From assembly GCF_014696435.1 (NCBI RefSeq), contig NZ_JACJQG010000016.1:1-64000 (forward strand): a stretch of DNA of 64,000 nt. The letters run 5' to 3'. The translations under genes and the position numbers were made by a program. Under the pieces are notes generated by a model. The model worked only from the letters and a program-made list of their open reading frames with translations. It was not told where the DNA came from and ran no database searches. The DNA is from Calothrix anomala FACHB-343 (GTDB lineage Bacteria; Cyanobacteriota; Cyanobacteriia; Cyanobacteriales; Nostocaceae). The stretch's first letter is position 1; every line of letters starts with the position of its first letter. This document shows positions 1-64,000 of this stretch, piece by piece.

Positions 1-1007
1 CTGCCCCCCTGCCTACACAGTGATAGTATCTTTTTTTAGTTGGAAGTCCCTTTGCGCAGCGTCTCGTAGAGAAGCCGTGACCGAAGGGTAGACCAAAAGG
101 AGAAGGAGAGAATCAAGACTTTTGCCAGAAGTCTATTGTTTGGCTATAACAATCATTATCAGCAAGAAGATAAAAACTTTACATCAATCATACATCAAAT
201 ATACATCATTAAGCGTTGTTGTTTGAGTGAATTTGAGCTACTGACAAACAAGATAATCATACTTTTTTTGACAAATCAAAATCCAGATAATACATCGGTT
301 TTTATCTGGATTTTCCTTGTTTTATCGGTTTTTATCTGTATTTGTCTTATCTTTACAAAAAATTTATACATTTTTATAGCTAACTTTATATTAACTTCAT
401 AAAATTTTGATTAAGAAAAGAGTAAAAGTAAATTGGAGCGAATATTTATCATTTAAGAACAGCAGAAAATACAACTAAATAGATTTTTAGTCAACCTTAG
501 AGGATGTTTTAAAAGTGCTTGAATATGATTTTAAGTACTTAATAATTCTATATAAGCCTATTAATTCAGGGAGAAATTAGAATTAAGTTTTCCCTAAATT
601 AAGTATTTCACTGTGCTGCTATAGTTTTAATAGCAGTCTACTCAATTTAGGAAAACTAACCACTTAGCTAGCTTCTCATTTTATAAATTAGATAGGATTT
701 AGGATTATTCAAAGTATTTTCTAGATCGCTCATTACTTTTAAAATATTCTCTTATTTTTGATTTATAATTCGGCTTCTTGATACCTTTCTATTTGAGAAA
801 TTACGAAAAAATCATGGAATTACGTCATTAAGAGCCTAGAGACGTAACCAGCTAAAATTTTGTGATTGCTTCCCCACACAGAGCATTTTGCCAGTAAGTG
901 TGGCAATTTTGGATGCAATGACAAATTTTGCTTGCGTAAGTTCTGTATTTAAGTTGTTCTAATAAAAAATAAATATTCTTCTCATTTGGTATAACTATCA
1001 TATATGC
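1..1007. other. Gene-free AT-rich region upstream of the PstB-like gene
   Basis: No convincing gene. A fragment of the palindromic repeat that recurs at 7.4 and 24.3 kb lies near 57-80. The 15-mer ATCGGTTTTTATCTG occurs twice (294-308 and 324-338). A long imperfect stem-loop lies at 586-657. The one open frame of note (136-402) is low-complexity and AT-rich and is not accepted as a gene. Whether this is a long 5' leader or decayed sequence cannot be told from the bases. Confidence 0.6.
586..657. other. Imperfect inverted repeat with nested hairpin (candidate structured RNA)
   Basis: The arm AGTTTTCCCTAAATT (586-600) pairs with AATTTAGGAAAACT (644-657) with one bulge. Inside lies a second hairpin with arms CTGCTAT and ATAGCAG (about 617-637). 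No T-tract makes it an obvious terminator. It could be a structured leader, a small RNA, or the relic of a MITE-like element. Confidence 0.4.
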
Positions 1008-1766
1008 ATGAACATGAATCACTTAATACCAGCAATAAAAGTTAGCAACTTTAGTTTTTATTACGACAATAGAAAGATACTTGAAGATATATCAATAGAT
1101 ATCAACCAAAACACAATAACTGCAATTGTTGGGCCTGGTAGCTCTGGTAAATCTATGTTTTTGAAATCTCTCAATCGCATGATGGAGCCTGAAGAAAGAG
1201 TAAAAATTGAGGGAAGAGTAGAATTTTTTGGTCAAAATATTTATGAGCGCCGTGTTAACTTAAATCGAGTACGTCGCCAAATTAGTATGGTATTACCAAA
1301 ACCAAATCTTTTTCCTATGAGCGTATATGATAATGTTGCTTATGGGATTAAACTTGTAGGATGGCGACCAAAAGTAGAATTAGATGAAATTATCGAATCG
1401 GCAATTAAACGTGCTTATCTTTGGGATGAATTAAAAAATAAGCTGCGAAAATCAGCTTTGGAACTTTCTAGTGGTCAACAACAGCGCTTGTGTATTGCAC
1501 GTGCTTTAGCCGTCAACCCAAGAGTTCTCTTAATGGATGAGCCTTGTTTTGCACTCGATCCCATTGCTAGCAGAAAAATTGAGGATTTAATCCAAAATTT
1601 AAGCTCTACTTACACAATTGTGATTTCTAGCCATAATATGCAGCAAGTCAGCCGTATATCAGATTTTATAGCTTGTTTTGAAAAGAGCGAAGATCAAATT
1701 GGCCGATTGGTGGAATTCGATAGCACTTCCAAAGTTATGAGTAGAGAGTATGTGCGAATTAAGTAG
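1008..1766 (+). CDS. PstB-like phosphate-type ABC transporter ATP-binding protein (orphan)
   Basis: ATPase subunit of the phosphate ABC importer family; it would couple ATP hydrolysis at the inner membrane face to substrate uptake. Visible motifs: Walker A GPGSSGKS (residues 42-49), signature LSSGQQQR (153-160), Walker B VLLMDEP (173-179) and switch histidine H209. The PstB hallmark around the Q-loop reads MVLPKPNLFPMSVYDNVAYG, so the usual Q-loop glutamine (FQKPN in PstB) is proline. The Walker A also differs from the usual PSGCGKS. Length (252 aa) is normal for PstB. No pstS, pstC or pstA lies nearby, so it may serve a transporter encoded elsewhere or have a regulatory role. ATG at 1008 chosen; ATG at 1014 is also possible. 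Confidence 0.85.
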   Translation: MNMNHLIPAIKVSNFSFYYDNRKILEDISIDINQNTITAIVGPGSSGKSMFLKSLNRMMEPEERVKIEGRVEFFGQNIYERRVNLNRVRRQISMVLPKPNLFPMSVYDNVAYGIKLVGWRPKVELDEIIESAIKRAYLWDELKNKLRKSALELSSGQQQRLCIARALAVNPRVLLMDEPCFALDPIASRKIEDLIQNLSSTYTIVISSHNMQQVSRISDFIACFEKSEDQIGRLVEFDSTSKVMSREYVRIK

Positions 1767-1996
1767 TTTCTGATTGTACAGGAATTATGTTGAACTCTGG
1801 AATTGGAAGTATTAAGTAGGGTATTAGGGAGCAGATTTGAGGATATGTTCACTAATATCCTACCTATTCATATCTAAAAAATATTACTAAAATATCATAA
1901 AAGTTAGATAGATAATTATATTAAAATTTATAAATTAACCTTTTCAAATTGTACCCTCAAAGGTAATTATCAGCACAAGGCCAAATAAATAAGAAG

Positions 1997-3286
1997 ATGA
2001 AATGTCCTCGCTGCGAATCAACTTCATATCGCAAAAATGGTCATAGGAATGGTAAGCAGTATTATTTGTGCAAAAATTGCCGAAAACAATTCCTTGAGCC
2101 TGTATTACTCAATACTCCGTCACCTCACTTGCTTGAGAATAGCAACGGACATAGTAAATTACCTGTAGAGGAAGCAAAAGAACTGTCTTTAAGGGAAGAT
2201 TTACCAGCCGAGACAAGCACAAACACATCTTCCCCATCTCTGGCTACAAGTTTAGCGCAAGAACTCTTACAAACTTTTTTATCGCCACAATTCTTAGAAT
2301 CTGCTGCTTTTGAGGAATTCATCGCCAAAATTCGCCCAAATTTCGAGATTCAACCGCAATCACCAACAGGAATTTCTTTATTACTTTTAGATGCAGAAAA
2401 TCTCAAAATAGATATTGCTGCTGAAGAATTTTTAGCTAGTATCGGTAATTATCCTCTGCAAGTAAAAATCGCTTTTGCTAATTGGAAAACTCCTAGCAAT
2501 GGTAAGCAAGATACAGAATTATATGAACGTGGTTATCAACTTTTTCATGTACCTGATGGTAAAGATGGCGCTGATGCAAAAATGATTGCTTTCGGTGCTT
2601 CTTTATTGCGTGGTTATCCCACAGTCAAAGAAATATTTGTTTGTTCGGGAGATGGAATTTTAACTCACCTTTGTAATGAACTGCAAAATCAAGGTTTAAC
2701 TGTATATTGGGTGCGCAGACAATCGCAAACTTTACATATAGAAAACCGCAATACGGGAAAATTTACTTTCTACTCTGTACCGCTAGCCACGGAAGTTCCT
2801 TCTTTAGCAGGAGTAGTTGATAAAATTGAGAATTTAATTAAAGCAGAACAAGAATCAATTAGTTCTAGATTGAGCAATTTAACAACAATAGCCAATCTTT
2901 TTCAAGAAAGATGTAACCTAGAATTTAATCACAACAATTCTGCTTTAGAAGTGAAATCCACTGCATCTTTAGACACCGAAGATATCACAGGAACAGTAAA
3001 TACTACAACAATATCGATTCCCCCGCAGGAGATTGCATCTAAAGCCGATTTAGAAAAATTATTGCTAGAGATTTTTCAGAATATGCAAGCCCAATCTCCT
3101 AAAAGCAAATTATCTGTCTCTAAACTAGGCACAGAGTTACAGAAAATCTGCGGACAATCGCCAAATTCAATTATGAAAAAGTTAAAACTAGGTAGTAGTT
3201 TTACTAAATTTTTGCAATCATCTCCTCACTTTACCTTACAACTGCGTGGTCGAGAATATGAAGTCCTGAAGTCTGTTGATGGTTAA
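1997..3286 (+). CDS. NYN-domain putative RNase with N-terminal transposase-type zinc ribbon and C-terminal OST-HTH/LOTUS-like domain
   Basis: Three parts can be read. (1) Residues 1-35 are a zinc ribbon with C3/C6 and C25/C28 and the pattern CPRCESTSYRKNGHRNGKQY, typical of InsA-like transposase N-termini. (2) Residues about 124-260 form a NYN (LabA/DUF88, PIN-like) fold with acidic metal-site candidates: D132 in LLLLDAEN, D193 in DGADAKM and D219 in SGDG. (3) Residues about 342-425 resemble an OST-HTH/LOTUS RNA-binding domain. A Ser/Thr-rich linker (55-85) and an acidic linker (285-340) separate them. Likely a nucleic-acid-binding metal-dependent ribonuclease; the substrate is unknown. It is transcribed alone, with ATG at 1997. 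The NYN call is firm, the LOTUS call moderate. Confidence 0.8.
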   Translation: MKCPRCESTSYRKNGHRNGKQYYLCKNCRKQFLEPVLLNTPSPHLLENSNGHSKLPVEEAKELSLREDLPAETSTNTSSPSLATSLAQELLQTFLSPQFLESAAFEEFIAKIRPNFEIQPQSPTGISLLLLDAENLKIDIAAEEFLASIGNYPLQVKIAFANWKTPSNGKQDTELYERGYQLFHVPDGKDGADAKMIAFGASLLRGYPTVKEIFVCSGDGILTHLCNELQNQGLTVYWVRRQSQTLHIENRNTGKFTFYSVPLATEVPSLAGVVDKIENLIKAEQESISSRLSNLTTIANLFQERCNLEFNHNNSALEVKSTASLDTEDITGTVNTTTISIPPQEIASKADLEKLLLEIFQNMQAQSPKSKLSVSKLGTELQKICGQSPNSIMKKLKLGSSFTKFLQSSPHFTLQLRGREYEVLKSVDG

Positions 3287-3358
3287 TTGTTGACTGTTGA
3301 CTAAGGGATTTCCAAATAAAAAAATATTCCCATCATTAACTTACTAAACCCGCAACTC

Positions 3359-3385
3359 GTAGGGGCGGGGTAACCCCGCCCCTAC
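3359..3385. repeat. Palindromic repeat GTAGGGGCGGGG/CCCCGCCCCTAC
   Basis: A nearly perfect 27-bp palindrome between the NYN gene and the HAD gene. A close copy sits at 15971-15993 after hemL, and the same sequence forms the outer ends of the element at 59717-59935. It could fold as a strong hairpin in RNA, but no T-tract follows. Confidence 0.7.
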
Positions 3386-3484
3386 AATTTGGCATAATTT
3401 ATTTTTTGGAGTTCCCTAATGACTAATGACTAATGACTAAATTGTGAGATAATTTAATAAAATTTAACATATTCGTTTCCGCCG

Positions 3485-4198
3485 ATGCTAAGACTAATTA
3501 CTGACTTCGACGGCCCTATAGTTGATGTTTCCGAACGGTATTACCGTGTTTATCAATTTTGCTTACAGAAAACCCGACGTTCAGATCAAGCAGTAGAAGA
3601 ACTTTCTAAGGGAGAATTTTGGCAATTAAAGCGATCGCGCGTTCCGGAAAAACAAATTGCGCTAAACTCTGGTCTAGATGAAGCACAGGCAGTAGAATTT
3701 GCTCAACTACGGCGGCAAACAGTCCATACAGAACCTTACTTTGCCTACGATACCTTAGTACCCGGTGCAGTGGAAGCACTGTTAAAAATTCAGGAAGCGG
3801 GTATTGATTTGGCGGTGATGACAATGCGGCGAGTTTGGGAACTTGACTATGCTTTCCAAAAATTCCAGCTAGGAAGATTTTTCCCAGAAAATCGCTGTTA
3901 TTGTTTAACTAACGATTATGTGAAAACCCGCGATATTGAGGATAAGCCTTTATTAATGGCTAAAGCTATAGCGGAACTACCTGCTGTGGATGATAGCTGG
4001 ATGGTAGGGGATACAGAAGCGGATATTACAGCAGCGAAAAAACACGGAATTAAAGCGATAGCTGTTGAGTCTGGTATCCGCGATCGCGCTCAACTAGAAA
4101 TTTACCAACCCGACTTCATAGTTCGGGATTTAACTACTGCTGTAGATTTGCTTCTAGAAGGTAAATTATCCCAACCACAACCAGCCTATATTCCTTAG
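3485..4198 (+). CDS. HAD-superfamily hydrolase
   Basis: Haloacid dehalogenase-type phosphohydrolase, cytosolic. Motif I is DFDGPIVD with nucleophile D7 and acid/base D9. A helical cap (about residues 15-90) follows, as in C1-cap enzymes. The motif II region is LAVMTMRR, and motif IV is the Mg-binding MVGDTEADITAA. Length (237 aa) suits phosphoglycolate-phosphatase-like members, but the substrate cannot be assigned: the usual DGT/V after the nucleophile is DGP. ATG at 3485 lies immediately before motif I. It appears monocistronic, with a repeat-bearing spacer on each side. Confidence 0.85.
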   Translation: MLRLITDFDGPIVDVSERYYRVYQFCLQKTRRSDQAVEELSKGEFWQLKRSRVPEKQIALNSGLDEAQAVEFAQLRRQTVHTEPYFAYDTLVPGAVEALLKIQEAGIDLAVMTMRRVWELDYAFQKFQLGRFFPENRCYCLTNDYVKTRDIEDKPLLMAKAIAELPAVDDSWMVGDTEADITAAKKHGIKAIAVESGIRDRAQLEIYQPDFIVRDLTTAVDLLLEGKLSQPQPAYIP

Positions 4199-4785
4199 GG
4201 ACATCCAATTTTTTAAATACCCAATCAATTTGTAGTGCGAGCGTCTCGCACGATGAGCGAACAACAGCGAGCAAGATGCTCGCACTACGGAAATATGGGT
4301 AATTTATTTTTTATAAGTCCCTTAGTAGCTGGTTTCACAGCTAAGGGGTAATAGATATACTCTATTACCGTTCATAGAAATCTGTACAAATCTACCCAAA
4401 AATAGACAATACTAGACAACTAAGTTTGTAATCTTAGTCCAAAGTCCTAAAACTACAGGGATAAACGGCAATCCCTCTATCCCATCCATCAAGTTTGGGA
4501 TTACTTGCACGAATTGTTGCAGACTGTTGATTCAACGTTTATTAGGCGTTGTCTTGTCCAAAAAATAGGTAAAGTACTGCTTACCATCCGATTTAACGGC
4601 GGCTTTACCTAGTTTCATTATATCATAACAGGCAAACACTACCTATAAATGGGTAAGAATCGGCAGGTTTGTACAGAATTCAACTTACAGTTTCAAAGCC
4701 CTTAGCCATAAAAAAGCCGAAATTTTTAAACATTGAAATTAACCAGCTGTACCACTCAAAGAACGGGGTAAGCTGTGCTGTGAAG
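4199..4785. other. 587-bp intergenic region with one palindromic repeat
   Basis: Convergent spacer between the HAD gene (+) and the CPP1-like gene (-). The 57-bp palindromic repeat at 4232-4288 is the only structure I recognise. The remainder is AT-rich with no open frame worth reporting. Confidence 0.6.
4232..4288. repeat. 57-bp palindromic repeat (GTAGTGCGAGC...GCTCGCACTAC)
   Basis: Terminal arms GTAGTGCGAGC and GCTCGCACTAC are perfect inverted repeats. A second copy with a few differences and identical length is at 31467-31523. Such conserved-length imperfect palindromes between genes behave as small non-autonomous repeats (REP or MITE-like). Confidence 0.75.
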
Positions 4786-5412
4786 TTAACGTAAAAAGCT
4801 ACTAATCAACCACAACAATATAAAAGTCAGCACCGTAGAAAACTGATTTGACGATAAATTAATAAATGCTACTGATGAAAGCAGCCAGTTAGCAACCAGC
4901 CCCCCAACAATTAAGCCAACAATCAGCCCAAGCAGTGTAAATAAAACTGCTCGACCAAATTTACCCTCCTTGCGATTGAGAAAGTAAATACTAATTCCCA
5001 CCCCAACCACTAATGCTAACTGCAAAACTTGATCGCCTGTAGCTGGGTAGAATACACTAGCAGCACTCAAACCCAAATACCAAGCACCAGGTAGCAACAC
5101 ATCAGCACGGGTTGGCCGATCCAACATGCGTTGCAGCCATGCTGGCGACTGCTCGCTCTTAGTTGGGCTTTCTTTGGGAAGCGATTGCACTCGAGTTTCT
5201 GGAAATCGAATTCGCTCAGGGACTTTAATTTTACCTTCCTGGCGCATTCGTAAGCGATCCATTAAAATCGCGTCGTAAGCCGCTTCAATGACTTCAGTAC
5301 TCTTGCCATCGCCAATATGTTGCTCCATCAGGCGATTGCGAGCATCTTGAATTTCATCGAAGCTAGCATCTTCTGAGACCCCAAGTTTTTCGTAGGGATT
5401 TTGATCGCTCAT
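4786..5412 (-). CDS. CPP1-like protein (DUF3353), J-domain-like membrane protein
   Basis: Residues 5-60 (NPYEKLGVSEDASFDEIQDA) resemble a J-domain but lack the HPD tripeptide needed to stimulate Hsp70. After a charged linker, three to four hydrophobic segments follow (about 103-206). This is the layout of cyanobacterial and plastid CPP1 (chaperone-like protein of POR1), which in plants stabilises protochlorophyllide oxidoreductase; a holdase role at the thylakoid membrane is an inference for this gene. Length of 208 aa is typical. ATG at 5412, no evident operon partner. Confidence 0.85.
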   Translation of the reverse strand: MSDQNPYEKLGVSEDASFDEIQDARNRLMEQHIGDGKSTEVIEAAYDAILMDRLRMRQEGKIKVPERIRFPETRVQSLPKESPTKSEQSPAWLQRMLDRPTRADVLLPGAWYLGLSAASVFYPATGDQVLQLALVVGVGISIYFLNRKEGKFGRAVLFTLLGLIVGLIVGGLVANWLLSSVAFINLSSNQFSTVLTFILLWLISSFLR

Positions 5413-6081
5413 GGGAGTTTATACTTCAGCCTCGGTCTGCGGCAGTCTTTTGTTGACGGAAATACAACTTTAGGTTTTATTTTGATCGTCACCTAATTGC
5501 CGATCAATTTTCAGCCCTACCAGGATAGTAGCATGGGTTGATTTAATCGACTTGTAAATTTTAACTATAAGTCACTTTAACATATTGCCATAACTCCGTG
5601 TATCCCCTCATGTCGTTACTTAGTTCTGGCTCTAACCTAGAATTTGAACTCAGAATACCTAAATTGCAGTTTTTATGAAAAAATTACTTTTTCTGTTGCC
5701 GTTGCGGCGGCTTAACCTACTCAGATGAAGTTTTCATAAATGAGTTTCAGAATAATCACTGGTCTCAATCCGCATCTCGATTTAAGATTGAAACAATTTA
5801 GATTACCACTGGTGGGAAAAGGAGAGTTTTCTAGTTTACTAGATGACTGTGGCTAGGTCAAAACTATTGCTGACTGGAAAAATTAGACATTTGCCGCACT
5901 TGCTCAATATCTCAGCAAGTTTGCCTACAAGTTTAATTGTCCGGAATCTTGATTAGACTATGATTAAGTAGGTAATCAGGAAATGCATCTCTTAGCCTTG
6001 TAGATTCTTAACTTATCCCCAAGTGGAAACTGCGTTTTCACGCAAAACTCCTGTAAATCCTTAGAATTTTTGTGCAAAGTG
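5413..6081. other. Intergenic region (669 bp), divergent promoters
   Basis: Lies between the divergently transcribed CPP1-like gene and the response regulator, so both promoters should be here. I see no clear RNA structure, repeat or coding frame. It is AT-rich. Confidence 0.4.
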
Positions 6082-6807
6082 ATGGTCATGGCTCCTGCCA
6101 AGATTCTTGTAGTTGACGACGACCCTGCGGTTCGGAATTTAATCCAACGCTTTTTGATGAAGCAGAGCTATCAAGTAGAAGCGGCTGAGGATGGCAAAAC
6201 CGCCTTAGCGCTATTTGAGCAATTTAATCCCGATTTGGTGATTTTAGATGTAAATCTACCAGATGTAATTGGGTTTAACCTCTGCCAAGAGATGCAAAGC
6301 CGTAATGGTGTTTTTGTGCTAATGCTAACTAGCCGTGCTGACGAAGCTGACAAAATTCGTGGCTTTGCTAAAGGTGCTGATGACTATCTCACCAAACCCT
6401 TTGGATTGGGAGAATTAGAAGTCAGAGTAGCAGCTATTTTGAGGCGTCAGCGCGTTGTCACCACAGCCGAACAAAAACGTCTGGTGTTTGAAAAGCTGAT
6501 GATCGATCCAGTACGGCGGGAAGTGGCACTAAATAACCAACCAGTACCCTTAACTGCGCTGGAATTTGATTTGTTACATTTTTTAGCTAGCCATCCAGGT
6601 CGAGTGTGGCGGCGTGCAGAACTGATTCAAGAAGTTTGGGACTACGAATATGTCGGCGACCAACGGGTTGTTGACGTACATATCGGTCAAATTCGCAAAA
6701 AGATTGAAATTGATGCCAGCCAACCTGCATTAATTCAGACAGTACGTGGTGTAGGGTATAAGTTTGAAAGCCCAACTAACCCACCACAATTGGAAGTCCA
6801 TTCTTGA
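6082..6807 (+). CDS. OmpR/PhoB-family response regulator
   Basis: Two-component transcription regulator. The receiver domain (about 5-120) has the acidic pair D12/D13, phospho-acceptor D56 in VILDVNLPD, the conserved Thr in MLTSRAD and the Lys in DDYLTKPF. The winged-helix effector (about 140-235) ends in the typical RVVDVHIGQIRKKI and TVRGVGYKF. No histidine kinase is adjacent, so it is an orphan regulator; it resembles the cyanobacterial NrrA/Rre-type OmpR regulators, but I cannot name it safely. A TTG at 6070 extends the frame by four codons; the ATG at 6082 (or 6088, giving MAPAKILVVDDD) is the more likely start. Confidence 0.9.
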   Translation: MVMAPAKILVVDDDPAVRNLIQRFLMKQSYQVEAAEDGKTALALFEQFNPDLVILDVNLPDVIGFNLCQEMQSRNGVFVLMLTSRADEADKIRGFAKGADDYLTKPFGLGELEVRVAAILRRQRVVTTAEQKRLVFEKLMIDPVRREVALNNQPVPLTALEFDLLHFLASHPGRVWRRAELIQEVWDYEYVGDQRVVDVHIGQIRKKIEIDASQPALIQTVRGVGYKFESPTNPPQLEVHS

Positions 6808-7051
6808 GTTCTTAGTCTATAGTCCAGAGTTTTTAACTCTTGACTTTTGACTAATGACTAAAAAAACGAGAAATTGGCTCAATTGTTGCCTTGGCTTACT
6901 TTCAGCTTGGGTAAATATGTTCTTTGGCAGTAATAATCTTGATTAGTAGATGCTAGTCGAAATATATCTGAATTTGAATCAGATGTATCGGGTCATGAAG
7001 ATAATTTTGATTCTGGAAAAACTTACAAGTAAATACTCTATCTCATAATAA

Positions 7052-7077
7052 ATCCTCCTAGCGGAGGATAAATTTTA
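7052..7077 (+). terminator. Possible terminator hairpin
   Basis: Perfect 7-bp stem ATCCTCC/GGAGGAT with a 4-nt loop, then AAATTTT. It sits about 245 bp after the response-regulator stop, which is far for a terminator, and the T-tract is weak. Confidence 0.35.
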
Positions 7078-7233
7078 GCTTTAATTTCAGTAAGCCTAAA
7101 GATTTTTAATAGTGTAGTGTGCCAAAAATTGGCGGATTATTGACTAAATTAACCAGCTATGATGTATTTTTGTGCTGAAATCTCATCAAGATAAATAATC
7201 TAGCAGCAAAATTTTAGCTTAAACCGACAGAAG

Positions 7234-7261
7234 CCCCACATCTGACCGAAGGCAGTGTGGG
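7234..7261. repeat. IS605-type right-end-like hairpin
   Basis: CCCACATCTG, an ACCGAAGG loop, then CAGTGTGGG form a stem with one bulge, preceded by GAAGC. This is the same layout as the hairpin that closes the tnpB element at 8862-8891 (GAAG then CCTACACTT...). It may be the end of a second, lost element, or the transcript end of the minus-strand ribbon-helix-helix gene. Confidence 0.45.
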
Positions 7262-7302
7262 ACGGCAATTATGCGGGAAGCAGAGCTACACCGCATTTTG
7301 CC

Positions 7303-7596
7303 TCATGAATGTCGGGGTGATGACGAATTGACCCACAACCAATTCAATCCGTAGGATTGACAGGGCAGGGGGTCGATGATAGGGCAGCGTAAAGCCTTCT
7401 CTTCGAGAGGCTTCGCCAACGGCATAGCTTCGCTTAGAGCGAGTCCGCGAGCGTCGGAATCACCAGTTTTGACTTTGAGAGAATCTATAAAATCTTCAAT
7501 TACATGAGTCATGGTTTTATCGTTTTGAACCGAGTATAAACGTAGTTTGTTTAATCTACGTTCAGATATCCTCAAATTTAATGCTTTATTTTTCAT
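7303..7596 (-). CDS. Ribbon-helix-helix (CopG-like) protein divergent from tnpB
   Basis: Residues 1-43 ([20 protein letters not shown]..., then a [13 protein letters not shown] helix) fit a ribbon-helix-helix DNA-binding domain as found in CopG-type regulators and antitoxins. The C-terminal half is encoded by inserted repeat DNA: the stretch at about 7395-7450 is the palindromic CTTCTCTTCGAGAGGCTTCGCC repeat found elsewhere in the window, and the terminal [13 protein letters not shown] comes from sequence next to the end hairpin. So the original C-terminus is probably replaced. It is divergent from tnpB with 68 bp between starts and may repress it. Confidence 0.6.
7395..7450. repeat. Palindromic repeat inside the ribbon-helix-helix gene
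   Basis: Contains CTTCTCTTCGAGAGGCTTCGCC followed by AACGGCATAGCTTCGCTTAG. The same core recurs at about 24299-24346 and 24526-24573. Here it lies in frame inside a coding region. Confidence 0.65.
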
Positions 7597-7663
7597 AAAT
7601 GCCTACACATTATCTTTGCATTTATGTTATCAAATCTGTAGGTCGAAAAATAAAAGATTAAAA

Positions 7664-8890
7664 ATGAAAACGTCATACCAGTACAAAATTAAGCCAACCA
7701 AACAGCAAGCAGAGAAAATTGATAAGACGCTGGAAATGCTGCGTCATCAATATAATTATTTGCTGGCTCAAAGATTTGACTGGTATGAAATGAATCGTTG
7801 TCCTATTGATAGATGTCCGTTAATTTGTCACATACCAGAATTAAAAGAACAGCCTAACTACTACAATCAAAAAGCGTCTTTGGTTAAACTAAAAATTGAT
7901 AGACCTTGGTACAAAGAGATTCATTCTCAAGCGCTACAGGAAGTCCCTAAAAGAGTTGAGCTAGCTTTTGATAGATGGGTGAAAGGCGATGTCAACGGGA
8001 AGAAATCAGGTAGACCTAGATTCAAAGGGGAAGGGCAATACAAGACTTTTACTTATACTCAATTTAAGCAGCATCATTTTGTCAACAACAAAATTACGCT
8101 CTCAAAGATAGGAGATGTTAAGGTAATTGTCCATCGCCCAATACCTGATGGTTTTAAAATCAAAACTGTTTCTATAACAAAAAAAGCTGATGGTTATTAT
8201 GTAACTCTCTGCTTGGAAGATGCTACAGTTCCAACAATTAAACCTGACTTTAACCCAGAATCCATAACTGGTATTGATGTCGGTCTGAAGGAGTTTTTAA
8301 CAACGTCCGAGGGTGAAACTGTTGCTATACCTCAACACTACCGCAAATCTCAAAAACGTTTACGAGTTATCCAAAAACGTGTTTCTCGTCGCAAAAAAGG
8401 AAGTAAACGTAGACAGAAAGCGGTTAAGCAGTTGGGTAAGCAACATAAAAAAGTTGCTGATAAACGCAAAGATTTTCATTTTAAAACTGCTAACAACTTA
8501 TTGAAAAAATATGATGTTATCGCAGCTGAAGATTTGGATGTTAAGGGACTAGCGCGCACCCGATTGGCAAAGTCTGTACTTGATGCTGGATGGTCAAGCT
8601 TTCTGTCGATACTGACAAACAAAGCCGAAAACGCTGGTTTGTTGGTTGTCCCGGTTAAAGCATCTGGTACAAGTCAAGATTGTTCTAATTGTGGGGTGAA
8701 AGTTCCTAAAAAACTGCACGAAAGATGGCATAACTGCCCCCATTGTGGATATAGTCTTGACCGTGACCATAATGCAGCAATAAATATAAAAAATAGGGCG
8801 GTAGGGCATTCCGTTCTTAAAGCCAAGAGTCTCCTAAGCAGTAGCCGGATTGTCTTGGAAGCCTACACTTACTGCGAAGCAGAAGTTTAG
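7664..8890 (+). CDS. tnpB: TnpB, RNA-guided nuclease of an IS200/IS605-family element
   Basis: Full-length TnpB (408 aa). RuvC-like catalytic residues are present: D205 in [12 protein letters not shown]289 in IAAEDLD, and the final Asp in the [12 protein letters not shown] block (366-368). The zinc finger has C340/C343 and C358/C361. The family uses an RNA from the element's right end to cut DNA at sites flanked by a target-adjacent motif, which favours element retention. No tnpA transposase is near, so this is a tnpB-only element. The ATG at 7664 begins the canonical [12 protein letters not shown]; an upstream in-frame extension to 7547 overlaps the divergent gene and is unlikely. Confidence 0.92.
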
Positions 8891-8891
8891 G
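8862..8891 (+). ncRNA. Right-end hairpin / presumed end of the TnpB guide-RNA scaffold
   Basis: CCTACACTTACTGC, a GAA loop, then GCAGAAGTTTAGG form a 13-bp stem with one mismatch. It overlaps the last codons of tnpB. In characterised IS605-group elements the right end encodes the omega/reRNA whose scaffold spans the 3' part of tnpB and whose guide lies just outside the element. By analogy the guide would start at about 8892 and read into the DUF2811 gene's 3' end. This is an inference from position and fold. Confidence 0.5.
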
Positions 8892-8896
8892 AGATG

Positions 8897-9094
8897 TCAC
8901 CTGTGATGAAACAGGGTTTCTAGGTAAACACGAGCAGCACGGCGATCGCTCTCGCCATTTTGCAATAAAAACAGTGACAAAGCTGCCGTTAATACCCGGT
9001 TTTGATCCCAGTCTGGATGTGTATCTAAATAGTTTTTTAGCGATTCGTGAAGTGTTTCCGGGATTTCTGTAAAAATGTTAACCGTTGTGTTCAT
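8897..9094 (-). CDS. DUF2811 family small protein
   Basis: 65-aa cyanobacterial protein beginning MNTTVNIFTEIPETLHESL and containing HPDWDQNRVLTAALSLFLLQN, the conserved core of DUF2811 (function unknown, ribbon-helix-helix-like length). The start is fixed by a strong Shine-Dalgarno (AGAGGAGGAAAATCTC before ATG at 9094); a longer reading to 9118 would put this site inside the gene. Its stop lies seven bases beyond the tnpB stop, so the transposon sits directly against its 3' end. Confidence 0.85.
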   Translation of the reverse strand: MNTTVNIFTEIPETLHESLKNYLDTHPDWDQNRVLTAALSLFLLQNGESDRRAARVYLETLFHHR

Positions 9095-9558
9095 GAGATT
9101 TTCCTCCTCTGAGGTCAATCAAGAGGTACAAGTTGCTTGCAGTCAGTAGCCAGAGGCGGCATACGCAATCTTTCACCTGCCTGACAATCTCCGCCAACAT
9201 TTAAGGTAATTTTACACAGTTGATGTCAGCGATGCAACGAACTAAAACAGCAAGCCGAATCATTGTGCGCTAAGAGGGGGTAGGTTTGTCAATGCTGCGA
9301 AATGTTAAAAACGGTGGTATAAAAAGTAAATACCAACGGAATAATCAGGGTTTTGGCATGATTTTTGTTACGTAAGTTTATATAAACTCAGTCACTGAGA
9401 TTTCTTAGAGTAGGAAATAAAAATCCCCAAAAGGATGGTAAGAGGTAATTAACTCGTGGGGGATCTGTGGAAAACTGGGAAAGTGGCTGTGGAAACTCTG
9501 TGGAATCTGTGAGGAAAATACTTGTTAATGATAAGAATTACAAAAACATTTTCTTTGA
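9095..9558. other. Intergenic region, divergent promoters
   Basis: 464 bp between the DUF2811 gene (-) and the MFS gene (+). No repeat or RNA structure recognised beyond the Shine-Dalgarno of DUF2811 at its left end. Confidence 0.4.
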
Positions 9559-10836
9559 ATGAAATTTAAGATATTAGAATTCGCGCCCCAAGATTGGTTA
9601 TCTTCCTGGCTATCTCGGCTACAGACGCCTGTGGGGATGTTGATTGTTGGTAGGTTTTTTTCGGAAATAGGTACAGGCTTTACTCTGTTTTACGCTCCCA
9701 TATTTTTTGTCAATCAAGTTGGCTTATCTGCTACGACTGTTGGTATTGCTTTGACTAGCACCTCTGTAGCTGGTGTTTTTGGGCGGATTTTGGGTGGTTC
9801 TTTAGCCGATTCCAGGGATTGGGGACGACGGCGCACGTTGTTATTAGCAACGGCGATTTCTGCTGTAGGTTCGCTGGTTTTAGCTGCAACTAATAATTTT
9901 ACGACTATGGTTGTCGGCTGCTCTATTGTAGGTTTAGGTATTGGTTTTTATTGGCCTGCTAGCGAATCTGTGGTTGCTGACGCTAGCGAAAGTGAAAATC
10001 GCCGGGAAACTTTTGCCCTCGCCAGGGTAGCGGATAACTTGGGGTTAGCAATTGGCAGTTTATTAGCAGGATGGTGGGTAGCGATCGCTAATAATTACCG
10101 GGGGCTATTTATTATAGATGGGATTTCCTTTCTGGTATTTTTTACGGTAATTTATTTGGCAATTCATGAAACCTCGCAACCAGAGATAGCAGAATCTCAG
10201 CCACCACCACCTTTAGCTTCTTGGTTAGGGGCATTAAGCGATCGCCGCTTGTTAATTTACGTTACGGTGAATATTACTTTCACCACTTGTATTGCGCAGT
10301 TACACAGCACCCTGCCCATTTACCTGAGAAACTTCGTCAGGGTGGAAGATCGTACCCTGGGGTTAGCTGCAACGACAATTAGCAGCTTATTTGCTTGGCA
10401 TTTGGCTTTAGCGGTAATTTGCCAATTTCCGATGGCGCGGATCTTAAAACAGTACTCCCACACCCAGGCGCTGACAATTTCGGCGATTTTGTGGGCGATT
10501 GGTTTTATTTTGATTTGGGTAACTGCGATCGCACCAAATTATCCTCTACTGTGGGTAACCTTAGCCTTAACAGTATTTGCCTTAGCCTTAGTTTCCTATA
10601 CCCCTTTTGCAGCCTCTCTCGTCACCGATTTAGCGCCAGAATCACAGCGAGGGGTGTATTTCTCCATTAACTCTCTTTGCTGGGCATTAGGTCATTTTAT
10701 TGGCTCACCCTTGGGCGGCTGGGCACTCGATCAACCGCGAATGATTGCGGATAACTTTTGGCTTGGTTTTTCCTTGAGTGTCTTAATCGCCGTGGGTATC
10801 CTACAGTATCTCAACCGAATTTTGTCTCAGGAATAA
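9559..10836 (+). CDS. MFS transporter
   Basis: A 425-aa major facilitator with about 12 hydrophobic segments and a central charged loop (about 205-225). The family motif between TM2 and TM3 is visible as GGSLADSRDWGRRR (79-92), and GRFFSEIGTGFTLFYAPIFF forms TM1. Proton-coupled secondary transport is expected, likely drug or small-molecule efflux, but the substrate cannot be inferred. ATG at 9559, single gene. Confidence 0.9.
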   Translation: MKFKILEFAPQDWLSSWLSRLQTPVGMLIVGRFFSEIGTGFTLFYAPIFFVNQVGLSATTVGIALTSTSVAGVFGRILGGSLADSRDWGRRRTLLLATAISAVGSLVLAATNNFTTMVVGCSIVGLGIGFYWPASESVVADASESENRRETFALARVADNLGLAIGSLLAGWWVAIANNYRGLFIIDGISFLVFFTVIYLAIHETSQPEIAESQPPPPLASWLGALSDRRLLIYVTVNITFTTCIAQLHSTLPIYLRNFVRVEDRTLGLAATTISSLFAWHLALAVICQFPMARILKQYSHTQALTISAILWAIGFILIWVTAIAPNYPLLWVTLALTVFALALVSYTPFAASLVTDLAPESQRGVYFSINSLCWALGHFIGSPLGGWALDQPRMIADNFWLGFSLSVLIAVGILQYLNRILSQE

Positions 10837-11676
10837 CTTCAAAATCAAACTTTGGCAGAGATATTTTTAGCTATCAGCAGCTATCAATGCAATTTTCTCT
10901 TAATTATTCATTAAATATCCCAATAATTGACTCAAAACTTTAATTTTAATGCTACTAGTGCTTTGTCTCATTAATTATGTAGGGTAAGTTTCTTCTTCTT
11001 TTCTTTTCCTTCGCGTACTTCGTGTCTTCGTGGTTCGTTTATTTACCCCTTAAAGTTGGGTTGTCAGAGTACTAGTACTTTGGCAAGTCAACTTTGTTGG
11101 GTGAATCATTTTTTTACTTCTCTTCTTTACCTCTTTCTTAGCGCCCTTCGTGCCTTCGTGGTTCGTTTATTTACCCCTTAAAGTTAACTTGTCAGACTAC
11201 TAGTTATGGGTTGATACATATTAGCTAATGCCTATCATAGCGCTTACTATTTTGACAAAGTCAGCAATCAAGAATATAAGCTTAACTTAAGCTTTTTATT
11301 GCTAATTTCAATGTTTGAGCTTGAGTAAACAGCTTGTGATTATACACAATTATGGGCTTTTTTTGGCAAAAATTAGTACTAACTATAGGCATATTTTTAG
11401 CTTTAATAATTTATTTATGTTTGCTAATTGTCATCATAAAAATTATCAATAATTATATTTATCAATTCTTGAGCCAAATATTGTTTACTTTTACTATGGG
11501 TAGTTAAATTTCGCTGCGGTAATCATAAAGTCCTCAGAGAATTAACTGAGCATTATTTATTTCCGACAGGCACAATACCACATAAATCTACTTTTTGAGC
11601 TTCGATATTTTCAAGTTCAACTAGTTTTGTATTGGCAATTTTGTATTTAATTCAAATTGGTGCGTGAGGGTTTGCT
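10837..11676. other. 840-bp intergenic region with a diverged duplication
   Basis: A 32-bp identical segment (CTTCGTGGTTCGTTTATTTA...) occurs at 11026-11057 and 11154-11185, each followed by TTGTCAGAGTACTAGT or TTGTCAGACTACTAGT. The units are 128 bp apart. The remainder is AT-rich with no gene; the promoter of the SLH porin should lie near its right end. Confidence 0.6.
11026..11210. repeat. Direct repeat, 128-bp period
   Basis: Two copies of a unit built from CTTCGTGGTTCGTTTATT, CCCCTTAAAGTT and CTACTAGT. Related CTTTGTGGTTCGTTTTT sequence appears near 22600, so this belongs to a dispersed family of intergenic repeats. Confidence 0.65.
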
Positions 11677-13485
11677 ATGAAAGTAAATCTACTAGCTTAC
11701 GCTGGTGGGCTAAGTTTTTTATACTTAATTGCTGGACTATCTCCAGCACAAGCTAAATCTGCTTTGCCAGATACTGTAGATAATGCTAAAGATTTAAAAT
11801 CAAACAATAGTTTTGCTCAGATTAAATTTGAGCAAGAAAAACCAGATTTATCGATTGTAAATCAAGCCAAATCTTCTCCTGTACTATTAGCATCAGATGC
11901 CATAGAACAAGTGACATCTGTATCGCAACTTTCAGATGTACAACCTACAGATTGGGCTTTTGCGGCATTACAATCTTTAGTTGAGCGTTATGGCTGTATT
12001 GCTGGATATCCCAACAGCACCTACAGAGGTAACCGCGCTCTAACTCGTTATGAATTTGCCGCAGGTTTAAATGCTTGTTTGAATAGAATTAACGAGCTAA
12101 TTGCTACAGCAACTAGCGATTTAGTGACCAAAGAAGATTTAAATACCTTACAAAAACTGCAAGAACAATTTGCGGCGGAATTAAGCACATTGCGCGGTAG
12201 AGTAGATGCTTTAGAAGGTCGTACTGCTGAATTAGAAGCGAATCAATTTTCTACAACTACCAAGCTGAATGGTGAGGTAATTATCTCGGCTATTGGTGCG
12301 ACAGGTGGCGCTCCGGGTCGCAACGATCCTAATATTATTTTGACGAACCGAGTGCGGTTAAATCTCAACACCAGCTTTACAGGTAAAGATTTACTAATTA
12401 CTGGGTTGCAATCCCATAACTTTTTAGGTGGTGTTGATGGTAGCGGTAGTTTACAAGAGAGTTTAGGTTTAGCATCACCGATACTCAGTTCTAGCAGTGC
12501 GCGTACTAGTTTTGAACCGCAATTTCCTGGCGTCGATCCTAAAAATTTATCTAGTGTTGGTGCAAACTCGCTTCAGCTTTATAAACTGCTTTATATCTTT
12601 CCTGTCGCGGAAAAATTGACTTTGTTTGCGGGGACAGCAGCCGAAGTTTCCGATGCTTTTCCCGCTATCACTCCCTTTTACGGTGAAGGACAAGAGGCGA
12701 TTTCTCGCTTTGCTAGCTTAAACCCTGTATTACGTGTCTCTGGTGGTACTTCCGGTTCTGGTTTAGCTTCTGCGGCTGGCTTTATTTATAGTTTTTCCCC
12801 CCAGCTAAATCTCAGAGCTTTGTATGGTAGCGTGAATGCCAATCTTCCTAACACAGCAGGAGATATTCTCCCAGGAGTATCTAACACTCCCTTGGGCGCA
12901 GGGGTATTTAGCGGTAGTAGTGTAGTAGCAGCACAGTTAACTTTTCAGCCCAGCAACTCTTTAGCTATTGGTCTGAACTATGCCAATAGTTATCATGAAA
13001 TTAATATTTTGGGTACAGGATTAACTAGTAGTGATATTGGTGCTTTGTCTGGAGTACCTTTAGGGACGCCAGTAAAACTGAATTCCTTTGGTGGTACTGT
13101 AACTTGGCGCTTTTCTCCCAAAATTGCCTTATCTGGCTATGGTGCAGCGCTGTTTGTCGATGATTCCTCTGCGGATGTTAATGCTGATACTACCTTTACT
13201 AGTTGGATGGTAGGCGTTCATTTCAACGATTTATTAAAGCCTGGTAACAATGCGGGGATAATTTTTGGACAGCCGCTTTACCGTACTGATGCTAGTGGTG
13301 CCGCACAATTAGCAGATGCGGGTGTGAATCGAGCGGTTCCTTATCATTTAGAGGCTTACTACCGCTTGCGGGTAAATGACAATATCAGCATTACCCCCGG
13401 GGCTTTTGTGTTGTTCAATCCGGAAGGCGATAGCAGAAATGAAACAACAGCCGTAGGTGTATTGCGGACTACATTTACTTTTTAG
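11677..13485 (+). CDS. SLH-domain OprB-type outer-membrane porin (iron uptake porin family)
   Basis: 602 aa. Signal peptide at 1-26 (LSFLYLIAGLSPAQAKS), then an SLH domain at about 80-140 (VTSVSQLSDVQPTDWAFAAL and TRYEFAAGLNACLNRI), a coiled coil at about 145-190 and a C-terminal OprB-like beta-barrel ending in aromatic F (RTTFTF). This is the Som/SLH porin layout of cyanobacterial outer membranes, where the SLH part binds peptidoglycan-linked polymer and the barrel passes small solutes and ions. A GAGGG Shine-Dalgarno lies upstream of the ATG at 11677. Monocistronic. Confidence 0.93.
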   Translation: MKVNLLAYAGGLSFLYLIAGLSPAQAKSALPDTVDNAKDLKSNNSFAQIKFEQEKPDLSIVNQAKSSPVLLASDAIEQVTSVSQLSDVQPTDWAFAALQSLVERYGCIAGYPNSTYRGNRALTRYEFAAGLNACLNRINELIATATSDLVTKEDLNTLQKLQEQFAAELSTLRGRVDALEGRTAELEANQFSTTTKLNGEVIISAIGATGGAPGRNDPNIILTNRVRLNLNTSFTGKDLLITGLQSHNFLGGVDGSGSLQESLGLASPILSSSSARTSFEPQFPGVDPKNLSSVGANSLQLYKLLYIFPVAEKLTLFAGTAAEVSDAFPAITPFYGEGQEAISRFASLNPVLRVSGGTSGSGLASAAGFIYSFSPQLNLRALYGSVNANLPNTAGDILPGVSNTPLGAGVFSGSSVVAAQLTFQPSNSLAIGLNYANSYHEINILGTGLTSSDIGALSGVPLGTPVKLNSFGGTVTWRFSPKIALSGYGAALFVDDSSADVNADTTFTSWMVGVHFNDLLKPGNNAGIIFGQPLYRTDASGAAQLADAGVNRAVPYHLEAYYRLRVNDNISITPGAFVLFNPEGDSRNETTAVGVLRTTFTF

Positions 13486-13488
13486 GGA

Positions 13489-13570
13489 ATGGGGCATGGG
13501 GCATGGGGCATTGGGCAAAAGTCAAATAAAATTCTTAATTTTGAATTTTGAATTTTGAATTTTGAATTGT
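13489..13570. repeat. Heptamer short tandem repeats
   Basis: GGGGCAT-type heptamers followed by four GAATTTT units, typical cyanobacterial STRR. Placed between the convergent porin and hisIE genes. Confidence 0.8.
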
Positions 13571-13607
13571 TTGTCCTCCTTGTCCCCTTTTGCGATCGCA
13601 CTCATGT

Positions 13608-14258
13608 TTACCGTCGGCGTTTTTGTAACTTCCGGTAAACATCCTTGACATCGACTTTATGATGTGCTAAAGCCACTAAAGTATGGTAGAGCAAATCTGC
13701 GACTTCACCAGCGATCGCATCGGCGTCATCATCTTTAAAAGCCATGACTACTTCAGCAGTTTCTTCGCCTATCTTTTTCAAAATTTTGTTATCGCCACCA
13801 GCAAAGAGCTGACAAGTGTAGGAATTTTCTGTAGGGCGATCGCGGCGATCGCAAATTACCTGAAATAATTGTGACAAGGTATCTCCCGGTGGTGCCACAA
13901 TTTGTCCTTCCACTTGATGAAAGCAACTGCGTTCTCCGGTATGACAAGCCACATCTCCTATCTGTTCTACACCGATGAGGAGGGCATCACTATCACAGTC
14001 ATAACGGATACTATGTACCTTCTGGATATGACCAGAAGTCGCCCCTTTGTGCCAGAATTCCTGACGGGAACGACTCCAAAACCAAGTTTCTCCAGTTTCT
14101 AAAGTTTTTTGTAAAGACTCCCGATTCATCCACGCCATCATTAAGACGGTGCCATCAAGATAATCTTGGACGATTGCTGGCACTAAACCTTGCGCATCAT
14201 ATTTAATTTTTTCCACAGGGATGGCGTGGTGTAGTGAATTGGGTTCTGTAGAAGACAT
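13608..14258 (-). CDS. hisIE: Bifunctional phosphoribosyl-AMP cyclohydrolase / phosphoribosyl-ATP pyrophosphatase
   Basis: Catalyses the second and third steps of histidine biosynthesis: hydrolysis of phosphoribosyl-ATP, then opening of the adenine ring. The N-terminal HisI domain (about 12-115) shows [16 protein letters not shown], the Mg-binding DCDSDA (87-92) and Zn-ligand HTGERSCF (106-113). The C-terminal HisE domain (about 125-216) shows [18 protein letters not shown]. Length (216 aa) is typical for the fusion. Not in a his operon, as usual in cyanobacteria. Confidence 0.96.
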
Positions 14259-14358
14259 ACCAGCTAATTTTTTTAGTGAGAATGATTCATTGATTCACGA
14301 TACCATTCTCAATAGGGCATCTGATACGCTTTTCGTAATTGCAGCTGCTGATGTTCTC

Positions 14359-14547
14359 TTAAACGAGAACCCTTTTATCCATAGCCGACTGCATTTTAAC
14401 TGCACTTAAAGCGACTTGATGCGCCTTTGTAGCTTCACCGTACCAATGAATTGCCGAGTTAAACGCCGCTCGGTAAATATCTTGGTATGCTTCAGGCAAT
14501 CGATTTCTAATTTCTAAAGGCAAGTCTTGATTTGACTTGTATAACAT
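14359..14547 (-). CDS. ChaB-family small protein
   Basis: 62 aa, matching the ChaB fold: YKSNQDLPLEIRNRLPEAYQDIYRAAFNSAI followed by a hydrophobic/basic helix (VALSAVKMQ). ChaB was named as a cation-transport regulator in E. coli, but its biochemical role is unclear. ATG at 14547, about 100 bp upstream and same strand as hisIE; co-transcription is possible but not shown. Confidence 0.75.
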   Translation of the reverse strand: MLYKSNQDLPLEIRNRLPEAYQDIYRAAFNSAIHWYGEATKAHQVALSAVKMQSAMDKRVLV

Positions 14548-14654
14548 AACGTTATTTTTTTGGTTCCTATAATTCTATACGATAGATGTTCTAAGCAGTT
14601 TTTCACCCTATCCTGAGATAGAGCTTTTTATTGCCACTGATTTAGGAGAGAACC

Positions 14655-15953
14655 TTGGTAAATACGACGATTAAAACAACCAAATCACAAGAAATCTTCG
14701 CTGCTGCCCAAAATCTTATGCCCGGAGGCGTCAGTTCTCCCGTGCGTGCATTCAAATCAGTAGGTGGACAACCAATTGTTTTTGATCGCGTTAAAGGCGC
14801 ATACATTTGGGATGTAGACGGCAACCAATACATTGACTACGTGGGTACTTGGGGGCCGGCGATTTGTGGCCATGCTCATCCAGAAGTGATTGCAGCCCTT
14901 CATGAAGCCTTAGAAAAAGGTACAAGCTTTGGTGCGCCTTCTGCCTTAGAAAATGTTCTCGCAGAAATGGTGATTGATGCCGTACCCAGCATTGAAATGG
15001 TCAGATTTGTCAATTCTGGGACAGAAGCTTGTATGGCTGTGCTGCGGCTAATGCGGGCGTTTACAAATCGGGAAAAAATCATCAAGTTTGAAGGCTGCTA
15101 TCACGGGCACGCCGATATGTTTCTTGTCAAGGCGGGATCTGGTGTAGCTACCCTTGGCTTACCCGACTCCCCAGGCGTACCTAAATCAGCAACTGTCAAT
15201 ACTTTAACCGCGCCTTTCAACGATTTAGAAGCTGTTAAAGCTTTATTTGCGGAAAACCCCGATCAAATTGCTGGGGTAATTTTAGAGCCAGTTGTGGGTA
15301 ATGCTGGATTTATTACTCCCGATGCTGGTTTCTTGGAAGGGTTAAGAGAAATTACCCAAGAAAATGGGGCTTTATTAGTCTTTGACGAAGTCATGACAGG
15401 CTTCCGCATCGCTTATGGTGGCGCGCAAGAGAAATTTGGTATTACCCCCGATTTAACCACCCTGGGTAAAGTCATTGGTGGTGGTTTACCAGTAGGTGCC
15501 TATGGCGGTCGTCGCGATATCATGTCCATGATTGCCCCAGCTGGCCCAGTTTATCAAGCGGGAACTCTGTCTGGTAATCCTTTAGCGATGACAGCAGGAA
15601 TTAAAACCCTAGAATTGCTGCAAAAACCAGGTACTTATGAGTATTTGGAAAAAATCACCCAAAAGCTAGCCGATGGCTTGTTGCAAGTCGCTCAAGAAAC
15701 CGGTCACGCGGCTTGTGGCGGTCATATCAGTGCTATGTTTGGCTTATTCTTTACAGCTGGCCCTGTGCATAACTACGAAGATGCGAAAAGCTCCGATACA
15801 GCCAAATTCGGGCGTTTCCATCGCGGGATGCTAGAGCGGGGTATTTATCTGGCTCCTTCTCAGTTTGAGGCTGGATTTACTTCTTTAGCGCACACTGACG
15901 AAGATATTGAGCAGACTATAGCTGTGGCGCGGGAAGTGCTATCTAGTTTGTAG
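14655..15953 (+). CDS. hemL: Glutamate-1-semialdehyde 2,1-aminomutase
   Basis: PLP-dependent enzyme that makes 5-aminolevulinate from glutamate-1-semialdehyde, feeding heme, chlorophyll and bilins. The PLP lysine is K272 in [18 protein letters not shown]. Other conserved parts are [20 protein letters not shown] and FDEVMTGFR. Full length (432 aa). The start is a TTG at 14655, preceded by TTAGGAGAG; no ATG or GTG gives the complete N-terminus [16 protein letters not shown] hairpin terminator lies downstream. Confidence 0.97.
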
Positions 15954-15970
15954 GCTAGAAACTCACACAA

Positions 15971-15993
15971 GGGCGGGGAAACCCCGCCCCTAC
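15971..15993. repeat. Palindromic repeat GGGCGGGGAAACCCCGCCCCTAC
   Basis: Close copy of the palindrome at 3359-3385, just after the hemL stop. Confidence 0.7.
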
Positions 15994-16036
15994 CAAAATT
16001 GTAATTACGTATCAGATGCAGATTGGTATAAGAAAA

Positions 16037-16073
16037 CAACCCCACTCTATTCAAGGTGGGGTTGCTAATTTTT
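16037..16073 (+). terminator. Rho-independent terminator of hemL
   Basis: Stem AACCCCAC/GTGGGGTT with a 10-nt loop, followed by GCTAATTTTT. Located about 85 bp after the hemL stop. Confidence 0.75.
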
Positions 16074-16126
16074 ATGCCAGATTCAAGATTTTGCGGTTTA
16101 TTCTACCAATTAGAAAAAAGAATGCG

Positions 16127-16160
16127 ACAGATTGTAGGGGCACTGGCACTGCCATGCCCT
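16127..16160 (+). repeat. Partial copy of the 76-bp GTAGGGGCACTGGCACTGCC repeat
   Basis: ACAG, ATTGTAGGGG and CACTGGCACTGCCATGCCC match the longer copies at 26923-26998, 32393-32468 and 63950-64000. Confidence 0.7.
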
Positions 16161-16347
16161 CTAGAATATTTTGATGTGTCGCAAAGATTATATAAATATT
16201 TTTGGATTTTGGCGTTGTTGAGTATGAGTAAAGAAGAACGCGAAAATTCAGACTTCTACAAGAGGCTCCATGAACTGCGTTCACAAAGAACAATAAAAGT
16301 CAATCTTCCCATGCCCAATGCCCAATGCCCCATGCCCATTTTTCACC

Positions 16348-16917
16348 CTATTGTTGTGTACCTTGGTTAGGATTGCGTTGTTGTTGTCTTTGTTGCCAAC
16401 GTGCGCGTGCATTCTCGCGAAATTGTTGCATTTTTTGCCGTTGTTCGGGAGTGAGTAATGCTTGAATTTTTTGTTGCGATGACTCCATTATTTGTCTAAC
16501 TTCAGCAGATTGCATTACTTGCTTAAGTTGGGTTTTTTGCTCTTCAGTTAGATTTAACGCCGCAAAAGCTCCTTTTTTACCACGCTCACCTCTTTGACGC
16601 GGAGCTTGTTGATTTTGATCTCTTTGTGCTTTTAATTCATTTAATTTATCTCTTTGTTCTTGGGTGAGGTTAACTCTACTAAGAACAATTTGTTCAATTT
16701 GGTTGCGGGTATCGCGTTTAATTGCTTGAATTTGGGTTTTTTGTGTATCTGTAAGTCCTAGTTGATCCCAACCTCCTTTACGTGGAGTTTGTTGGTTTGT
16801 GGCTTGTGAAACTTTGAAGTGTGAACCACCAGCGCGTTGGGCTTGAGCGGTAAAAGGAATAGCTGTTAAAGTTAAAGCGATCGCACCAGCTATTAATGAT
16901 AATTTTTGAGCTTTCAT
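16348..16917 (-). CDS. Spy/CpxP-like periplasmic protein (LTxxQ repeats)
   Basis: 189 aa from the ATG at 16917, which starts an ideal signal peptide (MKAQKLSLIAGAIALTLTAI, cleavage after AQA). The mature part is Gln- and Arg-rich and helical, with LTxxQ motifs: LGLTDTQKTQ, VNLTQEQRDK, LNLTEEQKTQ and LLTPEQRQK. Spy and CpxP are periplasmic chaperones or stress sensors; this protein shares the motif and topology but is diverged and has a long Gln-rich C-terminus. It is divergent from a histidine kinase operon, which may control it. Confidence 0.8.
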   Translation of the reverse strand: MKAQKLSLIAGAIALTLTAIPFTAQAQRAGGSHFKVSQATNQQTPRKGGWDQLGLTDTQKTQIQAIKRDTRNQIEQIVLSRVNLTQEQRDKLNELKAQRDQNQQAPRQRGERGKKGAFAALNLTEEQKTQLKQVMQSAEVRQIMESSQQKIQALLTPEQRQKMQQFRENARARWQQRQQQRNPNQGTQQ

Positions 16918-16992
16918 GGATGACCTCGTGTGTGGTTTGCTGTTTGATGTCACCATCATAAGAACTCATCACTAAAAATCACATGGGGAGAA

Positions 16993-17022
16993 AGTCACGA
17001 CTACAACCATGACTTTAGTCAT
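16993..17022. promoter_or_regulatory. Candidate operator: paired inverted repeats between divergent spy-like and kinase genes
   Basis: AGTC-AC-GACT (16993-17002) and ATGACT-TT-AGTCAT (17009-17022) lie 6 bp apart in the shared intergenic region, about two-thirds of a turn spacing from each other. Two related dyads upstream of a NarL-type two-component operon suggest a regulator site. This is an inference from symmetry and position. Confidence 0.35.
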
Positions 17023-17149
17023 TATTGATTTGTGAGTAATAATACTAGTCAACCAAGGTAATTTAAACTAGGCTTAGAAAATTCCTGAATGCAGAAAGGC
17101 AGAGGGTAGAATCTGCCTTAAGGATATATATTTACGCTAAATTACCTAT

Positions 17150-18385
17150 ATGAAACGTTCTATCCAATTACACAATCACCCTTTTAAATTTTTACTTTAT
17201 TTAGAGTGGATATTATTAGCGATCGCTACTATAACGGCTGTGATGCCAAATCCCGCACCACCACCGCGATTTGCTGCTAGGTTTCCCGAACCCACGCCAG
17301 AAAGTTTAATTATTTCTACTGGTTGTTTGATTGTTTTTGGTTTAATGGGTTTAAGATTACCAACTGGTAGCCAAATAGCTAAAGTTATCTATACTGCTGC
17401 GGAAATAGTTTTAATTTTAATTACTGGGTTTATTGGTGGTAGAATTTCGCGCTTATTCCCTTTTATATATATTATTTTAGTAACTCGCAGTTGCTTAATT
17501 TTTAATTTACCAGGACGTTTAGTAGTTACGGCTATTTCGTTTATTTTATTTTTGCTGACACTCAAACGGCGCTTACACAATTTTCCGCTATCACCGCAAG
17601 CTTTAGAACGCTTTCAATATTTTACTTTGAGTTTATCTTTATTATTTGGGCTAAGTTTAATTTTCGTTTTACTATTGATGAATACGGTATTATCTGAACG
17701 TCAAAGTCGGGAAGAATTAGCACTAGCAAATGAGAAGCTGCGTCAATATGCTGTGAGAATTGAAAATCAAGCAACTTTAGAAGAACGTAACCGCATTGCT
17801 AGAGAAATTCATGATTCTTTAGGACATTCGCTGACGGCGTTAAATTTACAATTAGAAACTGCTTTAAAACTTTCCCAATCTAACCCTAGTAAAGCTCACA
17901 GTTTTTTAGTCAGAGCAAAAGAATTAGGTTCTAAAGCTTTACAAGATGTCAGACAATCTGTCTCTACTATGCGTTCTCATCCTTTGCAAGAGAAATCTTT
18001 AGAACAGGCGATTCCCGGATTATTAGACGATTTCCAACATGCAAATGGGTTTTCACCAATTTGTGTAATTAATTTAGAAACTTCTCTTTCTAATGAACTG
18101 AAAACTACGATTTACCGCATTCTCCAAGAATCGTTGACGAATATTTCTAAATACGCGAAAGCAACAGAAGTTAGGATAGAAATTGAAGAAAGTCCGAGAA
18201 ATTTACGTTTAAGTGTCCAGGATAATGGCGTAGGCTTTGATTTTCGGCAAAATACCACCGGTTTTGGCTTGCAGAGTATGCGCGATCGCACTTTAGCTGT
18301 GGGTGGTGTATTTAATATTATTAGTACTCCTGGGCATGGTTGTAAAATTATAGTAGATATCCCCCATATTAGGTTAAGTAGATGA
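17150..18385 (+). CDS. Membrane sensor histidine kinase, NarL/DesK type (HisKA_3)
   Basis: 411 aa. Five to six hydrophobic segments occupy residues about 15-180, without a large external loop, so it probably senses the membrane. The dimerisation/phospho-acceptor box is [17 protein letters not shown] with H221. The ATPase shows [17 protein letters not shown] (N-box) and DNGVGFDF plus [11 protein letters not shown] (G-boxes). It overlaps the next gene by 4 bp (ATGA), so kinase and regulator are translationally coupled. Confidence 0.93.
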
Positions 18386-19044
18386 TTAAAGTATTACTTG
18401 TAGATGACCAAAGTTTAATTCGTCAAGGATTAAAAGCATTATTAGAACTGGAAGCAGATTTAGAAATAGTCGGAGAAGCTGAAAATGGACAAATGGCGGT
18501 TAATTTAATTGAGAAATTACAGCCAGATGTAGTATTAATGGATATGAGAATGCCAATTATGGATGGTGTTGCAGCTACGCGAGAAATTCACAAGCGGTTT
18601 AGTAATATTAAGATTTTAGTATTAACTACTTTTGACGATGATGAATATGTGAAAGCTGCACTACAAAATGGCGCGATGGGTTATTTATTGAAAGATACCC
18701 CTTCAGAAGAATTAGCTGAAGCTATTCGTGCTGTAGATAAAGGTTATACTCAACTAGGGCCGGGAATCGTCCAAAAATTGTTAACTCAGTTTCCCAGTTT
18801 AGAAGCAACTCAATCACCACCTATACCGCCGAGTTTGGCAGAATTAACTCCGCGAGAGAAAGAAGTTTTACGGTTAATTGCGCAAGGTGCGAGTAACCGC
18901 GAAATTGCTAAACAACTTTACATTTCTGAGGGGACGGTGAAGAACCATGTTACAAATATGTTAAATCGGCTAAATTTACGCGATCGCACTCAAGCAGCAA
19001 TTTTTGCTAATACATATTTATCTTATTTAAATGAGTCCGATTAA
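18382..19044 (+). CDS. NarL/FixJ-family response regulator
   Basis: 220 aa. The receiver has D54 (VLMDMRMP), the switch residues LTTF and YLLKDTP (K104). The LuxR-type HTH is [20 protein letters not shown] followed by [10 protein letters not shown]. Cognate partner of the kinase directly upstream. It probably binds DNA as a dimer; the dyads at 16993-17022 upstream of the operon are candidates. Confidence 0.95.
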
Positions 19045-19115
19045 ACTTAAATTAAGAGTTGAAATATTCAGCAATAAAATATAACTTATTTCAGAAATTT
19101 TATATAATAATTACT

Positions 19116-19466
19116 ATGGATGAAACCGTAACCTTATATCGTCCTACTAGCCCAAAAGAATTAGAATTAGTCAAGCAAAGCGGTTATACTAAATGGCCGC
19201 CAAGATTACCCGAACAGCCGATTTTTTACCCAGTTACTAACGAGCAATATGCTAAGGAAATTGCTACTAAATGGAATGTCAGGGATAGCGGGGTAGGTTA
19301 TGTTACCCGCTTTCAAGTTAAAAAGTTATTCATGGATAAATACGACATTCATCAAGTAGGTGCATCTCACCATACAGAATGGTGGATTCCTGCTGAAGAG
19401 TTAGAAGATTTAAACAGTAATATTGTGGGTTACATTGAAGTTATTGGCGAATTTCGTAACCCGTAA
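19116..19466 (+). CDS. Small conserved cyanobacterial protein (family often annotated ADP-ribosylation/crystallin J1)
   Basis: 116 aa from ATG at 19116 (MDETVTLYRPTSPKELELV). It contains WPPRLPEQPIFYPV and ends HHTEWWIPAEELEDLN...VGYIEVIGEF. Homologues in cyanobacteria are, from memory, labelled ADP-ribosylation/crystallin J1 protein, but no ADP-ribosylglycohydrolase motif is visible and the label may be a transferred error. The Y/W/H-rich pattern could fit an ADP-ribosyltransferase-like fold; that is speculative. An upstream in-frame start at 19059 is less likely. Confidence 0.7.
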   Translation: MDETVTLYRPTSPKELELVKQSGYTKWPPRLPEQPIFYPVTNEQYAKEIATKWNVRDSGVGYVTRFQVKKLFMDKYDIHQVGASHHTEWWIPAEELEDLNSNIVGYIEVIGEFRNP

Positions 19467-19523
19467 TTTTTCAGTTAAAAAAACTGCGTAGCTGGCGTTG
19501 ATAAATTTAGGCGCAAGCGACGT

Positions 19524-19949
19524 TTATTTAAATAATTCCAAACATTCATTTTTTAAAATACCTTTAGTCACTTTGATATTTCTAAACGACTTAGATATAA
19601 CTTCTTCACAAGAAATATCAATTTGTGATTGATTCACAGAAATCAAATCTTGAATTGAAGCACCATAGATAATTTCTGATATACCACTCCAAACGCAAGC
19701 TGTGGCGCACATCGGACAAGGTTCGCCAGTGGTATAGATGGTATAACCTGTTAAATCAGGCTTTTTAATTTTAGCTGTTAAACTACGAATAACATTGATT
19801 TCTGCGTGAGCCGATGGATCGTTATCTCGTCTTACAGTATTATGACCTACGGCGACGATTTCGTTATCTTTGACAATAACGGCACCATAAGGGGAATCAC
19901 CTTTTTTGGCTTCTATTAGTGCTAGATGCATAAAGTCTTCAGGTTGCAT
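19524..19949 (-). CDS. Nucleoside deaminase (CDA superfamily, guanine/tRNA-adenosine deaminase-like)
   Basis: 141 aa. The zinc site is HAE (48-50, E50 the proton shuttle) and PCPMC (C78, C81), the CDA-fold hallmark. SPYGAVIVKDN and IYTTGEPCPMCATACVW fit the nucleoside/guanine deaminase group. TadA-type tRNA deaminases share the motif, but the C-terminus here is closer in layout to small-molecule deaminases. Substrate unassigned. Confidence 0.9.
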   Translation of the reverse strand: MQPEDFMHLALIEAKKGDSPYGAVIVKDNEIVAVGHNTVRRDNDPSAHAEINVIRSLTAKIKKPDLTGYTIYTTGEPCPMCATACVWSGISEIIYGASIQDLISVNQSQIDISCEEVISKSFRNIKVTKGILKNECLELFK

Positions 19950-20040
19950 ATAAGTGTGGGGGGTGTGAAATATCCTAGTTAAGAATACCGTATTTTCAAT
20001 GTTATGCTACGCAAGTTAGAAAAATAGCTAATTGTTAAAT

Positions 20041-20832
20041 ATGTTACTTAGTAGAGAAAAAACTGAATTTTACTTAACAGATATAGAGACACCAATCGGG
20101 CAAATAATTAATTTAACTATTGCGGGATTGGTACTATTATCATCAGGAATTTTTGTGGCAGAAACTTATAATATTCCTGATAATATTCGGTTTCAGTTAA
20201 ATATTGTCGATACTGCTATTTTTATAATTTTTGTCGTTGAATATGTTTTGCGGCTGTGGAGTGCGGAAAATAAGGTTAAGTATTTTTTGAGTTTATACTC
20301 GATTATTGATTTAATAGCGATTTTACCTTTTTTTCTGGGAGCAGTGGATCTGAGCTTTATTCGCTTGCTGCGGTGGTTCAGAATTTTAAGGTTAATTAGA
20401 TTTATTGACAGAAGGTTTTTCTTTGGTAGTATCAGTACTGAAGATGGGGTCATCTTTGCCCGGATATTATTTACTTTATTTGCCATTATATTTGTTTATT
20501 CTGGGTTAATTTATCAAGTTGAACATCCAGTTAATCCCCAGGGTTTTGCAACTTTTTTAGATGCCTTATATTTCTCCATAGTAACAATGACAACTGTAGG
20601 CTTTGGTGATGTCACACCAGCTTCAGAATTAGGGCGTTGGTTAACAGTATTTATGATTTTGACAGGGATTGCATTAATACCTTGGCAAGTTGGTGATTTA
20701 ATTAAGCGATTGGTAAAAACTGCTAATCAGGTAGAAACTATTTGCACGAATTGTGGTTTAGCTTTTCACGATGCAGATGCAAGGTTTTGTAAAAGTTGTG
20801 GGGCTAAGTTACCTATTGTCAATAGTCAATAG
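20041..20832 (+). CDS. Voltage-gated cation (K+-type) channel with C-terminal zinc ribbon
   Basis: 263 aa. Six transmembrane segments: S1 about 23-43, S2 about 57-74, S3 about 87-100, S4 with regularly spaced arginines (FIRLLRWFRILRLIRFIDRR), S5 about 137-158 and S6 about 197-215. The pore helix and filter read TMTTVGFGDVTP (TVGFGD at 185-190), which is the K+ signature. Unusually the protein ends in a zinc ribbon with C235/C238 and C250/C253 (CTNCGLAF...CKSCGAKL). The ATG at 20041 is preferred over the TTG at 20032. GTCAATA heptamers follow the stop. Confidence 0.9.
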   Translation: MLLSREKTEFYLTDIETPIGQIINLTIAGLVLLSSGIFVAETYNIPDNIRFQLNIVDTAIFIIFVVEYVLRLWSAENKVKYFLSLYSIIDLIAILPFFLGAVDLSFIRLLRWFRILRLIRFIDRRFFFGSISTEDGVIFARILFTLFAIIFVYSGLIYQVEHPVNPQGFATFLDALYFSIVTMTTVGFGDVTPASELGRWLTVFMILTGIALIPWQVGDLIKRLVKTANQVETICTNCGLAFHDADARFCKSCGAKLPIVNSQ

Positions 20833-20861
20833 TCAATAGTCAATGGTCAATGCTCAACAGT
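20813..20861. repeat. GTCAATA heptamer repeats
   Basis: TCAATAG/TCAATGG units in tandem overlapping the channel's last codons and stop, like those at 51133-51205. Confidence 0.75.
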
Positions 20862-20980
20862 ATCCTAAAATATTTCCGTAAAGCTTGGGAATGGAATTGT
20901 AGAAATAGACCAGCGTGAATAAACATAGGGCTTTTGTTGCCAGCCCAGAAGTTGATTGATGCCAATCGGGAGTAAACTTT

Positions 20981-21943
20981 ATGGATGCCTTGCTACATAA
21001 TCCTATAGCAGATATGTACGGGCCGGATTTTCTACTGTTGTATGGCAGTGTTATTATCTTGATCACAATCGTCTGTGGATGGTTTGTACAAGATCCGACA
21101 AAAAATCAATCTTTACCTTTAATTCCCAGTCAACCAGATCCCTATGAAATTGCTTACTTACGTTCGGGTGCGGTAGAAGTTGTAAAAGTAGCGATTTTGA
21201 ATTTAATTCAGAGGGATTATTTACAAGTTTCGGAACAATTAATTAGGCGCACATCGAAAGATAATTTATCTGAGCTACAGCCGATAGAACGTGAGGTTCT
21301 TGCTAGCTTTTCTTCTCATCCTGGAACCAAATCTTTAGAGTCAATAGCCGCAAAAGTGCAGTCTTACTGCCAAATTTACGAAGGGCAGTTAGACAATGAG
21401 CAATTACTATATAATCAACAATGGCAAGCAGCAAATATTCAAGTTGGCTTGATTGCAGCGACAATAATTTTGAGTTTAGGGGCGTATAAACTCTTCATCG
21501 CTTTAGGAAAAGGACGGCATAATGTAGGGTTTCTGATTGTGATGGCTGTCCTGTCAATTATGTTTATTATATGGTTTGCGAGTAGGCGATCGCGTTTAAG
21601 TATTCGCGGTGAAGCCTACCTCAAACAACTGCAACAAACCTTTGCTGAATCGAAAACCAAGGTAAAATATAGCTTACCTTCTGCATTTGACTATAACTTG
21701 GTCGTCGCACTATTTGGTGTGGAAGCATTAGCTGGTACTACCTACGACTCATATTACAAAATCTTCTTTCCCACAAGATTCTCTAGTAGCACTAGCAGAC
21801 AAAACAACTCTAACGGTAGTTCCTGTAGCAGTAGCAGCTGCGGTAGTTCTTGCAGTAGTAGTAGTTCCTGTAGTAGCGGGAGTTCCTGCGGTAGTTCCTG
21901 CGGTGGTGGTTGTGGTGGTTGTGGCGGTGGTTGCGGAGGTTAG
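20981..21943 (+). CDS. TIGR04222-domain membrane protein with nine-cysteine C-terminal tail (candidate modified substrate)
   Basis: 320 aa. The N-terminus NPIADMYGPDFLLLYG, with TM1 (about 17-36), and DPYEIAYLRSGAVEVVKVAI match the TIGR04222 family. TM2 (151-174) and TM3 (181-200) are followed by a conserved cytosolic or external segment, then a low-complexity tail at 268-320 of Ser/Gly/Cys. Cysteines are at 282, 287, 291, 297, 303, 307, 311, 314 and 318, changing from Ser-rich to Gly-rich spacing and ending CGGCGGGCGG. From memory, family members commonly carry such tails and occur near DUF692 genes; DUF692 and partner follow here at 22760-24153. The tail could be enzymatically modified, bind metal or form disulfides. 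GGGAG lies 9 nt before the ATG. Confidence 0.85.
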   Translation: MDALLHNPIADMYGPDFLLLYGSVIILITIVCGWFVQDPTKNQSLPLIPSQPDPYEIAYLRSGAVEVVKVAILNLIQRDYLQVSEQLIRRTSKDNLSELQPIEREVLASFSSHPGTKSLESIAAKVQSYCQIYEGQLDNEQLLYNQQWQAANIQVGLIAATIILSLGAYKLFIALGKGRHNVGFLIVMAVLSIMFIIWFASRRSRLSIRGEAYLKQLQQTFAESKTKVKYSLPSAFDYNLVVALFGVEALAGTTYDSYYKIFFPTRFSSSTSRQNNSNGSSCSSSSCGSSCSSSSSCSSGSSCGSSCGGGCGGCGGGCGG

Positions 21944-21968
21944 CAAGATTTAAGCAAATTGGCGAAAT

Positions 21969-21997
21969 TCCCCTCCCGACTTCGTTAAGGGAGGGGT
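21969..21997. terminator. Strong hairpin after the TIGR04222 gene
   Basis: CCCCTCCC/GGGAGGGG stem with an 11-nt loop, 26 bp after the stop. No T-tract follows on either strand, so it may be a transcript-stabilising or attenuating hairpin rather than a classical terminator. Confidence 0.45.
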
Positions 21998-22233
21998 GCA
22001 TAACGCTGGACGCGACGAAACACCACAATGCAAGCAATTAGATACAATTAAGGTAACAAAAGCTATGTTTCCGTTGATTGTATCAGGGCAAAAACTTGGA
22101 GAAGGTTGCAAAAGATGGTACTAATTATCTCAAGTTAGTCATTGATACTAAATTTTGGCACAACCAGGCATGAAAATCTATCTTTCCTATCCCCAATGCC
22201 CTATACCCAATGCCCATTTTCAAGTTAGAAAAT

Positions 22234-22506
22234 ATGTATATTCAACTTAAACCTGAACACGAGCAATTTATTCAAGCGCAAATGGCAACTGGTAGATATG
22301 AAAATGCGGACGATGTGATTGCCAAAGCTCTAAAACTACTAGAGGAATGGGAAAAAGGCTATCAAGAATGGGAAGAAGAAACCCGTCAAAAAATAGCGAT
22401 TGGACTTGCTCAAATCGAACGTGGAGAAGTGGTTGATGGTGAAGTAGTAATGGCGCGATTAACTGAGAAAATACGAAAAGCGCGTGAGAATCCACTCAAG
22501 ATTTAG
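22234..22506 (+). CDS. ParD-like (CC2985 family) antitoxin, partner toxin decayed
   Basis: 90 aa from ATG at 22234: MYIQLKPEHEQFIQAQMATG, then RYENADDVIAKALKLLEEWE, a ribbon-helix-helix N-terminus as in ParD antitoxins, followed by a charged helix that would wrap a ParE toxin. No intact toxin gene follows; only a ParE-like fragment is seen at 22488-22559. An upstream frame extension to 22210 runs into CCCAATGCCC repeats and is not used. It separates the TIGR04222 gene from the DUF692 gene. Confidence 0.75.
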   Translation: MYIQLKPEHEQFIQAQMATGRYENADDVIAKALKLLEEWEKGYQEWEEETRQKIAIGLAQIERGEVVDGEVVMARLTEKIRKARENPLKI

Positions 22507-22559
22507 AGGAAATTTTAGATTATTTTTTAAGCAAATTAGAAGATCAAAATAGTAGTTAG
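22488..22559 (+). pseudogene. Possible ParE toxin remnant
   Basis: In the frame overlapping the antitoxin's end, STQDLEEILDYFLSKLEDQ is encoded before a stop at 22557. This resembles the N-terminal helix of ParE toxins (…QDLEEIxDYF). Only about 24 codons are open, with an in-frame stop just upstream, so it would be a relic. Confidence 0.35.
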
Positions 22560-22759
22560 CATAATCTCTTCCATAACTCTTTACTTCGTGTTCTTTGCGT
22601 CTTTGTGGTTCGTTTTTCTGAATTTTTACCTAATCTTAGCCACAATTGTGAATACTGAATCGGTATTCTAGGCGTGAAGTAAGGAAACTCGCCCTTACTA
22701 ATGGTTTTATAGCCATTATATACAAAGTTTTGTTGCAATAATCTGTTTTATCTCCGGAA

Positions 22760-23596
22760 ATGATATTATCTCAGCTTCCAACTTTAGGCACGGGGTTAGG
22801 TTTTCGCCAACCATTTAAAAGCGATTTGTTTCTTAACCGCCAGCAAGTAGATTTTCTGGAAATTGTTGCTGAACATTATCTAGATTCACCTTGGCACAAA
22901 CAACAGGAATTAGAACTACTGGCGGCACATTTCCCGATAATTCCCCATGCTATTAATTTATCATTGGGTAGTGCTGAAGGTTTGGATGTAGATTATTTGC
23001 GGAAACTAGCAGCACTAGTAAAACAGCTTAACCCGCCTTGGTGGAGCGAACATATTTGTTTTACTCAAGCTGGTGGGGTGGATATCGGACATTTATCACC
23101 CCTACCTTATACTCAAGAAGCAGTAGAAGTTGTCTGTCGGAATATCGCTGAGGTGCGGCGTTGGATTGATATGCCGTTTATTGTGGAAAATATCACTTAT
23201 ATGGTGACGCTTCCCGGTGCGGAGATGACAGAAGCTCAGTTTTTAGCGGAAATAGTAGAACGCGCTGATTGTGGCTTGCTGTTAGATGTGACAAACCTGC
23301 ATACTAATGCTGTCAATCATGGCTATAACATCGATGATTTTCTCAATCAATTACCTTTAGAACGGATAGTTCAGTTGCATTTTGTCGGCGGACATTGGCA
23401 TGATGGTGTATTGATTGACAGTCATTCTCAATCTACCCCGGTGGAAGTTTGGCAATTGATGGATAAAGTTGTTGCTCAGGTTCCGGTAAAAGGGATTGTA
23501 TTAGAAAGAGATGAAAATTTGCCATTATTTAGCGAATTAGTGGGAGAACTACAACAAGCTAGAGAAATCGGTAGGAGTCATCAGCGATGGGGTTAG
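22760..23596 (+). CDS. DUF692 multinuclear non-heme iron oxidase (MbnB/TglH-like)
   Basis: 278 aa TIM-barrel enzyme. Candidate metal ligands follow the family pattern: H63 (IPHAINLSLG), E97/H98 (WSEHICF), E143 (VENITYM), D176/N179/H181 (LLDVTNLHTNA), H207/H212/D215 (LHFVGGHWHDG), D220/H222 (IDSHS) and E249 (LERDEN). GTGLGFRQPF and FLEIVAEHY are typical N-terminal blocks. Known members use iron clusters and O2 to modify cysteines of ribosomal peptides (methanobactin MbnB, 3-thiaglutamate TglH). Its stop overlaps the next gene by 10 bp. The nearest Cys-rich candidate substrate is the tail of the protein at 20981-21943. Confidence 0.92.
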   Translation: MILSQLPTLGTGLGFRQPFKSDLFLNRQQVDFLEIVAEHYLDSPWHKQQELELLAAHFPIIPHAINLSLGSAEGLDVDYLRKLAALVKQLNPPWWSEHICFTQAGGVDIGHLSPLPYTQEAVEVVCRNIAEVRRWIDMPFIVENITYMVTLPGAEMTEAQFLAEIVERADCGLLLDVTNLHTNAVNHGYNIDDFLNQLPLERIVQLHFVGGHWHDGVLIDSHSQSTPVEVWQLMDKVVAQVPVKGIVLERDENLPLFSELVGELQQAREIGRSHQRWG

Positions 23597-24153
23597 CACA
23601 AACACAGCAAGTTTTAGCCCAACTTTATACTAATTCACAATTGAGACAGCGTTTTTTTGCTAATCCGCAAAGTGTGGGTGCAGAGTTGGGATTAACTGAA
23701 CCACAGATACAGGAATTAGCTGCAATTTCTAGCGAACAGGTAAATATGTTTGCGAATTCTCTCAAGTGGAAACGGTTAGGAGAGGTGCGCGAACTCTTAC
23801 CAGGTACAGCAAAGGTATTGGGGAAAAATTTCAACGATTTATTTTGGCGATATGCGGAAACTTATATCCCCCAGGGTATCAAGAAACATCGCCTAGATGC
23901 GATCGCATTTGCTAATTTCATCCAAACCCAGAAAATTGAGCCGGTTTGGGTAAGGGATTTGCTGCGTTACGAAAAAACCTGGCTGTTAGCTTATGATTCT
24001 CCGCGCTGTTTGCGGGTGTGCTGGTTTCTTTACCCTGTTGATAAGCTGGGAACTACAGAAAAGATATCTCGCCAACTAACTTTAGCAGTTTGGTGGCGGT
24101 TAAACGAGCGATCGCGCTTACATCATACTTTGCGCTGGTGGCCGATTCCTTAG
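23587..24153 (+). CDS. Partner protein of the DUF692 oxidase
   Basis: 188 aa, about the size of MbnC. Starts 10 bp inside the DUF692 gene, so the two are translationally coupled. Residues about 1-45 (VLAQLYTNSQLRQRFFANPQ, then LGLTEPQIQELAAIS) form helices like leader-binding or Nif11-like segments. The middle and end are rich in Trp and Arg (TWLLAYDSPRCLRVCWFLYP, AVWWRLNERSRLHHTLRWW). In DUF692 systems a small partner recognises the substrate and stabilises the enzyme; that role is inferred here from context. I cannot assign it to a named Pfam family. Confidence 0.75.
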   Translation: MGLAQTQQVLAQLYTNSQLRQRFFANPQSVGAELGLTEPQIQELAAISSEQVNMFANSLKWKRLGEVRELLPGTAKVLGKNFNDLFWRYAETYIPQGIKKHRLDAIAFANFIQTQKIEPVWVRDLLRYEKTWLLAYDSPRCLRVCWFLYPVDKLGTTEKISRQLTLAVWWRLNERSRLHHTLRWWPIP

Positions 24154-24180
24154 TCTTTTATTTCCTCTCTCTGTACTTAA

Positions 24181-24623
24181 ACATTAATCAGTCGCCAATT
24201 CTCCGCGTACCTTTGCGCTTACCTTTGCGTACCTTTGCGTTTAAATTTCATTTATGCAACCCTGCAACAATCAGGAATAATCTTATTAGATTAAACCGCC
24301 TTCTCTTCGAGAGGCTTCCGCCAACGCGAAGCGTCTCGGAGAGAAGACGCCAAGTACGCCAAGAATTAGATTCCCTTCATTCTCAAGATTTCAATTACAG
24401 AGAGCAGACATTAATTAGTCACCAATTCTCCGCGTACCTCTGCGCGTACTTTTGCGTACCTTTGCGTTTAAATTTCATTTATGCAACCCTGCAACAATCA
24501 GGAATAATCTTATTAGATTAAACCGCCTTCTCTTCGAGAGGCTTCCGCCAACGCGAAGCGTCTCGGAGAGAAGACGCCAAGAACGCCAAGACTTAGATCC
24601 CCTTCATCCTCAAGATTTCAATT
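24181..24623. repeat. Two tandem copies of a ~216-bp repeat, period 227 bp
   Basis: Copy 1 at 24181-24396, copy 2 at 24408-24623, nearly identical. Each starts ACATTAAT, contains CTCCGCGTACCT, then CATTTATGCAACCCTGCAAC and the palindrome CTTCTCTTCGAGAGGCTTCC, and ends TTCTCAAGATTTCAATT-like. Copy 2 runs 14 bp into the 3' end of the topoisomerase gene. Small differences between copies show that the duplication is not fresh. Confidence 0.85.
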
Positions 24624-26769
24624 CCCCATATTTAGGACTCCACCAACCTTTTTGTGTATGAAAGAAAGCCACATCTTTATGCTTTTTATCCTGGCGTGAC
24701 TGAGGTTGAGAACAGCGCAACATGGTTTTATTTTGTCCATCTTTAGTATAACTATATTCCTCTAAAAACTTTTTACATACCGGACAGGAATATGTGGTAA
24801 TTTTGCTGGGAGGCTTTTCTTCCTTAGTGGCTTTTTCTTGAATGCGCGGTGCTTCCCAAGCTTTTTTCAATTCGTTCCAAAATAAGACTACATTTTCACA
24901 GCCACTTTGACATTTCAAAAAGTATTTCTTTTTAACTTTACTGCTAGGAATTTTGGCGAGACAATTATTACAATCCGGGCAACGAGTTCGAGAAGTTTCA
25001 AATTTACGTTCAGCAACAGCAGCAGTTTTGCTTCCATTTCCGGAAGTTACAACTACAGTTTTAGCTTTAGCTAAGGCTGGTGCAAAATAATTTTGATTCC
25101 AACTGGTAAGATATTGCTGCCAAGGTTGTTTTCCTGATGCGATCGCATCTAGGGCATCTTCCATTTTCGCGGTAAACTCTGCCTCTAGTAAATCGGGTAG
25201 GGCTTTTTGTAAGAAAACGTCAACTTCTAACCCTAATGCTGTTGGCTGAATAATTTCTTTTGTGACTTGGATATAATCTCGCTTTTTCAATGTGGCAATG
25301 GTGGGAGAATAGGTACTAGGGCGACCTATGCCTTTACGCTCCATTAATTGCACTAATTTGGGTTCGCTGTAGCGTGGTGGCGGTTGGGTTTGCTTTTTCT
25401 CGTGACCGGCATCTGCTAAAGTTAGCATTTGTCCCTGTTGTAAGGCTGGTAAAATGGTATCCTTACCCAAATTCGGCCAGTAGCGTGCATAGCCTAAAAA
25501 TTCGACTACTTGCCCTCTAGCTTGCCAGAAAATTTCGCCAGATTTTGTGATAACTTTGGTTTTGCGTAATTGGGCTGGGCGACATTGAGATGCGATCGCT
25601 CTTTTCCAAATTAAAACATATAAGTTAAACTCGTCAGCAGGCAATTGCACTCGTAACTCTGCGGAAGGGCGAAATACATCGGTAGGGCGAATCGCTTCAT
25701 GAGCTTCTTGGGCAGTTTTACTGCTACGATGTCTAGCAGTACGCTGGGGTACATTCTGCGGATCGTTTTGTTCTAACCACTGTCGCGCACTTTCACAAAA
25801 TTCTGGACTTAACATCACCGAATCCGTGCGCATATAAGTAATCAACCCCGCTTCATACAGCTTTTGCGCTACCTGCATAGTTTTTTCTGGCGTAAAGCGC
25901 AACCGCGAACCCGCAGCTTGTTGTAAGGTGGAAGTGATAAAAGCTGGTGGTGGTTGGCGATTATTAATTTTCCCCTCATATTGCACAACTTGGTGGGGAT
26001 GGCGTTTTGCTGCTTCCACTAAGCGGTTAGCTTCAGCTTCGGAAAGTACCCGCGTTGATTCTGGTGCTGTTTGATTATTAATCTTGGTATCATCATGTAC
26101 CTCATTTTCCTGCTGAGTTTCTTGGGGTGCATTCGCCGTTCCCAGATAAAACGCCCGAAATCCCTCTGCATAATCTACCCAGACACTCCAGTAATCTTGG
26201 GGTACAAAAGATTGAATCTCGCGTTCTCGCTGACATATTAGGTGTAATGTGGCACTTTGAACCCTGCCGACACTTTTAGCACCATTATTTAACGCCCAAA
26301 GTAGGGGACTACCTTTATAACCGACTAATTTATCTAAACAATCTCGACACAAACCCGCACCTACTAAATTTAAGTCAAGTTTGCGCGGATTTGCGATCGC
26401 ACTGCGCACCGCCGATGCGGTAATTTCTGTATAGACTACCCGCTTGGCTTCTCTTAAACCTAGCACTTCTTTCAAATGCCAAGCAATTGTTTCCCCTTCT
26501 CTATCGGGATCTGTAGCTAAAATCACTTCACTGACTTGTTTAGCTACAGTCTTCAATTGCTGAATAGTTTCTTTAGAACGTTGGTCACGAGGGACATAGT
26601 TACATTGTACATGACTCCCATCCATACTAAATCCCAGCGCATCTTCACCTTGGTCGCTGAGTTCGCGAATATGTCCGCAACTGGCGCGCACAATCCACTC
26701 AGCACCGAGAATTTCACTGAGTTTTTTGACTTTACCGGGAGATTCGACTACTAAAAGGCGTTTAGGCAT
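24610..26769 (-). CDS. topA: DNA topoisomerase I (type IA)
   Basis: 719 aa. TOPRIM motifs MPKRLLVVESPGKVKKL and TDPDREGE (D87, D89), catalytic Tyr312 in GLITYMRTDS, QEAHEAIRPT and GRPSTYSPTIATLKKRDYI are all present. The C-terminus has two zinc-ribbon-like units: CPDCNNCLAKIP...CQSGC and YSCPVCKKFLEEY...CSQPQ. Relaxes negatively supercoiled DNA by single-strand passage. Slightly shorter than typical cyanobacterial TopA (about 850-900 aa); a linker at about 205-245 is Gln/Asn-rich. Cyanobacteria often carry two such genes, so this could be a second paralogue. The 3' end lies in the tandem repeat. Confidence 0.93.
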   Translation of the reverse strand: MPKRLLVVESPGKVKKLSEILGAEWIVRASCGHIRELSDQGEDALGFSMDGSHVQCNYVPRDQRSKETIQQLKTVAKQVSEVILATDPDREGETIAWHLKEVLGLREAKRVVYTEITASAVRSAIANPRKLDLNLVGAGLCRDCLDKLVGYKGSPLLWALNNGAKSVGRVQSATLHLICQREREIQSFVPQDYWSVWVDYAEGFRAFYLGTANAPQETQQENEVHDDTKINNQTAPESTRVLSEAEANRLVEAAKRHPHQVVQYEGKINNRQPPPAFITSTLQQAAGSRLRFTPEKTMQVAQKLYEAGLITYMRTDSVMLSPEFCESARQWLEQNDPQNVPQRTARHRSSKTAQEAHEAIRPTDVFRPSAELRVQLPADEFNLYVLIWKRAIASQCRPAQLRKTKVITKSGEIFWQARGQVVEFLGYARYWPNLGKDTILPALQQGQMLTLADAGHEKKQTQPPPRYSEPKLVQLMERKGIGRPSTYSPTIATLKKRDYIQVTKEIIQPTALGLEVDVFLQKALPDLLEAEFTAKMEDALDAIASGKQPWQQYLTSWNQNYFAPALAKAKTVVVTSGNGSKTAAVAERKFETSRTRCPDCNNCLAKIPSSKVKKKYFLKCQSGCENVVLFWNELKKAWEAPRIQEKATKEEKPPSKITTYSCPVCKKFLEEYSYTKDGQNKTMLRCSQPQSRQDKKHKDVAFFHTQKGWWSPKYGELKS

Positions 26770-27133
26770 AGCACCCGCTTTTAAGATGCTGTATTAATGA
26801 TACAACTTTTTATCATATCTTTAGTATTAATGTACTATAATTTTTATATTCTAATTTTATTTAACGCAAAGTTACGCAAAGGTACGCAGAGTTTTTTTAG
26901 TTATATATTTTCCCAAAAAATTACAGCAGATTGCCAGTTGGTGAGGTACAGATGATAGTTGATTGTAGGGGCACTGGCACTGCCATGCCCCGAAGCGCAT
27001 ACCTCATTTACCTGTAATATGCTATAAGGATTTTTGTACGAAGTCTAATCAAGTTGAACCCTTTACCAATGACAAATGACCAATGACAAATGACAAATGA
27101 CAGCCATCACCAGTATTTTGATTGCACCGAACT
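26770..27133. other. Intergenic region of repeats (topoisomerase upstream)
   Basis: Contains a CGCAAAGTTACGCAAAGGTACG-type degenerate repeat near 26870 (reverse of units at 24.2 kb), the full 76-bp repeat at 26923-26998, and ACAAATGACCAATG heptamers at 27068-27102. No gene seen. Confidence 0.6.
26923..26998 (+). repeat. 76-bp dispersed repeat, full copy
   Basis: Runs from ACAGCAGATTGCCAG through GGTGAGGTACAGATGAT to GTAGGGGCACTGGCACTGCC and CCCCGAAGCGC. The other full copy is inverted at 32393-32468; the window's right end (63950-64000) cuts a third copy. Confidence 0.8.
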
Positions 27134-29032
27134 CTAAAAAAATACATAACGCATTTCAAACCTGCATTCTTCCCATAGAGTAAGTAATGCTTGTTTTGCT
27201 GCATTCATTTGCGGTTGTGAATAGCTAATTTTGCCATTTTCCATAATCCAAATAAATATCCGCGTCATTAAATCTGCATTTATACTTTTTTCATATTCCT
27301 GATTATTTATTCTCGTTACTTGCTCATCCAAACAATTTATGACATTTTTAAAACTAGAAAATTTTCTATAGAGAGATATCTTACTGTCAGCTATACCTGG
27401 CGAATTCTGCCAATCTATTTTCTGTAGATTGGCAATCAGATAATCCATACCATTGATACTAGAGTCGGTATTGCGGACTAAATTTGTAAATGTGCGATAA
27501 TATAAGCGTAATCGGACAGCAGCAAGATTTTCTTTATATAAATTAAACCAAGATTGAATATCTCGCAAATAGGGCAAGAAATTTTTAATATCATCAATTC
27601 CTAAAATCTCAATCCGCTTGGGTTGAGCAGTTTTGATTGCTGTTACTATCTCATTTACAGAAAAGTGCGCCTGCTGGGAATAATAATTAATAACTTGAGG
27701 AATATACTTTTCTAATAACCATTGTTGAGTATATTTAGCCGTCCATGTTCCTTGGGCACCTAGATTTTTTTGCCAAGCATTTTCTGCGGCTTTACCTAAA
27801 GATTGTAAATGTATCTCATTGATATTATATATAATACTTATTTTCGGATAAGGTAATAAAGAACAATAGCCGCTAGCCTTTGGTGTAATCAAAGCGCGAT
27901 CGCGAATTCCTTGACTGAGGCGAAGCGAAAAATTATCGTGGTAAAATAAATGCCATTCCGATTTACCTTTGTAGTAAGTAAACTCATGAGCAAACTTATA
28001 CATTAGCTCCCAAAGCTTTGGATCTACATCACAAATCTTAAAACCGCGAATACCTGCAAATTCCACAAATTCAAATTCCCAAGTTTCTAAGACATTCTCA
28101 AAATCGATAAGTAATTTTTTGTATTCTCGGCAAATTTCATCAATACATAAACATAAATCTATCGCTTCCAATTCTGACAAAATTATTGTAGTCTCCCCTA
28201 AAACAGCCTCAAAAATATTGTTATCTACCTGTCTGAGAAAAGGGCGACATTGCCAATGAGGTTGAGTATTCAGTCCAATCATCAGTTTACTTAAAATCTG
28301 GCGATGATTCAGACTAATTTTTATACCTCTAAACAGGATGTTACTAAATTCAATTTCACAATCGCCTGGACTAGATAATTGAGGTAAATTACATTTAATT
28401 GCTATTTTTGGTTTCACGACAAGCAATTGATTAGCTTTTTTAGTAACTTCTGGTTGAAAATCAGTTTTACTTAATAAATCTTGCCAATATGTATAACGTC
28501 TAAGATGCTTCTCTAACAAGTTATGATGTTGAAATGTAAAGAAATTATCGAGATTTTTATTCATCAAGCTAACATGGTGAAAATTTAGCGCTTGATAAAG
28601 CTCTGCTGATAGTTCTTGATGGCGTAAATCATTTATAGTGATATCAAATAAACAATATGCGGGACGATAGCGCCAGTATTGAAAAACTTTAATTTCATAG
28701 CCATTGGTAATGATAAAAAATAGAGTTTTTAAAGAAAAACTACCTAACCTAGATGCCACAATAGCCGGAGATAAATTCCTGACATGGGGATTGTAAATGT
28801 TAATAATTACTAGGGCGGTGTCTGTGTTATTTGGTTCAACAATATCTGGCTGAAAATAAATTGTATTTATTTCTGAGTTGGCATTATTTTTTACTAAAAC
28901 ATCTGGATAACCCAGATACTGAAACATAGGTAAGATAAATTTATCTTTCACATCATCGATATTTTGTAAAATCTGATAGTTAAAACTTTGTATCCATTTG
29001 CTAAACTGTTTAATTGGCTCAGAAATTGACAT
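27134..29032 (-). CDS. Large protein of unknown function, degenerate restriction-nuclease-like N-terminus
   Basis: 632 aa from ATG at 29032 (MSISEPIKQFSKWIQSF); a TTG at 29089 would add 19 residues. Residues 25-150 resemble the N-terminal domain of type I restriction R subunits: DKFILPMFQYLGYP, then QPDIVEPNNTDTALVIINIYNP. The PD-x(n)-(D/E)xK site appears degenerate: PD is present, but the later E-x-K position reads N-I-Y. The rest has no recognised motif, though it is helical at 470-600. It may have kept a DNA-binding fold without catalysis, or be an unrelated protein. No restriction or methylase gene is adjacent. Confidence 0.55.
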   Translation of the reverse strand: MSISEPIKQFSKWIQSFNYQILQNIDDVKDKFILPMFQYLGYPDVLVKNNANSEINTIYFQPDIVEPNNTDTALVIINIYNPHVRNLSPAIVASRLGSFSLKTLFFIITNGYEIKVFQYWRYRPAYCLFDITINDLRHQELSAELYQALNFHHVSLMNKNLDNFFTFQHHNLLEKHLRRYTYWQDLLSKTDFQPEVTKKANQLLVVKPKIAIKCNLPQLSSPGDCEIEFSNILFRGIKISLNHRQILSKLMIGLNTQPHWQCRPFLRQVDNNIFEAVLGETTIILSELEAIDLCLCIDEICREYKKLLIDFENVLETWEFEFVEFAGIRGFKICDVDPKLWELMYKFAHEFTYYKGKSEWHLFYHDNFSLRLSQGIRDRALITPKASGYCSLLPYPKISIIYNINEIHLQSLGKAAENAWQKNLGAQGTWTAKYTQQWLLEKYIPQVINYYSQQAHFSVNEIVTAIKTAQPKRIEILGIDDIKNFLPYLRDIQSWFNLYKENLAAVRLRLYYRTFTNLVRNTDSSINGMDYLIANLQKIDWQNSPGIADSKISLYRKFSSFKNVINCLDEQVTRINNQEYEKSINADLMTRIFIWIMENGKISYSQPQMNAAKQALLTLWEECRFEMRYVFF

Positions 29033-29354
29033 GCGATCGCTACTTGTTAGATAAATTAATTTGCAGAGATATTGTTGTCCAATTAGCAATTTATCAACTT
29101 AAGGGAGATATTGTAGTGATGTCCAATACTGTAAAAGAGTGTTGAGTCAAACAAAGCACATTCATCATAAAGGTGAGTTGCAGCTTTTTTTCACCTTATT
29201 TCACCCCTGTTATCACAGAAGTAAATCAGAGTAATTTGTAAAAGTAATTTACAGAATTGGGAAATATTAGTAGAGATTTATGTATATATACTGAATTAAT
29301 TACCTAAATCAAAGTATTCTATCTCCAGTAAATTGCTGAATAAACTAGAAAGCC
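29033..29354. other. Divergent intergenic region
   Basis: Separates the minus-strand large protein and the plus-strand SGNH gene. A weak AAGGTGA...TCACCTT dyad lies around 29170-29200. No repeat or gene seen. Confidence 0.35.
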
Positions 29355-30965
29355 ATGACAAATCTAGCGAATTCTCTAAGAGACTCCAAAACCCCGGATG
29401 ATGTCCGAATTTATCCCCAACCATCCAAACCCGTTACAGATCCCACCTTGGGCATTTCTGTTAATATTACAAAAACCGGAACCCCAAAAAATCGCTTAGT
29501 AACCATAGGAGATTCCATCACCCAAGGTTTTCAAAGTGGCGCTATATTCAATACGCAACTTTCATATCCAGCAATTATTGCTAAAGAATTGGGTTGGCGC
29601 GAAATCCGCTATCCTAGTTATAAAAGCCCTACAGATGGATTGCCATTAAATTTAGAACGTCTAGCCAATGATTTAGAGAAAAAATTTGGTTCTAATATTA
29701 ACCCCTTAGAGTATGTTAATGCCGCCTTATTTATTCGCCAATATCTAGATATTAACGAAAACTATTGGGAACGAGGAGAAGGTTCAAAGTTTCCCATTGA
29801 ACAAGGGATAAACCATAACCTTGCAGTTTATGGCTGGGATTTGCGAAATACAATATCGCGGAATGCAGATATTTGTCTTAATGCGATCAAAAAGCACCCT
29901 CCCACTGATGATTTTCTCCGCTTAATGGTGGAAAATCATAATGATCGGGCAGCGATTCGGGTATTAAATTCCGCAAGGGATAGTAATGGTGTAGCACTTT
30001 CCCCAGTTCAAGCCGCAGCAGCTTTAGGTGAAGAAGGTACGCCAGATACAGAAGGAATTGAAACCCTAATTGTCATTGTCGGTGCGAATAACGCCTTAGG
30101 CAGTATTCTCACTTTTAACGTAGCCTGGAGCGATACTGACTATGCGGATATGGAAGTTAACGATAAATATACAGTTTGGCGTCCAATTCACTTTAAAGCT
30201 GAACTTGATGAGTTAGTAGCTGAGGTAAAAAAAATCCGCGCCCGTCATGTAATTTTTGGCACAGTTCCCCATATTACCATTGTACCCTTTGCCCGTGGTG
30301 TCGATAGCAAAGTTCAACCACGTTCGCGATACTTCCCTTATTATACTTTACCCTGGATACAGGATAAAGATTTTGACCCCAAAAAACACCCAAATCTGAC
30401 ACAACAAGAAGCCAGGGCAATTGATAGTGCCATTGACCAATATAACGAATATATAATTGATGCAGTACGTCAGGCGCGTACTGAAGGTAGAGATTGGTAT
30501 TTATTTGAAATGGCGGGATTATTAGATAGATTAGCATCCCGGCGTTATTTACAAGACCCCACAGCTAAACCAAATTGGTGGGATGAAGTAGGCGGTGCTT
30601 ACCCATTACCGCCGGAAATACAAGCGCTCAAGCCTGTACCTGATTCTCGATTTCTGCTAGCTGGGCCGAATGGGCGCACCCAAGGCGGGTTATTCTCTTT
30701 AGATGGGATTCATCCCACAACTCTTGGCTATGGAATAATTGCTCAAGAATTGATTAAAATTATGCAATTGGCTGGGGTGAAGTTTTATCAACAAGATGGT
30801 AAAACTGAACGGCAAGGTGAGATTAAGGTAAATTTTGACAGCTTAATTAAGTTAGATTCGTTAGTTTCTCGCCCGCCAAAAAATTTACTCAGTCTCAAAG
30901 AGATTATCGGTGGATTAGACAAGAATTTTAATATTTTGAGTAATATGCTCAATAGTAATTATTAA
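29355..30965 (+). CDS. SGNH/GDSL-type hydrolase
   Basis: 536 aa. Block I is VTIGDSITQGF with nucleophile S54. The catalytic D450 and H453 are in DGIHPTTLGYG. VIVGANNALG supplies the block III Asn. No signal peptide is seen, so it may act in the cytosol or leave by another route. The long middle (about 80-430) exceeds simple GDSL esterases, and IRARHVIFGTVPHITIVPFA resembles the block after the oxyanion hole. Likely an esterase or lipase; substrate unknown. ATG at 29355; GGGCATG heptamers follow the stop. Confidence 0.85.
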   Translation: MTNLANSLRDSKTPDDVRIYPQPSKPVTDPTLGISVNITKTGTPKNRLVTIGDSITQGFQSGAIFNTQLSYPAIIAKELGWREIRYPSYKSPTDGLPLNLERLANDLEKKFGSNINPLEYVNAALFIRQYLDINENYWERGEGSKFPIEQGINHNLAVYGWDLRNTISRNADICLNAIKKHPPTDDFLRLMVENHNDRAAIRVLNSARDSNGVALSPVQAAAALGEEGTPDTEGIETLIVIVGANNALGSILTFNVAWSDTDYADMEVNDKYTVWRPIHFKAELDELVAEVKKIRARHVIFGTVPHITIVPFARGVDSKVQPRSRYFPYYTLPWIQDKDFDPKKHPNLTQQEARAIDSAIDQYNEYIIDAVRQARTEGRDWYLFEMAGLLDRLASRRYLQDPTAKPNWWDEVGGAYPLPPEIQALKPVPDSRFLLAGPNGRTQGGLFSLDGIHPTTLGYGIIAQELIKIMQLAGVKFYQQDGKTERQGEIKVNFDSLIKLDSLVSRPPKNLLSLKEIIGGLDKNFNILSNMLNSNY

Positions 30966-31013
30966 TTGGGCATGGGGCATTGGGCATGGGGCATGGGGCA
31001 TGGGGCATTGAGG
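30966..31013. repeat. GGGCATG/GGGCATT heptamer STRR
   Basis: About six consecutive 7-bp units directly after the SGNH stop. Similar runs occur at 13489, 40922, 46464, 46553 and 47012. Confidence 0.8.
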
Positions 31014-31111
31014 TGTCTGGAATATTTATTGTTTCTCTGCGTCTCTGTGTACTCTGCGGTTTAAAAATAATTGATTTACAGCAGATTTCACCTATTTGAG
31101 CCACATCTATC

Positions 31112-31175
31112 GTAGGGGCACGGCACCGATAATCTTTTGGTACATACAATAATTTTACTGATGCCGTGCCCCTAC
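31112..31175. repeat. 64-bp palindromic repeat (GTAGGGGCACGGCACC...)
   Basis: Arms GTAGGGGCACGGCA and TGCCGTGCCCCTAC are perfect inverted repeats. A copy with two differences and identical length is at 36388-36451. Confidence 0.8.
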
Positions 31176-31247
31176 AGCGTGGTCTATTTACAGGAAGGTG
31201 CTGTAACCGCAGAGGCGCTTTTTCGTCTTTCTCAATTACAAGAAGCC

Positions 31248-31436
31248 AAAATCAACTTCAGGGTTCCTTGAATCAACTTCAGGGTTCACGTTTCCGTGTT
31301 TCGCGTAGTCTGAATCAACTTCAGGGTTCCTTGAATCAACTTCAGGGTTCACGTTTGCGTGTTTCGCGTAGTCTGAATCGACTTCAGGGTTCCTTGAATC
31401 AACTTCAGGGTTCACGTTTGCGTGTTTTACTTAGTC
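31248..31436. repeat. Three tandem 63-bp units
   Basis: Each unit holds two AATCAACTTCAGGGTTC motifs and then ACGTTTGCGTGTTTCGCGTAGTC. 63 is a multiple of 3, so open frames cross it, but the sequence looks non-coding. Units differ by only one or two bases. Confidence 0.85.
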
Positions 31437-31466
31437 TCAAACTCATAGTTAGATTTTTCCATTTCC

Positions 31467-31523
31467 GTAGTGCGAGCATCTTGCACGATGAGTGAACACC
31501 AACGAGCGAGACGCTCGCACTAC
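31467..31523. repeat. 57-bp palindromic repeat, second copy
   Basis: Same family and length as 4232-4288, arms GTAGTGCGAGC and GCTCGCACTAC, with several internal substitutions. Confidence 0.75.
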
Positions 31524-31594
31524 AAATTTATTGGGTATTTAAAAAATTGGATATTCCTTGTAGTGGACTGACACAGCTAAAATAGTGCATTAGA

Positions 31595-31690
31595 TGTAGG
31601 TTGGGTTGAGGCTTTGCGAAACCCAACATGAATTTTAGAAACTCAACATAGATGCTGGTGTTGGGTTTCCTTACGTCAACCCAACCTACA
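31595..31690. repeat. 96-bp inverted-repeat element (TGTAGGTTGGGTTGA ends)
   Basis: Left end TGTAGGTTGGGTTGA, right end TCAACCCAACCTACA; the internal GAAACCCAAC and GTTGGGTTTC also pair, giving a long fold-back. MITE-like; no transposase inside. Confidence 0.7.
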
Positions 31691-31947
31691 TTTTTTTGCA
31701 ACATTTTAGCTTTGCCATGCCAGTAGGGTGTGTTGTTGCGCAGCGCAACGCACCAAAGCCGAGAATACAATGCTACCCATAGTTAGATTTTTCCATAATC
31801 AAATCGGATGCCGATAAATTCAGCTAAATTACGGAAATTTTCATGATTTCATAAAAAATCCACAATTTTACGTATGACGAATTTTGAAATCATTGTCCAC
31901 TATAGATTTAGGAAAAATTTAGCAATAGGGTGCAAATTGTGGCAAGA

Positions 31948-32313
31948 ATGAAACGTAGTTCACGGATTCTCAGCAACGCTGAAAAACGTCTAGCTAGTAT
32001 TGAATCTATTAATTCTAGCTTAGATGTAGGCGAAGGGTTAACAGTTGAAGGGTATAATGACAAAATTGAAACCCTGCGACAATCTCTGAAAGTATATAAT
32101 CGCGCCCTCTCGACTATCGATAATTTATTAACCCAAATCCTTGAAAACGAACAAGATTTAGCAGAGTATTTTGAAAAATTTTTGCGTGGTATTGCTTATA
32201 AGTTTGGTAATAATAGCCACGAGTATCAGATGGCTGGAGGAACTCGCAAAAGCGATCGCAAACGTCCTGGGCGTCAAAGTCCGGTTACACCTACGCCTAC
32301 CACGGAGGAATAG
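31948..32313 (+). CDS. Conserved cyanobacterial small protein, coiled-coil
   Basis: 121 aa from ATG at 31948 (MKRSSRILSNAEKRLASIES); a GTG at 31930 would add six residues. Predicted helical with heptad-like pattern at 5-85. It ends in YQMAGGTRKSDRKRPGRQ, a motif that I recall in a family of short cyanobacterial hypothetical proteins. No enzymatic motif. Pro/Thr-rich C-terminus. Confidence 0.7.
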   Translation: MKRSSRILSNAEKRLASIESINSSLDVGEGLTVEGYNDKIETLRQSLKVYNRALSTIDNLLTQILENEQDLAEYFEKFLRGIAYKFGNNSHEYQMAGGTRKSDRKRPGRQSPVTPTPTTEE

Positions 32314-32392
32314 GACGGAATGGCGCATATATTAATTCAATATAACGCATTCCCCACAGATAAATCCGGAGGCTTTTAGCAGCCCTGATTAC

Positions 32393-32468
32393 GCGCTTCG
32401 GGGCATGGCAGTGCCAGTGCCCCTACAATCAACGATAATCTGTACCTCACCAACTTGCAATCTGCTGT
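32393..32468 (-). repeat. 76-bp dispersed repeat, inverted full copy
   Basis: Reverse complement of the copy at 26923-26998, with few substitutions. It lies in the convergent spacer, directly against the DUF4288 gene's stop. Confidence 0.8.
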
Positions 32469-32473
32469 AAATC

Positions 32474-32836
32474 CTAATATTGCTCTTGAGATAATAATGG
32501 CTCAAAGGATCGATAAGCCTCATAATTGCGAAAATGTCGAGTATATAAATCAACAACATCCTCAGATGAGTCAAAGTCATCATACAAAACTGAATTAACA
32601 TCTACTACTTGTTGTAAAGTCCAAGTAATAGTTTCTCCATTTTCATTTGTATAACTGACGCTTTCGTTGTTTCCATGATTTAAAGCCTTGTCTTTTGCTG
32701 ACTCTAAAGAAGCAGCTTTAATTAGCACAAAGCTTTCTTGATATAAAGGTTGATAATCAGGTGTGTCTGAAGATGATTTATAAAGAATAATAGCAATGTA
32801 AAATGATTCTAGTTTATTTGTAGTTTCAGTTGTCAT
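32474..32836 (-). CDS. DUF4288-type protein, last gene of the STAND operon
   Basis: 120 aa from ATG at 32836, preceded by GGAGAACAGGGA. Residues 10-60 (LESFYIAIILYKSSSDTPDY, then ESFVLIKAASLESAKDKAL) fit DUF4288, a small domain of unknown function. The WTLQQVVDVNSV strand and acidic C-terminus complete it. The start is 16 nt after the stop of the 52-aa gene, so it is probably co-transcribed with the ATPase. A role as modulator or immunity-like partner is speculation. Confidence 0.75.
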   Translation of the reverse strand: MTTETTNKLESFYIAIILYKSSSDTPDYQPLYQESFVLIKAASLESAKDKALNHGNNESVSYTNENGETITWTLQQVVDVNSVLYDDFDSSEDVVDLYTRHFRNYEAYRSFEPLLSQEQY

Positions 32837-32852
32837 TCCCTGTTCTCCACAG

Positions 32853-33011
32853 CTACTTTTTGAATCTACTATCATTCAATAATTTCCAAGCTTTTTTACC
32901 AGTAGCAGATTTATTGTTTTTGATATCTTCCAAATAAGAGTTCAGAAACTCGCCGGGAAACTCCCGCCTAATGGTTGCTTTTAATCTGATTTTATCTTCT
33001 AAACTTGGCAC
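32853..33011 (-). CDS. 52-aa protein in the STAND operon
   Basis: GTG start at 33011, overlapping the last codons of the upstream ATPase gene by 20 bp in another frame, and TAG at 32853, just before the DUF4288 gene. The product begins MPSLEDKIRLKATIRREFPG and ends NDSRFKK; it is basic and helical. Tight packing between two same-strand genes and biased composition support a real gene; I do not recognise the family. Confidence 0.6.
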   Translation of the reverse strand: MPSLEDKIRLKATIRREFPGEFLNSYLEDIKNNKSATGKKAWKLLNDSRFKK

Positions 33012-35559
33012 TTATTAAACGCCATAAAAACAGCAGAATTAACCATACAAAGGCAAAGGGAAAAGCTATGAACCCGAAAATAAAACACAAAATTAACTGT
33101 AACCGCCCACGTTGTGCGAAGCTTATTAGTGATTTTAGCGACTGAGGATAAGGCATAGCCTCAAGAGGAAGCTCAAGTTCCTCAAAAATCTGCTGGGCTT
33201 GATACACAGCGGCAAATCCTTCTTGAATTCTGCCACACTGATTATAAGCATTGCTTAAAGCTATTAAGGAATTACCTTCGCCATTGCGATCGCCGATCTC
33301 GCGTGAGATATCCAATGACTGCTGGTGGAACTCTATCGCCCGTTGGTACTGTCTCAGGGAGTCGTAAGCATTGCCCAAATTGCCCAAGGAATTACCTTCG
33401 CCTAAGCGATCGCCTATCTCCCGAGAGATATCCAAAGACTGCTGGAAGAACTCAATCGCCCGTTGGTACTGTCCCAGGGAGTTGTAAGCATTGCCCAAAT
33501 TGCCCAAGGAATTACCTTCGCCTAAGCGATTGCCTATCTCCCGAAAGATATCCAAAGACTGCTGGTAGAACTCAATCGCCCGTTGGTACTGTCCCAGGGA
33601 GTAGTAAGCATTACCCAAATTGTTTAAGGAAATACCTTCGCCATTGCGATCGCCTATCTCCCGTTTGATATCCAAAGACTGCTGATAGAACTCCATCGCC
33701 CGTTGGTACTCTCCCAGGGAACGGTAAGCATTGCCCAAATTGCCCAAGGAAGTACCTTCGCCATCGCGATCGCCAATCTCCCGAAAGATATCCAATGACT
33801 GCTGGTGGAACTCAATCCCCCGTTGGTACTGTCCCAGGGAACGGTAAGCATTGCCCAAATTGCCCAAGGAATTACCTTCGCCTAAGCGATCGCCTATCTC
33901 CCGAGAGATATCCAAAGACTGCTGGAAGAACTCAATCGCCCGTTGGTACTGTCCCAGGGAACGGTAAGCACTGCCCAAATTGTTTAAGGAAGCACCTTCG
34001 CCATTGCGATCGCCTATGTCCCGTTTGATATCCAATGACTGCTGGTAGAACTCTATCGCCCGTTGGTACTGTCCCAGGGAAAAGTAAGCATTGCCCAATG
34101 AGGTGAGAGAAGCCCGATAATTCCAATTGTTTCTATCACTAATTTCTTGCCATTTACTTACCAATTGCTCATATAATTCTACTTGGTCTGTATAATAACC
34201 CCGCAAAAATAAAAAATCATCGCAAACCCAAAGCGTATCAAAGGCAGAGTTATAATCTTCCAATTGATAAAAGTGATGAAAAATTTCTAAGTATTCTTTA
34301 ACATCATCTTTTGTTTTCCAAGGCTTTTGTTTAGCAATTGAGCGATAATATTCAATGGCTTGCTGATGTGCCTCAGTTTGCTCACCAGCCTGATACCGCA
34401 CATACTCCAACACCACAGGCTGAAACTCAAACCGCCGCTTACCGTTTAGTTTTTCTACCAACAAAGAACGCTTAACAATATTCCTTAATTCTCCTTCAAT
34501 CTCTGCTGCTGAATTTCCTGGCAACACCGCCACCGCAGCAGCACTATCAACCGCACCACGATAGACACTAATATTCAGCAATAAAGCCTTTTGTAACTCA
34601 TTCAATCTATTAAAACTGGCATCTAATACCAACACCATCCCTACATTTGGCTTGCGATGTTGACCAGTTACTTTAGGATCGGTTAACAACTGCCGCAAAT
34701 TCCCTAAGCCTAAGTCTGCTAATCTGCTTAAATCTGGGTCTTGGTAATATTCTTCTTTTAATAAATCACCTACCAATCGCAACAGTAGGGGATGTCCATC
34801 TACCAATTCGACAAACTCCGCTAAATCTCCCCGAATCCCTAATGCTGTTAACAGTGCTACCCCTTCATCTACTTGCAAACCTTGCAATGGTAGCCACTCA
34901 AAACCTTTTAGTTCTGGTCTTTCTCTAGTGGTAACTATTACCTTACTATTACCGCCAAATTCTACCCAAGCGTTGAAAAATTCGCCGTAGAATAGACTTC
35001 CCCATTGTCTATTAGGTTGTAATAAACTCTCCAGGTTGTCAATAATTAGTAAAAATTCACCACTGCGTAAACACCTCACCAGCGCTTCTACTAACTTTGC
35101 TTCTTCTTCTGGAACCGGAAAGCCAAATTCACTGAGTACTTGACGGGCTAAATCGCTAAAACTTGCCCCATTACTCACATCAGCCCAAAATCGCTTGGGG
35201 AAACCTGCAATTTCTTCATAAATTTTTGCCGCTAGCATCGATTTACCCGCGCCACCGATGCCTTCTATGCCAATTAAAAAGGTATTGTTATCAGTTAACC
35301 ATTGCTGTATTTGGGCAATTTCGGTTTTGCGTCCTTGCCAATAAGCCAAACTTTTCTGTGGGTTCCCAGCCTTGAGAACCCCAGGCGATTCTGCTTTGGG
35401 GATTTGTTGGAATCGCTCTAGTATTGGTTCTATTCGCTCAACAATAATTTTAACTTCTGCGGCATTTATCTGTCCTACTTGAGTCACTTTGCTGTCACCA
35501 GAAGCAGTGACATTCATTTCAATGTTGTTCGGGTTACTGGGCTGAGAGTTTTCTGCCAT
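32992..35559 (-). CDS. NB-ARC/NACHT-type STAND ATPase with TPR array and C-terminal membrane anchor
   Basis: 855 aa. Residues 1-32 carry NVTASGDSKVTQVGQI, a short adaptor-like motif shared with the upstream gene. The NTPase has Walker A GIGGAGKS (100-107), Walker B LLIIDNLES (D174) and VIVTTRERPEL (sensor/ARC region). A helical linker leads to eight 40-residue TPRs (about 487-805), seven nearly identical (SLGQYQRAIEFYQQSLDI, EIGDRxGEG). A hydrophobic hairpin (about 820-846) and basic tail (ISAKFRR) end it. STAND proteins oligomerise when the repeat region senses a ligand. First, it follows the 137-aa gene; two small genes follow. Confidence 0.88.
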   Translation of the reverse strand: MAENSQPSNPNNIEMNVTASGDSKVTQVGQINAAEVKIIVERIEPILERFQQIPKAESPGVLKAGNPQKSLAYWQGRKTEIAQIQQWLTDNNTFLIGIEGIGGAGKSMLAAKIYEEIAGFPKRFWADVSNGASFSDLARQVLSEFGFPVPEEEAKLVEALVRCLRSGEFLLIIDNLESLLQPNRQWGSLFYGEFFNAWVEFGGNSKVIVTTRERPELKGFEWLPLQGLQVDEGVALLTALGIRGDLAEFVELVDGHPLLLRLVGDLLKEEYYQDPDLSRLADLGLGNLRQLLTDPKVTGQHRKPNVGMVLVLDASFNRLNELQKALLLNISVYRGAVDSAAAVAVLPGNSAAEIEGELRNIVKRSLLVEKLNGKRRFEFQPVVLEYVRYQAGEQTEAHQQAIEYYRSIAKQKPWKTKDDVKEYLEIFHHFYQLEDYNSAFDTLWVCDDFLFLRGYYTDQVELYEQLVSKWQEISDRNNWNYRASLTSLGNAYFSLGQYQRAIEFYQQSLDIKRDIGDRNGEGASLNNLGSAYRSLGQYQRAIEFFQQSLDISREIGDRLGEGNSLGNLGNAYRSLGQYQRGIEFHQQSLDIFREIGDRDGEGTSLGNLGNAYRSLGEYQRAMEFYQQSLDIKREIGDRNGEGISLNNLGNAYYSLGQYQRAIEFYQQSLDIFREIGNRLGEGNSLGNLGNAYNSLGQYQRAIEFFQQSLDISREIGDRLGEGNSLGNLGNAYDSLRQYQRAIEFHQQSLDISREIGDRNGEGNSLIALSNAYNQCGRIQEGFAAVYQAQQIFEELELPLEAMPYPQSLKSLISFAQRGRLQLILCFIFGFIAFPFAFVWLILLFLWRLISAKFRR
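33255..34105. repeat. 120-bp coding tandem repeats (TPR array)
   Basis: Seven consecutive 120-bp units with CCAGTGACTGCTGG-like and CAATCGCCCGTTGGTACTG blocks, differing at a few bases mainly in codons for the inner TPR face (FYQQ/FFQQ/FHQQ; FREI/SREI/KREI). Near-identity at DNA level indicates recent expansion or gene conversion. Confidence 0.9.
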
Positions 35560-35604
35560 TACTGATAGCAGGTAAAAATTTTGCTGGATGTTGTAATCGC
35601 CGTC

Positions 35605-35714
35605 ACCCTAGAAGGGTGCGGCTAATCATACAAAGCCTGCCTTCGCAGGCTAAGAAAATTTAGCCCACGAATGTGGGCTTTGTAGCATTAGCCCCAGGCT
35701 TCTAGCCTGCGGGC
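35605..35714. repeat. Multi-hairpin intergenic repeat
   Basis: AGCCTGC-CTTC-GCAGGCT, AGCCCACGAATGTGGGCT and CCAGGCTTCTAGCCTGCGG form adjacent hairpins between the 137-aa gene and the ATPase gene. Looks like an inserted intergenic repeat that would fold in the operon's mRNA. Confidence 0.6.
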
Positions 35715-35775
35715 GGTATATCGGGTAAGCGAGAGAACGGTATACATTGGTATTGATGGGTCAAGCCGACGATAA

Positions 35776-36189
35776 TCACTTAAAAGTTATGCTATCTGCT
35801 TTTTCAATATTTCCAACTTGATTGACCTTACTATGGTCGTAAGTATTAGTGTTCATAGTAATATTGCCAGATGGTTTGTCAGTCGCTGGTTGCCAAATCT
35901 TAGCGATTTCATCAGCCAGTACTGTATCCGCGTCCAAAATCTTCTTGATTTGCACTCGCAAGCTGGCTTGTAAATCCTCATCATCTGGATTTTGCGCTAA
36001 ATCCGCCGCAGCTTCCTTCGCTGCTACTTTTTTCTCTACCTTGGGTTGTAACTTCTCCCAAATAGCTTTTGCTTTATTCCAAACATCTTCACCAACAGCC
36101 TGAGCAGCGCCGTCTGCAACTTTACCACCCACATTCAACAAAAATGGCAGACAAGGCGCGAGAAATTTAACAATTGAAGCTATATCCAT
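35776..36189 (-). CDS. 137-aa amphipathic protein with N-terminal hydrophobic segment, STAND-associated
   Basis: Starts MDIASIVKFLAPCLPFLLNV (hydrophobic helix), followed by VWNKAKAIWEKLQPKVEKKV, an Ala/Glu/Lys helical region, and DEDLQASLRVQIKKIL. The C-terminus (ITMNTNTYDHSKVNQVGNIE) shares SKVxQVGxI with the N-terminus of the downstream ATPase. The family is widespread in cyanobacteria and actinobacteria in conflict-type loci; a membrane-active effector or adaptor is a reasonable inference. ATG at 36189; an upstream in-frame start at 36210 is less likely. Confidence 0.7.
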   Translation of the reverse strand: MDIASIVKFLAPCLPFLLNVGGKVADGAAQAVGEDVWNKAKAIWEKLQPKVEKKVAAKEAAADLAQNPDDEDLQASLRVQIKKILDADTVLADEIAKIWQPATDKPSGNITMNTNTYDHSKVNQVGNIEKADSITFK

Positions 36190-36387
36190 AGATTTACGCC
36201 GTTTAACCACTGTTATTTATACAATGGTATATTAGCGCATTCCCAAAAAGACAGGGCATTAACTCAACAAGTCAATCGCCATCGTCTTGTATTGATTGAT
36301 CAATTCGGAATTCAAAAATATGGTGTGCGCACCTACTCGATGATGGACGCGAATATTACAGCTATTTTCAGGTAAATAAACCACGCT

Positions 36388-36451
36388 GTAGGGGCACGGC
36401 ACCGACAATCTTTTGGTACATACAATAATTTTACTGGTGCCGTGCCCCTAC
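36388..36451. repeat. 64-bp palindromic repeat, second copy
   Basis: Same family as 31112-31175, arms GTAGGGGCACGGCACC and GGTGCCGTGCCCCTAC fully complementary here. Confidence 0.8.
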
Positions 36452-36556
36452 GACAGGTGTGGTTCTTTGATATTCTGTCCAAACTCTGCAATCAGTGGGT
36501 GCAGAATTACGTTCAAGTGGATAAATCTGAGTGGTAAAGCGTAGGCGAAGCGCAAT

Positions 36557-36593
36557 AAAAAACTCCACTTTTGGATCTCAGGTGGAGTTTTTT
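36557..36593 (-). terminator. Terminator of the GlsB-like gene
   Basis: Perfect 12-bp inverted repeat AAAAAACTCCAC/GTGGAGTTTTTT. It can act on both strands; on the minus strand it lies 45 bp after the GlsB-like stop. Confidence 0.75.
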
Positions 36594-36637
36594 GCAACTT
36601 ACGGCATAAATGATTGTAAAAAAGCTAACTATTAAAT

Positions 36638-36910
36638 TTAATAACTGCTACGACCAGTAACTAAACCCCATAAGAAAATAGCAATTATTGCACCAATCAC
36701 AGCAATAATTAAGCTAGGAATACTCAGAGTTCCCGCAGCGTATGCTGCTCCACCTCTACCTAAAAGAGAAACTAAACTACCTCCAATTAAAGCACCAACA
36801 ATTCCTAAAACCATTGTGGCGAGAATCCCACCACCCTGACGACCAGGGTAAATAGCTTTAGCTATAGCTCCGGCAATAATTCCCAGAACGATCCAAGCAA
36901 GCAGGTTCAT
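36638..36910 (-). CDS. GlsB/YeaQ/YmgE-family stress-response membrane protein
   Basis: 90 aa, three hydrophobic segments: MNLLAWIVLGIIAGAIAKAI, ILATMVLGIVGALIGGSLVS and IPSLIIAVIGAIIAIFLWGL. Matches the transglycosylase-associated (GlsB) family of small inner-membrane proteins, induced by stress in other bacteria; function not defined. Length and motif GRQGGG are typical. Confidence 0.88.
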   Translation of the reverse strand: MNLLAWIVLGIIAGAIAKAIYPGRQGGGILATMVLGIVGALIGGSLVSLLGRGGAAYAAGTLSIPSLIIAVIGAIIAIFLWGLVTGRSSY

Positions 36911-37206
36911 AATTGTGTTTTAAAAGCTTAGATTCTTATTTTTATTTATTTTCAATGATATTGACTTCTACCATAAGAAATAGCTATAAAAATTTAATAT
37001 TTTTTGCTTACCATATAAACCAATTGAGTGAGCATTGCCTCGCGTTTAATTGTCACAAGATGTAAATCAAAGTTAAGTTTTTTGGCTATTTAAAACTTAG
37101 TTGGTGATATGATTTTTGTCTCACGCAGAGGCGCAGAGGCGCAGAGATGAGCCAGTGCATTGGGCGGCTCTGCCGACTCCCTCACTGGCGTGCAGAGAGT
37201 AAGAGT

Positions 37207-38169
37207 TTACTCGCTAATTCTAATTGGTTTACAACCAAGTTGCTGCAAAACTTCCTCGTCTATTTCTTTCGCCTCACCTGATGCAGTATTTTGAAACAAT
37301 ACAGTAAATGCACCAGCGCCTAACCTATCTTGAGGGAATAGTCGGTAACAAGGTATATTTGTAAGGTGTGATTGATACGCTTGTAAATGACTAATAGTTA
37401 ATGCTTGAAACTGGGGAAAGCGTTCTAAAAACCATTGACAAACTTCTTCATTTTCTTCAGGCGAATAAGTACAAGTCATATAAGCCAGATAGCCTTGAGG
37501 TGCAACAAGTTGGGCTGAATTTGCAATGATGCGTTTTTGGCGATTGGCACATTTATTAATATTAGTGGGGTGAAAACATCCGGGTGCAGTTTCACCTTTA
37601 GCTAGTAAAGATTGTCCTGTACAAGGAGCATCTACTAAGACTAAGTTAGCTGATAAGGGGATAGTTTCTGCAAAAATACTCGAATCTCTATTTGCTACTA
37701 AACTGGGGTGAATTTGGCAACGTTTTAAATTAGAAATTAGCATTCCTAAACGCTTACCAATTACTTCATTGCTAATCAGTAAATCGGGTTGCAAAGCTTT
37801 CCAAGCAAAGATACTCTTTCCCCCTGGCGCAGCGCACATATCAAAAATTAACCCCCCAGATGGCTTAATTGCTAATAAGCTAGTGGCTGCAAATACAGAA
37901 GAAAAATCTAGACAGTAAAAATCACCTTGGTCATGTAGCGGATGTTTACCAGGCTTTTCTCCTAATTGTAAACGGTCTACAAATTGCGGTTGCCAATTTG
38001 TTGGTGATTCTACTGTAAAAGGAGAAATTTCGGGTTTTGGTTGACACCAAAGAATGCAAGGTGAAAAAGGTTGGGGATTAATTAACGCCTGAATAAATTT
38101 TTCTTGAATATCAAGGTTTGCAAACAAACGGCGCGAGAGTTTAAGTAGGAGATTTGAAGGTTTTTCCAT
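37207..38169 (-). CDS. RsmB/NOP2/Sun-type RNA m5C methyltransferase
   Basis: 320 aa. SAM-binding motif DMCAAPGGKS (110-119). Motif IV is VLVDAPCTGQSLL with C183, and motif VI is MTCTYSPEENE with the catalytic C233; together they form the two-cysteine signature of RNA cytosine-C5 methyltransferases. No N-terminal NusB domain, so it is shorter than RsmB (about 430 aa) and closer to stand-alone NSUN-like enzymes. rRNA or tRNA target unknown. ATG at 38169. Confidence 0.9.
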   Translation of the reverse strand: MEKPSNLLLKLSRRLFANLDIQEKFIQALINPQPFSPCILWCQPKPEISPFTVESPTNWQPQFVDRLQLGEKPGKHPLHDQGDFYCLDFSSVFAATSLLAIKPSGGLIFDMCAAPGGKSIFAWKALQPDLLISNEVIGKRLGMLISNLKRCQIHPSLVANRDSSIFAETIPLSANLVLVDAPCTGQSLLAKGETAPGCFHPTNINKCANRQKRIIANSAQLVAPQGYLAYMTCTYSPEENEEVCQWFLERFPQFQALTISHLQAYQSHLTNIPCYRLFPQDRLGAGAFTVLFQNTASGEAKEIDEEVLQQLGCKPIRISE

Positions 38170-38358
38170 TGAGAAATGAAACTGTTATAGAAGAACAATG
38201 CCATGCCTGGGTTTGGCTGCATACTGAGAATATAATGACCGCCATTTTCATCATCGCCAAAAGTGCGGACTGCATAAGCTTCCAGCTTTGAACTGGAAGC
38301 TGTTGCCTTTATAAATGCACTCAAGCGCGTTAAACTAACCACTTCACTGGAGATGGTC

Positions 38359-39801
38359 ATGTTCTCAGATAATTTTCAGCGAAAAATACGCCAAGAAGCA
38401 CAACTATGGAGAGACGAAGGCATAATTAGTGCTTCCCAGTACCAACAGTTAGCAGACCGTTATCAATTTAACAATCTAGAAGCTGCGGCGCGCGATCGCT
38501 CGCGGATGATTGCGATCGCGATCGGCGGTATCCTCTTAATATTAGGTGCAATCATCTTTATTGCTGCAAGCTGGCAAGAATGGTCACGGGATGTCAAGTT
38601 TATCTTAACGATCAGTTTGTTTTTCTCCGTTACCATCATTGGTTTTTACACTTGGCGCGAACCCGCACTCAAAAAAGCTGAAGGTAAAAAACCCGAAAAA
38701 AGCAAACGCCTTTTAGGAGAAGCATTACTGATATTAGGCGCTTTTATTTTAGGCGTAACTATTTTGTTAATGGCGCAAGCTTTTAATATTTCCGGTTCTG
38801 CTTCCGAATGGCTGCTGGCTTGGGGTTTTGGTGTATTAGTGATGGCTTATAGCCTCTCTCTCAATTCCTTGGGTATATTAGCCATTGTCTTAATCCAAAT
38901 TGGCTATTGGACTGGACTCGGAGACTGGTGGTATACCCCTAATGAGTGGAGTTGGGCGCGGTTAATCGTCCGCCACATGCCTTTAGTATCATGGTTGCTA
39001 TTCATCCCTTTAGCTTACATCTGTCGCTCTCGCTGGATTTTTGGATTAGCAATTTTAGCCTTTGCTAGTTCCTTGCAATTCAACCTCAACCCTTTGCAAA
39101 TATTGACCTATTCGGATATTGCACCTTGGGTAGCTTCCTTTGCCTTTGCACTTCCCCCAGCTTTACTGTGGAGTTACGATGACTTACTATATCCCACAGT
39201 TAATTATAGGCTATTTCAACCCCTAGCCAGAACATTAGCCTTCTTCTGCTTTGGCTTTGCCTTTTATATGTTGTCCTTCCGTTGGCAATGGCAATTTCCC
39301 GATTACGGTTATTCGCCACCAACCACTAACAGCAACATCTTGAGAACTCTGCCGATTATTGATGTGGGAATTTTGAGCGGTTTAGCTGTTTTACAATGGT
39401 TATTTTTACTGCGTCAACGCAACAATCCCGCACGCCGAGAAATGGTGTTTACTCTAGTTTTAATCGGCACATTTATCGGCTTAATTCTATTAATACCTTT
39501 TTGGCATCAAGGTATTACAAGAATTCCTGCTTTAGGAATTTTTGCCTTTAACGTTCTCCTCGCCACCTTAGCTTGGGGACTAATTCAAGAAGGATTGAAA
39601 TTAAACGATAGACGCAGTTTTTGGGGAGGTATGCTATTGTTAACTTTACAGGTTCTCAGCCGGGTGTGGGAGTACAATTCAGACTTACCATTGAAGTCTC
39701 TTGTGTTTGTGATGTGCGGTTCGGCTTTAATTAGCGCTGGACTTTGGTTTGAACGCCGTCTATCGGAATCAAAAAGTAAAAAAAGCAATAGTAATTCGTA
39801 A
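38359..39801 (+). CDS. DUF2157 multi-pass membrane protein
   Basis: 480 aa from ATG at 38359, which has GGAG 7 nt upstream; the in-frame ATG at 38353 is too close to that site. The N-terminal cytosolic part (DEGIISASQYQQLADRY) and about 12 hydrophobic helices match DUF2157. The family often precedes DUF4401 and GDYXXLXY proteins, as with the next gene here. Function unknown. Confidence 0.85.
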   Translation: MFSDNFQRKIRQEAQLWRDEGIISASQYQQLADRYQFNNLEAAARDRSRMIAIAIGGILLILGAIIFIAASWQEWSRDVKFILTISLFFSVTIIGFYTWREPALKKAEGKKPEKSKRLLGEALLILGAFILGVTILLMAQAFNISGSASEWLLAWGFGVLVMAYSLSLNSLGILAIVLIQIGYWTGLGDWWYTPNEWSWARLIVRHMPLVSWLLFIPLAYICRSRWIFGLAILAFASSLQFNLNPLQILTYSDIAPWVASFAFALPPALLWSYDDLLYPTVNYRLFQPLARTLAFFCFGFAFYMLSFRWQWQFPDYGYSPPTTNSNILRTLPIIDVGILSGLAVLQWLFLLRQRNNPARREMVFTLVLIGTFIGLILLIPFWHQGITRIPALGIFAFNVLLATLAWGLIQEGLKLNDRRSFWGGMLLLTLQVLSRVWEYNSDLPLKSLVFVMCGSALISAGLWFERRLSESKSKKSNSNS

Positions 39802-39942
39802 TTCGTAATGCGTAATTTGTAATTACGAAGTTTAGTTACTCATAAATATCTCTGCGTATTTCTATATTTAATATTTAGTCAGTACGCCGGAAATCAAGAT
39901 TTCATTGTACAAAGTTCAATTGCCAATAACAAAGCCATTTTG

Positions 39943-39967
39943 AATTTTGAATTTTGAATTTTGAATT
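39943..39967. repeat. GAATTTT heptamer repeats
   Basis: Three GAATTTT units between the DUF2157 and GDYXXLXY genes; same unit as at 13540-13569. Confidence 0.7.
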
Positions 39968-40056
39968 CCGGATTGCGGTAGTCTCTCTGCGTCAGTCCTA
40001 AACCTGGGTATTTCACCAGACTTTTACCTATTGCCATCTTCTTTAGGACTACGCCC

Positions 40057-40803
40057 ATGAAAAGTAATTCCTCTGAATCGTCGAATAAATCGAGTACATC
40101 CGAATCAAGTAAATCCAATAAAAACTTATCTCCTGAAGCTGAATTTTCTGGGAAGTTGACTTTTAGAGATTATCTAATTGCTACTGAACAGAATGCAAAT
40201 AAACCTTTACCTTTTTGGCGATTACTAGTTCCTTTAGCGCTGCAAACCGGGTTAATTCTGGCTGTACCTACCCAGGCTTTATATACAGATGTGGCGGGGA
40301 AAACGGTAATTTTGCAAAGTGCGCCTGTAGATGCTGATAATGTGCGGCAAAACTACGCGCTCAATTTGGACTATAACATATCTCGCGTTGCCACGTTGAG
40401 AAGGCTTCCTGGCTGGGAGGAGTTACTGCGGCAAAATCGCGGCAGAAATAGACAATTGGCGCAAGGAACTAATTTGTATGTGACTTTGCAAGAGAGAGAA
40501 TCTTTTGAACGTGGGGTTCCTCGCGCTTGGCGACTGGTAAGGGTAAGCGGTAAACGTCCGACAAACTTGCCTAACGATCAGGTAGCCTTAAAAGGTGTAT
40601 ATCGGGACGGTTTTGTCAACTATGGGGTGGAAACCTATTTCATCCCCGAAGAACAACGGGAACGCATTAGTCAAGATATCTCCCGCACTTTAGAAAGCCG
40701 AGAAGGAAGACGACGCCCAATAGCAGTTAAAGTCAAAGTCGATCCCCAAGGTAATGCTGTACCTATTAGTTTATGGGTAGGCGATCGCAATTACCGCTTT
40801 TAG
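40057..40803 (+). CDS. GDYXXLXY-family protein
   Basis: 248 aa. Ser/Lys/Asn-rich cytosolic N-terminus (1-25), one TM (about 52-70), then an exported domain containing the family motif as RQNYALNLDY (97-106), with the leading GD changed to QN. It ends in LWVGDRNYRF. The family typically follows DUF2157 and DUF4401 genes; no DUF4401 gene is present here. A 255-bp spacer with repeats separates it from the DUF2157 gene. AGGA lies 9 nt before ATG at 40057. Confidence 0.75.
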   Translation: MKSNSSESSNKSSTSESSKSNKNLSPEAEFSGKLTFRDYLIATEQNANKPLPFWRLLVPLALQTGLILAVPTQALYTDVAGKTVILQSAPVDADNVRQNYALNLDYNISRVATLRRLPGWEELLRQNRGRNRQLAQGTNLYVTLQERESFERGVPRAWRLVRVSGKRPTNLPNDQVALKGVYRDGFVNYGVETYFIPEEQRERISQDISRTLESREGRRRPIAVKVKVDPQGNAVPISLWVGDRNYRF

Positions 40804-40921
40804 GGGCTAGGAAGTAGGAGGCAGGGGGCAGGGAGCAGGGAGCAGGGGGACGAGGAATTTTAGATTTTAGATTTGCGATGCGTGGATTCCAATCTAAAAT
40901 CCAAAATCCAAAATTGTTTCA

Positions 40922-40962
40922 ATGCTCAATGCCCAATGCCCCATGCCCCATGCCCAATAATT
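40922..40962. repeat. CCCAATGCCC/CCCATGC heptamer STRR
   Basis: Tandem 7-bp units (reverse strand of GGGCATT/GGGCATG) reaching the stop of the 79-aa gene. Confidence 0.75.
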
Positions 40963-41201
40963 TAATCCTGCTGCCGTAACTGCCAAGCGACGCCACAAGC
41001 TGCTCCAGCGCCGGCTACTAAGCCGGTACTCATTCCTTGGATAGTTTTTTGTATGGGGTCTTGAGTCAAGCAATCGCTGGTAACTGTCTTGGCTTCCAAG
41101 CACATATTGCTTTCTGCCCAGCTGGCAGTTCCGCCTAAAATTACACCTGTCAAACTACAGAAAACAACAAGCAGCAAGAGGCGTTTGGTTTTTTTATCCA
41201 T
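40962..41201 (-). CDS. Small putative membrane protein, unknown
   Basis: 79 aa. TM or signal peptide at 8-29 (LLLLVVFCSLTGVILGGTAS), two cysteines in the exported part (MCLEAKTVTSDC), then a second Gly/Ala-rich hydrophobic segment (GLVAGAGAACGVAW). ATG at 41201. Not recognised as a named family. Gene-like composition and hydrophobic pattern support it. Confidence 0.55.
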   Translation of the reverse strand: MDKKTKRLLLLVVFCSLTGVILGGTASWAESNMCLEAKTVTSDCLTQDPIQKTIQGMSTGLVAGAGAACGVAWQLRQQD

Positions 41202-41305
41202 ATGAGGATTGGTTAAATAATTGCAGTTACAAAATAATCCTCAACTACTGTACACGTCCTTAGAGAGATTGTCAGCTGAGTCGAGTTGTGATAGTTCTTC
41301 AGCCA

Positions 41306-41334
41306 CAAAAAACCTCAGCAATGTTAGCTGAGGC
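41306..41334 (-). terminator. Rho-independent terminator
   Basis: On the minus strand: CCTCAGC, an AATGTTA-type loop, GCTGAGG, then TTTTTTG. Located 75 bp after the stop of the 76-aa gene. Confidence 0.75.
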
Positions 41335-41407
41335 AAAAAGGAGAAGTCTAATAATGTGATGGGAGTTTGATACCGATGAACAAATTCTAAAAAAGTCTAT
41401 ATATTTT

Positions 41408-41638
41408 TTATGCTGACCTAGCAAAGGCTAAATCGCGTATCAGTTGAGTTCTAGAGAATAGGTAAGCGTTAACAGAATTCATTTCTTCACTGCTGAGTGC
41501 TTGTTTGCTATCCAGCTGTCCCACCAATTGCTTGACTAAATCAGGATCGCTGAGTCCCACAAGAGTACTAGTCTGAGTTTGCTCAACTTCTGACCACAGT
41601 TGACGCAATATTTTTGAGTTTATCAGGCATATATTCAT
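41408..41638 (-). CDS. Small conserved cyanobacterial protein, unknown
   Basis: 76 aa from ATG at 41638, with GGAG 8 nt upstream (GTG at 41644 is an alternative). Sequence begins MNICLINSKILRQLWSEVEQ and includes LVGLSDPDLVKQLVGQL, all-helical, soluble. A good terminator follows, supporting a real transcript. I do not know its function. Confidence 0.65.
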   Translation of the reverse strand: MNICLINSKILRQLWSEVEQTQTSTLVGLSDPDLVKQLVGQLDSKQALSSEEMNSVNAYLFSRTQLIRDLAFARSA

Positions 41639-41951
41639 GACCACCGCTCCAACTCTTGTGAATCCAACACAGTGTTGTGAAGAATCTAAAGAAAATATTA
41701 AATCTAAAATCTAAAGAAAATATTAAATTTTTACGAAACTTAACTATTTAGAGCATTATCTAAATTTAGGCAATGTGGGGCATGGAGCATTGGGTGAATA
41801 GTGAGCAGAGGGAGAAGAGACGCAGAGGGGCAGAGGGAGAGCATCTATATAATTTTCCTCCTCTGCACCCCTGCTTCCTCTGCTTCCTTGTCCCCCTTGT
41901 CTCCCTTGTCCTCCTTTTCCCCCTGCCCCCTGCCCAATGCCCAATGCCCAA
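41639..41951. other. Intergenic repeats and purine/pyrimidine-rich tracts
   Basis: CTAAAGAAAATATTAAAT repeats (41685-41730), then heptamers and a G/A-rich to C/T-rich inverted region (about 41810-41935, CAGAGGGAGAG against CTCCTCTGCACCC). No gene. Confidence 0.5.
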
Positions 41952-42758
41952 TTAATCAAAACTACCTGGTGGTGAAACAATGGGTTCTGCGGCTACGTCT
42001 GGTAAACCGATGCTGGTAATTAAATTGCGCCATGCTGTTTGCAGCTGGCTATCTTCAGGATTGTTGAGACGCAGTTTGGCTAAGGTTGTGAGTGTTTCGT
42101 ACCAAATGCCATTTTGGGCATAGATGGCGGATTTTTGGCGGGGTTTGGCAATTTCGATTTGTTGGGCGATCGCGTTATTTAAATTTACTCGTTGGATGAC
42201 GCCTTCTACATATATAGGTGGTGAAGATTTTTGCGGATCGCAGAAGATGCTGAAAAACCAGCGATAACGTTTATTTGGGGTAAGTGGCTCGATATTCTTG
42301 GGTAAAGAAATGCCGATAACTCCGGGTTTTTCTGGCAACGCGATCGCAGTTTTGTAAATATCGTTTCCTGCGTCATCTTGCAGTACAAACTCATTCGTTA
42401 ATCTGGAACTTTCAGTTATGGGCACAAAAAACCAAAAGGTTGGATGAGTGGCTGCTGTTAATGCCCAGACATCTACAGTGGAATTAGGTTTTTGCGTAAA
42501 AGGTACTAACGCTGTCAGTTGCGGTTGCACAGATGGACAAGTACCCCGTTTCGCTCCTCCAGAAACTCGTCCGCCTGGAGGTGGTTCTGGTGGTGGTGCT
42601 GGTGGATTAAATTTTATGGTTGTATCTAAATTCACCGTACTGCTAATCTGTGCGGTGACTGGCTCTGCCCAGTGCGGTATCTGACTAGCTACTGCACTCA
42701 CGCATCCCACAGCTAGAATTACAGACAGCTTTACCGACTTGGAAATAGATTTCATCAT
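41952..42758 (-). CDS. DUF928 domain protein
   Basis: 268 aa from ATG at 42758. Signal peptide (MMKSISKSVKLSVILAVGCV), proline-rich spacer (PPAPPPEPPPGGRVSGGAKR), then the DUF928 core: LTALVPFTQKPNSTVDVWAL, HPTFWFFVPI, and YRWFFSIFCDPQKSSPPIYV. Exported protein restricted mainly to cyanobacteria. It lies 50 bp after the CHAT-CHASE2 gene in the same direction; DUF928 with CHASE2 is a recurrent cyanobacterial pair, suggesting joint action. Confidence 0.9.
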   Translation of the reverse strand: MMKSISKSVKLSVILAVGCVSAVASQIPHWAEPVTAQISSTVNLDTTIKFNPPAPPPEPPPGGRVSGGAKRGTCPSVQPQLTALVPFTQKPNSTVDVWALTAATHPTFWFFVPITESSRLTNEFVLQDDAGNDIYKTAIALPEKPGVIGISLPKNIEPLTPNKRYRWFFSIFCDPQKSSPPIYVEGVIQRVNLNNAIAQQIEIAKPRQKSAIYAQNGIWYETLTTLAKLRLNNPEDSQLQTAWRNLITSIGLPDVAAEPIVSPPGSFD

Positions 42759-42807
42759 ATTTTTCGGGAATAAGTAGATGCAATCTCGGCACAATTTTGA
42801 TAATGCC

Positions 42808-45153
42808 TTAAATATTCTCCCGGATTAATCTAGAGTTGTGAATCTTAAATGTGTGATTCCGAATTGACAGGAAAGCAGCTGTACCAATCAAAGCCAGAAC
42901 GGAAGGTATAAAAGGTACCCAAATACCCCCAATTAACAACCCCAAGCTGAAGATATATAAAACGCCGATAGTAATAGTCACTGCGATCTCTAAAGCTTTT
43001 ACTGAAGGTAGACGCCAAACCAAAACGCCGCCAATTATAGCCCAACTCCACATCCAAATTAATTCCAGTTCGCCAGACCAAACTCTAATTAATGGACGCC
43101 CATCTAAAGCTGCACTGAGGATTTGGCTAACCATGTGAGCTTGAACTGTTACACCCGGCATCTGTACATCTAAGTAATTACCGTATGGTGTCGCCCAGTA
43201 ATCGGGGAAATCGCCTTTGGCAGATACACCAATGATGACAATTTTGCCTTTGATGGCGTCGGGGTTGACTAGGTCAGATAATAATTGTGTGAGGGTGACC
43301 TGTTCGGCTATTTTTTTTGTAGAGCGGTAATTGAGTAAAACTTGACCGCCTTTAGCATCAATACTTTGATAGCCGCTAGCACGGGGTGATAACCGGGGGA
43401 CAATCAACTTACCGAGCTGTAATTCATTCTTAGCTGTGTATGTGGGGTAAATCCCACGGGGTACAAGATAGCGAAATGCTAGTTGGGTACTGAGTGCATA
43501 AGACGCAGGACATAATGATGCGGCTTCTTGATTCATGAATAACAGATGGCGACGTACTACCCCGTCGCGATCGTGAATGAAGTCGCTAAAGCCTAAGCGA
43601 TTTTTGGATATTTCTTGGGGTGGCGCAATACCTTTGGTTTTTTCTGTGGTATCGCTTCCCTTACAGACGCCAATTAAGTTATCGGTATTTTGCAGCAAGG
43701 GGATTAAAGCTGGATTTTTGGCGGGGAAATCGCGATAAATATCTAAACCGATGGCTAAGGGTTGATGCTGTTGTAGTTTGAGTATGAGTTGGGTGAGGGA
43801 TTCATCGGAAAGTGAGGTTCCTTTTAATTCTTCGCCTTTGTGGCGTTGCAGTGCTAAATCGGAATCGTCTATGGTGACTAAGAGTAAGCGGGAATCTTGA
43901 CCTTCATCAGGACGCGATCGCATCATTTGGTCATAGGCAATAAATTCCACATTTTGTAATATACCCACATATCTGATACCCCAAACCACAGCTGTCATCA
44001 GCAGACTGGAAACGAGAACGCTCTGCAATCTCCGTTTGTTAATTATGGGCGCAATGGTACTGAATTGTTTTTTGACACTGGTTAAACCCTGCCAAGTCAC
44101 TGGGTGTTGAGCAGGATTTTGACAAATTACTGGTAACCAAGTCGCACAGGGAAATTTATTTTCTAATCCTTGCAGCCGTTCCCTTGCTTGGCGTACCGAT
44201 TGGTATAAAGATTCACCACCAGCAAAACTACTGAGAAAATACTTTAAAAACTCTTGGGCGACGCGATCGGGTACAGGTTCCCGCATGATAATCATTTGGG
44301 GAATTTGCAAATCAGCCAATTCTTGCGCTAACCCCAAACCATCACAAGAGTTAAAAATTGCTAATTGTAAACCGCGTTCAATGGCTTTTTTTAAGGCATA
44401 TTTTAATTCGCCAATCGTTAAACTATCCGTTTTATTTAAATAAATGCGTCCGCTACCATCTCTCCCCTGACTGGAACTATGGCCAGCAAAGAAGAGAATA
44501 TCCCAATTTTTTTCCCAGAGACGATCGTTTAATTCCTTGCGTTCTGGTTCTACTAACAAACAAACATCAGCAGGACGATAACTTTGCAATAAATCTTGGT
44601 CAGCCTTAGTGTCAATTCCCTGACTATTACCCACAATTGCCAAAATATTCACCAATTTATTGGGAGTGCGTGGCTTGTGAATGCGTTCGTAACTGGGTGA
44701 TGCTAGGGCAATTTCTGCCTTGGGATAGCGTTCGAGTAAGTCCCAAAGATGCCAAGGTAAGCGTTGCAATTGCCGATTTTCGGCTTGTAAAATTACCCGG
44801 ACTTCATCAGCAGGCATTAATCTTTCTAACCATTTCTCCCTGATGGGACGAAATTCTTCTGCTTTTAACCAGGTATTAAAATGTGCGCGTAAAATATGGG
44901 ATGTGTTAATACAGTCCTGTGTCATGGACACATTGGTGATTTGGGCTTTATCTGCATCTAGACGATAACCGTTACCTAAACGCCGATAACTCGATTGCCA
45001 ATGACTGTAGTATAGGGGTATTCCCGGACATGGAGGCAGTTTACCGATGATTTCTGTGGTAGGGCGATCGCACTCTTCACCAATTTGCAGGGTAACAGCA
45101 AACCCTTGCTCAAAACTACCGTCTGCAAATTTCAGAATCACTAACTTGCTCAT
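42808..45153 (-). CDS. CHAT-CHASE2 membrane protein
   Basis: 781 aa. N-terminal domain (1-130), then a CHAT caspase-like domain with H225 (FFAGHSSSQ) and C270 (LAIFNSCDG), the expected His-Cys dyad. TM1 (about 375-398) leads to an external CHASE2 sensor (about 400-685: VEFIAYDQMMRSRP, LLLVTIDDSDL, AIGLDIYRDFP, KIVIIGVSAKGDF), and three TMs close it (about 690-770). Thus an extracytoplasmic sensor is linked to a cytoplasmic protease-like domain on one chain. Substrate unknown; DUF1822 and DUF928 flank it. Confidence 0.92.
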   Translation of the reverse strand: MSKLVILKFADGSFEQGFAVTLQIGEECDRPTTEIIGKLPPCPGIPLYYSHWQSSYRRLGNGYRLDADKAQITNVSMTQDCINTSHILRAHFNTWLKAEEFRPIREKWLERLMPADEVRVILQAENRQLQRLPWHLWDLLERYPKAEIALASPSYERIHKPRTPNKLVNILAIVGNSQGIDTKADQDLLQSYRPADVCLLVEPERKELNDRLWEKNWDILFFAGHSSSQGRDGSGRIYLNKTDSLTIGELKYALKKAIERGLQLAIFNSCDGLGLAQELADLQIPQMIIMREPVPDRVAQEFLKYFLSSFAGGESLYQSVRQARERLQGLENKFPCATWLPVICQNPAQHPVTWQGLTSVKKQFSTIAPIINKRRLQSVLVSSLLMTAVVWGIRYVGILQNVEFIAYDQMMRSRPDEGQDSRLLLVTIDDSDLALQRHKGEELKGTSLSDESLTQLILKLQQHQPLAIGLDIYRDFPAKNPALIPLLQNTDNLIGVCKGSDTTEKTKGIAPPQEISKNRLGFSDFIHDRDGVVRRHLLFMNQEAASLCPASYALSTQLAFRYLVPRGIYPTYTAKNELQLGKLIVPRLSPRASGYQSIDAKGGQVLLNYRSTKKIAEQVTLTQLLSDLVNPDAIKGKIVIIGVSAKGDFPDYWATPYGNYLDVQMPGVTVQAHMVSQILSAALDGRPLIRVWSGELELIWMWSWAIIGGVLVWRLPSVKALEIAVTITIGVLYIFSLGLLIGGIWVPFIPSVLALIGTAAFLSIRNHTFKIHNSRLIRENI

Positions 45154-45398
45154 GACCTTAGTTACGCTCCTACTGAAAATTCAAAACCAAAATTCGCTAT
45201 AGTCAGCCAGGAATTTTGCTTTTTGAATTTTTAAACTCTTTACTAGTATTCTGCCAGACAAATTTTGCGTGGTATGTAGTCAGTCGAGAGCGTTTTTTCC
45301 AGCTTTCTTGACAATCACTACCTATTTAGCAAAGTTTCTTGATTGGACTACCAGATATTTGCTGATAATTACGGAGGATAGAGAAAGTAGCTGCACCT

Positions 45399-46364
45399 TT
45401 AGATCGTAAACTGTTCTGTAATACTGATATCATTCAATGCCACCCTAATGCTAAATGTTTCTCCTGTATCGCCCCGTAGTTGTAATTGAATGTAATTATC
45501 GGCACTGCGTGCTTGATCTGCCAGAAACACAGATCCAGATTCATCTAAAACAGTAAGTTGGACTCCTTCAGGTAAATAAATTTCATTACCTGTAGGGTGT
45601 AACTGCAGACGAATGCTAGTTTTTTCCTCAGAGAGAGGGCTGATTTCCACAATCAACATCAGGGGTTTGTCAGCAACTTGGATACCCAAATCGAGCAGTT
45701 TTGCCCTTCTGGTGACTGGTTGTGAATGGTCAGGTGTTTGCGGCTCAAACACTTCTGCACTGCGAAACGAGAAGGCTAGGGTGGGTGTTTGGGAATTTCC
45801 CAACGCTTCCAGACTTTGCCAACCTGATTCAAATATACCAGCAAACCACTGACGTAAATTTACTACAGTGGCTTTTGCCTGTTTAAGTTTTTCCACATGC
45901 TCGATCAAAGCTTCGGGAGGTTGGAGTTGGGTTAAAGGTAAGTCTTCCGTAAATACACTAGGCACAAAACCCAATAACTTTGCTTCTCGTAAAGAATCAT
46001 CAATTTGCACCACTACATAACCGATTCGTTCTTCCCAAGTTTCCGGGGGAACAAAGCATGTATGGGCAAGACTTTTTACAGGGCGACATTCCAAACTACC
46101 CAAGGATGGTAGAGCTAAATCTGCGACATCTGCAAATAAGCGCATGAGAGAATTCCAACTATCACTAGCGGTGAGATTGGTAGGAATATCCATCATTTCC
46201 AAATATTCCTGCACCACTAATACAGCTAAGGTATTGAGTTTGACTTGGGCTGCTTTTTCTGGAGTTGGTTGTTGGCTGGCAAAGTTTTGGGCGATTCTGC
46301 GTGCTGCTTGCGTAATCGGCAAAGGTACAGCGAAATTGTCTTGCTGATATATAGCGTGAGTCAT
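45399..46364 (-). CDS. DUF1822 family protein
   Basis: 321 aa. Start THAIYQQDNFAVPLPITQ and NTLAVLVVQEYLEMMDIPTN are DUF1822 hallmarks; YVVVQIDDSLREAKLLGFVP follows. The C-terminal part (240-321) is beta-rich (IRLQLHPTGNEIYLPEGVQL). Soluble, function unknown; recurrently next to CHASE2/CHAT and DUF928 genes in cyanobacteria, as here (gap of 245 bp). ATG at 46364. Confidence 0.9.
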   Translation of the reverse strand: MTHAIYQQDNFAVPLPITQAARRIAQNFASQQPTPEKAAQVKLNTLAVLVVQEYLEMMDIPTNLTASDSWNSLMRLFADVADLALPSLGSLECRPVKSLAHTCFVPPETWEERIGYVVVQIDDSLREAKLLGFVPSVFTEDLPLTQLQPPEALIEHVEKLKQAKATVVNLRQWFAGIFESGWQSLEALGNSQTPTLAFSFRSAEVFEPQTPDHSQPVTRRAKLLDLGIQVADKPLMLIVEISPLSEEKTSIRLQLHPTGNEIYLPEGVQLTVLDESGSVFLADQARSADNYIQLQLRGDTGETFSIRVALNDISITEQFTI

Positions 46365-46463
46365 AAATTTAGTTCCCAGTTTTCGATGCTGCCATACACA
46401 TATCGGCCTGATTTGCGAGATTTATGCCAATAATGTTGAATTATTAAATTTTTGTGATCTTTG

Positions 46464-46637
46464 GGCATTGGGCATGGGGCATTGGGCATTGGGCATGGGA
46501 ATTATAGGTATTAATTATTTGTAGGCAAGGATTTGTGTGCGAAGACTCTTTAGGGCATGGGGGATGGGGCATTGGGCATGGGGCATGGGAATTATAGGTA
46601 TTAATTATTTGTAGGCAAGGATTTGTGTGCGAAGACC
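46464..46637. repeat. 90-bp period duplication plus GGGCATG STRR at a gene start
   Basis: A perfect 56-bp segment (GGGCATGGGAATTATAGGTA ... GTGTGCGAAGAC) occurs at 46492-46547 and 46582-46637. The second copy carries the Shine-Dalgarno (AAGGA) and GTG start of the four-helix-bundle gene; the first copy carries the same site and start followed by a diverged frame. GGGCATT/GGGCATG heptamers flank both. Confidence 0.9.
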
Positions 46638-46992
46638 TGATTTTGAAGAGTTAGAAGTTTATCAACTTGCTGAGAGGCTGGCGAATGAAATTTGGGCGAT
46701 TGTGAAGGGATGGGATAATTTTTCTCAAGAGACAATGGGTAAACAAATTGTTCGTGCTGCTGATAGTGTATGTGCCAATATAGCAGAGGGCAGGGGTAGA
46801 TATAATGACCAAGATAATCGGCGTTTTGTCAAGATTGCCAGAGGCTCTTTGTATGAAACTATCAGTTGGTTGCGATTAGCCTATGCCAGAAAACTATTAA
46901 CAACTGAACAGGTAAACAAATTCAAACCAGTTCTTGATGAACTTTTACCCAAACTCCATGCTTACCTAAAAGCTATAGGCAATAGAGAATAA
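46627..46992 (+). CDS. Four-helix-bundle protein (23S rRNA intervening-sequence family)
   Basis: 121 aa: DFEELEVYQLAERLANEIWA, QIVRAADSVCANIAEGRGRY, RFVKIARGSLYETISWLRLA, as in the S23/bvdB-type four-helix-bundle family. Such proteins form pentamers and are found as hitchhikers in rRNA intervening sequences and as orphan genes; a nucleic-acid role is suspected. GTG start at 46627 with AAGGA upstream. Heptamer STRRs bound the gene on both sides, suggesting that it moved as a unit. Confidence 0.88.
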   Translation: MRRPDFEELEVYQLAERLANEIWAIVKGWDNFSQETMGKQIVRAADSVCANIAEGRGRYNDQDNRRFVKIARGSLYETISWLRLAYARKLLTTEQVNKFKPVLDELLPKLHAYLKAIGNRE

Positions 46993-47011
46993 ATCAAAAT
47001 TTTTTTATCCC

Positions 47012-47048
47012 AATGCCCAATGCCCAATGCCCAATGCCCAATGCCCAT
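47012..47048. repeat. CCCAATG heptamer STRR
   Basis: Five consecutive 7-bp units between the convergent four-helix-bundle and TPR-CHAT genes. Confidence 0.8.
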
Positions 47049-47051
47049 TAT

Positions 47052-49697
47052 TTAAAGCCAATTCCCAATCAAAACATAGGCAGACCAAAAACTAGGGGTG
47101 TTGTAGTTGGGATGTTGGAGTAGTTGTAGTTGGGCGTTCCGTAAGGCTTGGGCTTTGGTGACTTTACCTTCTTTAAGTTGTTTGTAGAAAGCACCGACAA
47201 AAAAAGCTGTTGATTGGTCATCAATTTGCCACAGAGATGCTATTGTACTGCGTGCGCCGGCTCTAACTGCGGTACCGGCTAAACCCAGGGCGGCGCGATT
47301 GTCTCCGGCTGCTGTTTGACAAGCACTTAATACTAATAGTTCTACGGGTTGGGGTTTGCTTTCATCGCGGTTGCGCAGCAAACTATCAAATTGGGTAACG
47401 TTAATTGGCCCGTCAGCAGCCAAAATAAATGTGTCTTCGGCGCGGGAACTAAATTGACCGTGGGTTGCTAGATGCACTACGTTGAAGGGAGCGGTATTGA
47501 CTTTTGTTTCTAGGGCGGGACGGGTAAATTGAGCGTCAATGATACTGGTGGTGGTGACTCCAGATTGAGCAATTGACTCAAATTCAGATTTAATACCTGG
47601 AAGACGGGGAAAATAATTGTAACCTGGTGGCGGGTCTGTAAGTCCGGCTGTGAGGGCGCGGATTTGCTGTGTTAATAATGGTTTGGGGTCGAGAAGTTGC
47701 AAGCCGACGCTGAGAGCGATCGCATATTTCTCAATTAAATATTTTTTCCCATCATACAGCGATGCCATTGGGATGTTGCGGAAAGCTCCATCTAAAACAA
47801 ATACTAAGGTATTTACTTGTTGGGCTGATAATTCTGATTCAATGGGTGCAATCAGCCAGTTGTAAACTTGTTGCGATCGCTTTTTCACTGTATTAGTAGC
47901 AGCCGGATTTACTAAGCTTCTCCGCATTTCTGCTATAACTTGGTTGACTTCGGTTTCGCTAATTGCTTTACTGTAATGCTTTAGCGGTGTTTTGGGAATT
48001 TTGGCGATTACTTGAATTTGATTTTTAAGTATAATGGGATACAAGATAGCTGTATGCGGATTATCTTGGTCTACAATTTTATCTAAAGGTACATTCTGAC
48101 CGGAAATACAGGCTTCACGAAAGAAATTATCTAATTCTGCTAACTGTAGCGCTTCAATGCGCTGGCGGGCTTTATCTAATGTGGTTTCATCGGGTTCTTT
48201 GCTTTGGGATTGCAGTAATAACTCTACGGATTCGCGATACACTGGTTCGACACTGTCACGAAAGTTAAATTGCACGTTCTGATTAACTGCAACCAAATCA
48301 CGGCGCAGCAGTTGCAGAGTATCTACTGCTGCATCATAAGCAGCGATCGCATTTTTAATCTCATTTTTTGCCCAAAGTAATCTCCCTAGTTGCCAATCTA
48401 CCCGATAAACAATTTCTGGTGCATTGCTGGTTTGGGCTAAAACTAAGGCTTGTTGCGTCAGCTTGAGTGCTTCTTGAGTTTGTTGCGTCTGCTCGTATAA
48501 ATTACCTAAACTCAAGACTGCATAGGCTTCCGTTTGGCGATCGCCTAAACTGCGAGATTGGGCAATAGCTTTAACTAGTAGGGGGGCGATATCTTGATAA
48601 CTGATACTAGGGTAAGCATCAGCATTTTTAACTAACTTATTGAGACTTTGCGCCAGATTAATAGTAGCGTAGATACTACCACGACTATTAGGCAGTTGCG
48701 CCAGTCGAGATTGAATTCCTGGTACTAGAGTTGTCGCTGCTGTCAATTCACCATTTTCAATTAACAAACTGAGGTGATTTAGCTGCGCTTGCACTTTAGT
48801 TAAGGGAAAAGGGGATATTTCCACAGCATTTTGATAATCAGCGATCGCCTGTGCTTTTTTTTGCTGCGTGCGGTAGTTATTGCCTAAACTCAAATAACTA
48901 GCGCCAATATCTGCACTTGATTGCAGATTTTTCGCGATGTTCAGACTTTGCTGTAACAGAGTTTGCGACTTTTCCCCATCACCCATTGCTAAAAGAATAT
49001 CGCCGAGCGATCGCAATTGCACTGCTTTGGCGATTGAATCTGGTTGTAATTGTAATTTTTTATCTACTTCTTTCAGTATTTCTTTGGCACGCCGATAAGC
49101 CCCTTGACTGCGCCAAGCCTGTGATTGGTTAATTAGGGACTTGACTATACCATGTTGATTATTTAATTGTGTATAAATTTTTTCTGCTTGTTGCCAAGTA
49201 ATTAAAGCCGCCTCAGCTTGTCCTGTGGAAATTTGCCAGCGTCCTTGAATATCTAGCATTTGCGCAAACATTAATGAATTTTGCTGATTTGCGGATTTTT
49301 TCAGTAAATTTAAACTTTGGCTAATTACTTGCTGCGCCTGCGTCCAATTACCAATTTGCTGATAAGCTAGAGAAAGATTTCCCAAAGTTGCCGCCAGAGC
49401 TAAATTATCGCCTTGATTTTGGTAAGCTTTCACAGCTTGCTGTAATATCTCTACCGCCTCAGCAAACCTCCCTGCATCGTAAAGTAATTTACCTTGTTGC
49501 AGTAAAGCATCAGGGCTGGCGACTTGGTTAATAATGGATTGAGAAGAAGGTTTAACTCCCGGAACCGCCGCCATGATAGGAGTATTCAGACTGCACAGCA
49601 ACGCCATGAGAAAGTAAAACAGCAGACGTAAAACTTTATAATTTTGCCTGTAAAGTTTGCCCAAATTGAGCAGAGAAAATTGAATTACTTTCCTCAT
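47052..49697 (-). CDS. Secreted TPR-CHAT protein
   Basis: 881 aa. Signal peptide or TM at about 24-44 (LLFYFLMALLCSLNTPIMAA). A long TPR region (about 65-500) with LLYDAGRFAEAVEILQQAV, LGNLSLAYQQIGNWTQAQQ and more follows. The CHAT domain (about 590-881) has H746 (VVHLATHGQF) and C793 (LVLSACQTAAG), plus GLAGTAVRAGARSTIASLWQ and the terminal PSFWSAYVLIG. CHAT is a caspase-fold family; TPR-CHAT proteins are proteases in some type III-E CRISPR systems and are of unknown role in cyanobacterial periplasm. The signal peptide suggests a location outside the cytosol. Confidence 0.9.
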   Translation of the reverse strand: MRKVIQFSLLNLGKLYRQNYKVLRLLFYFLMALLCSLNTPIMAAVPGVKPSSQSIINQVASPDALLQQGKLLYDAGRFAEAVEILQQAVKAYQNQGDNLALAATLGNLSLAYQQIGNWTQAQQVISQSLNLLKKSANQQNSLMFAQMLDIQGRWQISTGQAEAALITWQQAEKIYTQLNNQHGIVKSLINQSQAWRSQGAYRRAKEILKEVDKKLQLQPDSIAKAVQLRSLGDILLAMGDGEKSQTLLQQSLNIAKNLQSSADIGASYLSLGNNYRTQQKKAQAIADYQNAVEISPFPLTKVQAQLNHLSLLIENGELTAATTLVPGIQSRLAQLPNSRGSIYATINLAQSLNKLVKNADAYPSISYQDIAPLLVKAIAQSRSLGDRQTEAYAVLSLGNLYEQTQQTQEALKLTQQALVLAQTSNAPEIVYRVDWQLGRLLWAKNEIKNAIAAYDAAVDTLQLLRRDLVAVNQNVQFNFRDSVEPVYRESVELLLQSQSKEPDETTLDKARQRIEALQLAELDNFFREACISGQNVPLDKIVDQDNPHTAILYPIILKNQIQVIAKIPKTPLKHYSKAISETEVNQVIAEMRRSLVNPAATNTVKKRSQQVYNWLIAPIESELSAQQVNTLVFVLDGAFRNIPMASLYDGKKYLIEKYAIALSVGLQLLDPKPLLTQQIRALTAGLTDPPPGYNYFPRLPGIKSEFESIAQSGVTTTSIIDAQFTRPALETKVNTAPFNVVHLATHGQFSSRAEDTFILAADGPINVTQFDSLLRNRDESKPQPVELLVLSACQTAAGDNRAALGLAGTAVRAGARSTIASLWQIDDQSTAFFVGAFYKQLKEGKVTKAQALRNAQLQLLQHPNYNTPSFWSAYVLIGNWL

Positions 49698-49749
49698 GGG
49701 ATAAATGTCAGCCTAATTCAGAGAAGTCTGCATTCAAATAGTACCGGAG

Positions 49750-49810
49750 ATTGGGCGCTCTTGTAGAGACGCGATGAATCGCGTCTGTGTTGATTCATCG
49801 CGTAAAAGTA
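49750..49810. repeat. GAGACGCGATGAATCGCGTCT palindrome
   Basis: AGACGCGAT-GA-ATCGCGTCT dyad followed by GTTGATTCATCGCG, which pairs with the same arm. A related copy is near 56950-56970, just upstream of the giant WD40 gene, so the eCIS-like gene and WD40 gene are flanked by related sequence. Confidence 0.6.
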
Positions 49811-49889
49811 AACTAAAGTCTAAAACAGTTACACAAAAAGCAGTGACATAATATATTTAACTAACCAATGTCAAGATGTGAGATGGGCG

Positions 49890-51140
49890 ATGAAAGAACG
49901 ACTGCAAATCCACAAAAAAGCTGACTCATCAAATTCTCAGTTAGAGTCTAGTCTGTTCCCATCACCGCGATCGCTTGACAAAACTAAACAAAGTTCTCCC
50001 AAACCGCTTACCCAGCTAGAAATTGCTAACCAACAATTTCAACAACATAAAATAGAAGCGACAAAGTTAGCTATTCAAGCCAAGTATGGTAGCTTAACGC
50101 CAGAAGCACAAGAGCGACTGACTGTATTACAAGCCAAGATGGATAGCTTTTGGGAAAATACAGGCGAACAAGGTTATGGTGTTGGGCATAACTTTGATAA
50201 TATAGCCACAAATCGTCCTCAAGATTCAATTATCCAGGCGCAACTTACTATCGGCCAACCTGGAGATAAATACGAACAAGAAGCTGATAATGTGGCTGCT
50301 AAGGTAGTGAACCAGATAAATACAGCGAGTGGAGAAAACCAAATATTACCAGCCAAAGAAGAAGGGCAAGTTAAGGCTGAAGAAGCAGGAGGAGAAACTT
50401 CTGTCTCTCCCCAAAAACAAAGATTTCTCCAAGATTATTTAGTAGCTAAAGAACTCGTACATGGTATAGATGAAACCTTACCCACAGATAAAATTTTAGA
50501 AGGGCTATTTAACAACTTTAAAAATATCGGCTTTAAATACACAATGGTGAGTAAAAGCGCAGAAAAGTTGTTAACAGGAACCAGAGAAGGTGATTGTCAA
50601 ACTTTAGCTGAAGCTTTTAAACGAGTAGCAGAAGGGTATTTTGGTATTCCCAATCTCAATATTGAGAAAATTCCCAAACCCTTTTTAAGTGAAGCGGGAA
50701 AAACACCTTATAGAGGCAGAGAACCGAATTGTGATGATGGTAAACGTTGGTTCTTTCAAAATCATTATTGGGTAACTTGGAACAATAAAGTATATGATGT
50801 TTTATTCCTCAGTCATAAGAAAGTGGAAACAGATTTAGCCAGACAAACAGATCCACTAAAATCAATGTTAATGCCAGAGGAAGAATATTTTGAAACCGAA
50901 AAAGGCAAAGTAGTATATCCATATAAAGATCAATACTCTACCGCAGAACTCAGCATGTTTGAAAAGCTGAAAAACTTTATCAAAAATATGGGTAGATGGT
51001 TAGCTAATGATATGGATGATATTACCGCTAAAATTCACGGTTTATTAATTAGAAAAGCTGGTGCTAGCGAATTTGATGCATTGATGCAAGAATTACAAAA
51101 TAATCAAATTAATCAAGCGGCTTCTAGGGATGGTCAATAG
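49890..51140 (+). CDS. DUF4157/eCIS-associated-type protein with transglutaminase-like C-terminal domain (putative effector)
   Basis: 416 aa from ATG at 49890 (GTG at 49878 possible). Residues 116-133 (AQLTIGQPGDKYEQEAD) are the segment usually found before DUF4157 domains in proteins linked with extracellular contractile injection systems; the DUF4157 HExxH domain itself is absent. After an acidic linker, the C-terminal half has a Cys-His-Asp order typical of transglutaminase/papain-like folds: C236 (TREGDCQTLAEAF), H292 (FQNHYWVTW) and D303 (NNKVYDVLF). Likely an injected or processed effector; target unknown. No other contractile-system genes are in the window. TPR-CHAT lies divergently upstream. 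Confidence 0.65.
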   Translation: MKERLQIHKKADSSNSQLESSLFPSPRSLDKTKQSSPKPLTQLEIANQQFQQHKIEATKLAIQAKYGSLTPEAQERLTVLQAKMDSFWENTGEQGYGVGHNFDNIATNRPQDSIIQAQLTIGQPGDKYEQEADNVAAKVVNQINTASGENQILPAKEEGQVKAEEAGGETSVSPQKQRFLQDYLVAKELVHGIDETLPTDKILEGLFNNFKNIGFKYTMVSKSAEKLLTGTREGDCQTLAEAFKRVAEGYFGIPNLNIEKIPKPFLSEAGKTPYRGREPNCDDGKRWFFQNHYWVTWNNKVYDVLFLSHKKVETDLARQTDPLKSMLMPEEEYFETEKGKVVYPYKDQYSTAELSMFEKLKNFIKNMGRWLANDMDDITAKIHGLLIRKAGASEFDALMQELQNNQINQAASRDGQ

Positions 51141-51205
51141 TCAATAGTCAATGGTCAATGGTCAATAGTCAATAGTCAATGGTCAATGGTCAATGGTCAA
51201 TAATT
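51133..51205. repeat. GTCAATA/GTCAATG heptamer STRR
   Basis: About ten 7-bp units beginning over the stop of the effector-like gene. Confidence 0.85.
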
Positions 51206-51373
51206 ATGCACATTTAAAGGGATAATACCAACTTAATATAAAAATGCACCTAATTCTCCTCAAAGGATATAGAACAGAAAAAACTCTGCGTACCTTAGCG
51301 TAAACCTTAGCGCACCTTTGCGTTAAAAAAATCTCTCCTATGCAACTTCACAGATAAATTTTATTTTAAATTA

Positions 51374-54300
51374 TTAATTATTTCCCTTACCCGCCAAATC
51401 CTCAGCTTTAGATTTCGGGTCAAATTTTAAATTTTCATCCCATTGCTGGGCTTGGCGGAATTTTGTAACAGCACCATTAATATCACCCATTGGTGCTAAC
51501 TTCTCACCTTGGTTAACTAATACTGTAGCTGCTTGGACTCGCAAGAGTTGAGTTTGACATAATTCTAATTCTGCTAGGGTTTCGGGATGGAGAATTAAAT
51601 AATTATCGATTAAACTACAGCCATCTTTGACTAATTCTTCTAAGTTGAAATTCCAGATAATTATTTTGTTGTCGCTACTAGCAGAAGCTATGTGTTTACC
51701 ATCTGGGCTAAAGCTGACACTATTGAGTGAATCGCTGTAACCGCTAGTTAAAGTTTTAAGAAGTTGACCGGTGGCTACATCCCAAAGTTTAATGGTGCTG
51801 TCATCACTTCCAGATACTAACTGTTTACCATCAAAGCTAAAGGCGACGCTTCTCACCCAATTAGTATGACCTATTAGGGTTTGCAAAACTTGACCGGTGG
51901 CAATATCCCAGATTTTAATAGTGTTGTTGCTGCTTCCAGAAGCTAATTGTTTACCATCGGGACTGAAGCTAACGCTATTAATAGAATCGCTATTAATATT
52001 GTGAGGATTGCTTGGTAAATTCAGGGTTTGCAAAACTTGACCGGTGGCGATATCCCAAAGTTTGATGGTGTTGTCGCTGCTTCCAGAGGCTAATTGTTTA
52101 CCATCGGGACTGAAGCTAACGCTATTGACTGCATCGCGATGACCGCTTCTTAAATATACAAAGAAACCTTGGAAGGTACGCAGCATTTTTCCGGTGGAAA
52201 CATCCCAAATTTTGATGGTGTGGTTACTACTCCCAGAAGCTAATAATTTACCATCGGGGCTAAAGGCGACGCTGTTAATTTGATTTTTTTGATTTTTGTT
52301 GTTATCTGCTGGGGTGACTAGGGTGTGTAGCAGTTTCCCGGTGGTGACATCCCAAATTTTCACGGTGTTATCGTCACTCCCAGAAGCGGATTTTGTCCCA
52401 TCGGGGCTAAAGGCGACGCTATTGACTAATTCATTATGACCGATAAGGGTTTGTAATACTTTACCTGTGGTGACATCCCAGATTTTTACAGTTTTGTCCC
52501 AACCTCCAGAGACTATTTGTTTACCATCACGGCTAAAAGCGATCGCATTTACCCAAATACTATGACCATTTTCAGGATAAGCTGCACTGGGAAGGGTATC
52601 TATAACTTTACCAATAGTGAGATCCCATAGTTTAATGTTACTATCATCGCTTGCAGAAGCTAATTTTTTACCATCGCGGCTCAAAGCGACGCTATTAACG
52701 GAATTGCGATGACCGCCAAGGGTTTGCAAAACTTTACCATTGGTGACATCCCAAATTTTCACGGTTTTGTCTTGACTTCCAGAGACTATTTGTTGATTGT
52801 CACTGCTAAACGCGATCGCATTTACTCGATCGCTATGACTGCTAAAATTTTGGATAACTTTACTGGTGGTGAGATTCCAAAGTTTAACAGTGCGATCGCT
52901 ACTTCCGGAAGCTAGCTTTTTATCATCGCTACTAAAAGCAACGCTGGTGACGGAATCGCGATGACTGCTAAGGGTTTGCAATACTTTACCGCTATTCACA
53001 TCCCAAATTTTGATGCTTTTGTCATTACTCCCAGAAGCCAAAATTTTACCATCACTGCTAAAGGTGACAGTCATCACCCAATTTTGATGTCCGGTAAGGG
53101 TTCGCAGCAATTTACCAGTGGTGACATCCCAAATTTTAATGCTGTTGTCATCGCTTGCAGAAGCTAATAGTTTACCGTCAGGGCTAAAGCTGACGCTGTT
53201 AACCAATTTGCTATGACCGTTGAAAGTTTTTAGTAATTTACCAGAGGTAACATCCCAAATTTTGATGCTGTTGTCATTTGAGCCAGCAGCTAAGAGTTTA
53301 CCATCATTGCTAAAGGTAACAGTATTCACCTCATCGCTTTGACTGATGCTTTGCAATAATTTAGCGGTGGTGACATCCCAAATTTTGATGCTGTTATCAT
53401 TACTCCCAGAAGCCAAAAGTTTACCATCACTGCTAAAAGCAACGCTTCTCACTCCCTGATGATGACTGGTGAGGGTTTGTAGTTGTTGGAATTTATTCTG
53501 CGGTTGTAAATATACCGCTTCTCGCAATCTACCAATAACGCGCATTTGGGTAGTTGCTGGTGGTTGGTTTAATTTGTGCAATCTTGTGACAGCTTTTAAG
53601 GCTTCAAGAATTGCATCTCTAGTTTGTCCAGAGGCGGAAAAAGCGTTAGAAGAGTTAGTTAAGGAACTAATTTCATTAATTTCCGCCTGTCTTCTTTGGG
53701 CTTCGGCTTCTATCGCCCAACGCCAGATTCCCGCAGCTAAACCAGCAAAGACTAATCCTGTGAATACCGAACCGATTAAGGCGCGTTTGAGTAAAAGATT
53801 AAGTTTTTCTTCTCCTAATTGGCGTTGAGTTCTTTCTTTATCTAATTCCGCCATTAATTCTTTCAGCTTCGGTTCTTGTTGCTGACGGATAAAGCCGGCT
53901 AAATAGTCATGTACCAGCTGATAGCGATCGCCTGGGTTTTCTTTTAACAAAACTACCAAGCCAGATTTGACAAAAATCGCCAAAACTAACTCTAATTTTT
54001 CACTCAAAGGTAATTCAGGTTTTAATGAAGTAGTTTCTTGGGTAATTTTTTTCCTTCCCCTGAATCTCAGCCGGCGATTTTTTTGCTGACGAATCTGCCG
54101 ATTTTCCTTAACTAAAACTTTTAAGTCGCGTTCTAATTCAATTAAAGTTCTCAGAGGGCGAGTACCTTTTTCATCGGTGAGTAAATACAGTAATAAATCT
54201 GCCAATTGCTGATTTTCTCCACCGCAATCGCGAACAACTTCATCTAAATAATGTTCTACCAGTTGTTCTTTAGTACCCCGACGGCGATATTCTGCCAAAG

Positions 54301-56902
54301 TTGTAATATTCTCGGTTTGCAGTTGTGCGCCAACTACTTGTAATTCTATGGGGCGCACCTCCCCGATTTCCCTAGCTAAATCTTTAACTAATTGGTCAAT
54401 TAATTTAGGTTCTAAGCGAAAGCTACTATTCTCAGTTAAGCGCTGAATAATTGATTTTGCATCAGTAGGTGAGAAATTCCCCAACTTATACAAAACATTT
54501 TTGCTGAGAATATCATTACTAATTATCTGCATATTCGGCAGATCGTTGCATTCTAGTAAATAATGCAAGTAATCTATCCGCAAGGAGAGAATAACTTTTA
54601 CAGAGAGAACGTTAAAACATTCACCCAAGAACTCAAAAAATTCTCGTCTCTGTGCTGGTTCTGGGTAAGTGAAGAAAAATTCTTCAAACTGGTCGAAAAT
54701 TAAGACAGTGCGGAGGTTTTTAGCTTCCTTATCCCGCAATTGAGCCAGAAGCTTGAGGAAGGAGGGGGAAGAGGGGGACAAGGGGGACAAGGGGGACAGG
54801 GGAGAGTGGGGATTGTTGAGTAAAAAGCTGGGACTTTTCCCTTCCGAAGTCGAAGTATTGAGTAAAAAGCTCGAATTATCAGGTTCCGAACTCGAACTTT
54901 CCCCTTCTGAAGTCGAAGTATCGAGTAAAAAGCTCGAACTTTCCCCTTCCGAACTCGAAGTATCGAGTAAAAAGCTCGAATTGTCGTGTTCTAAACTCGA
55001 ACTATCATGTTCCGAACTCGAAGTATCAAGTAAAAAGCTCGAATTGTCATGTTCCGAACTCGAATTGTCGAGTAAAAAACCCAAACCCCCACCCCTTAAT
55101 TCCCCCTTCCCTTGTCCCCCTTGTCCTCCTTGTCCCCCTTGTCCCCCTTGTCCCTCATCCCCCAACAATCTCCCCAACTCCTCTTCCCAGTTGGTGTAAA
55201 AGCGCATGACAACAGGTAAGTTATCTTGAATACCGATGGCTTTCTGTTTCAAAGCTGGGACTAATCCCGCATGAATTAAGGAACTTTTCCCCACACCAGA
55301 TTGCCCATATATAACTATTAATTTATAATCAGGGCGACCGATGCGTTCTAATAAGCGTTCTACATCAAGTTGACGCCCAGATGCGGCGATTTCTGGAGCA
55401 ATATTTTCTTGTAAACTAGATGCTTGGACAGTTTCCCCAATTACTTGCTTAGTTGAACCTAAACGTCCCGCACCAATAAACGCCCGCAAGCCAAATTGTT
55501 GTTCAACTGAACGCTGTTGTTGTTTAACTTCGTAAGCTTTAAAATATTCTTGCTGGTCAAAATAGAGTTGCTGCAAATAATTGAGTATTTGGAGATAAAG
55601 CTTGAGGTCTTTTAAAGGATTAAGTTGTTTTTTGGCAACTTCTAAGCTACTAATTGCGTCTTGAATTTGCCCCAAGTGGTATTGAGAAAGCGCTAAAATA
55701 AATTGATAAAGACTAAAATCATTAGCATTAACTAAATTTTCTAGTTTTTCAGATAATAAGCCAGATTCCAGACTAGGAATATTTGCCCAAATTATCAGCG
55801 CTTGCTGAATAAAATCATTCGCTTCTTGCCAAGATTTTTGCACGAGAGCAACTTCCGCTAATAGGGCATAATCTTTAGCTAATTCTCGCGGTTGATTATT
55901 CGCCTCATGTATGTTTAAAGCTTGTTGGGCAAAGGTTTTTAACTGTTCTGCTAAGTTTTGGAATTGTTGCCAAATGCTGACATCACGGAGAATATTACCT
56001 AATTGTTCTATAGATTCGGCAATGATATTTTGATTTTGTGTTTGCGTGAGTAACTTTATATATTGTTCTAAATAATGCCCCACATTTCGCCAATCGGCGC
56101 GATGAATATCAAGACATTTAGCAGCTTTGAGGTAATAGCACAAAGTTAAATTACCAATTATCTTAATTTGTCGCTCTAAATTATTCCCTCGTTGCCAAAG
56201 TATAATAGCTTTTTGATAATGTTCTATGGCTAAATCTATTTGTTGATTTACCTGTTTAATCCAGCCCAATAATGAGGCGATATCAGCCTGAATTTCTAAA
56301 TTATTAAATTGAGCATCTGTAAATAAATCTCTTTGGGCGGCTGTAAGTTCCGCTTCTAATTTCAGATATTCAGCAAAATTAAAATTCAAGCGATTGTCAA
56401 ACCATTGATTAGCCGTTACTTGAACAAAATTAACTAAATCTTGTTTAGAGATAGTAAAGTTTCTGGTAATCGCCCAACTTTCTAAATCAGGCGCAATTTG
56501 CATTAATTGTTTGTGAACTTCATCGTTAATCCACAGCACCAAAGGAAAAGGAAAATGCTTGCGAAATTCTTCCCGTACTTGATTAGCAGAAGTTAACATC
56601 TGCGGTAAATCCCGCACTGAATCTAAACCCACAACCATTAAACAAGCCGGTAATTGTCCGCTAAATTCCTCGCGAATGGCGCTGTAAAGGGTTCTGTTGG
56701 TTTCTTGAACTACCAGAATGCTAATTTCGACGCGAGAGATGGCTTTTAATTGGTCGATCAGGCGATCGCGTAAATTACTATAATTGCACCGTGCCAAAAT
56801 TAGCTTAAACTGCCCTACAGAAGCTTCTATCGCCCAAGCTAGTTGTTGCAAAGTGCGATCGCTATTATCATGTATCTTTTCTGGTATCTGTTGATCGCTC
56901 AT
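51374..56902 (-). CDS. Giant TPR-STAND NTPase with 14 WD40 repeats
   Basis: 1842 aa from ATG at 56902 (MSDQQIPEKIHDNSD). Upstream in-frame codons (to 56977) translate repeat DNA and are excluded. Order: N-terminal domain of unclear fold (1-145, LILARCNYSNLRDRLIDQLK), TPR-like helices (200-465), P-loop NTPase with Walker A GQSGVGKSS (533-541) and Walker B VLIFDQFEE (733-741), a TM (about 1040-1060), then 14 WD40 repeats (about 1140-1770), enough for two seven-bladed propellers, and a short helical tail. A 132-residue low-complexity insert (583-714) separates Walker A from Walker B. Presumed signal-induced oligomerising ATPase of the STAND class. No fused effector enzyme is recognised. Confidence 0.92.
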   Translation of the reverse strand: MSDQQIPEKIHDNSDRTLQQLAWAIEASVGQFKLILARCNYSNLRDRLIDQLKAISRVEISILVVQETNRTLYSAIREEFSGQLPACLMVVGLDSVRDLPQMLTSANQVREEFRKHFPFPLVLWINDEVHKQLMQIAPDLESWAITRNFTISKQDLVNFVQVTANQWFDNRLNFNFAEYLKLEAELTAAQRDLFTDAQFNNLEIQADIASLLGWIKQVNQQIDLAIEHYQKAIILWQRGNNLERQIKIIGNLTLCYYLKAAKCLDIHRADWRNVGHYLEQYIKLLTQTQNQNIIAESIEQLGNILRDVSIWQQFQNLAEQLKTFAQQALNIHEANNQPRELAKDYALLAEVALVQKSWQEANDFIQQALIIWANIPSLESGLLSEKLENLVNANDFSLYQFILALSQYHLGQIQDAISSLEVAKKQLNPLKDLKLYLQILNYLQQLYFDQQEYFKAYEVKQQQRSVEQQFGLRAFIGAGRLGSTKQVIGETVQASSLQENIAPEIAASGRQLDVERLLERIGRPDYKLIVIYGQSGVGKSSLIHAGLVPALKQKAIGIQDNLPVVMRFYTNWEEELGRLLGDEGQGGQGGQGGQGGQGKGELRGGGLGFLLDNSSSEHDNSSFLLDTSSSEHDSSSLEHDNSSFLLDTSSSEGESSSFLLDTSTSEGESSSSEPDNSSFLLNTSTSEGKSPSFLLNNPHSPLSPLSPLSPSSPSFLKLLAQLRDKEAKNLRTVLIFDQFEEFFFTYPEPAQRREFFEFLGECFNVLSVKVILSLRIDYLHYLLECNDLPNMQIISNDILSKNVLYKLGNFSPTDAKSIIQRLTENSSFRLEPKLIDQLVKDLAREIGEVRPIELQVVGAQLQTENITTLAEYRRRGTKEQLVEHYLDEVVRDCGGENQQLADLLLYLLTDEKGTRPLRTLIELERDLKVLVKENRQIRQQKNRRLRFRGRKKITQETTSLKPELPLSEKLELVLAIFVKSGLVVLLKENPGDRYQLVHDYLAGFIRQQQEPKLKELMAELDKERTQRQLGEEKLNLLLKRALIGSVFTGLVFAGLAAGIWRWAIEAEAQRRQAEINEISSLTNSSNAFSASGQTRDAILEALKAVTRLHKLNQPPATTQMRVIGRLREAVYLQPQNKFQQLQTLTSHHQGVRSVAFSSDGKLLASGSNDNSIKIWDVTTAKLLQSISQSDEVNTVTFSNDGKLLAAGSNDNSIKIWDVTSGKLLKTFNGHSKLVNSVSFSPDGKLLASASDDNSIKIWDVTTGKLLRTLTGHQNWVMTVTFSSDGKILASGSNDKSIKIWDVNSGKVLQTLSSHRDSVTSVAFSSDDKKLASGSSDRTVKLWNLTTSKVIQNFSSHSDRVNAIAFSSDNQQIVSGSQDKTVKIWDVTNGKVLQTLGGHRNSVNSVALSRDGKKLASASDDSNIKLWDLTIGKVIDTLPSAAYPENGHSIWVNAIAFSRDGKQIVSGGWDKTVKIWDVTTGKVLQTLIGHNELVNSVAFSPDGTKSASGSDDNTVKIWDVTTGKLLHTLVTPADNNKNQKNQINSVAFSPDGKLLASGSSNHTIKIWDVSTGKMLRTFQGFFVYLRSGHRDAVNSVSFSPDGKQLASGSSDNTIKLWDIATGQVLQTLNLPSNPHNINSDSINSVSFSPDGKQLASGSSNNTIKIWDIATGQVLQTLIGHTNWVRSVAFSFDGKQLVSGSDDSTIKLWDVATGQLLKTLTSGYSDSLNSVSFSPDGKHIASASSDNKIIIWNFNLEELVKDGCSLIDNYLILHPETLAELELCQTQLLRVQAATVLVNQGEKLAPMGDINGAVTKFRQAQQWDENLKFDPKSKAEDLAGKGNN
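54761..55156 (-). repeat. Low-complexity repeat insertion within the NTPase domain
   Basis: Encodes GQGGQGGQGGQGKG, then FLLDNSSSEHDNSS-type units (about ten, related to TCGAACT...GAGTAAAAAGCTCGA at DNA level), then PHSPLSPLSPLSPSSPS. The outer parts are CCCTTGTCC/GGACAAGGG nonamer repeats as in nearby intergenic DNA. The reading frame is kept open throughout. Confidence 0.85.
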
Positions 56903-57193
56903 ATATTCAGGGACAAGGGGGACAAGGAAGACAAGGAGGACTATTGTACAGACGCGATGAATCGCGTCTCTGACCAATGACTAAATTAATAATTATTTAC
57001 CCTTGATATATATCTTTAGATATATTGTAAAAAATCAATTTCTTTATATCATAAATAATTGCGATCGCTCTGAAGATACAGAAACCAGTAAAAATAAAAC
57101 TCTCTTAAATTTAACCAGAGGATAATAAGTTATAAATAGTAAGAGTGTTATCTTCAAAGCCAGGTCATTTACTCAATTTTTGAGGAAAAATCT
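56903..57193. other. Divergent intergenic region between WD40 gene and fbaB
   Basis: Contains GGGACAAGG units and an ACGCGATGAATCGCGTCT palindrome close to the WD40 start, then AT-rich sequence carrying the fbaB promoter. No gene seen. Confidence 0.5.
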
Positions 57194-58276
57194 ATGACTG
57201 CAACGCTCTTAGCAGGTGGTTCCATTGAGTCTTATTTAGGTGCAGAAGCAGAAGACCTGCTGACATACAAAGCCAAGGTGACTCAAGATTTGTTACATTT
57301 ACCAGGGCGAGACTTTATTGATAGAGTTTGGTTAAATAGCGATCGCAATCCCCAAGTGTTGCGCAATCTCCAACAAATTCATGCTACTGGTCGTCTAGCA
57401 TATACTGGTTATCTCTCCATTCTCCCCGTAGACCAAGGAATTGAGCATTCCGCCGGTGCATCTTTTTCTCCTAATCCTATCTATTTTGACCCAGAAAATA
57501 TTATCAGGTTAGCAATAGCTGGTGGTTGTAATGCAGTGGCGACAACGTTGGGAGTATTGGGCAGTGTTTCCCGCAAATATGCTCACAAAATCCCCTTTAT
57601 CGTCAAATTAAATCACAACGAATTGTTAACTTTTCCTAATCAATTTGACCAAATCTTATTTGCTGATGTCGAACAAGCTTGGAATTTAGGCGCAGCAGCC
57701 GTAGGCGCGACAATTTATTTTGGTTCCGAACAGTCTACCAGACAAATTCAAGAAATTAGCCAAGCTTTTAAATATGCCCATGAATTAGGCTTGGTAACTA
57801 TTCTGTGGTGCTATCTCAGAAATAGTGCTTTTAAACAAGATAAAGACTATCATCTTGCAGCCGACCTTACCGGACAAGCTAATCATTTAGGTGTTACCAT
57901 CGAAGCCGACATTATTAAACAGAAGTTACCAGAAAATAATAATGGTTACGGTGCTATAAACAAAGCCACTGGCGAATCTTACGGTAAAACTAACGAACGA
58001 ATTTACACCGATTTAACCACAGATCATCCCATTGATTTAACTCGTTATCAAGTACTCAATTGCTATTGCGGACGCGCCGGATTAATTAATTCTGGTGGCG
58101 CTTCTGGTAAAAATGATTTTGCAGAAGCAGTGCGTACAGCCGTAATTAATAAACGCGCTGGCGGTACGGGATTAATTTCTGGGCGCAAGGCGTTTCAACG
58201 TCCTTTTGAGGAAGGTGTGAAACTGTTCCATGCAATTCAGGATGTTTATTTATCGCCAGATGTGACGATAGCTTAA
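57194..58276 (+). CDS. fbaB: Class I fructose-bisphosphate aldolase (DhnA type)
   Basis: 360 aa; cleaves fructose-1,6-bisphosphate through a Schiff-base lysine, serving glycolysis, gluconeogenesis and the Calvin cycle. Strong resemblance to E. coli Fba[79 protein letters not shown] and [19 protein letters not shown]. Length matches the family. GAGG 9 nt before ATG at 57194. A hairpin terminator follows. Confidence 0.95.
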
Positions 58277-58285
58277 TTGTTGGTT

Positions 58286-58322
58286 ATTTGTCATTGGTCA
58301 TTTGTCATTGGTCATTGGTCAG
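58286..58322. repeat. GTCATTG/GTCATTT heptamer repeats
   Basis: Five 7-bp units after the fbaB stop. Confidence 0.75.
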
Positions 58323-58335
58323 GGGTTTAAATAAT

Positions 58336-58370
58336 AAGGTGGGCGATTCGTCCACCTTTATTTTATTAAC
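58336..58370 (+). terminator. Rho-independent terminator of fbaB
   Basis: Stem AAGGTGG/CCACCTT with a GCGATTCGT-type loop, followed by TATTTTATT; about 60 bp after the stop. Confidence 0.75.
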
Positions 58371-58387
58371 TGGCTCCCAGCAAATGA

Positions 58388-58576
58388 TTAGCCATTTAAC
58401 TTAATTACACCTTGATTCACTAAATTTTCCAGTTGAGAATTATCCTGTATTTGTGCGCGGACTAATCTTATCTGCTCGTGGCTGAGAATATGTAGCCCTG
58501 GGCGGATAATATAATCTTTGAGGGTGACACTTGGCGGCTGCTGGCTGTCTGTGCGATTGTAAGTAATGGAAGGCAT
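58388..58576 (-). CDS. Small protein of unknown function
   Basis: 62 aa from ATG at 58576: MPSITYNRTDSQQPPSVTLK, then PGLHILSHEQIRLVRAQIQD and ENLVNQGVIKLNG. The frame extends upstream to a TTG at 58654, but no Shine-Dalgarno is evident for either start. It has a gene-like composition with a helical, amphipathic C-terminal half. Not recognised. Confidence 0.5.
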   Translation of the reverse strand: MPSITYNRTDSQQPPSVTLKDYIIRPGLHILSHEQIRLVRAQIQDNSQLENLVNQGVIKLNG

Positions 58577-58810
58577 ATTTGCACTAAGTAGTAGAGAACT
58601 AAGGCAATCGGAATATTTCACTGTTACCCCTACAGCTTGACACAGCTTTTTCAACCAGAGGAATTTCTCAGATTAAGACTAGTAAAGTGTTCAACGAGCA
58701 ACAAATTAACTGCTACTCATTGATTGGTAGCGGTGGACAGGTTTATTGGTAAGCTGAGATTGTGTTGATATCCGAAAATCTCGAAGTAATTGCGATCGCT
58801 ACCACAATAA

Positions 58811-59638
58811 ATGAACAGGCAGAGTATTAGCGCGACTATGCAAAAACTCCTTTTTAACGAAAGAGGTAGCTTGAGAGCGCAAGCCCTATTCCTTGGTAAG
58901 AAAATTAACTTACAATCATTGGATAATTACGTTTGCTTGGCGACTATGCCATTAATGGTTTCAGTAGGCGAACATGGCTGTGCGGTACTGTTGAGCTATG
59001 GTGCAGTTGTCTTATTTAACCTTGAGCCTGTAGAAAAGATAGACTTCTTGACTAAACTATCCTCTCAAGTTATTGACGCTTTTGCTAACCCAGAAACAGA
59101 AGAGGTAGAAATTCAACTCAAACTGGCTGAAAGTGAGAGAGTTAAGGAAGGAAAAATTTTACTCCATGATTTTAATGTAGAACGCTTGCAAATCGTGGCT
59201 GATATTCTCGCTAAAAGTGTTGTACTGTCTCATTATGAAACTAGCCTAGCTACTGTATTCGATCAAATTGAACCGTTTGCTGCTAGTCTTCAGAGTGAAC
59301 ATAGAAGTAAACGCCAAAGTCGGGAATTACTGCGTCAACTCGGTACTACGTTATTAGTTCAACATAAAATTGTGGGACGAGTAGAGATAATTGATAAGCC
59401 AGAGTTACTGTGGGAATCTCCACAACTAGAAAATTTATATTTGCGCTTAGAAGATGAATACGAAATTCGTGAGCGTCACCATGCTTTAGAACGGAAATTA
59501 GAGCTAATTTCCCAAACTGCACAAACAGTTCTGGAGTTCATGCAGCATAGCAGTAGTCAACGAGTAGAGTGGTATGTGGTAATTCTCATTGTGGTGGAGA
59601 TTTTGCTGTCACTATATGACATAATTTTTAAAGGCTAA
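58811..59638 (+). CDS. RMD1/YagE (DUF155) family protein
   Basis: 275 aa. SLRAQALFLGKKINLQSLDN, YGAVVLFNL and VVLSHYETSLATVFDQIEPF are family blocks; RLEDEYEIRERHHALERKLE begins the coiled-coil, and the C-terminal TM (about 250-271) anchors the protein. Yeast Rmd1 and relatives act in mitochondrial or sporulation contexts; bacterial function is unknown. ATG at 58811. Confidence 0.9.
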   Translation: MNRQSISATMQKLLFNERGSLRAQALFLGKKINLQSLDNYVCLATMPLMVSVGEHGCAVLLSYGAVVLFNLEPVEKIDFLTKLSSQVIDAFANPETEEVEIQLKLAESERVKEGKILLHDFNVERLQIVADILAKSVVLSHYETSLATVFDQIEPFAASLQSEHRSKRQSRELLRQLGTTLLVQHKIVGRVEIIDKPELLWESPQLENLYLRLEDEYEIRERHHALERKLELISQTAQTVLEFMQHSSSQRVEWYVVILIVVEILLSLYDIIFKG

Positions 59639-59942
59639 AGTATCACCTAAAGGTTGTGATGCGCTGCGGTTCGATTCGATTCAAAATTGTTTGTGATATG
59701 TGAATTGTCGCGAAGAAGGGCGGGGTTTCCCATTGGTGTCAACTTAAGCTCAAAACTTTTCTCTATCTCGTTTCCAGCCTCCGGCTGGAAATGCGTATTG
59801 CGAGGCTCTGCCTCGTCTTCTGAATAAATTGAGGCAGAGCCTCAGGATCATCGCTCCCACGCAGAGCATGGGAGCCAGTTAGGATAAGGGTTTCGCGTTA
59901 AGTTGACACCAATGGGGGAAACCCCGCCCCTACGGGTTGCAA
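59639..59942. other. Convergent intergenic region dominated by a MITE-like element
   Basis: Nearly all of 59717-59935 is the inverted-repeat element; nothing else seen. Confidence 0.6.
59717..59935. mobile_element. MITE-like element with ~30-bp terminal inverted repeats
   Basis: The left end AGGGCGGGGTTTCCC plus ATTGGTGTCAACTTAA (59732-59747) is matched by the right end TTAAGTTGACACCAAT (59898-59913) plus GGGGGAAACCCCGCCC; the inner 16 bp are perfect and the outer part has a 2-bp insertion. Inside are two smaller hairpins: CCAGCCTCCGGCTGG and GAGGCTCTGCCTC / GAGGCAGAGCCTC. No coding capacity. Confidence 0.75.
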
Positions 59943-61553
59943 TTAACCGCCGAAAACTTTCTTTTCAAAACCTACCCATTCTTTTGCACGTAATAGATAT
60001 TTTTGAATTTTACCTGTGCTGGTTTTGGGTAAATTTGTAAATTCAATCTTTGTCGGACATTTAAATCCTGCTATGTGCTGGCGACAAAATTGAATTAATT
60101 CTTGTTCTGTAATTTCCACTCCCTCTTTTAAGGTGACAAACGCTTTGGGAACTTCGCCGCGTTTGGGATGGGGTATAGCAATTACTGCACACTCTAACAC
60201 GGCTTCATGGCGATAGAGACATTGTTCAACTTCAATACTAGAGACATTTTCGCCGCTAGTAATGATGATATCTTTCATGCGATCGCGAATTTCAATATAA
60301 CCGTCAGGATGCATCACCGCTAAATCCCCGCTATGAAACCATCCGCCTCTAAATGCCCTTTCTGTGGCTTCTGCATCGTTATAATAGCCTGTCATCACCA
60401 TATTTCCTTGCATCACCACCTCCCCCATTGTTTGTCCATCTGCGGGGACATCATGCATATTTGCATCGACTACTCGCAAGCCATCCGCACCTATATAAGG
60501 TACGCCTTGACGCGCTAAAAGTTTGGCTTTTTCCGTAATATCTAAATCTTGCCAATCTGCTTGATATTCACCCACGGTATAAGGGCCATAAACTTCTGTT
60601 AAACCGTAAACATGGATAATCTTGGCACCAATTTCGCTAATTTTAGCAATTAATGTGGGTGAAGGTGGTGCGCCTGCTGTGGTGATGGTGAGAGGTGTTT
60701 TTAATAATGGCGGACAATCGCGATTATTTAATAGCGAAATTAAAATTACAGGTGCAGCATTTAAATGTGTGACGCCTTCTTGTTGAATTAATTTCCAGAC
60801 ATGGCTTGGGTTAAATTTCCGCAAACAAATATGAGTACCACCAATAGCAGTTACCGCCCAAGTAAAACACCAACCATTGCAGTGAAACATCGGTAAAGTC
60901 CAGAGATAAACTGAGTCTGGTGTTAATGTAGTTTCAATAATTTCGCCTAAAGAATTAATATATGCGCCTCGGTGAGAATACATGACGCCTTTGGGTTTAC
61001 CAGAAGTACCGCTAGTATAATTAATCGAGATTGTTTCCATTTCATCAGTAATTACCCAAGATACAGGCTCAGGATTACCAGTTTGCAGAAAGGCTTCATA
61101 ATCCTCACCCTCCAAAGGTGCGAATTCGGCTATATCGCTGATATTAATGATATGTTTTACCGTCTCTAAACTATCTTGAATTGGTCGAATAATATTAGCT
61201 AACTCTGTATCGACAAACAAAAATTTAGCCCCGCAATCATTCAAAATATAGGCAACTTCTTGAGGCGCTAATCGAGTATTAATAGCTACTAAAACGCCAC
61301 CAGCCAAAGGTACAGCAAAATGGGCTTCTAGCATGGGGGGAGTATTGAAACAAAAAAAGGCGACGCGATCGCCTTTTTCTAATCCACTATGACGCAACCC
61401 TGAGGCTAGACAATTTATCCTAGCTGTAAATTCGCCGTAAGTGAAGCGTTTTTGTTGATATATAATCGCGACTTTATGACTATATACTTTAGCATTACGT
61501 TGAATAAAGGTTAACGGAGTAAGAAGGCTGCGATAAACTAATTCAGGGTTCAT
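59943..61553 (-). CDS. AMP-forming acyl-CoA synthetase (AlkK/medium-to-long-chain type)
   Basis: 536 aa ANL-superfamily enzyme. P-loop YTSGTSGKPKG (179-189), VYGLTEVYGP adenylate motif, GWFHSGDLAVMHPDG, hinge DRMKDIIITSGENVSS, and catalytic K515 in KTSTGKIQ. Activates a carboxylic acid to acyl-AMP then acyl-CoA. The layout fits AlkK-like medium/long-chain fatty acyl-CoA ligases; aromatic acids are also possible. ATG at 61553; single gene. Confidence 0.92.
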   Translation of the reverse strand: MNPELVYRSLLTPLTFIQRNAKVYSHKVAIIYQQKRFTYGEFTARINCLASGLRHSGLEKGDRVAFFCFNTPPMLEAHFAVPLAGGVLVAINTRLAPQEVAYILNDCGAKFLFVDTELANIIRPIQDSLETVKHIINISDIAEFAPLEGEDYEAFLQTGNPEPVSWVITDEMETISINYTSGTSGKPKGVMYSHRGAYINSLGEIIETTLTPDSVYLWTLPMFHCNGWCFTWAVTAIGGTHICLRKFNPSHVWKLIQQEGVTHLNAAPVILISLLNNRDCPPLLKTPLTITTAGAPPSPTLIAKISEIGAKIIHVYGLTEVYGPYTVGEYQADWQDLDITEKAKLLARQGVPYIGADGLRVVDANMHDVPADGQTMGEVVMQGNMVMTGYYNDAEATERAFRGGWFHSGDLAVMHPDGYIEIRDRMKDIIITSGENVSSIEVEQCLYRHEAVLECAVIAIPHPKRGEVPKAFVTLKEGVEITEQELIQFCRQHIAGFKCPTKIEFTNLPKTSTGKIQKYLLRAKEWVGFEKKVFGG

Positions 61554-61680
61554 GGCTAATGCTAATTGTGAGGATTCACAAGCAGCATATCATTTGTTAA
61601 GTCGGTAGGAGTAATTAAAGATAACTAGCTAGGGCTGTCATTTGTCATTTGTCATTGGTAAGATTTTTAGTACATACTGA

Positions 61681-62349
61681 CTATCGAACATTTCTTACCA
61701 GAAAATCTGCTTGTCCGCAGCTTTTTTTAGATCTGTTGAGAATTTCTTGGCTACAAATACCTGGTTTACCGTCCTTAGAATAGCAGAAGAAAACTTCTTG
61801 TAAAAATCTGCCAGAACCAGAACAGTATGGAGCGATACTATTAGCATTTAATTCTGGATTAGCGTTGACAAACAAATTTTTTAGTCCTTGAATTGTAGTA
61901 CGAAAAGGTTTAGCAGGACGGTTATAAGCTGGGGGAATAGCCACAGAATTTTTTAACTGTTTAGATAATGCTAAATATTCTGCAGGCGTTTTCCCAGAAC
62001 AAGTACCATGTTTTTCCCATTCATGGCTGTAAAGCTTATCGCTAGGGAATAAACCCGGAAATTGCTGTTTTACTGTTGCAGGTAATTTTTCTCCTGTACA
62101 ATTAGCCGGATAACCTTTTTGATACTGAGGCCAAAGTCCATGTAAGACAAAACCGAGTTTCTTACCGGCTTTGCATTGCTGTGGATCGCGATCGCTATTT
62201 TTGGCACAATAATCAGGCGACCAAGATAAAGTTAATACGTAAAAGTCAAACTGTCCAGGAGTTCCGCGATTTTGGGCGCTAACGGCGTTAGGTACCGCCA
62301 AGCTGGTAATTACTAGAGAAGATGCAACCAGGATGTTCTTCAACTGCAT
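61681..62349 (-). CDS. Secreted ribonuclease T2
   Basis: 222 aa. Signal peptide (MQLKNILVASSLVITSLAVP, cleavage near VSA). The active site is intact: H70 in CAS I (FVLHGLWPQ), and E110/H114 in CAS II (SHEWEKHGTC). Disulfide cysteines are visible (C48, C59, C84, C117). Endonuclease cleaving single-stranded RNA to 2',3'-cyclic phosphates, in the periplasm or outside. Divergent from the CAP-domain gene. Confidence 0.95.
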   Translation of the reverse strand: MQLKNILVASSLVITSLAVPNAVSAQNRGTPGQFDFYVLTLSWSPDYCAKNSDRDPQQCKAGKKLGFVLHGLWPQYQKGYPANCTGEKLPATVKQQFPGLFPSDKLYSHEWEKHGTCSGKTPAEYLALSKQLKNSVAIPPAYNRPAKPFRTTIQGLKNLFVNANPELNANSIAPYCSGSGRFLQEVFFCYSKDGKPGICSQEILNRSKKSCGQADFLVRNVR

Positions 62350-62592
62350 ATCAGGCGTCAGTATTTGGTGTAATGTAATTTACGCCATCTACCTTAACTC
62401 AGTTGCGTAAAAATTGGAAAAATATAAAATTATTGCAAAATTTTCCTTGCCAGTATTCATCAAGACACTTTTTCTGGCAAAATGCATTTTAGGCATTGGT
62501 ATTAATATTGCTCAGGGTTTGCGAAATTAAACCGCACACAACTGTAGCATCTACTAAATTTTCTATGCACCCCTAAAGCTTGGATAACTCAA

Positions 62593-63255
62593 ATGAGGAC
62601 AGAACGCAAAGTTAATATTTGGTGGCGATACGTTCTCTTATTTACGGCGCTTTTAATTTACAGCCCGACTTTTCATTTTGTTAGCCAGGCTTTACGAGGA
62701 CATCCACTCGATATTAACTATTTTGCTAGCGAACTTTCTCCCAAGAAAATTTTTTCTGGTGGTTTGGATAATGGCGATGGTGGTGCAGACTGGAAAATAG
62801 GCAAACCAAAAGCTACAATCTGGAATGCAGAACAGTTGCGTTCTCTACCAGAAATTAGAACTTTTGCTTTAGATTTAGTAAACCGCGATCGCAATTTAAA
62901 TAGTTTGTCAGCTTTAAAGGAAGATCCTCTACTTTCTTTAGCCGCGCAACTTCATGCAGAGGATATGCTCAAGCGCAATTATTTCGATCATACCTCTCCT
63001 GAAGGTATGCGTCCGCGCGATCGCTATCTTGCATTAGGTGGTAATCGCCGGGTTGGGGTTGGCGAAAATATTGTCAAAGGAAAAACCCAAGGTTTTGGTT
63101 TAACCTACGGAGAAGCCGAAAAGTTTCAACGGGGTTGGATGTATAGTAATGGACACCGGGAAAACCTTCTGACAGTTGAATACAGCAAATTTGGTTATGG
63201 AATTGCCACTGGCTTAGATGGCAGAATTTATGCAGTGCAAATGTTTGCTGATTGA
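62593..63255 (+). CDS. CAP-domain (SCP/PR-1-like) protein
   Basis: 220 aa. One N-terminal TM or signal anchor (about 11-30: WRYVLLFTALLIYSPTFHF). The CAP domain (about 88-220) shows LVNRDRNLNSL, AAQLHAEDMLKRNYFDHTSP, GENIVKG, HRENLLTVEYSKFGYGIAT, with H/E residues of the usual CAP cavity. Extracytoplasmic, role in cyanobacteria unknown. ATG at 62593, sharing a 243-bp intergenic region with RNase T2. Confidence 0.9.
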   Translation: MRTERKVNIWWRYVLLFTALLIYSPTFHFVSQALRGHPLDINYFASELSPKKIFSGGLDNGDGGADWKIGKPKATIWNAEQLRSLPEIRTFALDLVNRDRNLNSLSALKEDPLLSLAAQLHAEDMLKRNYFDHTSPEGMRPRDRYLALGGNRRVGVGENIVKGKTQGFGLTYGEAEKFQRGWMYSNGHRENLLTVEYSKFGYGIATGLDGRIYAVQMFAD

Positions 63256-63310
63256 CTTTCGGTAGTGAGTACCAAAGTACTCACTACAAACCTTTGATTA
63301 TTGATATTAG

Positions 63311-63514
63311 CTATAAACCTCTATCTGCTGCTAGCTGACGCAGTTTTTGGACTAATTCTCTACCATTATCTAGCTGACGTTTAGTCCCTAAATCGATCAA
63401 TTCACGTTCAATTTGCTGGCGATCTATAGCGTCACCATCGAGGTAAAATCCACACACTATATCTACCATTGCATCTGTATTTTGGTTAGTTAAGCGTATC
63501 AAACTTTCTATCAT
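63311..63514 (-). CDS. Small conserved protein, unknown
   Basis: 67 aa: MIESLIRLTNQNTDAMVDIV, CGFYLDGDAIDRQQIEREL, LRQLAADRGL. Soluble and helical. GGAG 8 nt before ATG at 63514 supports the start. No known motif; the ID-RQQIE segment suggests a helical hairpin. Confidence 0.65.
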   Translation of the reverse strand: MIESLIRLTNQNTDAMVDIVCGFYLDGDAIDRQQIERELIDLGTKRQLDNGRELVQKLRQLAADRGL

Positions 63515-64000
63515 GCCTAATCTCCAGAATTACTTGTAGTTAGCCTGGAGTAGGTAACAAAGCATAGTATAATCATCGGTCTACCTGCCCAGACTTATCT
63601 TATCCTTCCCGTGATTGTACTGAAACTAACACTTCTATGTGTTAAGAAATGTTCTAGCGATCGTTAAAATCACTCACACCCTCAGAAAATATTCGGTTAA
63701 ATTGTGTAATATTTCTTCACGCTTACACAAATTTTGGTAGAAAGCATCCGATTACTTTTAAGCAATATAAAACCCTGAGTCACCCCAGGGCAGGCTAAAA
63801 AGTAATATACCAGCAATATAAATTATCGAACTGTTGACCGTAAAATCTTCTCGTCCGTTTGGTATATTTAACTATCTATCTAAAGGATTAAATAGTCATC
63901 ATCAATGATATGTAACAAATGTCACATATAAAGATAAATTTTGAGATACAACAGATTATCGGTTGGTGAGGTATAGATGATTGTTGATTGTAGGGGCACT
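63515..64000. other. AT-rich intergenic end of the window
   Basis: No gene seen. The window's last 51 bases are the first part of another 76-bp repeat copy, cut by the edge. Confidence 0.5.
63950..64000 (+). repeat. 76-bp dispersed repeat, truncated by window end
   Basis: AACAGATTATCGGTTGGTGAGG through GTAGGGGCACT, same orientation as 26923-26998. Confidence 0.75.

What the first reader, a model, noticed from the sequence alone, without database searches (positions are those of the whole stretch)
20981..24153. Candidate RiPP-like system: cysteine-tailed TIGR04222 membrane protein with a DUF692 iron oxidase and partner
The sequence shows a three-TM protein ending in a 40-residue Ser/Gly tail with nine cysteines, then a DUF692 enzyme with a complete metal-ligand pattern, and a 188-aa gene overlapping it by 10 bp. 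Established: MbnB and TglH (DUF692) oxidise cysteines of ribosomal peptides with a small partner. Inference: the tail is the substrate, giving a protein anchored in the membrane with a modified, possibly copper- or other metal-binding, C-terminus instead of a free peptide. That architecture differs from the classical free-peptide pathways.
Basis: partly seen in the sequence, partly recalled or inferred. Interest (0 to 1): 0.88.

Follow-up and report, generated by a model that had tools for sequence, protein, structure and literature searches.

The report
Cysteine-tailed membrane protein with iron oxidase
Some filamentous cyanobacteria carry a three-gene cassette in which an iron enzyme and its helper protein probably modify the cysteine-rich tail of a membrane protein; others have already proposed this pairing from sequence, and the cyanobacterial version makes it testable.

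Summary
In detail: a TIGR04222 membrane protein (T) with nine tail cysteines, an MNIO/DUF692 enzyme (M) with conserved ligand positions, and a 188-aa gene (P) overlapping M by 10 bp. The idea that MNIO enzymes modify TIGR04222 Cys tails was published in silico in 2025 (PMC12452194), so it is not new. Added here: (1) among 218 genomes of the window's family, 38 have an intact M of this subfamily; all 38 have a T of one clade, adjacent in 37. (2) 53 of 55 adjacent T copies have at least 4 tail Cys; the two exceptions are truncated. (3) The cassette is absent or decayed as a unit. (4) P is predicted to have a TglI-like fold with an Os1348-like N-domain and a shortened RRE. Against: 16 of 27 classed TIGR04222 proteins from genomes without any MNIO match also have Cys tails, so the tail is not diagnostic. 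Charge bias weakly favours a cytosolic tail (34 of 40), unlike the published periplasmic reading. Chemistry and metal binding are inference. Verdict: a real, probable MNIO-substrate cassette, new member of a published candidate class.

The parts
20981..21943 (+). TIGR04222 membrane protein (T), probable MNIO substrate: three hydrophobic segments and a C-terminal Ser/Gly/Cys tail
   Evidence: (102.1 bits)
21815..21940 (+). Cys-rich tail, residues 279-320, nine Cys; contains the conserved GGGC-GGC-GG motif near its end
   Evidence: sequence, alignment, survey
22210..22506 (+). ParD-type antitoxin ORF between T and M; probably an insertion, not part of the conserved cassette
   Evidence: also present in L098, no hit in L102 and L103 (only these three were checked)
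22760..23596 (+). MNIO (DUF692, MbnB_TglH_ChrH) enzyme (M), the only PF05114 match in the genome; closest named model BufB, below its cut-off
23587..24153 (+). MNIO partner protein (P): Os1348/NHLP-like N-domain, DUF2063-like helical core, three strands read as a shortened RRE

Best explanation
The three genes form a post-translational modification cassette. P and M form a TglHI/BufBC-like complex in the cytosol. They oxidise cysteines in the C-terminal Ser/Gly/Cys tail of the TIGR04222 membrane protein T, most likely to thiooxazole- or thioamide-type groups as BufB-like enzymes do, giving a membrane-tethered tail that can bind a soft metal. Shown by sequence: co-inheritance, gene order, Cys tails kept in the linked T genes, and a predicted TglI-like fold of P. 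Inferred: that the tail is the substrate, that the chemistry is bufferin-like, that the tail lies in the cytosol, and any metal role.
Confidence: 0.7

Rival explanations
1. The Cys tail is a general feature of TIGR04222 proteins (metal or disulphide use of unmodified thiols), and M-P modifies a different substrate or a different part of T.
For: 16 of 27 classed TIGR04222 proteins without an MNIO match in the genome have Cys tails, many with a similar Gly-Gly-Cys end; further left-out rows show the same.
Against: No other candidate substrate shared by more than 8 of 37 loci near M (larger neighbours). No cysteine outside the tail is nearly invariant in 33 aligned T. Linked tails differ in make-up: SCS plus SCG contexts 230 of 424 cysteines against 15 of 97, though this could be a clade difference. 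Cassette genes are lost together.
Confidence: 0.17
2. The tail is a RiPP core that is modified on T and then cut off and released.
For: Length-variable core and tandem precursor copies resemble RiPP precursors.
Against: By eye, no protease or exporter among the 22 neighbour clusters printed (not run through a family search); a cleavage motif was not searched for.
Confidence: 0.1
3. The tail is low-complexity repeat DNA (NGY codons) drifting without function.
For: Tail length varies widely; Ser before Cys is TCN in 227 of 235 linked cases, which suggests copying of a DNA unit; Cys not more conserved than Ser or Gly.
Against: At least 4 Cys kept in 53 of 55 linked T copies across several paralogue groups; the terminal motif is nearly invariant while identities to the window T run from 40 to 90%.
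Confidence: 0.03

Closest known systems
TIGR04222 proteins with MNIO enzymes and PME-type 2 partners (Antoine et al. 2025, PMC12452194)
   Same: Same three components and same proposed substrate (C-proximal Cys/Ser/Gly tail); short partners probably with truncated RRE are also described there (outline, passages and section 18 seen).
   Different: They report mostly Actinomycetota; 'cyanobacteri' does not occur in the main text (supplements not seen). They predict a periplasmic tail; charge bias here weakly favours the cytosol. They find partner genes missing from many TIGR04222 clusters; here P follows M in all 38 intact cassettes.
TglHI (3-thiaglutamate pathway)
   Different: TglHI acts on a 50-residue carrier peptide (abstracts in the listing); the aligned part ends at residue 219 of 269, so P lacks about the last 50 residues.
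Bufferin pathway BufBC
   Same: M is closest to the BufB model (244.9 bits); Cys-rich substrate.
   Different: Below the BufB cut-off of 310; no bufferin domain in T; P lacks the DUF2063 signature.
Os1348 / NHLP-type RiPP proteins
   Different: Here the domain is fused to an MNIO-partner-like protein; it is below the NF038399 cut-off of 40.

Membership tests
MNIO / MbnB_TglH_ChrH (PF05114) | profile match over the cut-off | tested here: met
   299.6 bits, cut-off 25
MNIO / MbnB_TglH_ChrH (PF05114) | conserved His/Asp/Glu/Asn metal-ligand positions | tested here: met
   invariant in the 21 sequences of A3, on the same letters in the printed alignments to 3bww, 8hci and 7dz9 chains; ligand role recalled
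MNIO / MbnB_TglH_ChrH (PF05114) | oxidises a ribosomal peptide | not testable with these tools
   needs mass spectrometry
BufB bufferin maturase (NF050167) | score over the curated cut-off | tested here: not met
   244.9 bits against 310
TIGR04222 membrane proteins | profile match over the cut-off | tested here: met
   102.1 bits, cut-off 43
TIGR04222 membrane proteins | C-terminal Ser/Gly tail with Cys (common, not universal) | tested here: met
   nine Cys in the window; 53 of 55 linked and 16 of 27 unlinked classed relatives with at least 4
PME-type 1 partner (DUF2063, PF09836) | DUF2063 signature | tested here: not met
   no PF09836 match listed at E up to 1 for window P
PME-type 2 partner (Antoine et al. 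2025) | structural relation to NGO1945 (3dee) without the DUF2063 signature, encoded after the MNIO gene | tested here: met
TglI-type partner | same fold as TglI | tested here: met
TglI-type partner | binds the MNIO enzyme and the substrate leader | not testable with these tools
   no complex prediction available
Os1348 family NHLP clan (NF038399) | score over the curated cut-off | tested here: not met
   26.3 bits for the window, 33.0 the best of the relatives scanned, cut-off 40
Bufferin precursor | DUF2282 or other bufferin domain | tested here: not met
   no such match for T in Pfam or NCBIfam
Bufferin precursor | Sec signal peptide | not tested
   no signal-peptide program was run

The most novel reading that the evidence does not exclude
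An MNIO-partner pair modifies the cytosolic tail of an integral membrane protein that is never released. Because the partner has lost the C-terminal part of its RRE, the substrate's own DUF2207-like soluble domain between TM1 and TM2 supplies the recognition surface in cis. The product would be a permanent membrane-bound, modified metal-binding tail rather than a RiPP natural product.
Probability: 0.15. Interest if true: 0.78.

Novelty: new member of a known kind. Interest (0 to 1): 0.5.

Why it matters
Whether MNIO enzymes act on membrane proteins as well as on free peptides is open; it was raised in 2025 from sequence alone (PMC12452194). The cyanobacterial cassette is compact and strictly co-inherited, with natural null and decayed relatives. 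It occurs in named genomes: the partner hits in Calothrix brevissima NIES-22, Nostoc carneum NIES-2107 and Cylindrospermum sp. NIES-4074 lie on records whose lengths equal those of the contigs of loci L098, L099 and L108 with full T-M-P. That makes the question directly testable. If true, it would widen MNIO chemistry to membrane-tethered protein tails and give a function to part of the large uncharacterised TIGR04222 family.

Tried and rejected
Tail Cys as a marker of MNIO: rejected, because 16 of 27 classed TIGR04222 proteins without MNIO have it. A different modifying enzyme beside the no-MNIO, Cys-tailed TIGR04222 genes: apart from TIGR04222 itself, no cluster shared by more than 6 of the 17 loci examined. 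A hidden small Cys-rich precursor in the cassette: no cluster in more than 8 of 37 loci; the 8-locus one (36-40 aa) was not followed up. Site-wise conservation of Cys: inconclusive to negative (10 ungapped pairs drawn from all T with at least 4 Cys, three of them from the no-MNIO class, one mixing both classes, some not truly homologous position by position). Profile search of P against PDB sequences gave only a weak nitrile hydratase alpha hit (E 0.013). P against a BufC-like protein gave hhalign probability 8.8% in a plausible register. T against PDB sequences gave hits confined to the C-terminal, low-complexity part. The 273-aa relative of P and the BufC-like protein gave no PDB sequence hit. 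Structure of T: could not be obtained, so the recognition-in-cis idea is untested. A first tail listing read several minus-strand loci in the wrong direction and was replaced.

Rows dropped: one search classed all 77 over-cut-off TIGR04222 matches and 6 further ones. Left out there and read later were nine sub-cut-off rows (one is a second piece of the G373 frame; one, G359, is a linked-type fragment at a contig end in a 54%-complete genome without an MNIO match) and three rows of G053; a second piece of the G237 gene was not read. Alignments A1, A2 and A3 use chosen subsets (32, 33 and 21 sequences).

Full report
What is there. The window is part of a 9.24-Mb genome whose nearest named hit by the partner gene is Calothrix brevissima NIES-22 (98% over 188 residues). 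On the + strand lie T, a 320-aa TIGR04222 membrane protein (20981-21943); M, a 278-aa MNIO/DUF692 enzyme (22760-23596); and P, a 188-aa protein (23587-24153) overlapping M by 10 bp. T ends in 42 residues of Ser, Gly and nine Cys. M is the only PF05114 match in the genome. Between T and M is a ParD-type antitoxin ORF, also found in the close relative L098, with no hit in L102 or L103, so it looks like an insertion.

Prior art. Antoine et al. 2025 (PMC12452194) was seen as outline, passages and section 18. They collected more than 3,500 TIGR04222 proteins, noted their Cys/Ser/Gly C-terminal regions and frequent MNIO neighbours, and proposed that subsets are MNIO substrates. They described PME-type 2 partners, many too short for a full RRE. 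They also noted that more than a quarter lack C-proximal Cys and that a third of genomes with TIGR04222 lack MNIO (490 of 1372). Two papers in the library hold the term TIGR04222. Three further searches listed no experiment on this system, as judged from titles and the starts of abstracts only.

Distribution. In 292 genomes drawn from the phylum, 14 had TIGR04222 and 17 had PF05114 matches; the only genomes with both were five of the window's family. In all 218 held genomes of that family, 64 had TIGR04222 (59 over the cut-off) and 49 had PF05114. Of these 49, 38 hold an intact M of the window's type (295-312 bits), four hold only fragments (G374, G420, G473, G474), and seven hold other MNIO types only. 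All 38 hold a T of the linked clade: within 6 kb in 37, and about 94 kb away on the same contig in G470. Thirty-seven fetched loci besides the window contain T, M and P in one stretch, one of them the decayed G374. G420 has an intact T, but its M matches only to about residue 50 in an assembly rated 85% complete, so it may be decay or misassembly.

Tails. 83 T matches were classed: all 77 over the cut-off in the family survey and six from the phylum survey. Adjacent to an MNIO match (fragments in G374 and G420 included), 53 of 55 have at least 4 Cys after the domain. The two without are a truncated second copy in G308 and the truncated G374 gene. In G470 the T has 8. In genomes without an MNIO match, 16 of 27 have at least 4 Cys. 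Rows left out of that count were read: one of three G053 matches, and weak matches in G312, G315, G317, G439 and G360, also end in Gly/Cys tails. A tree puts all 56 linked-type rows in one clade (100/100) and all 27 others outside it, so the association is phylogenetically a single event, maintained since; the tree program warned of long branches. In the linked clade, tandem second and third T copies also keep Cys tails, apart from the G308 copy. Linked tails are richer in Ser (41% against 15%) and in S-C-S or S-C-G contexts (230 of 424 cysteines against 15 of 97); both classes share Gly-Gly-Cys ends. A substitution test on ten ungapped pairs did not show Cys to be more conserved than Ser or Gly (33 of 141, 36 of 264 and 53 of 319 changed). 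That counts against strong site-wise constraint, though several pairs are probably misaligned by repeat turnover.

Unit of loss. In 31 of the 37 linked loci a K+-channel gene lies upstream on the same strand. Ten genomes that I chose among those without the linked cassette all keep that channel gene. In the stretches around it T and M gave no hit in 10 of 10, and P gave a degenerate remnant in one, G307, from the window's own genus. In G374 what looks like one deletion took the T tail and the first 181 residues of M and left P; G473 and G474 keep T and M fragments and gave no P hit in the stretches fetched. This is what a functional unit of three genes would do.

Topology. In 40 linked, Cys-tailed T proteins with exactly three hydrophobic segments (13 others, with four or five, were left out), positive charges favour a cytosolic C-terminus in 34 and the opposite in 6. 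The 15 residues after TM3 carry a mean net charge of +3.1; overall K+R density is 0.131 on the presumed inner and 0.093 on the presumed outer stretches. Of the no-MNIO class only three could be scored (one for, two against). This is weak evidence, but it fits a cytosolic enzyme acting after membrane insertion. It differs from the published periplasmic reading. No structure of T could be obtained (first try, last).

Mechanism and confidence. The best reading (0.7) is that M and P oxidise tail cysteines of T in the cytosol. M's closest named model is BufB (below cut-off), so bufferin-like thiooxazole chemistry and soft-metal binding are the natural guess, but both are inference. The main rival (0.17) is that the Cys tail is a general TIGR04222 feature and M acts elsewhere; the Cys-tailed proteins without MNIO keep it alive. 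I file T under TIGR04222, M under MNIO (not BufB) and P under PME-type 2/TglI-like. The system is a new member of a published candidate class, with moderate interest because it makes an open question testable.

Noticed in passing
L144 4210-4419, L145 3916-4170, L146 3938-4192, L147 5942-6163, L149 5993-6199: Five genomes of the family carry a different MNIO with a 264-274-aa relative of P and a 68-84-aa peptide with a double-Gly-like leader and a conserved CPxCRSG core: a likely free-peptide MNIO RiPP family (weak leader-type matches).
   Followed up: partly
L148 4220-4492 and L150 4220-4429: Two further MNIO loci (G416, G444) have upstream GG-leader-like peptides ending in CTHNCGIC or containing CWFHCGICDN; G416 also has a 293-aa partner with an Os1348-like N-domain match.
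   Followed up: partly
L158, L160, L166, L173, L174, L176, L177 and others: A second class of cyanobacterial TIGR04222 proteins (frames of about 380-540 aa) has an extra N-terminal domain with a VDxxWHxH-like motif (read by eye), a Cys tail and no MNIO match in the genome.
   Followed up: partly
tails of 53 linked T genes: Ser codons directly before tail Cys are TCN in 227 of 235 cases, directly after Cys AGY in 169 of 169; in no-MNIO tails Ser before Cys is AGY in 15 of 15. Unexplained; perhaps copying of a DNA unit.
   Followed up: no
window 22210-22560: ParD-type antitoxin ORF followed by what reads by eye like a short remnant of a ParE-type frame; between T and M.
   Followed up: partly
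L231 6911-7333: G307, same genus as the window, keeps a degenerate remnant of P (35% identity) directly after the K+-channel gene, with no T or M hit.
   Followed up: yes
L179, L180, L181, L182, L183, L184: Weak, sub-cut-off TIGR04222 matches in G312, G315, G317, G439 (twice) and G360 belong to other proteins that also end in Gly-rich tails with CGGCGG-type ends.
   Followed up: no
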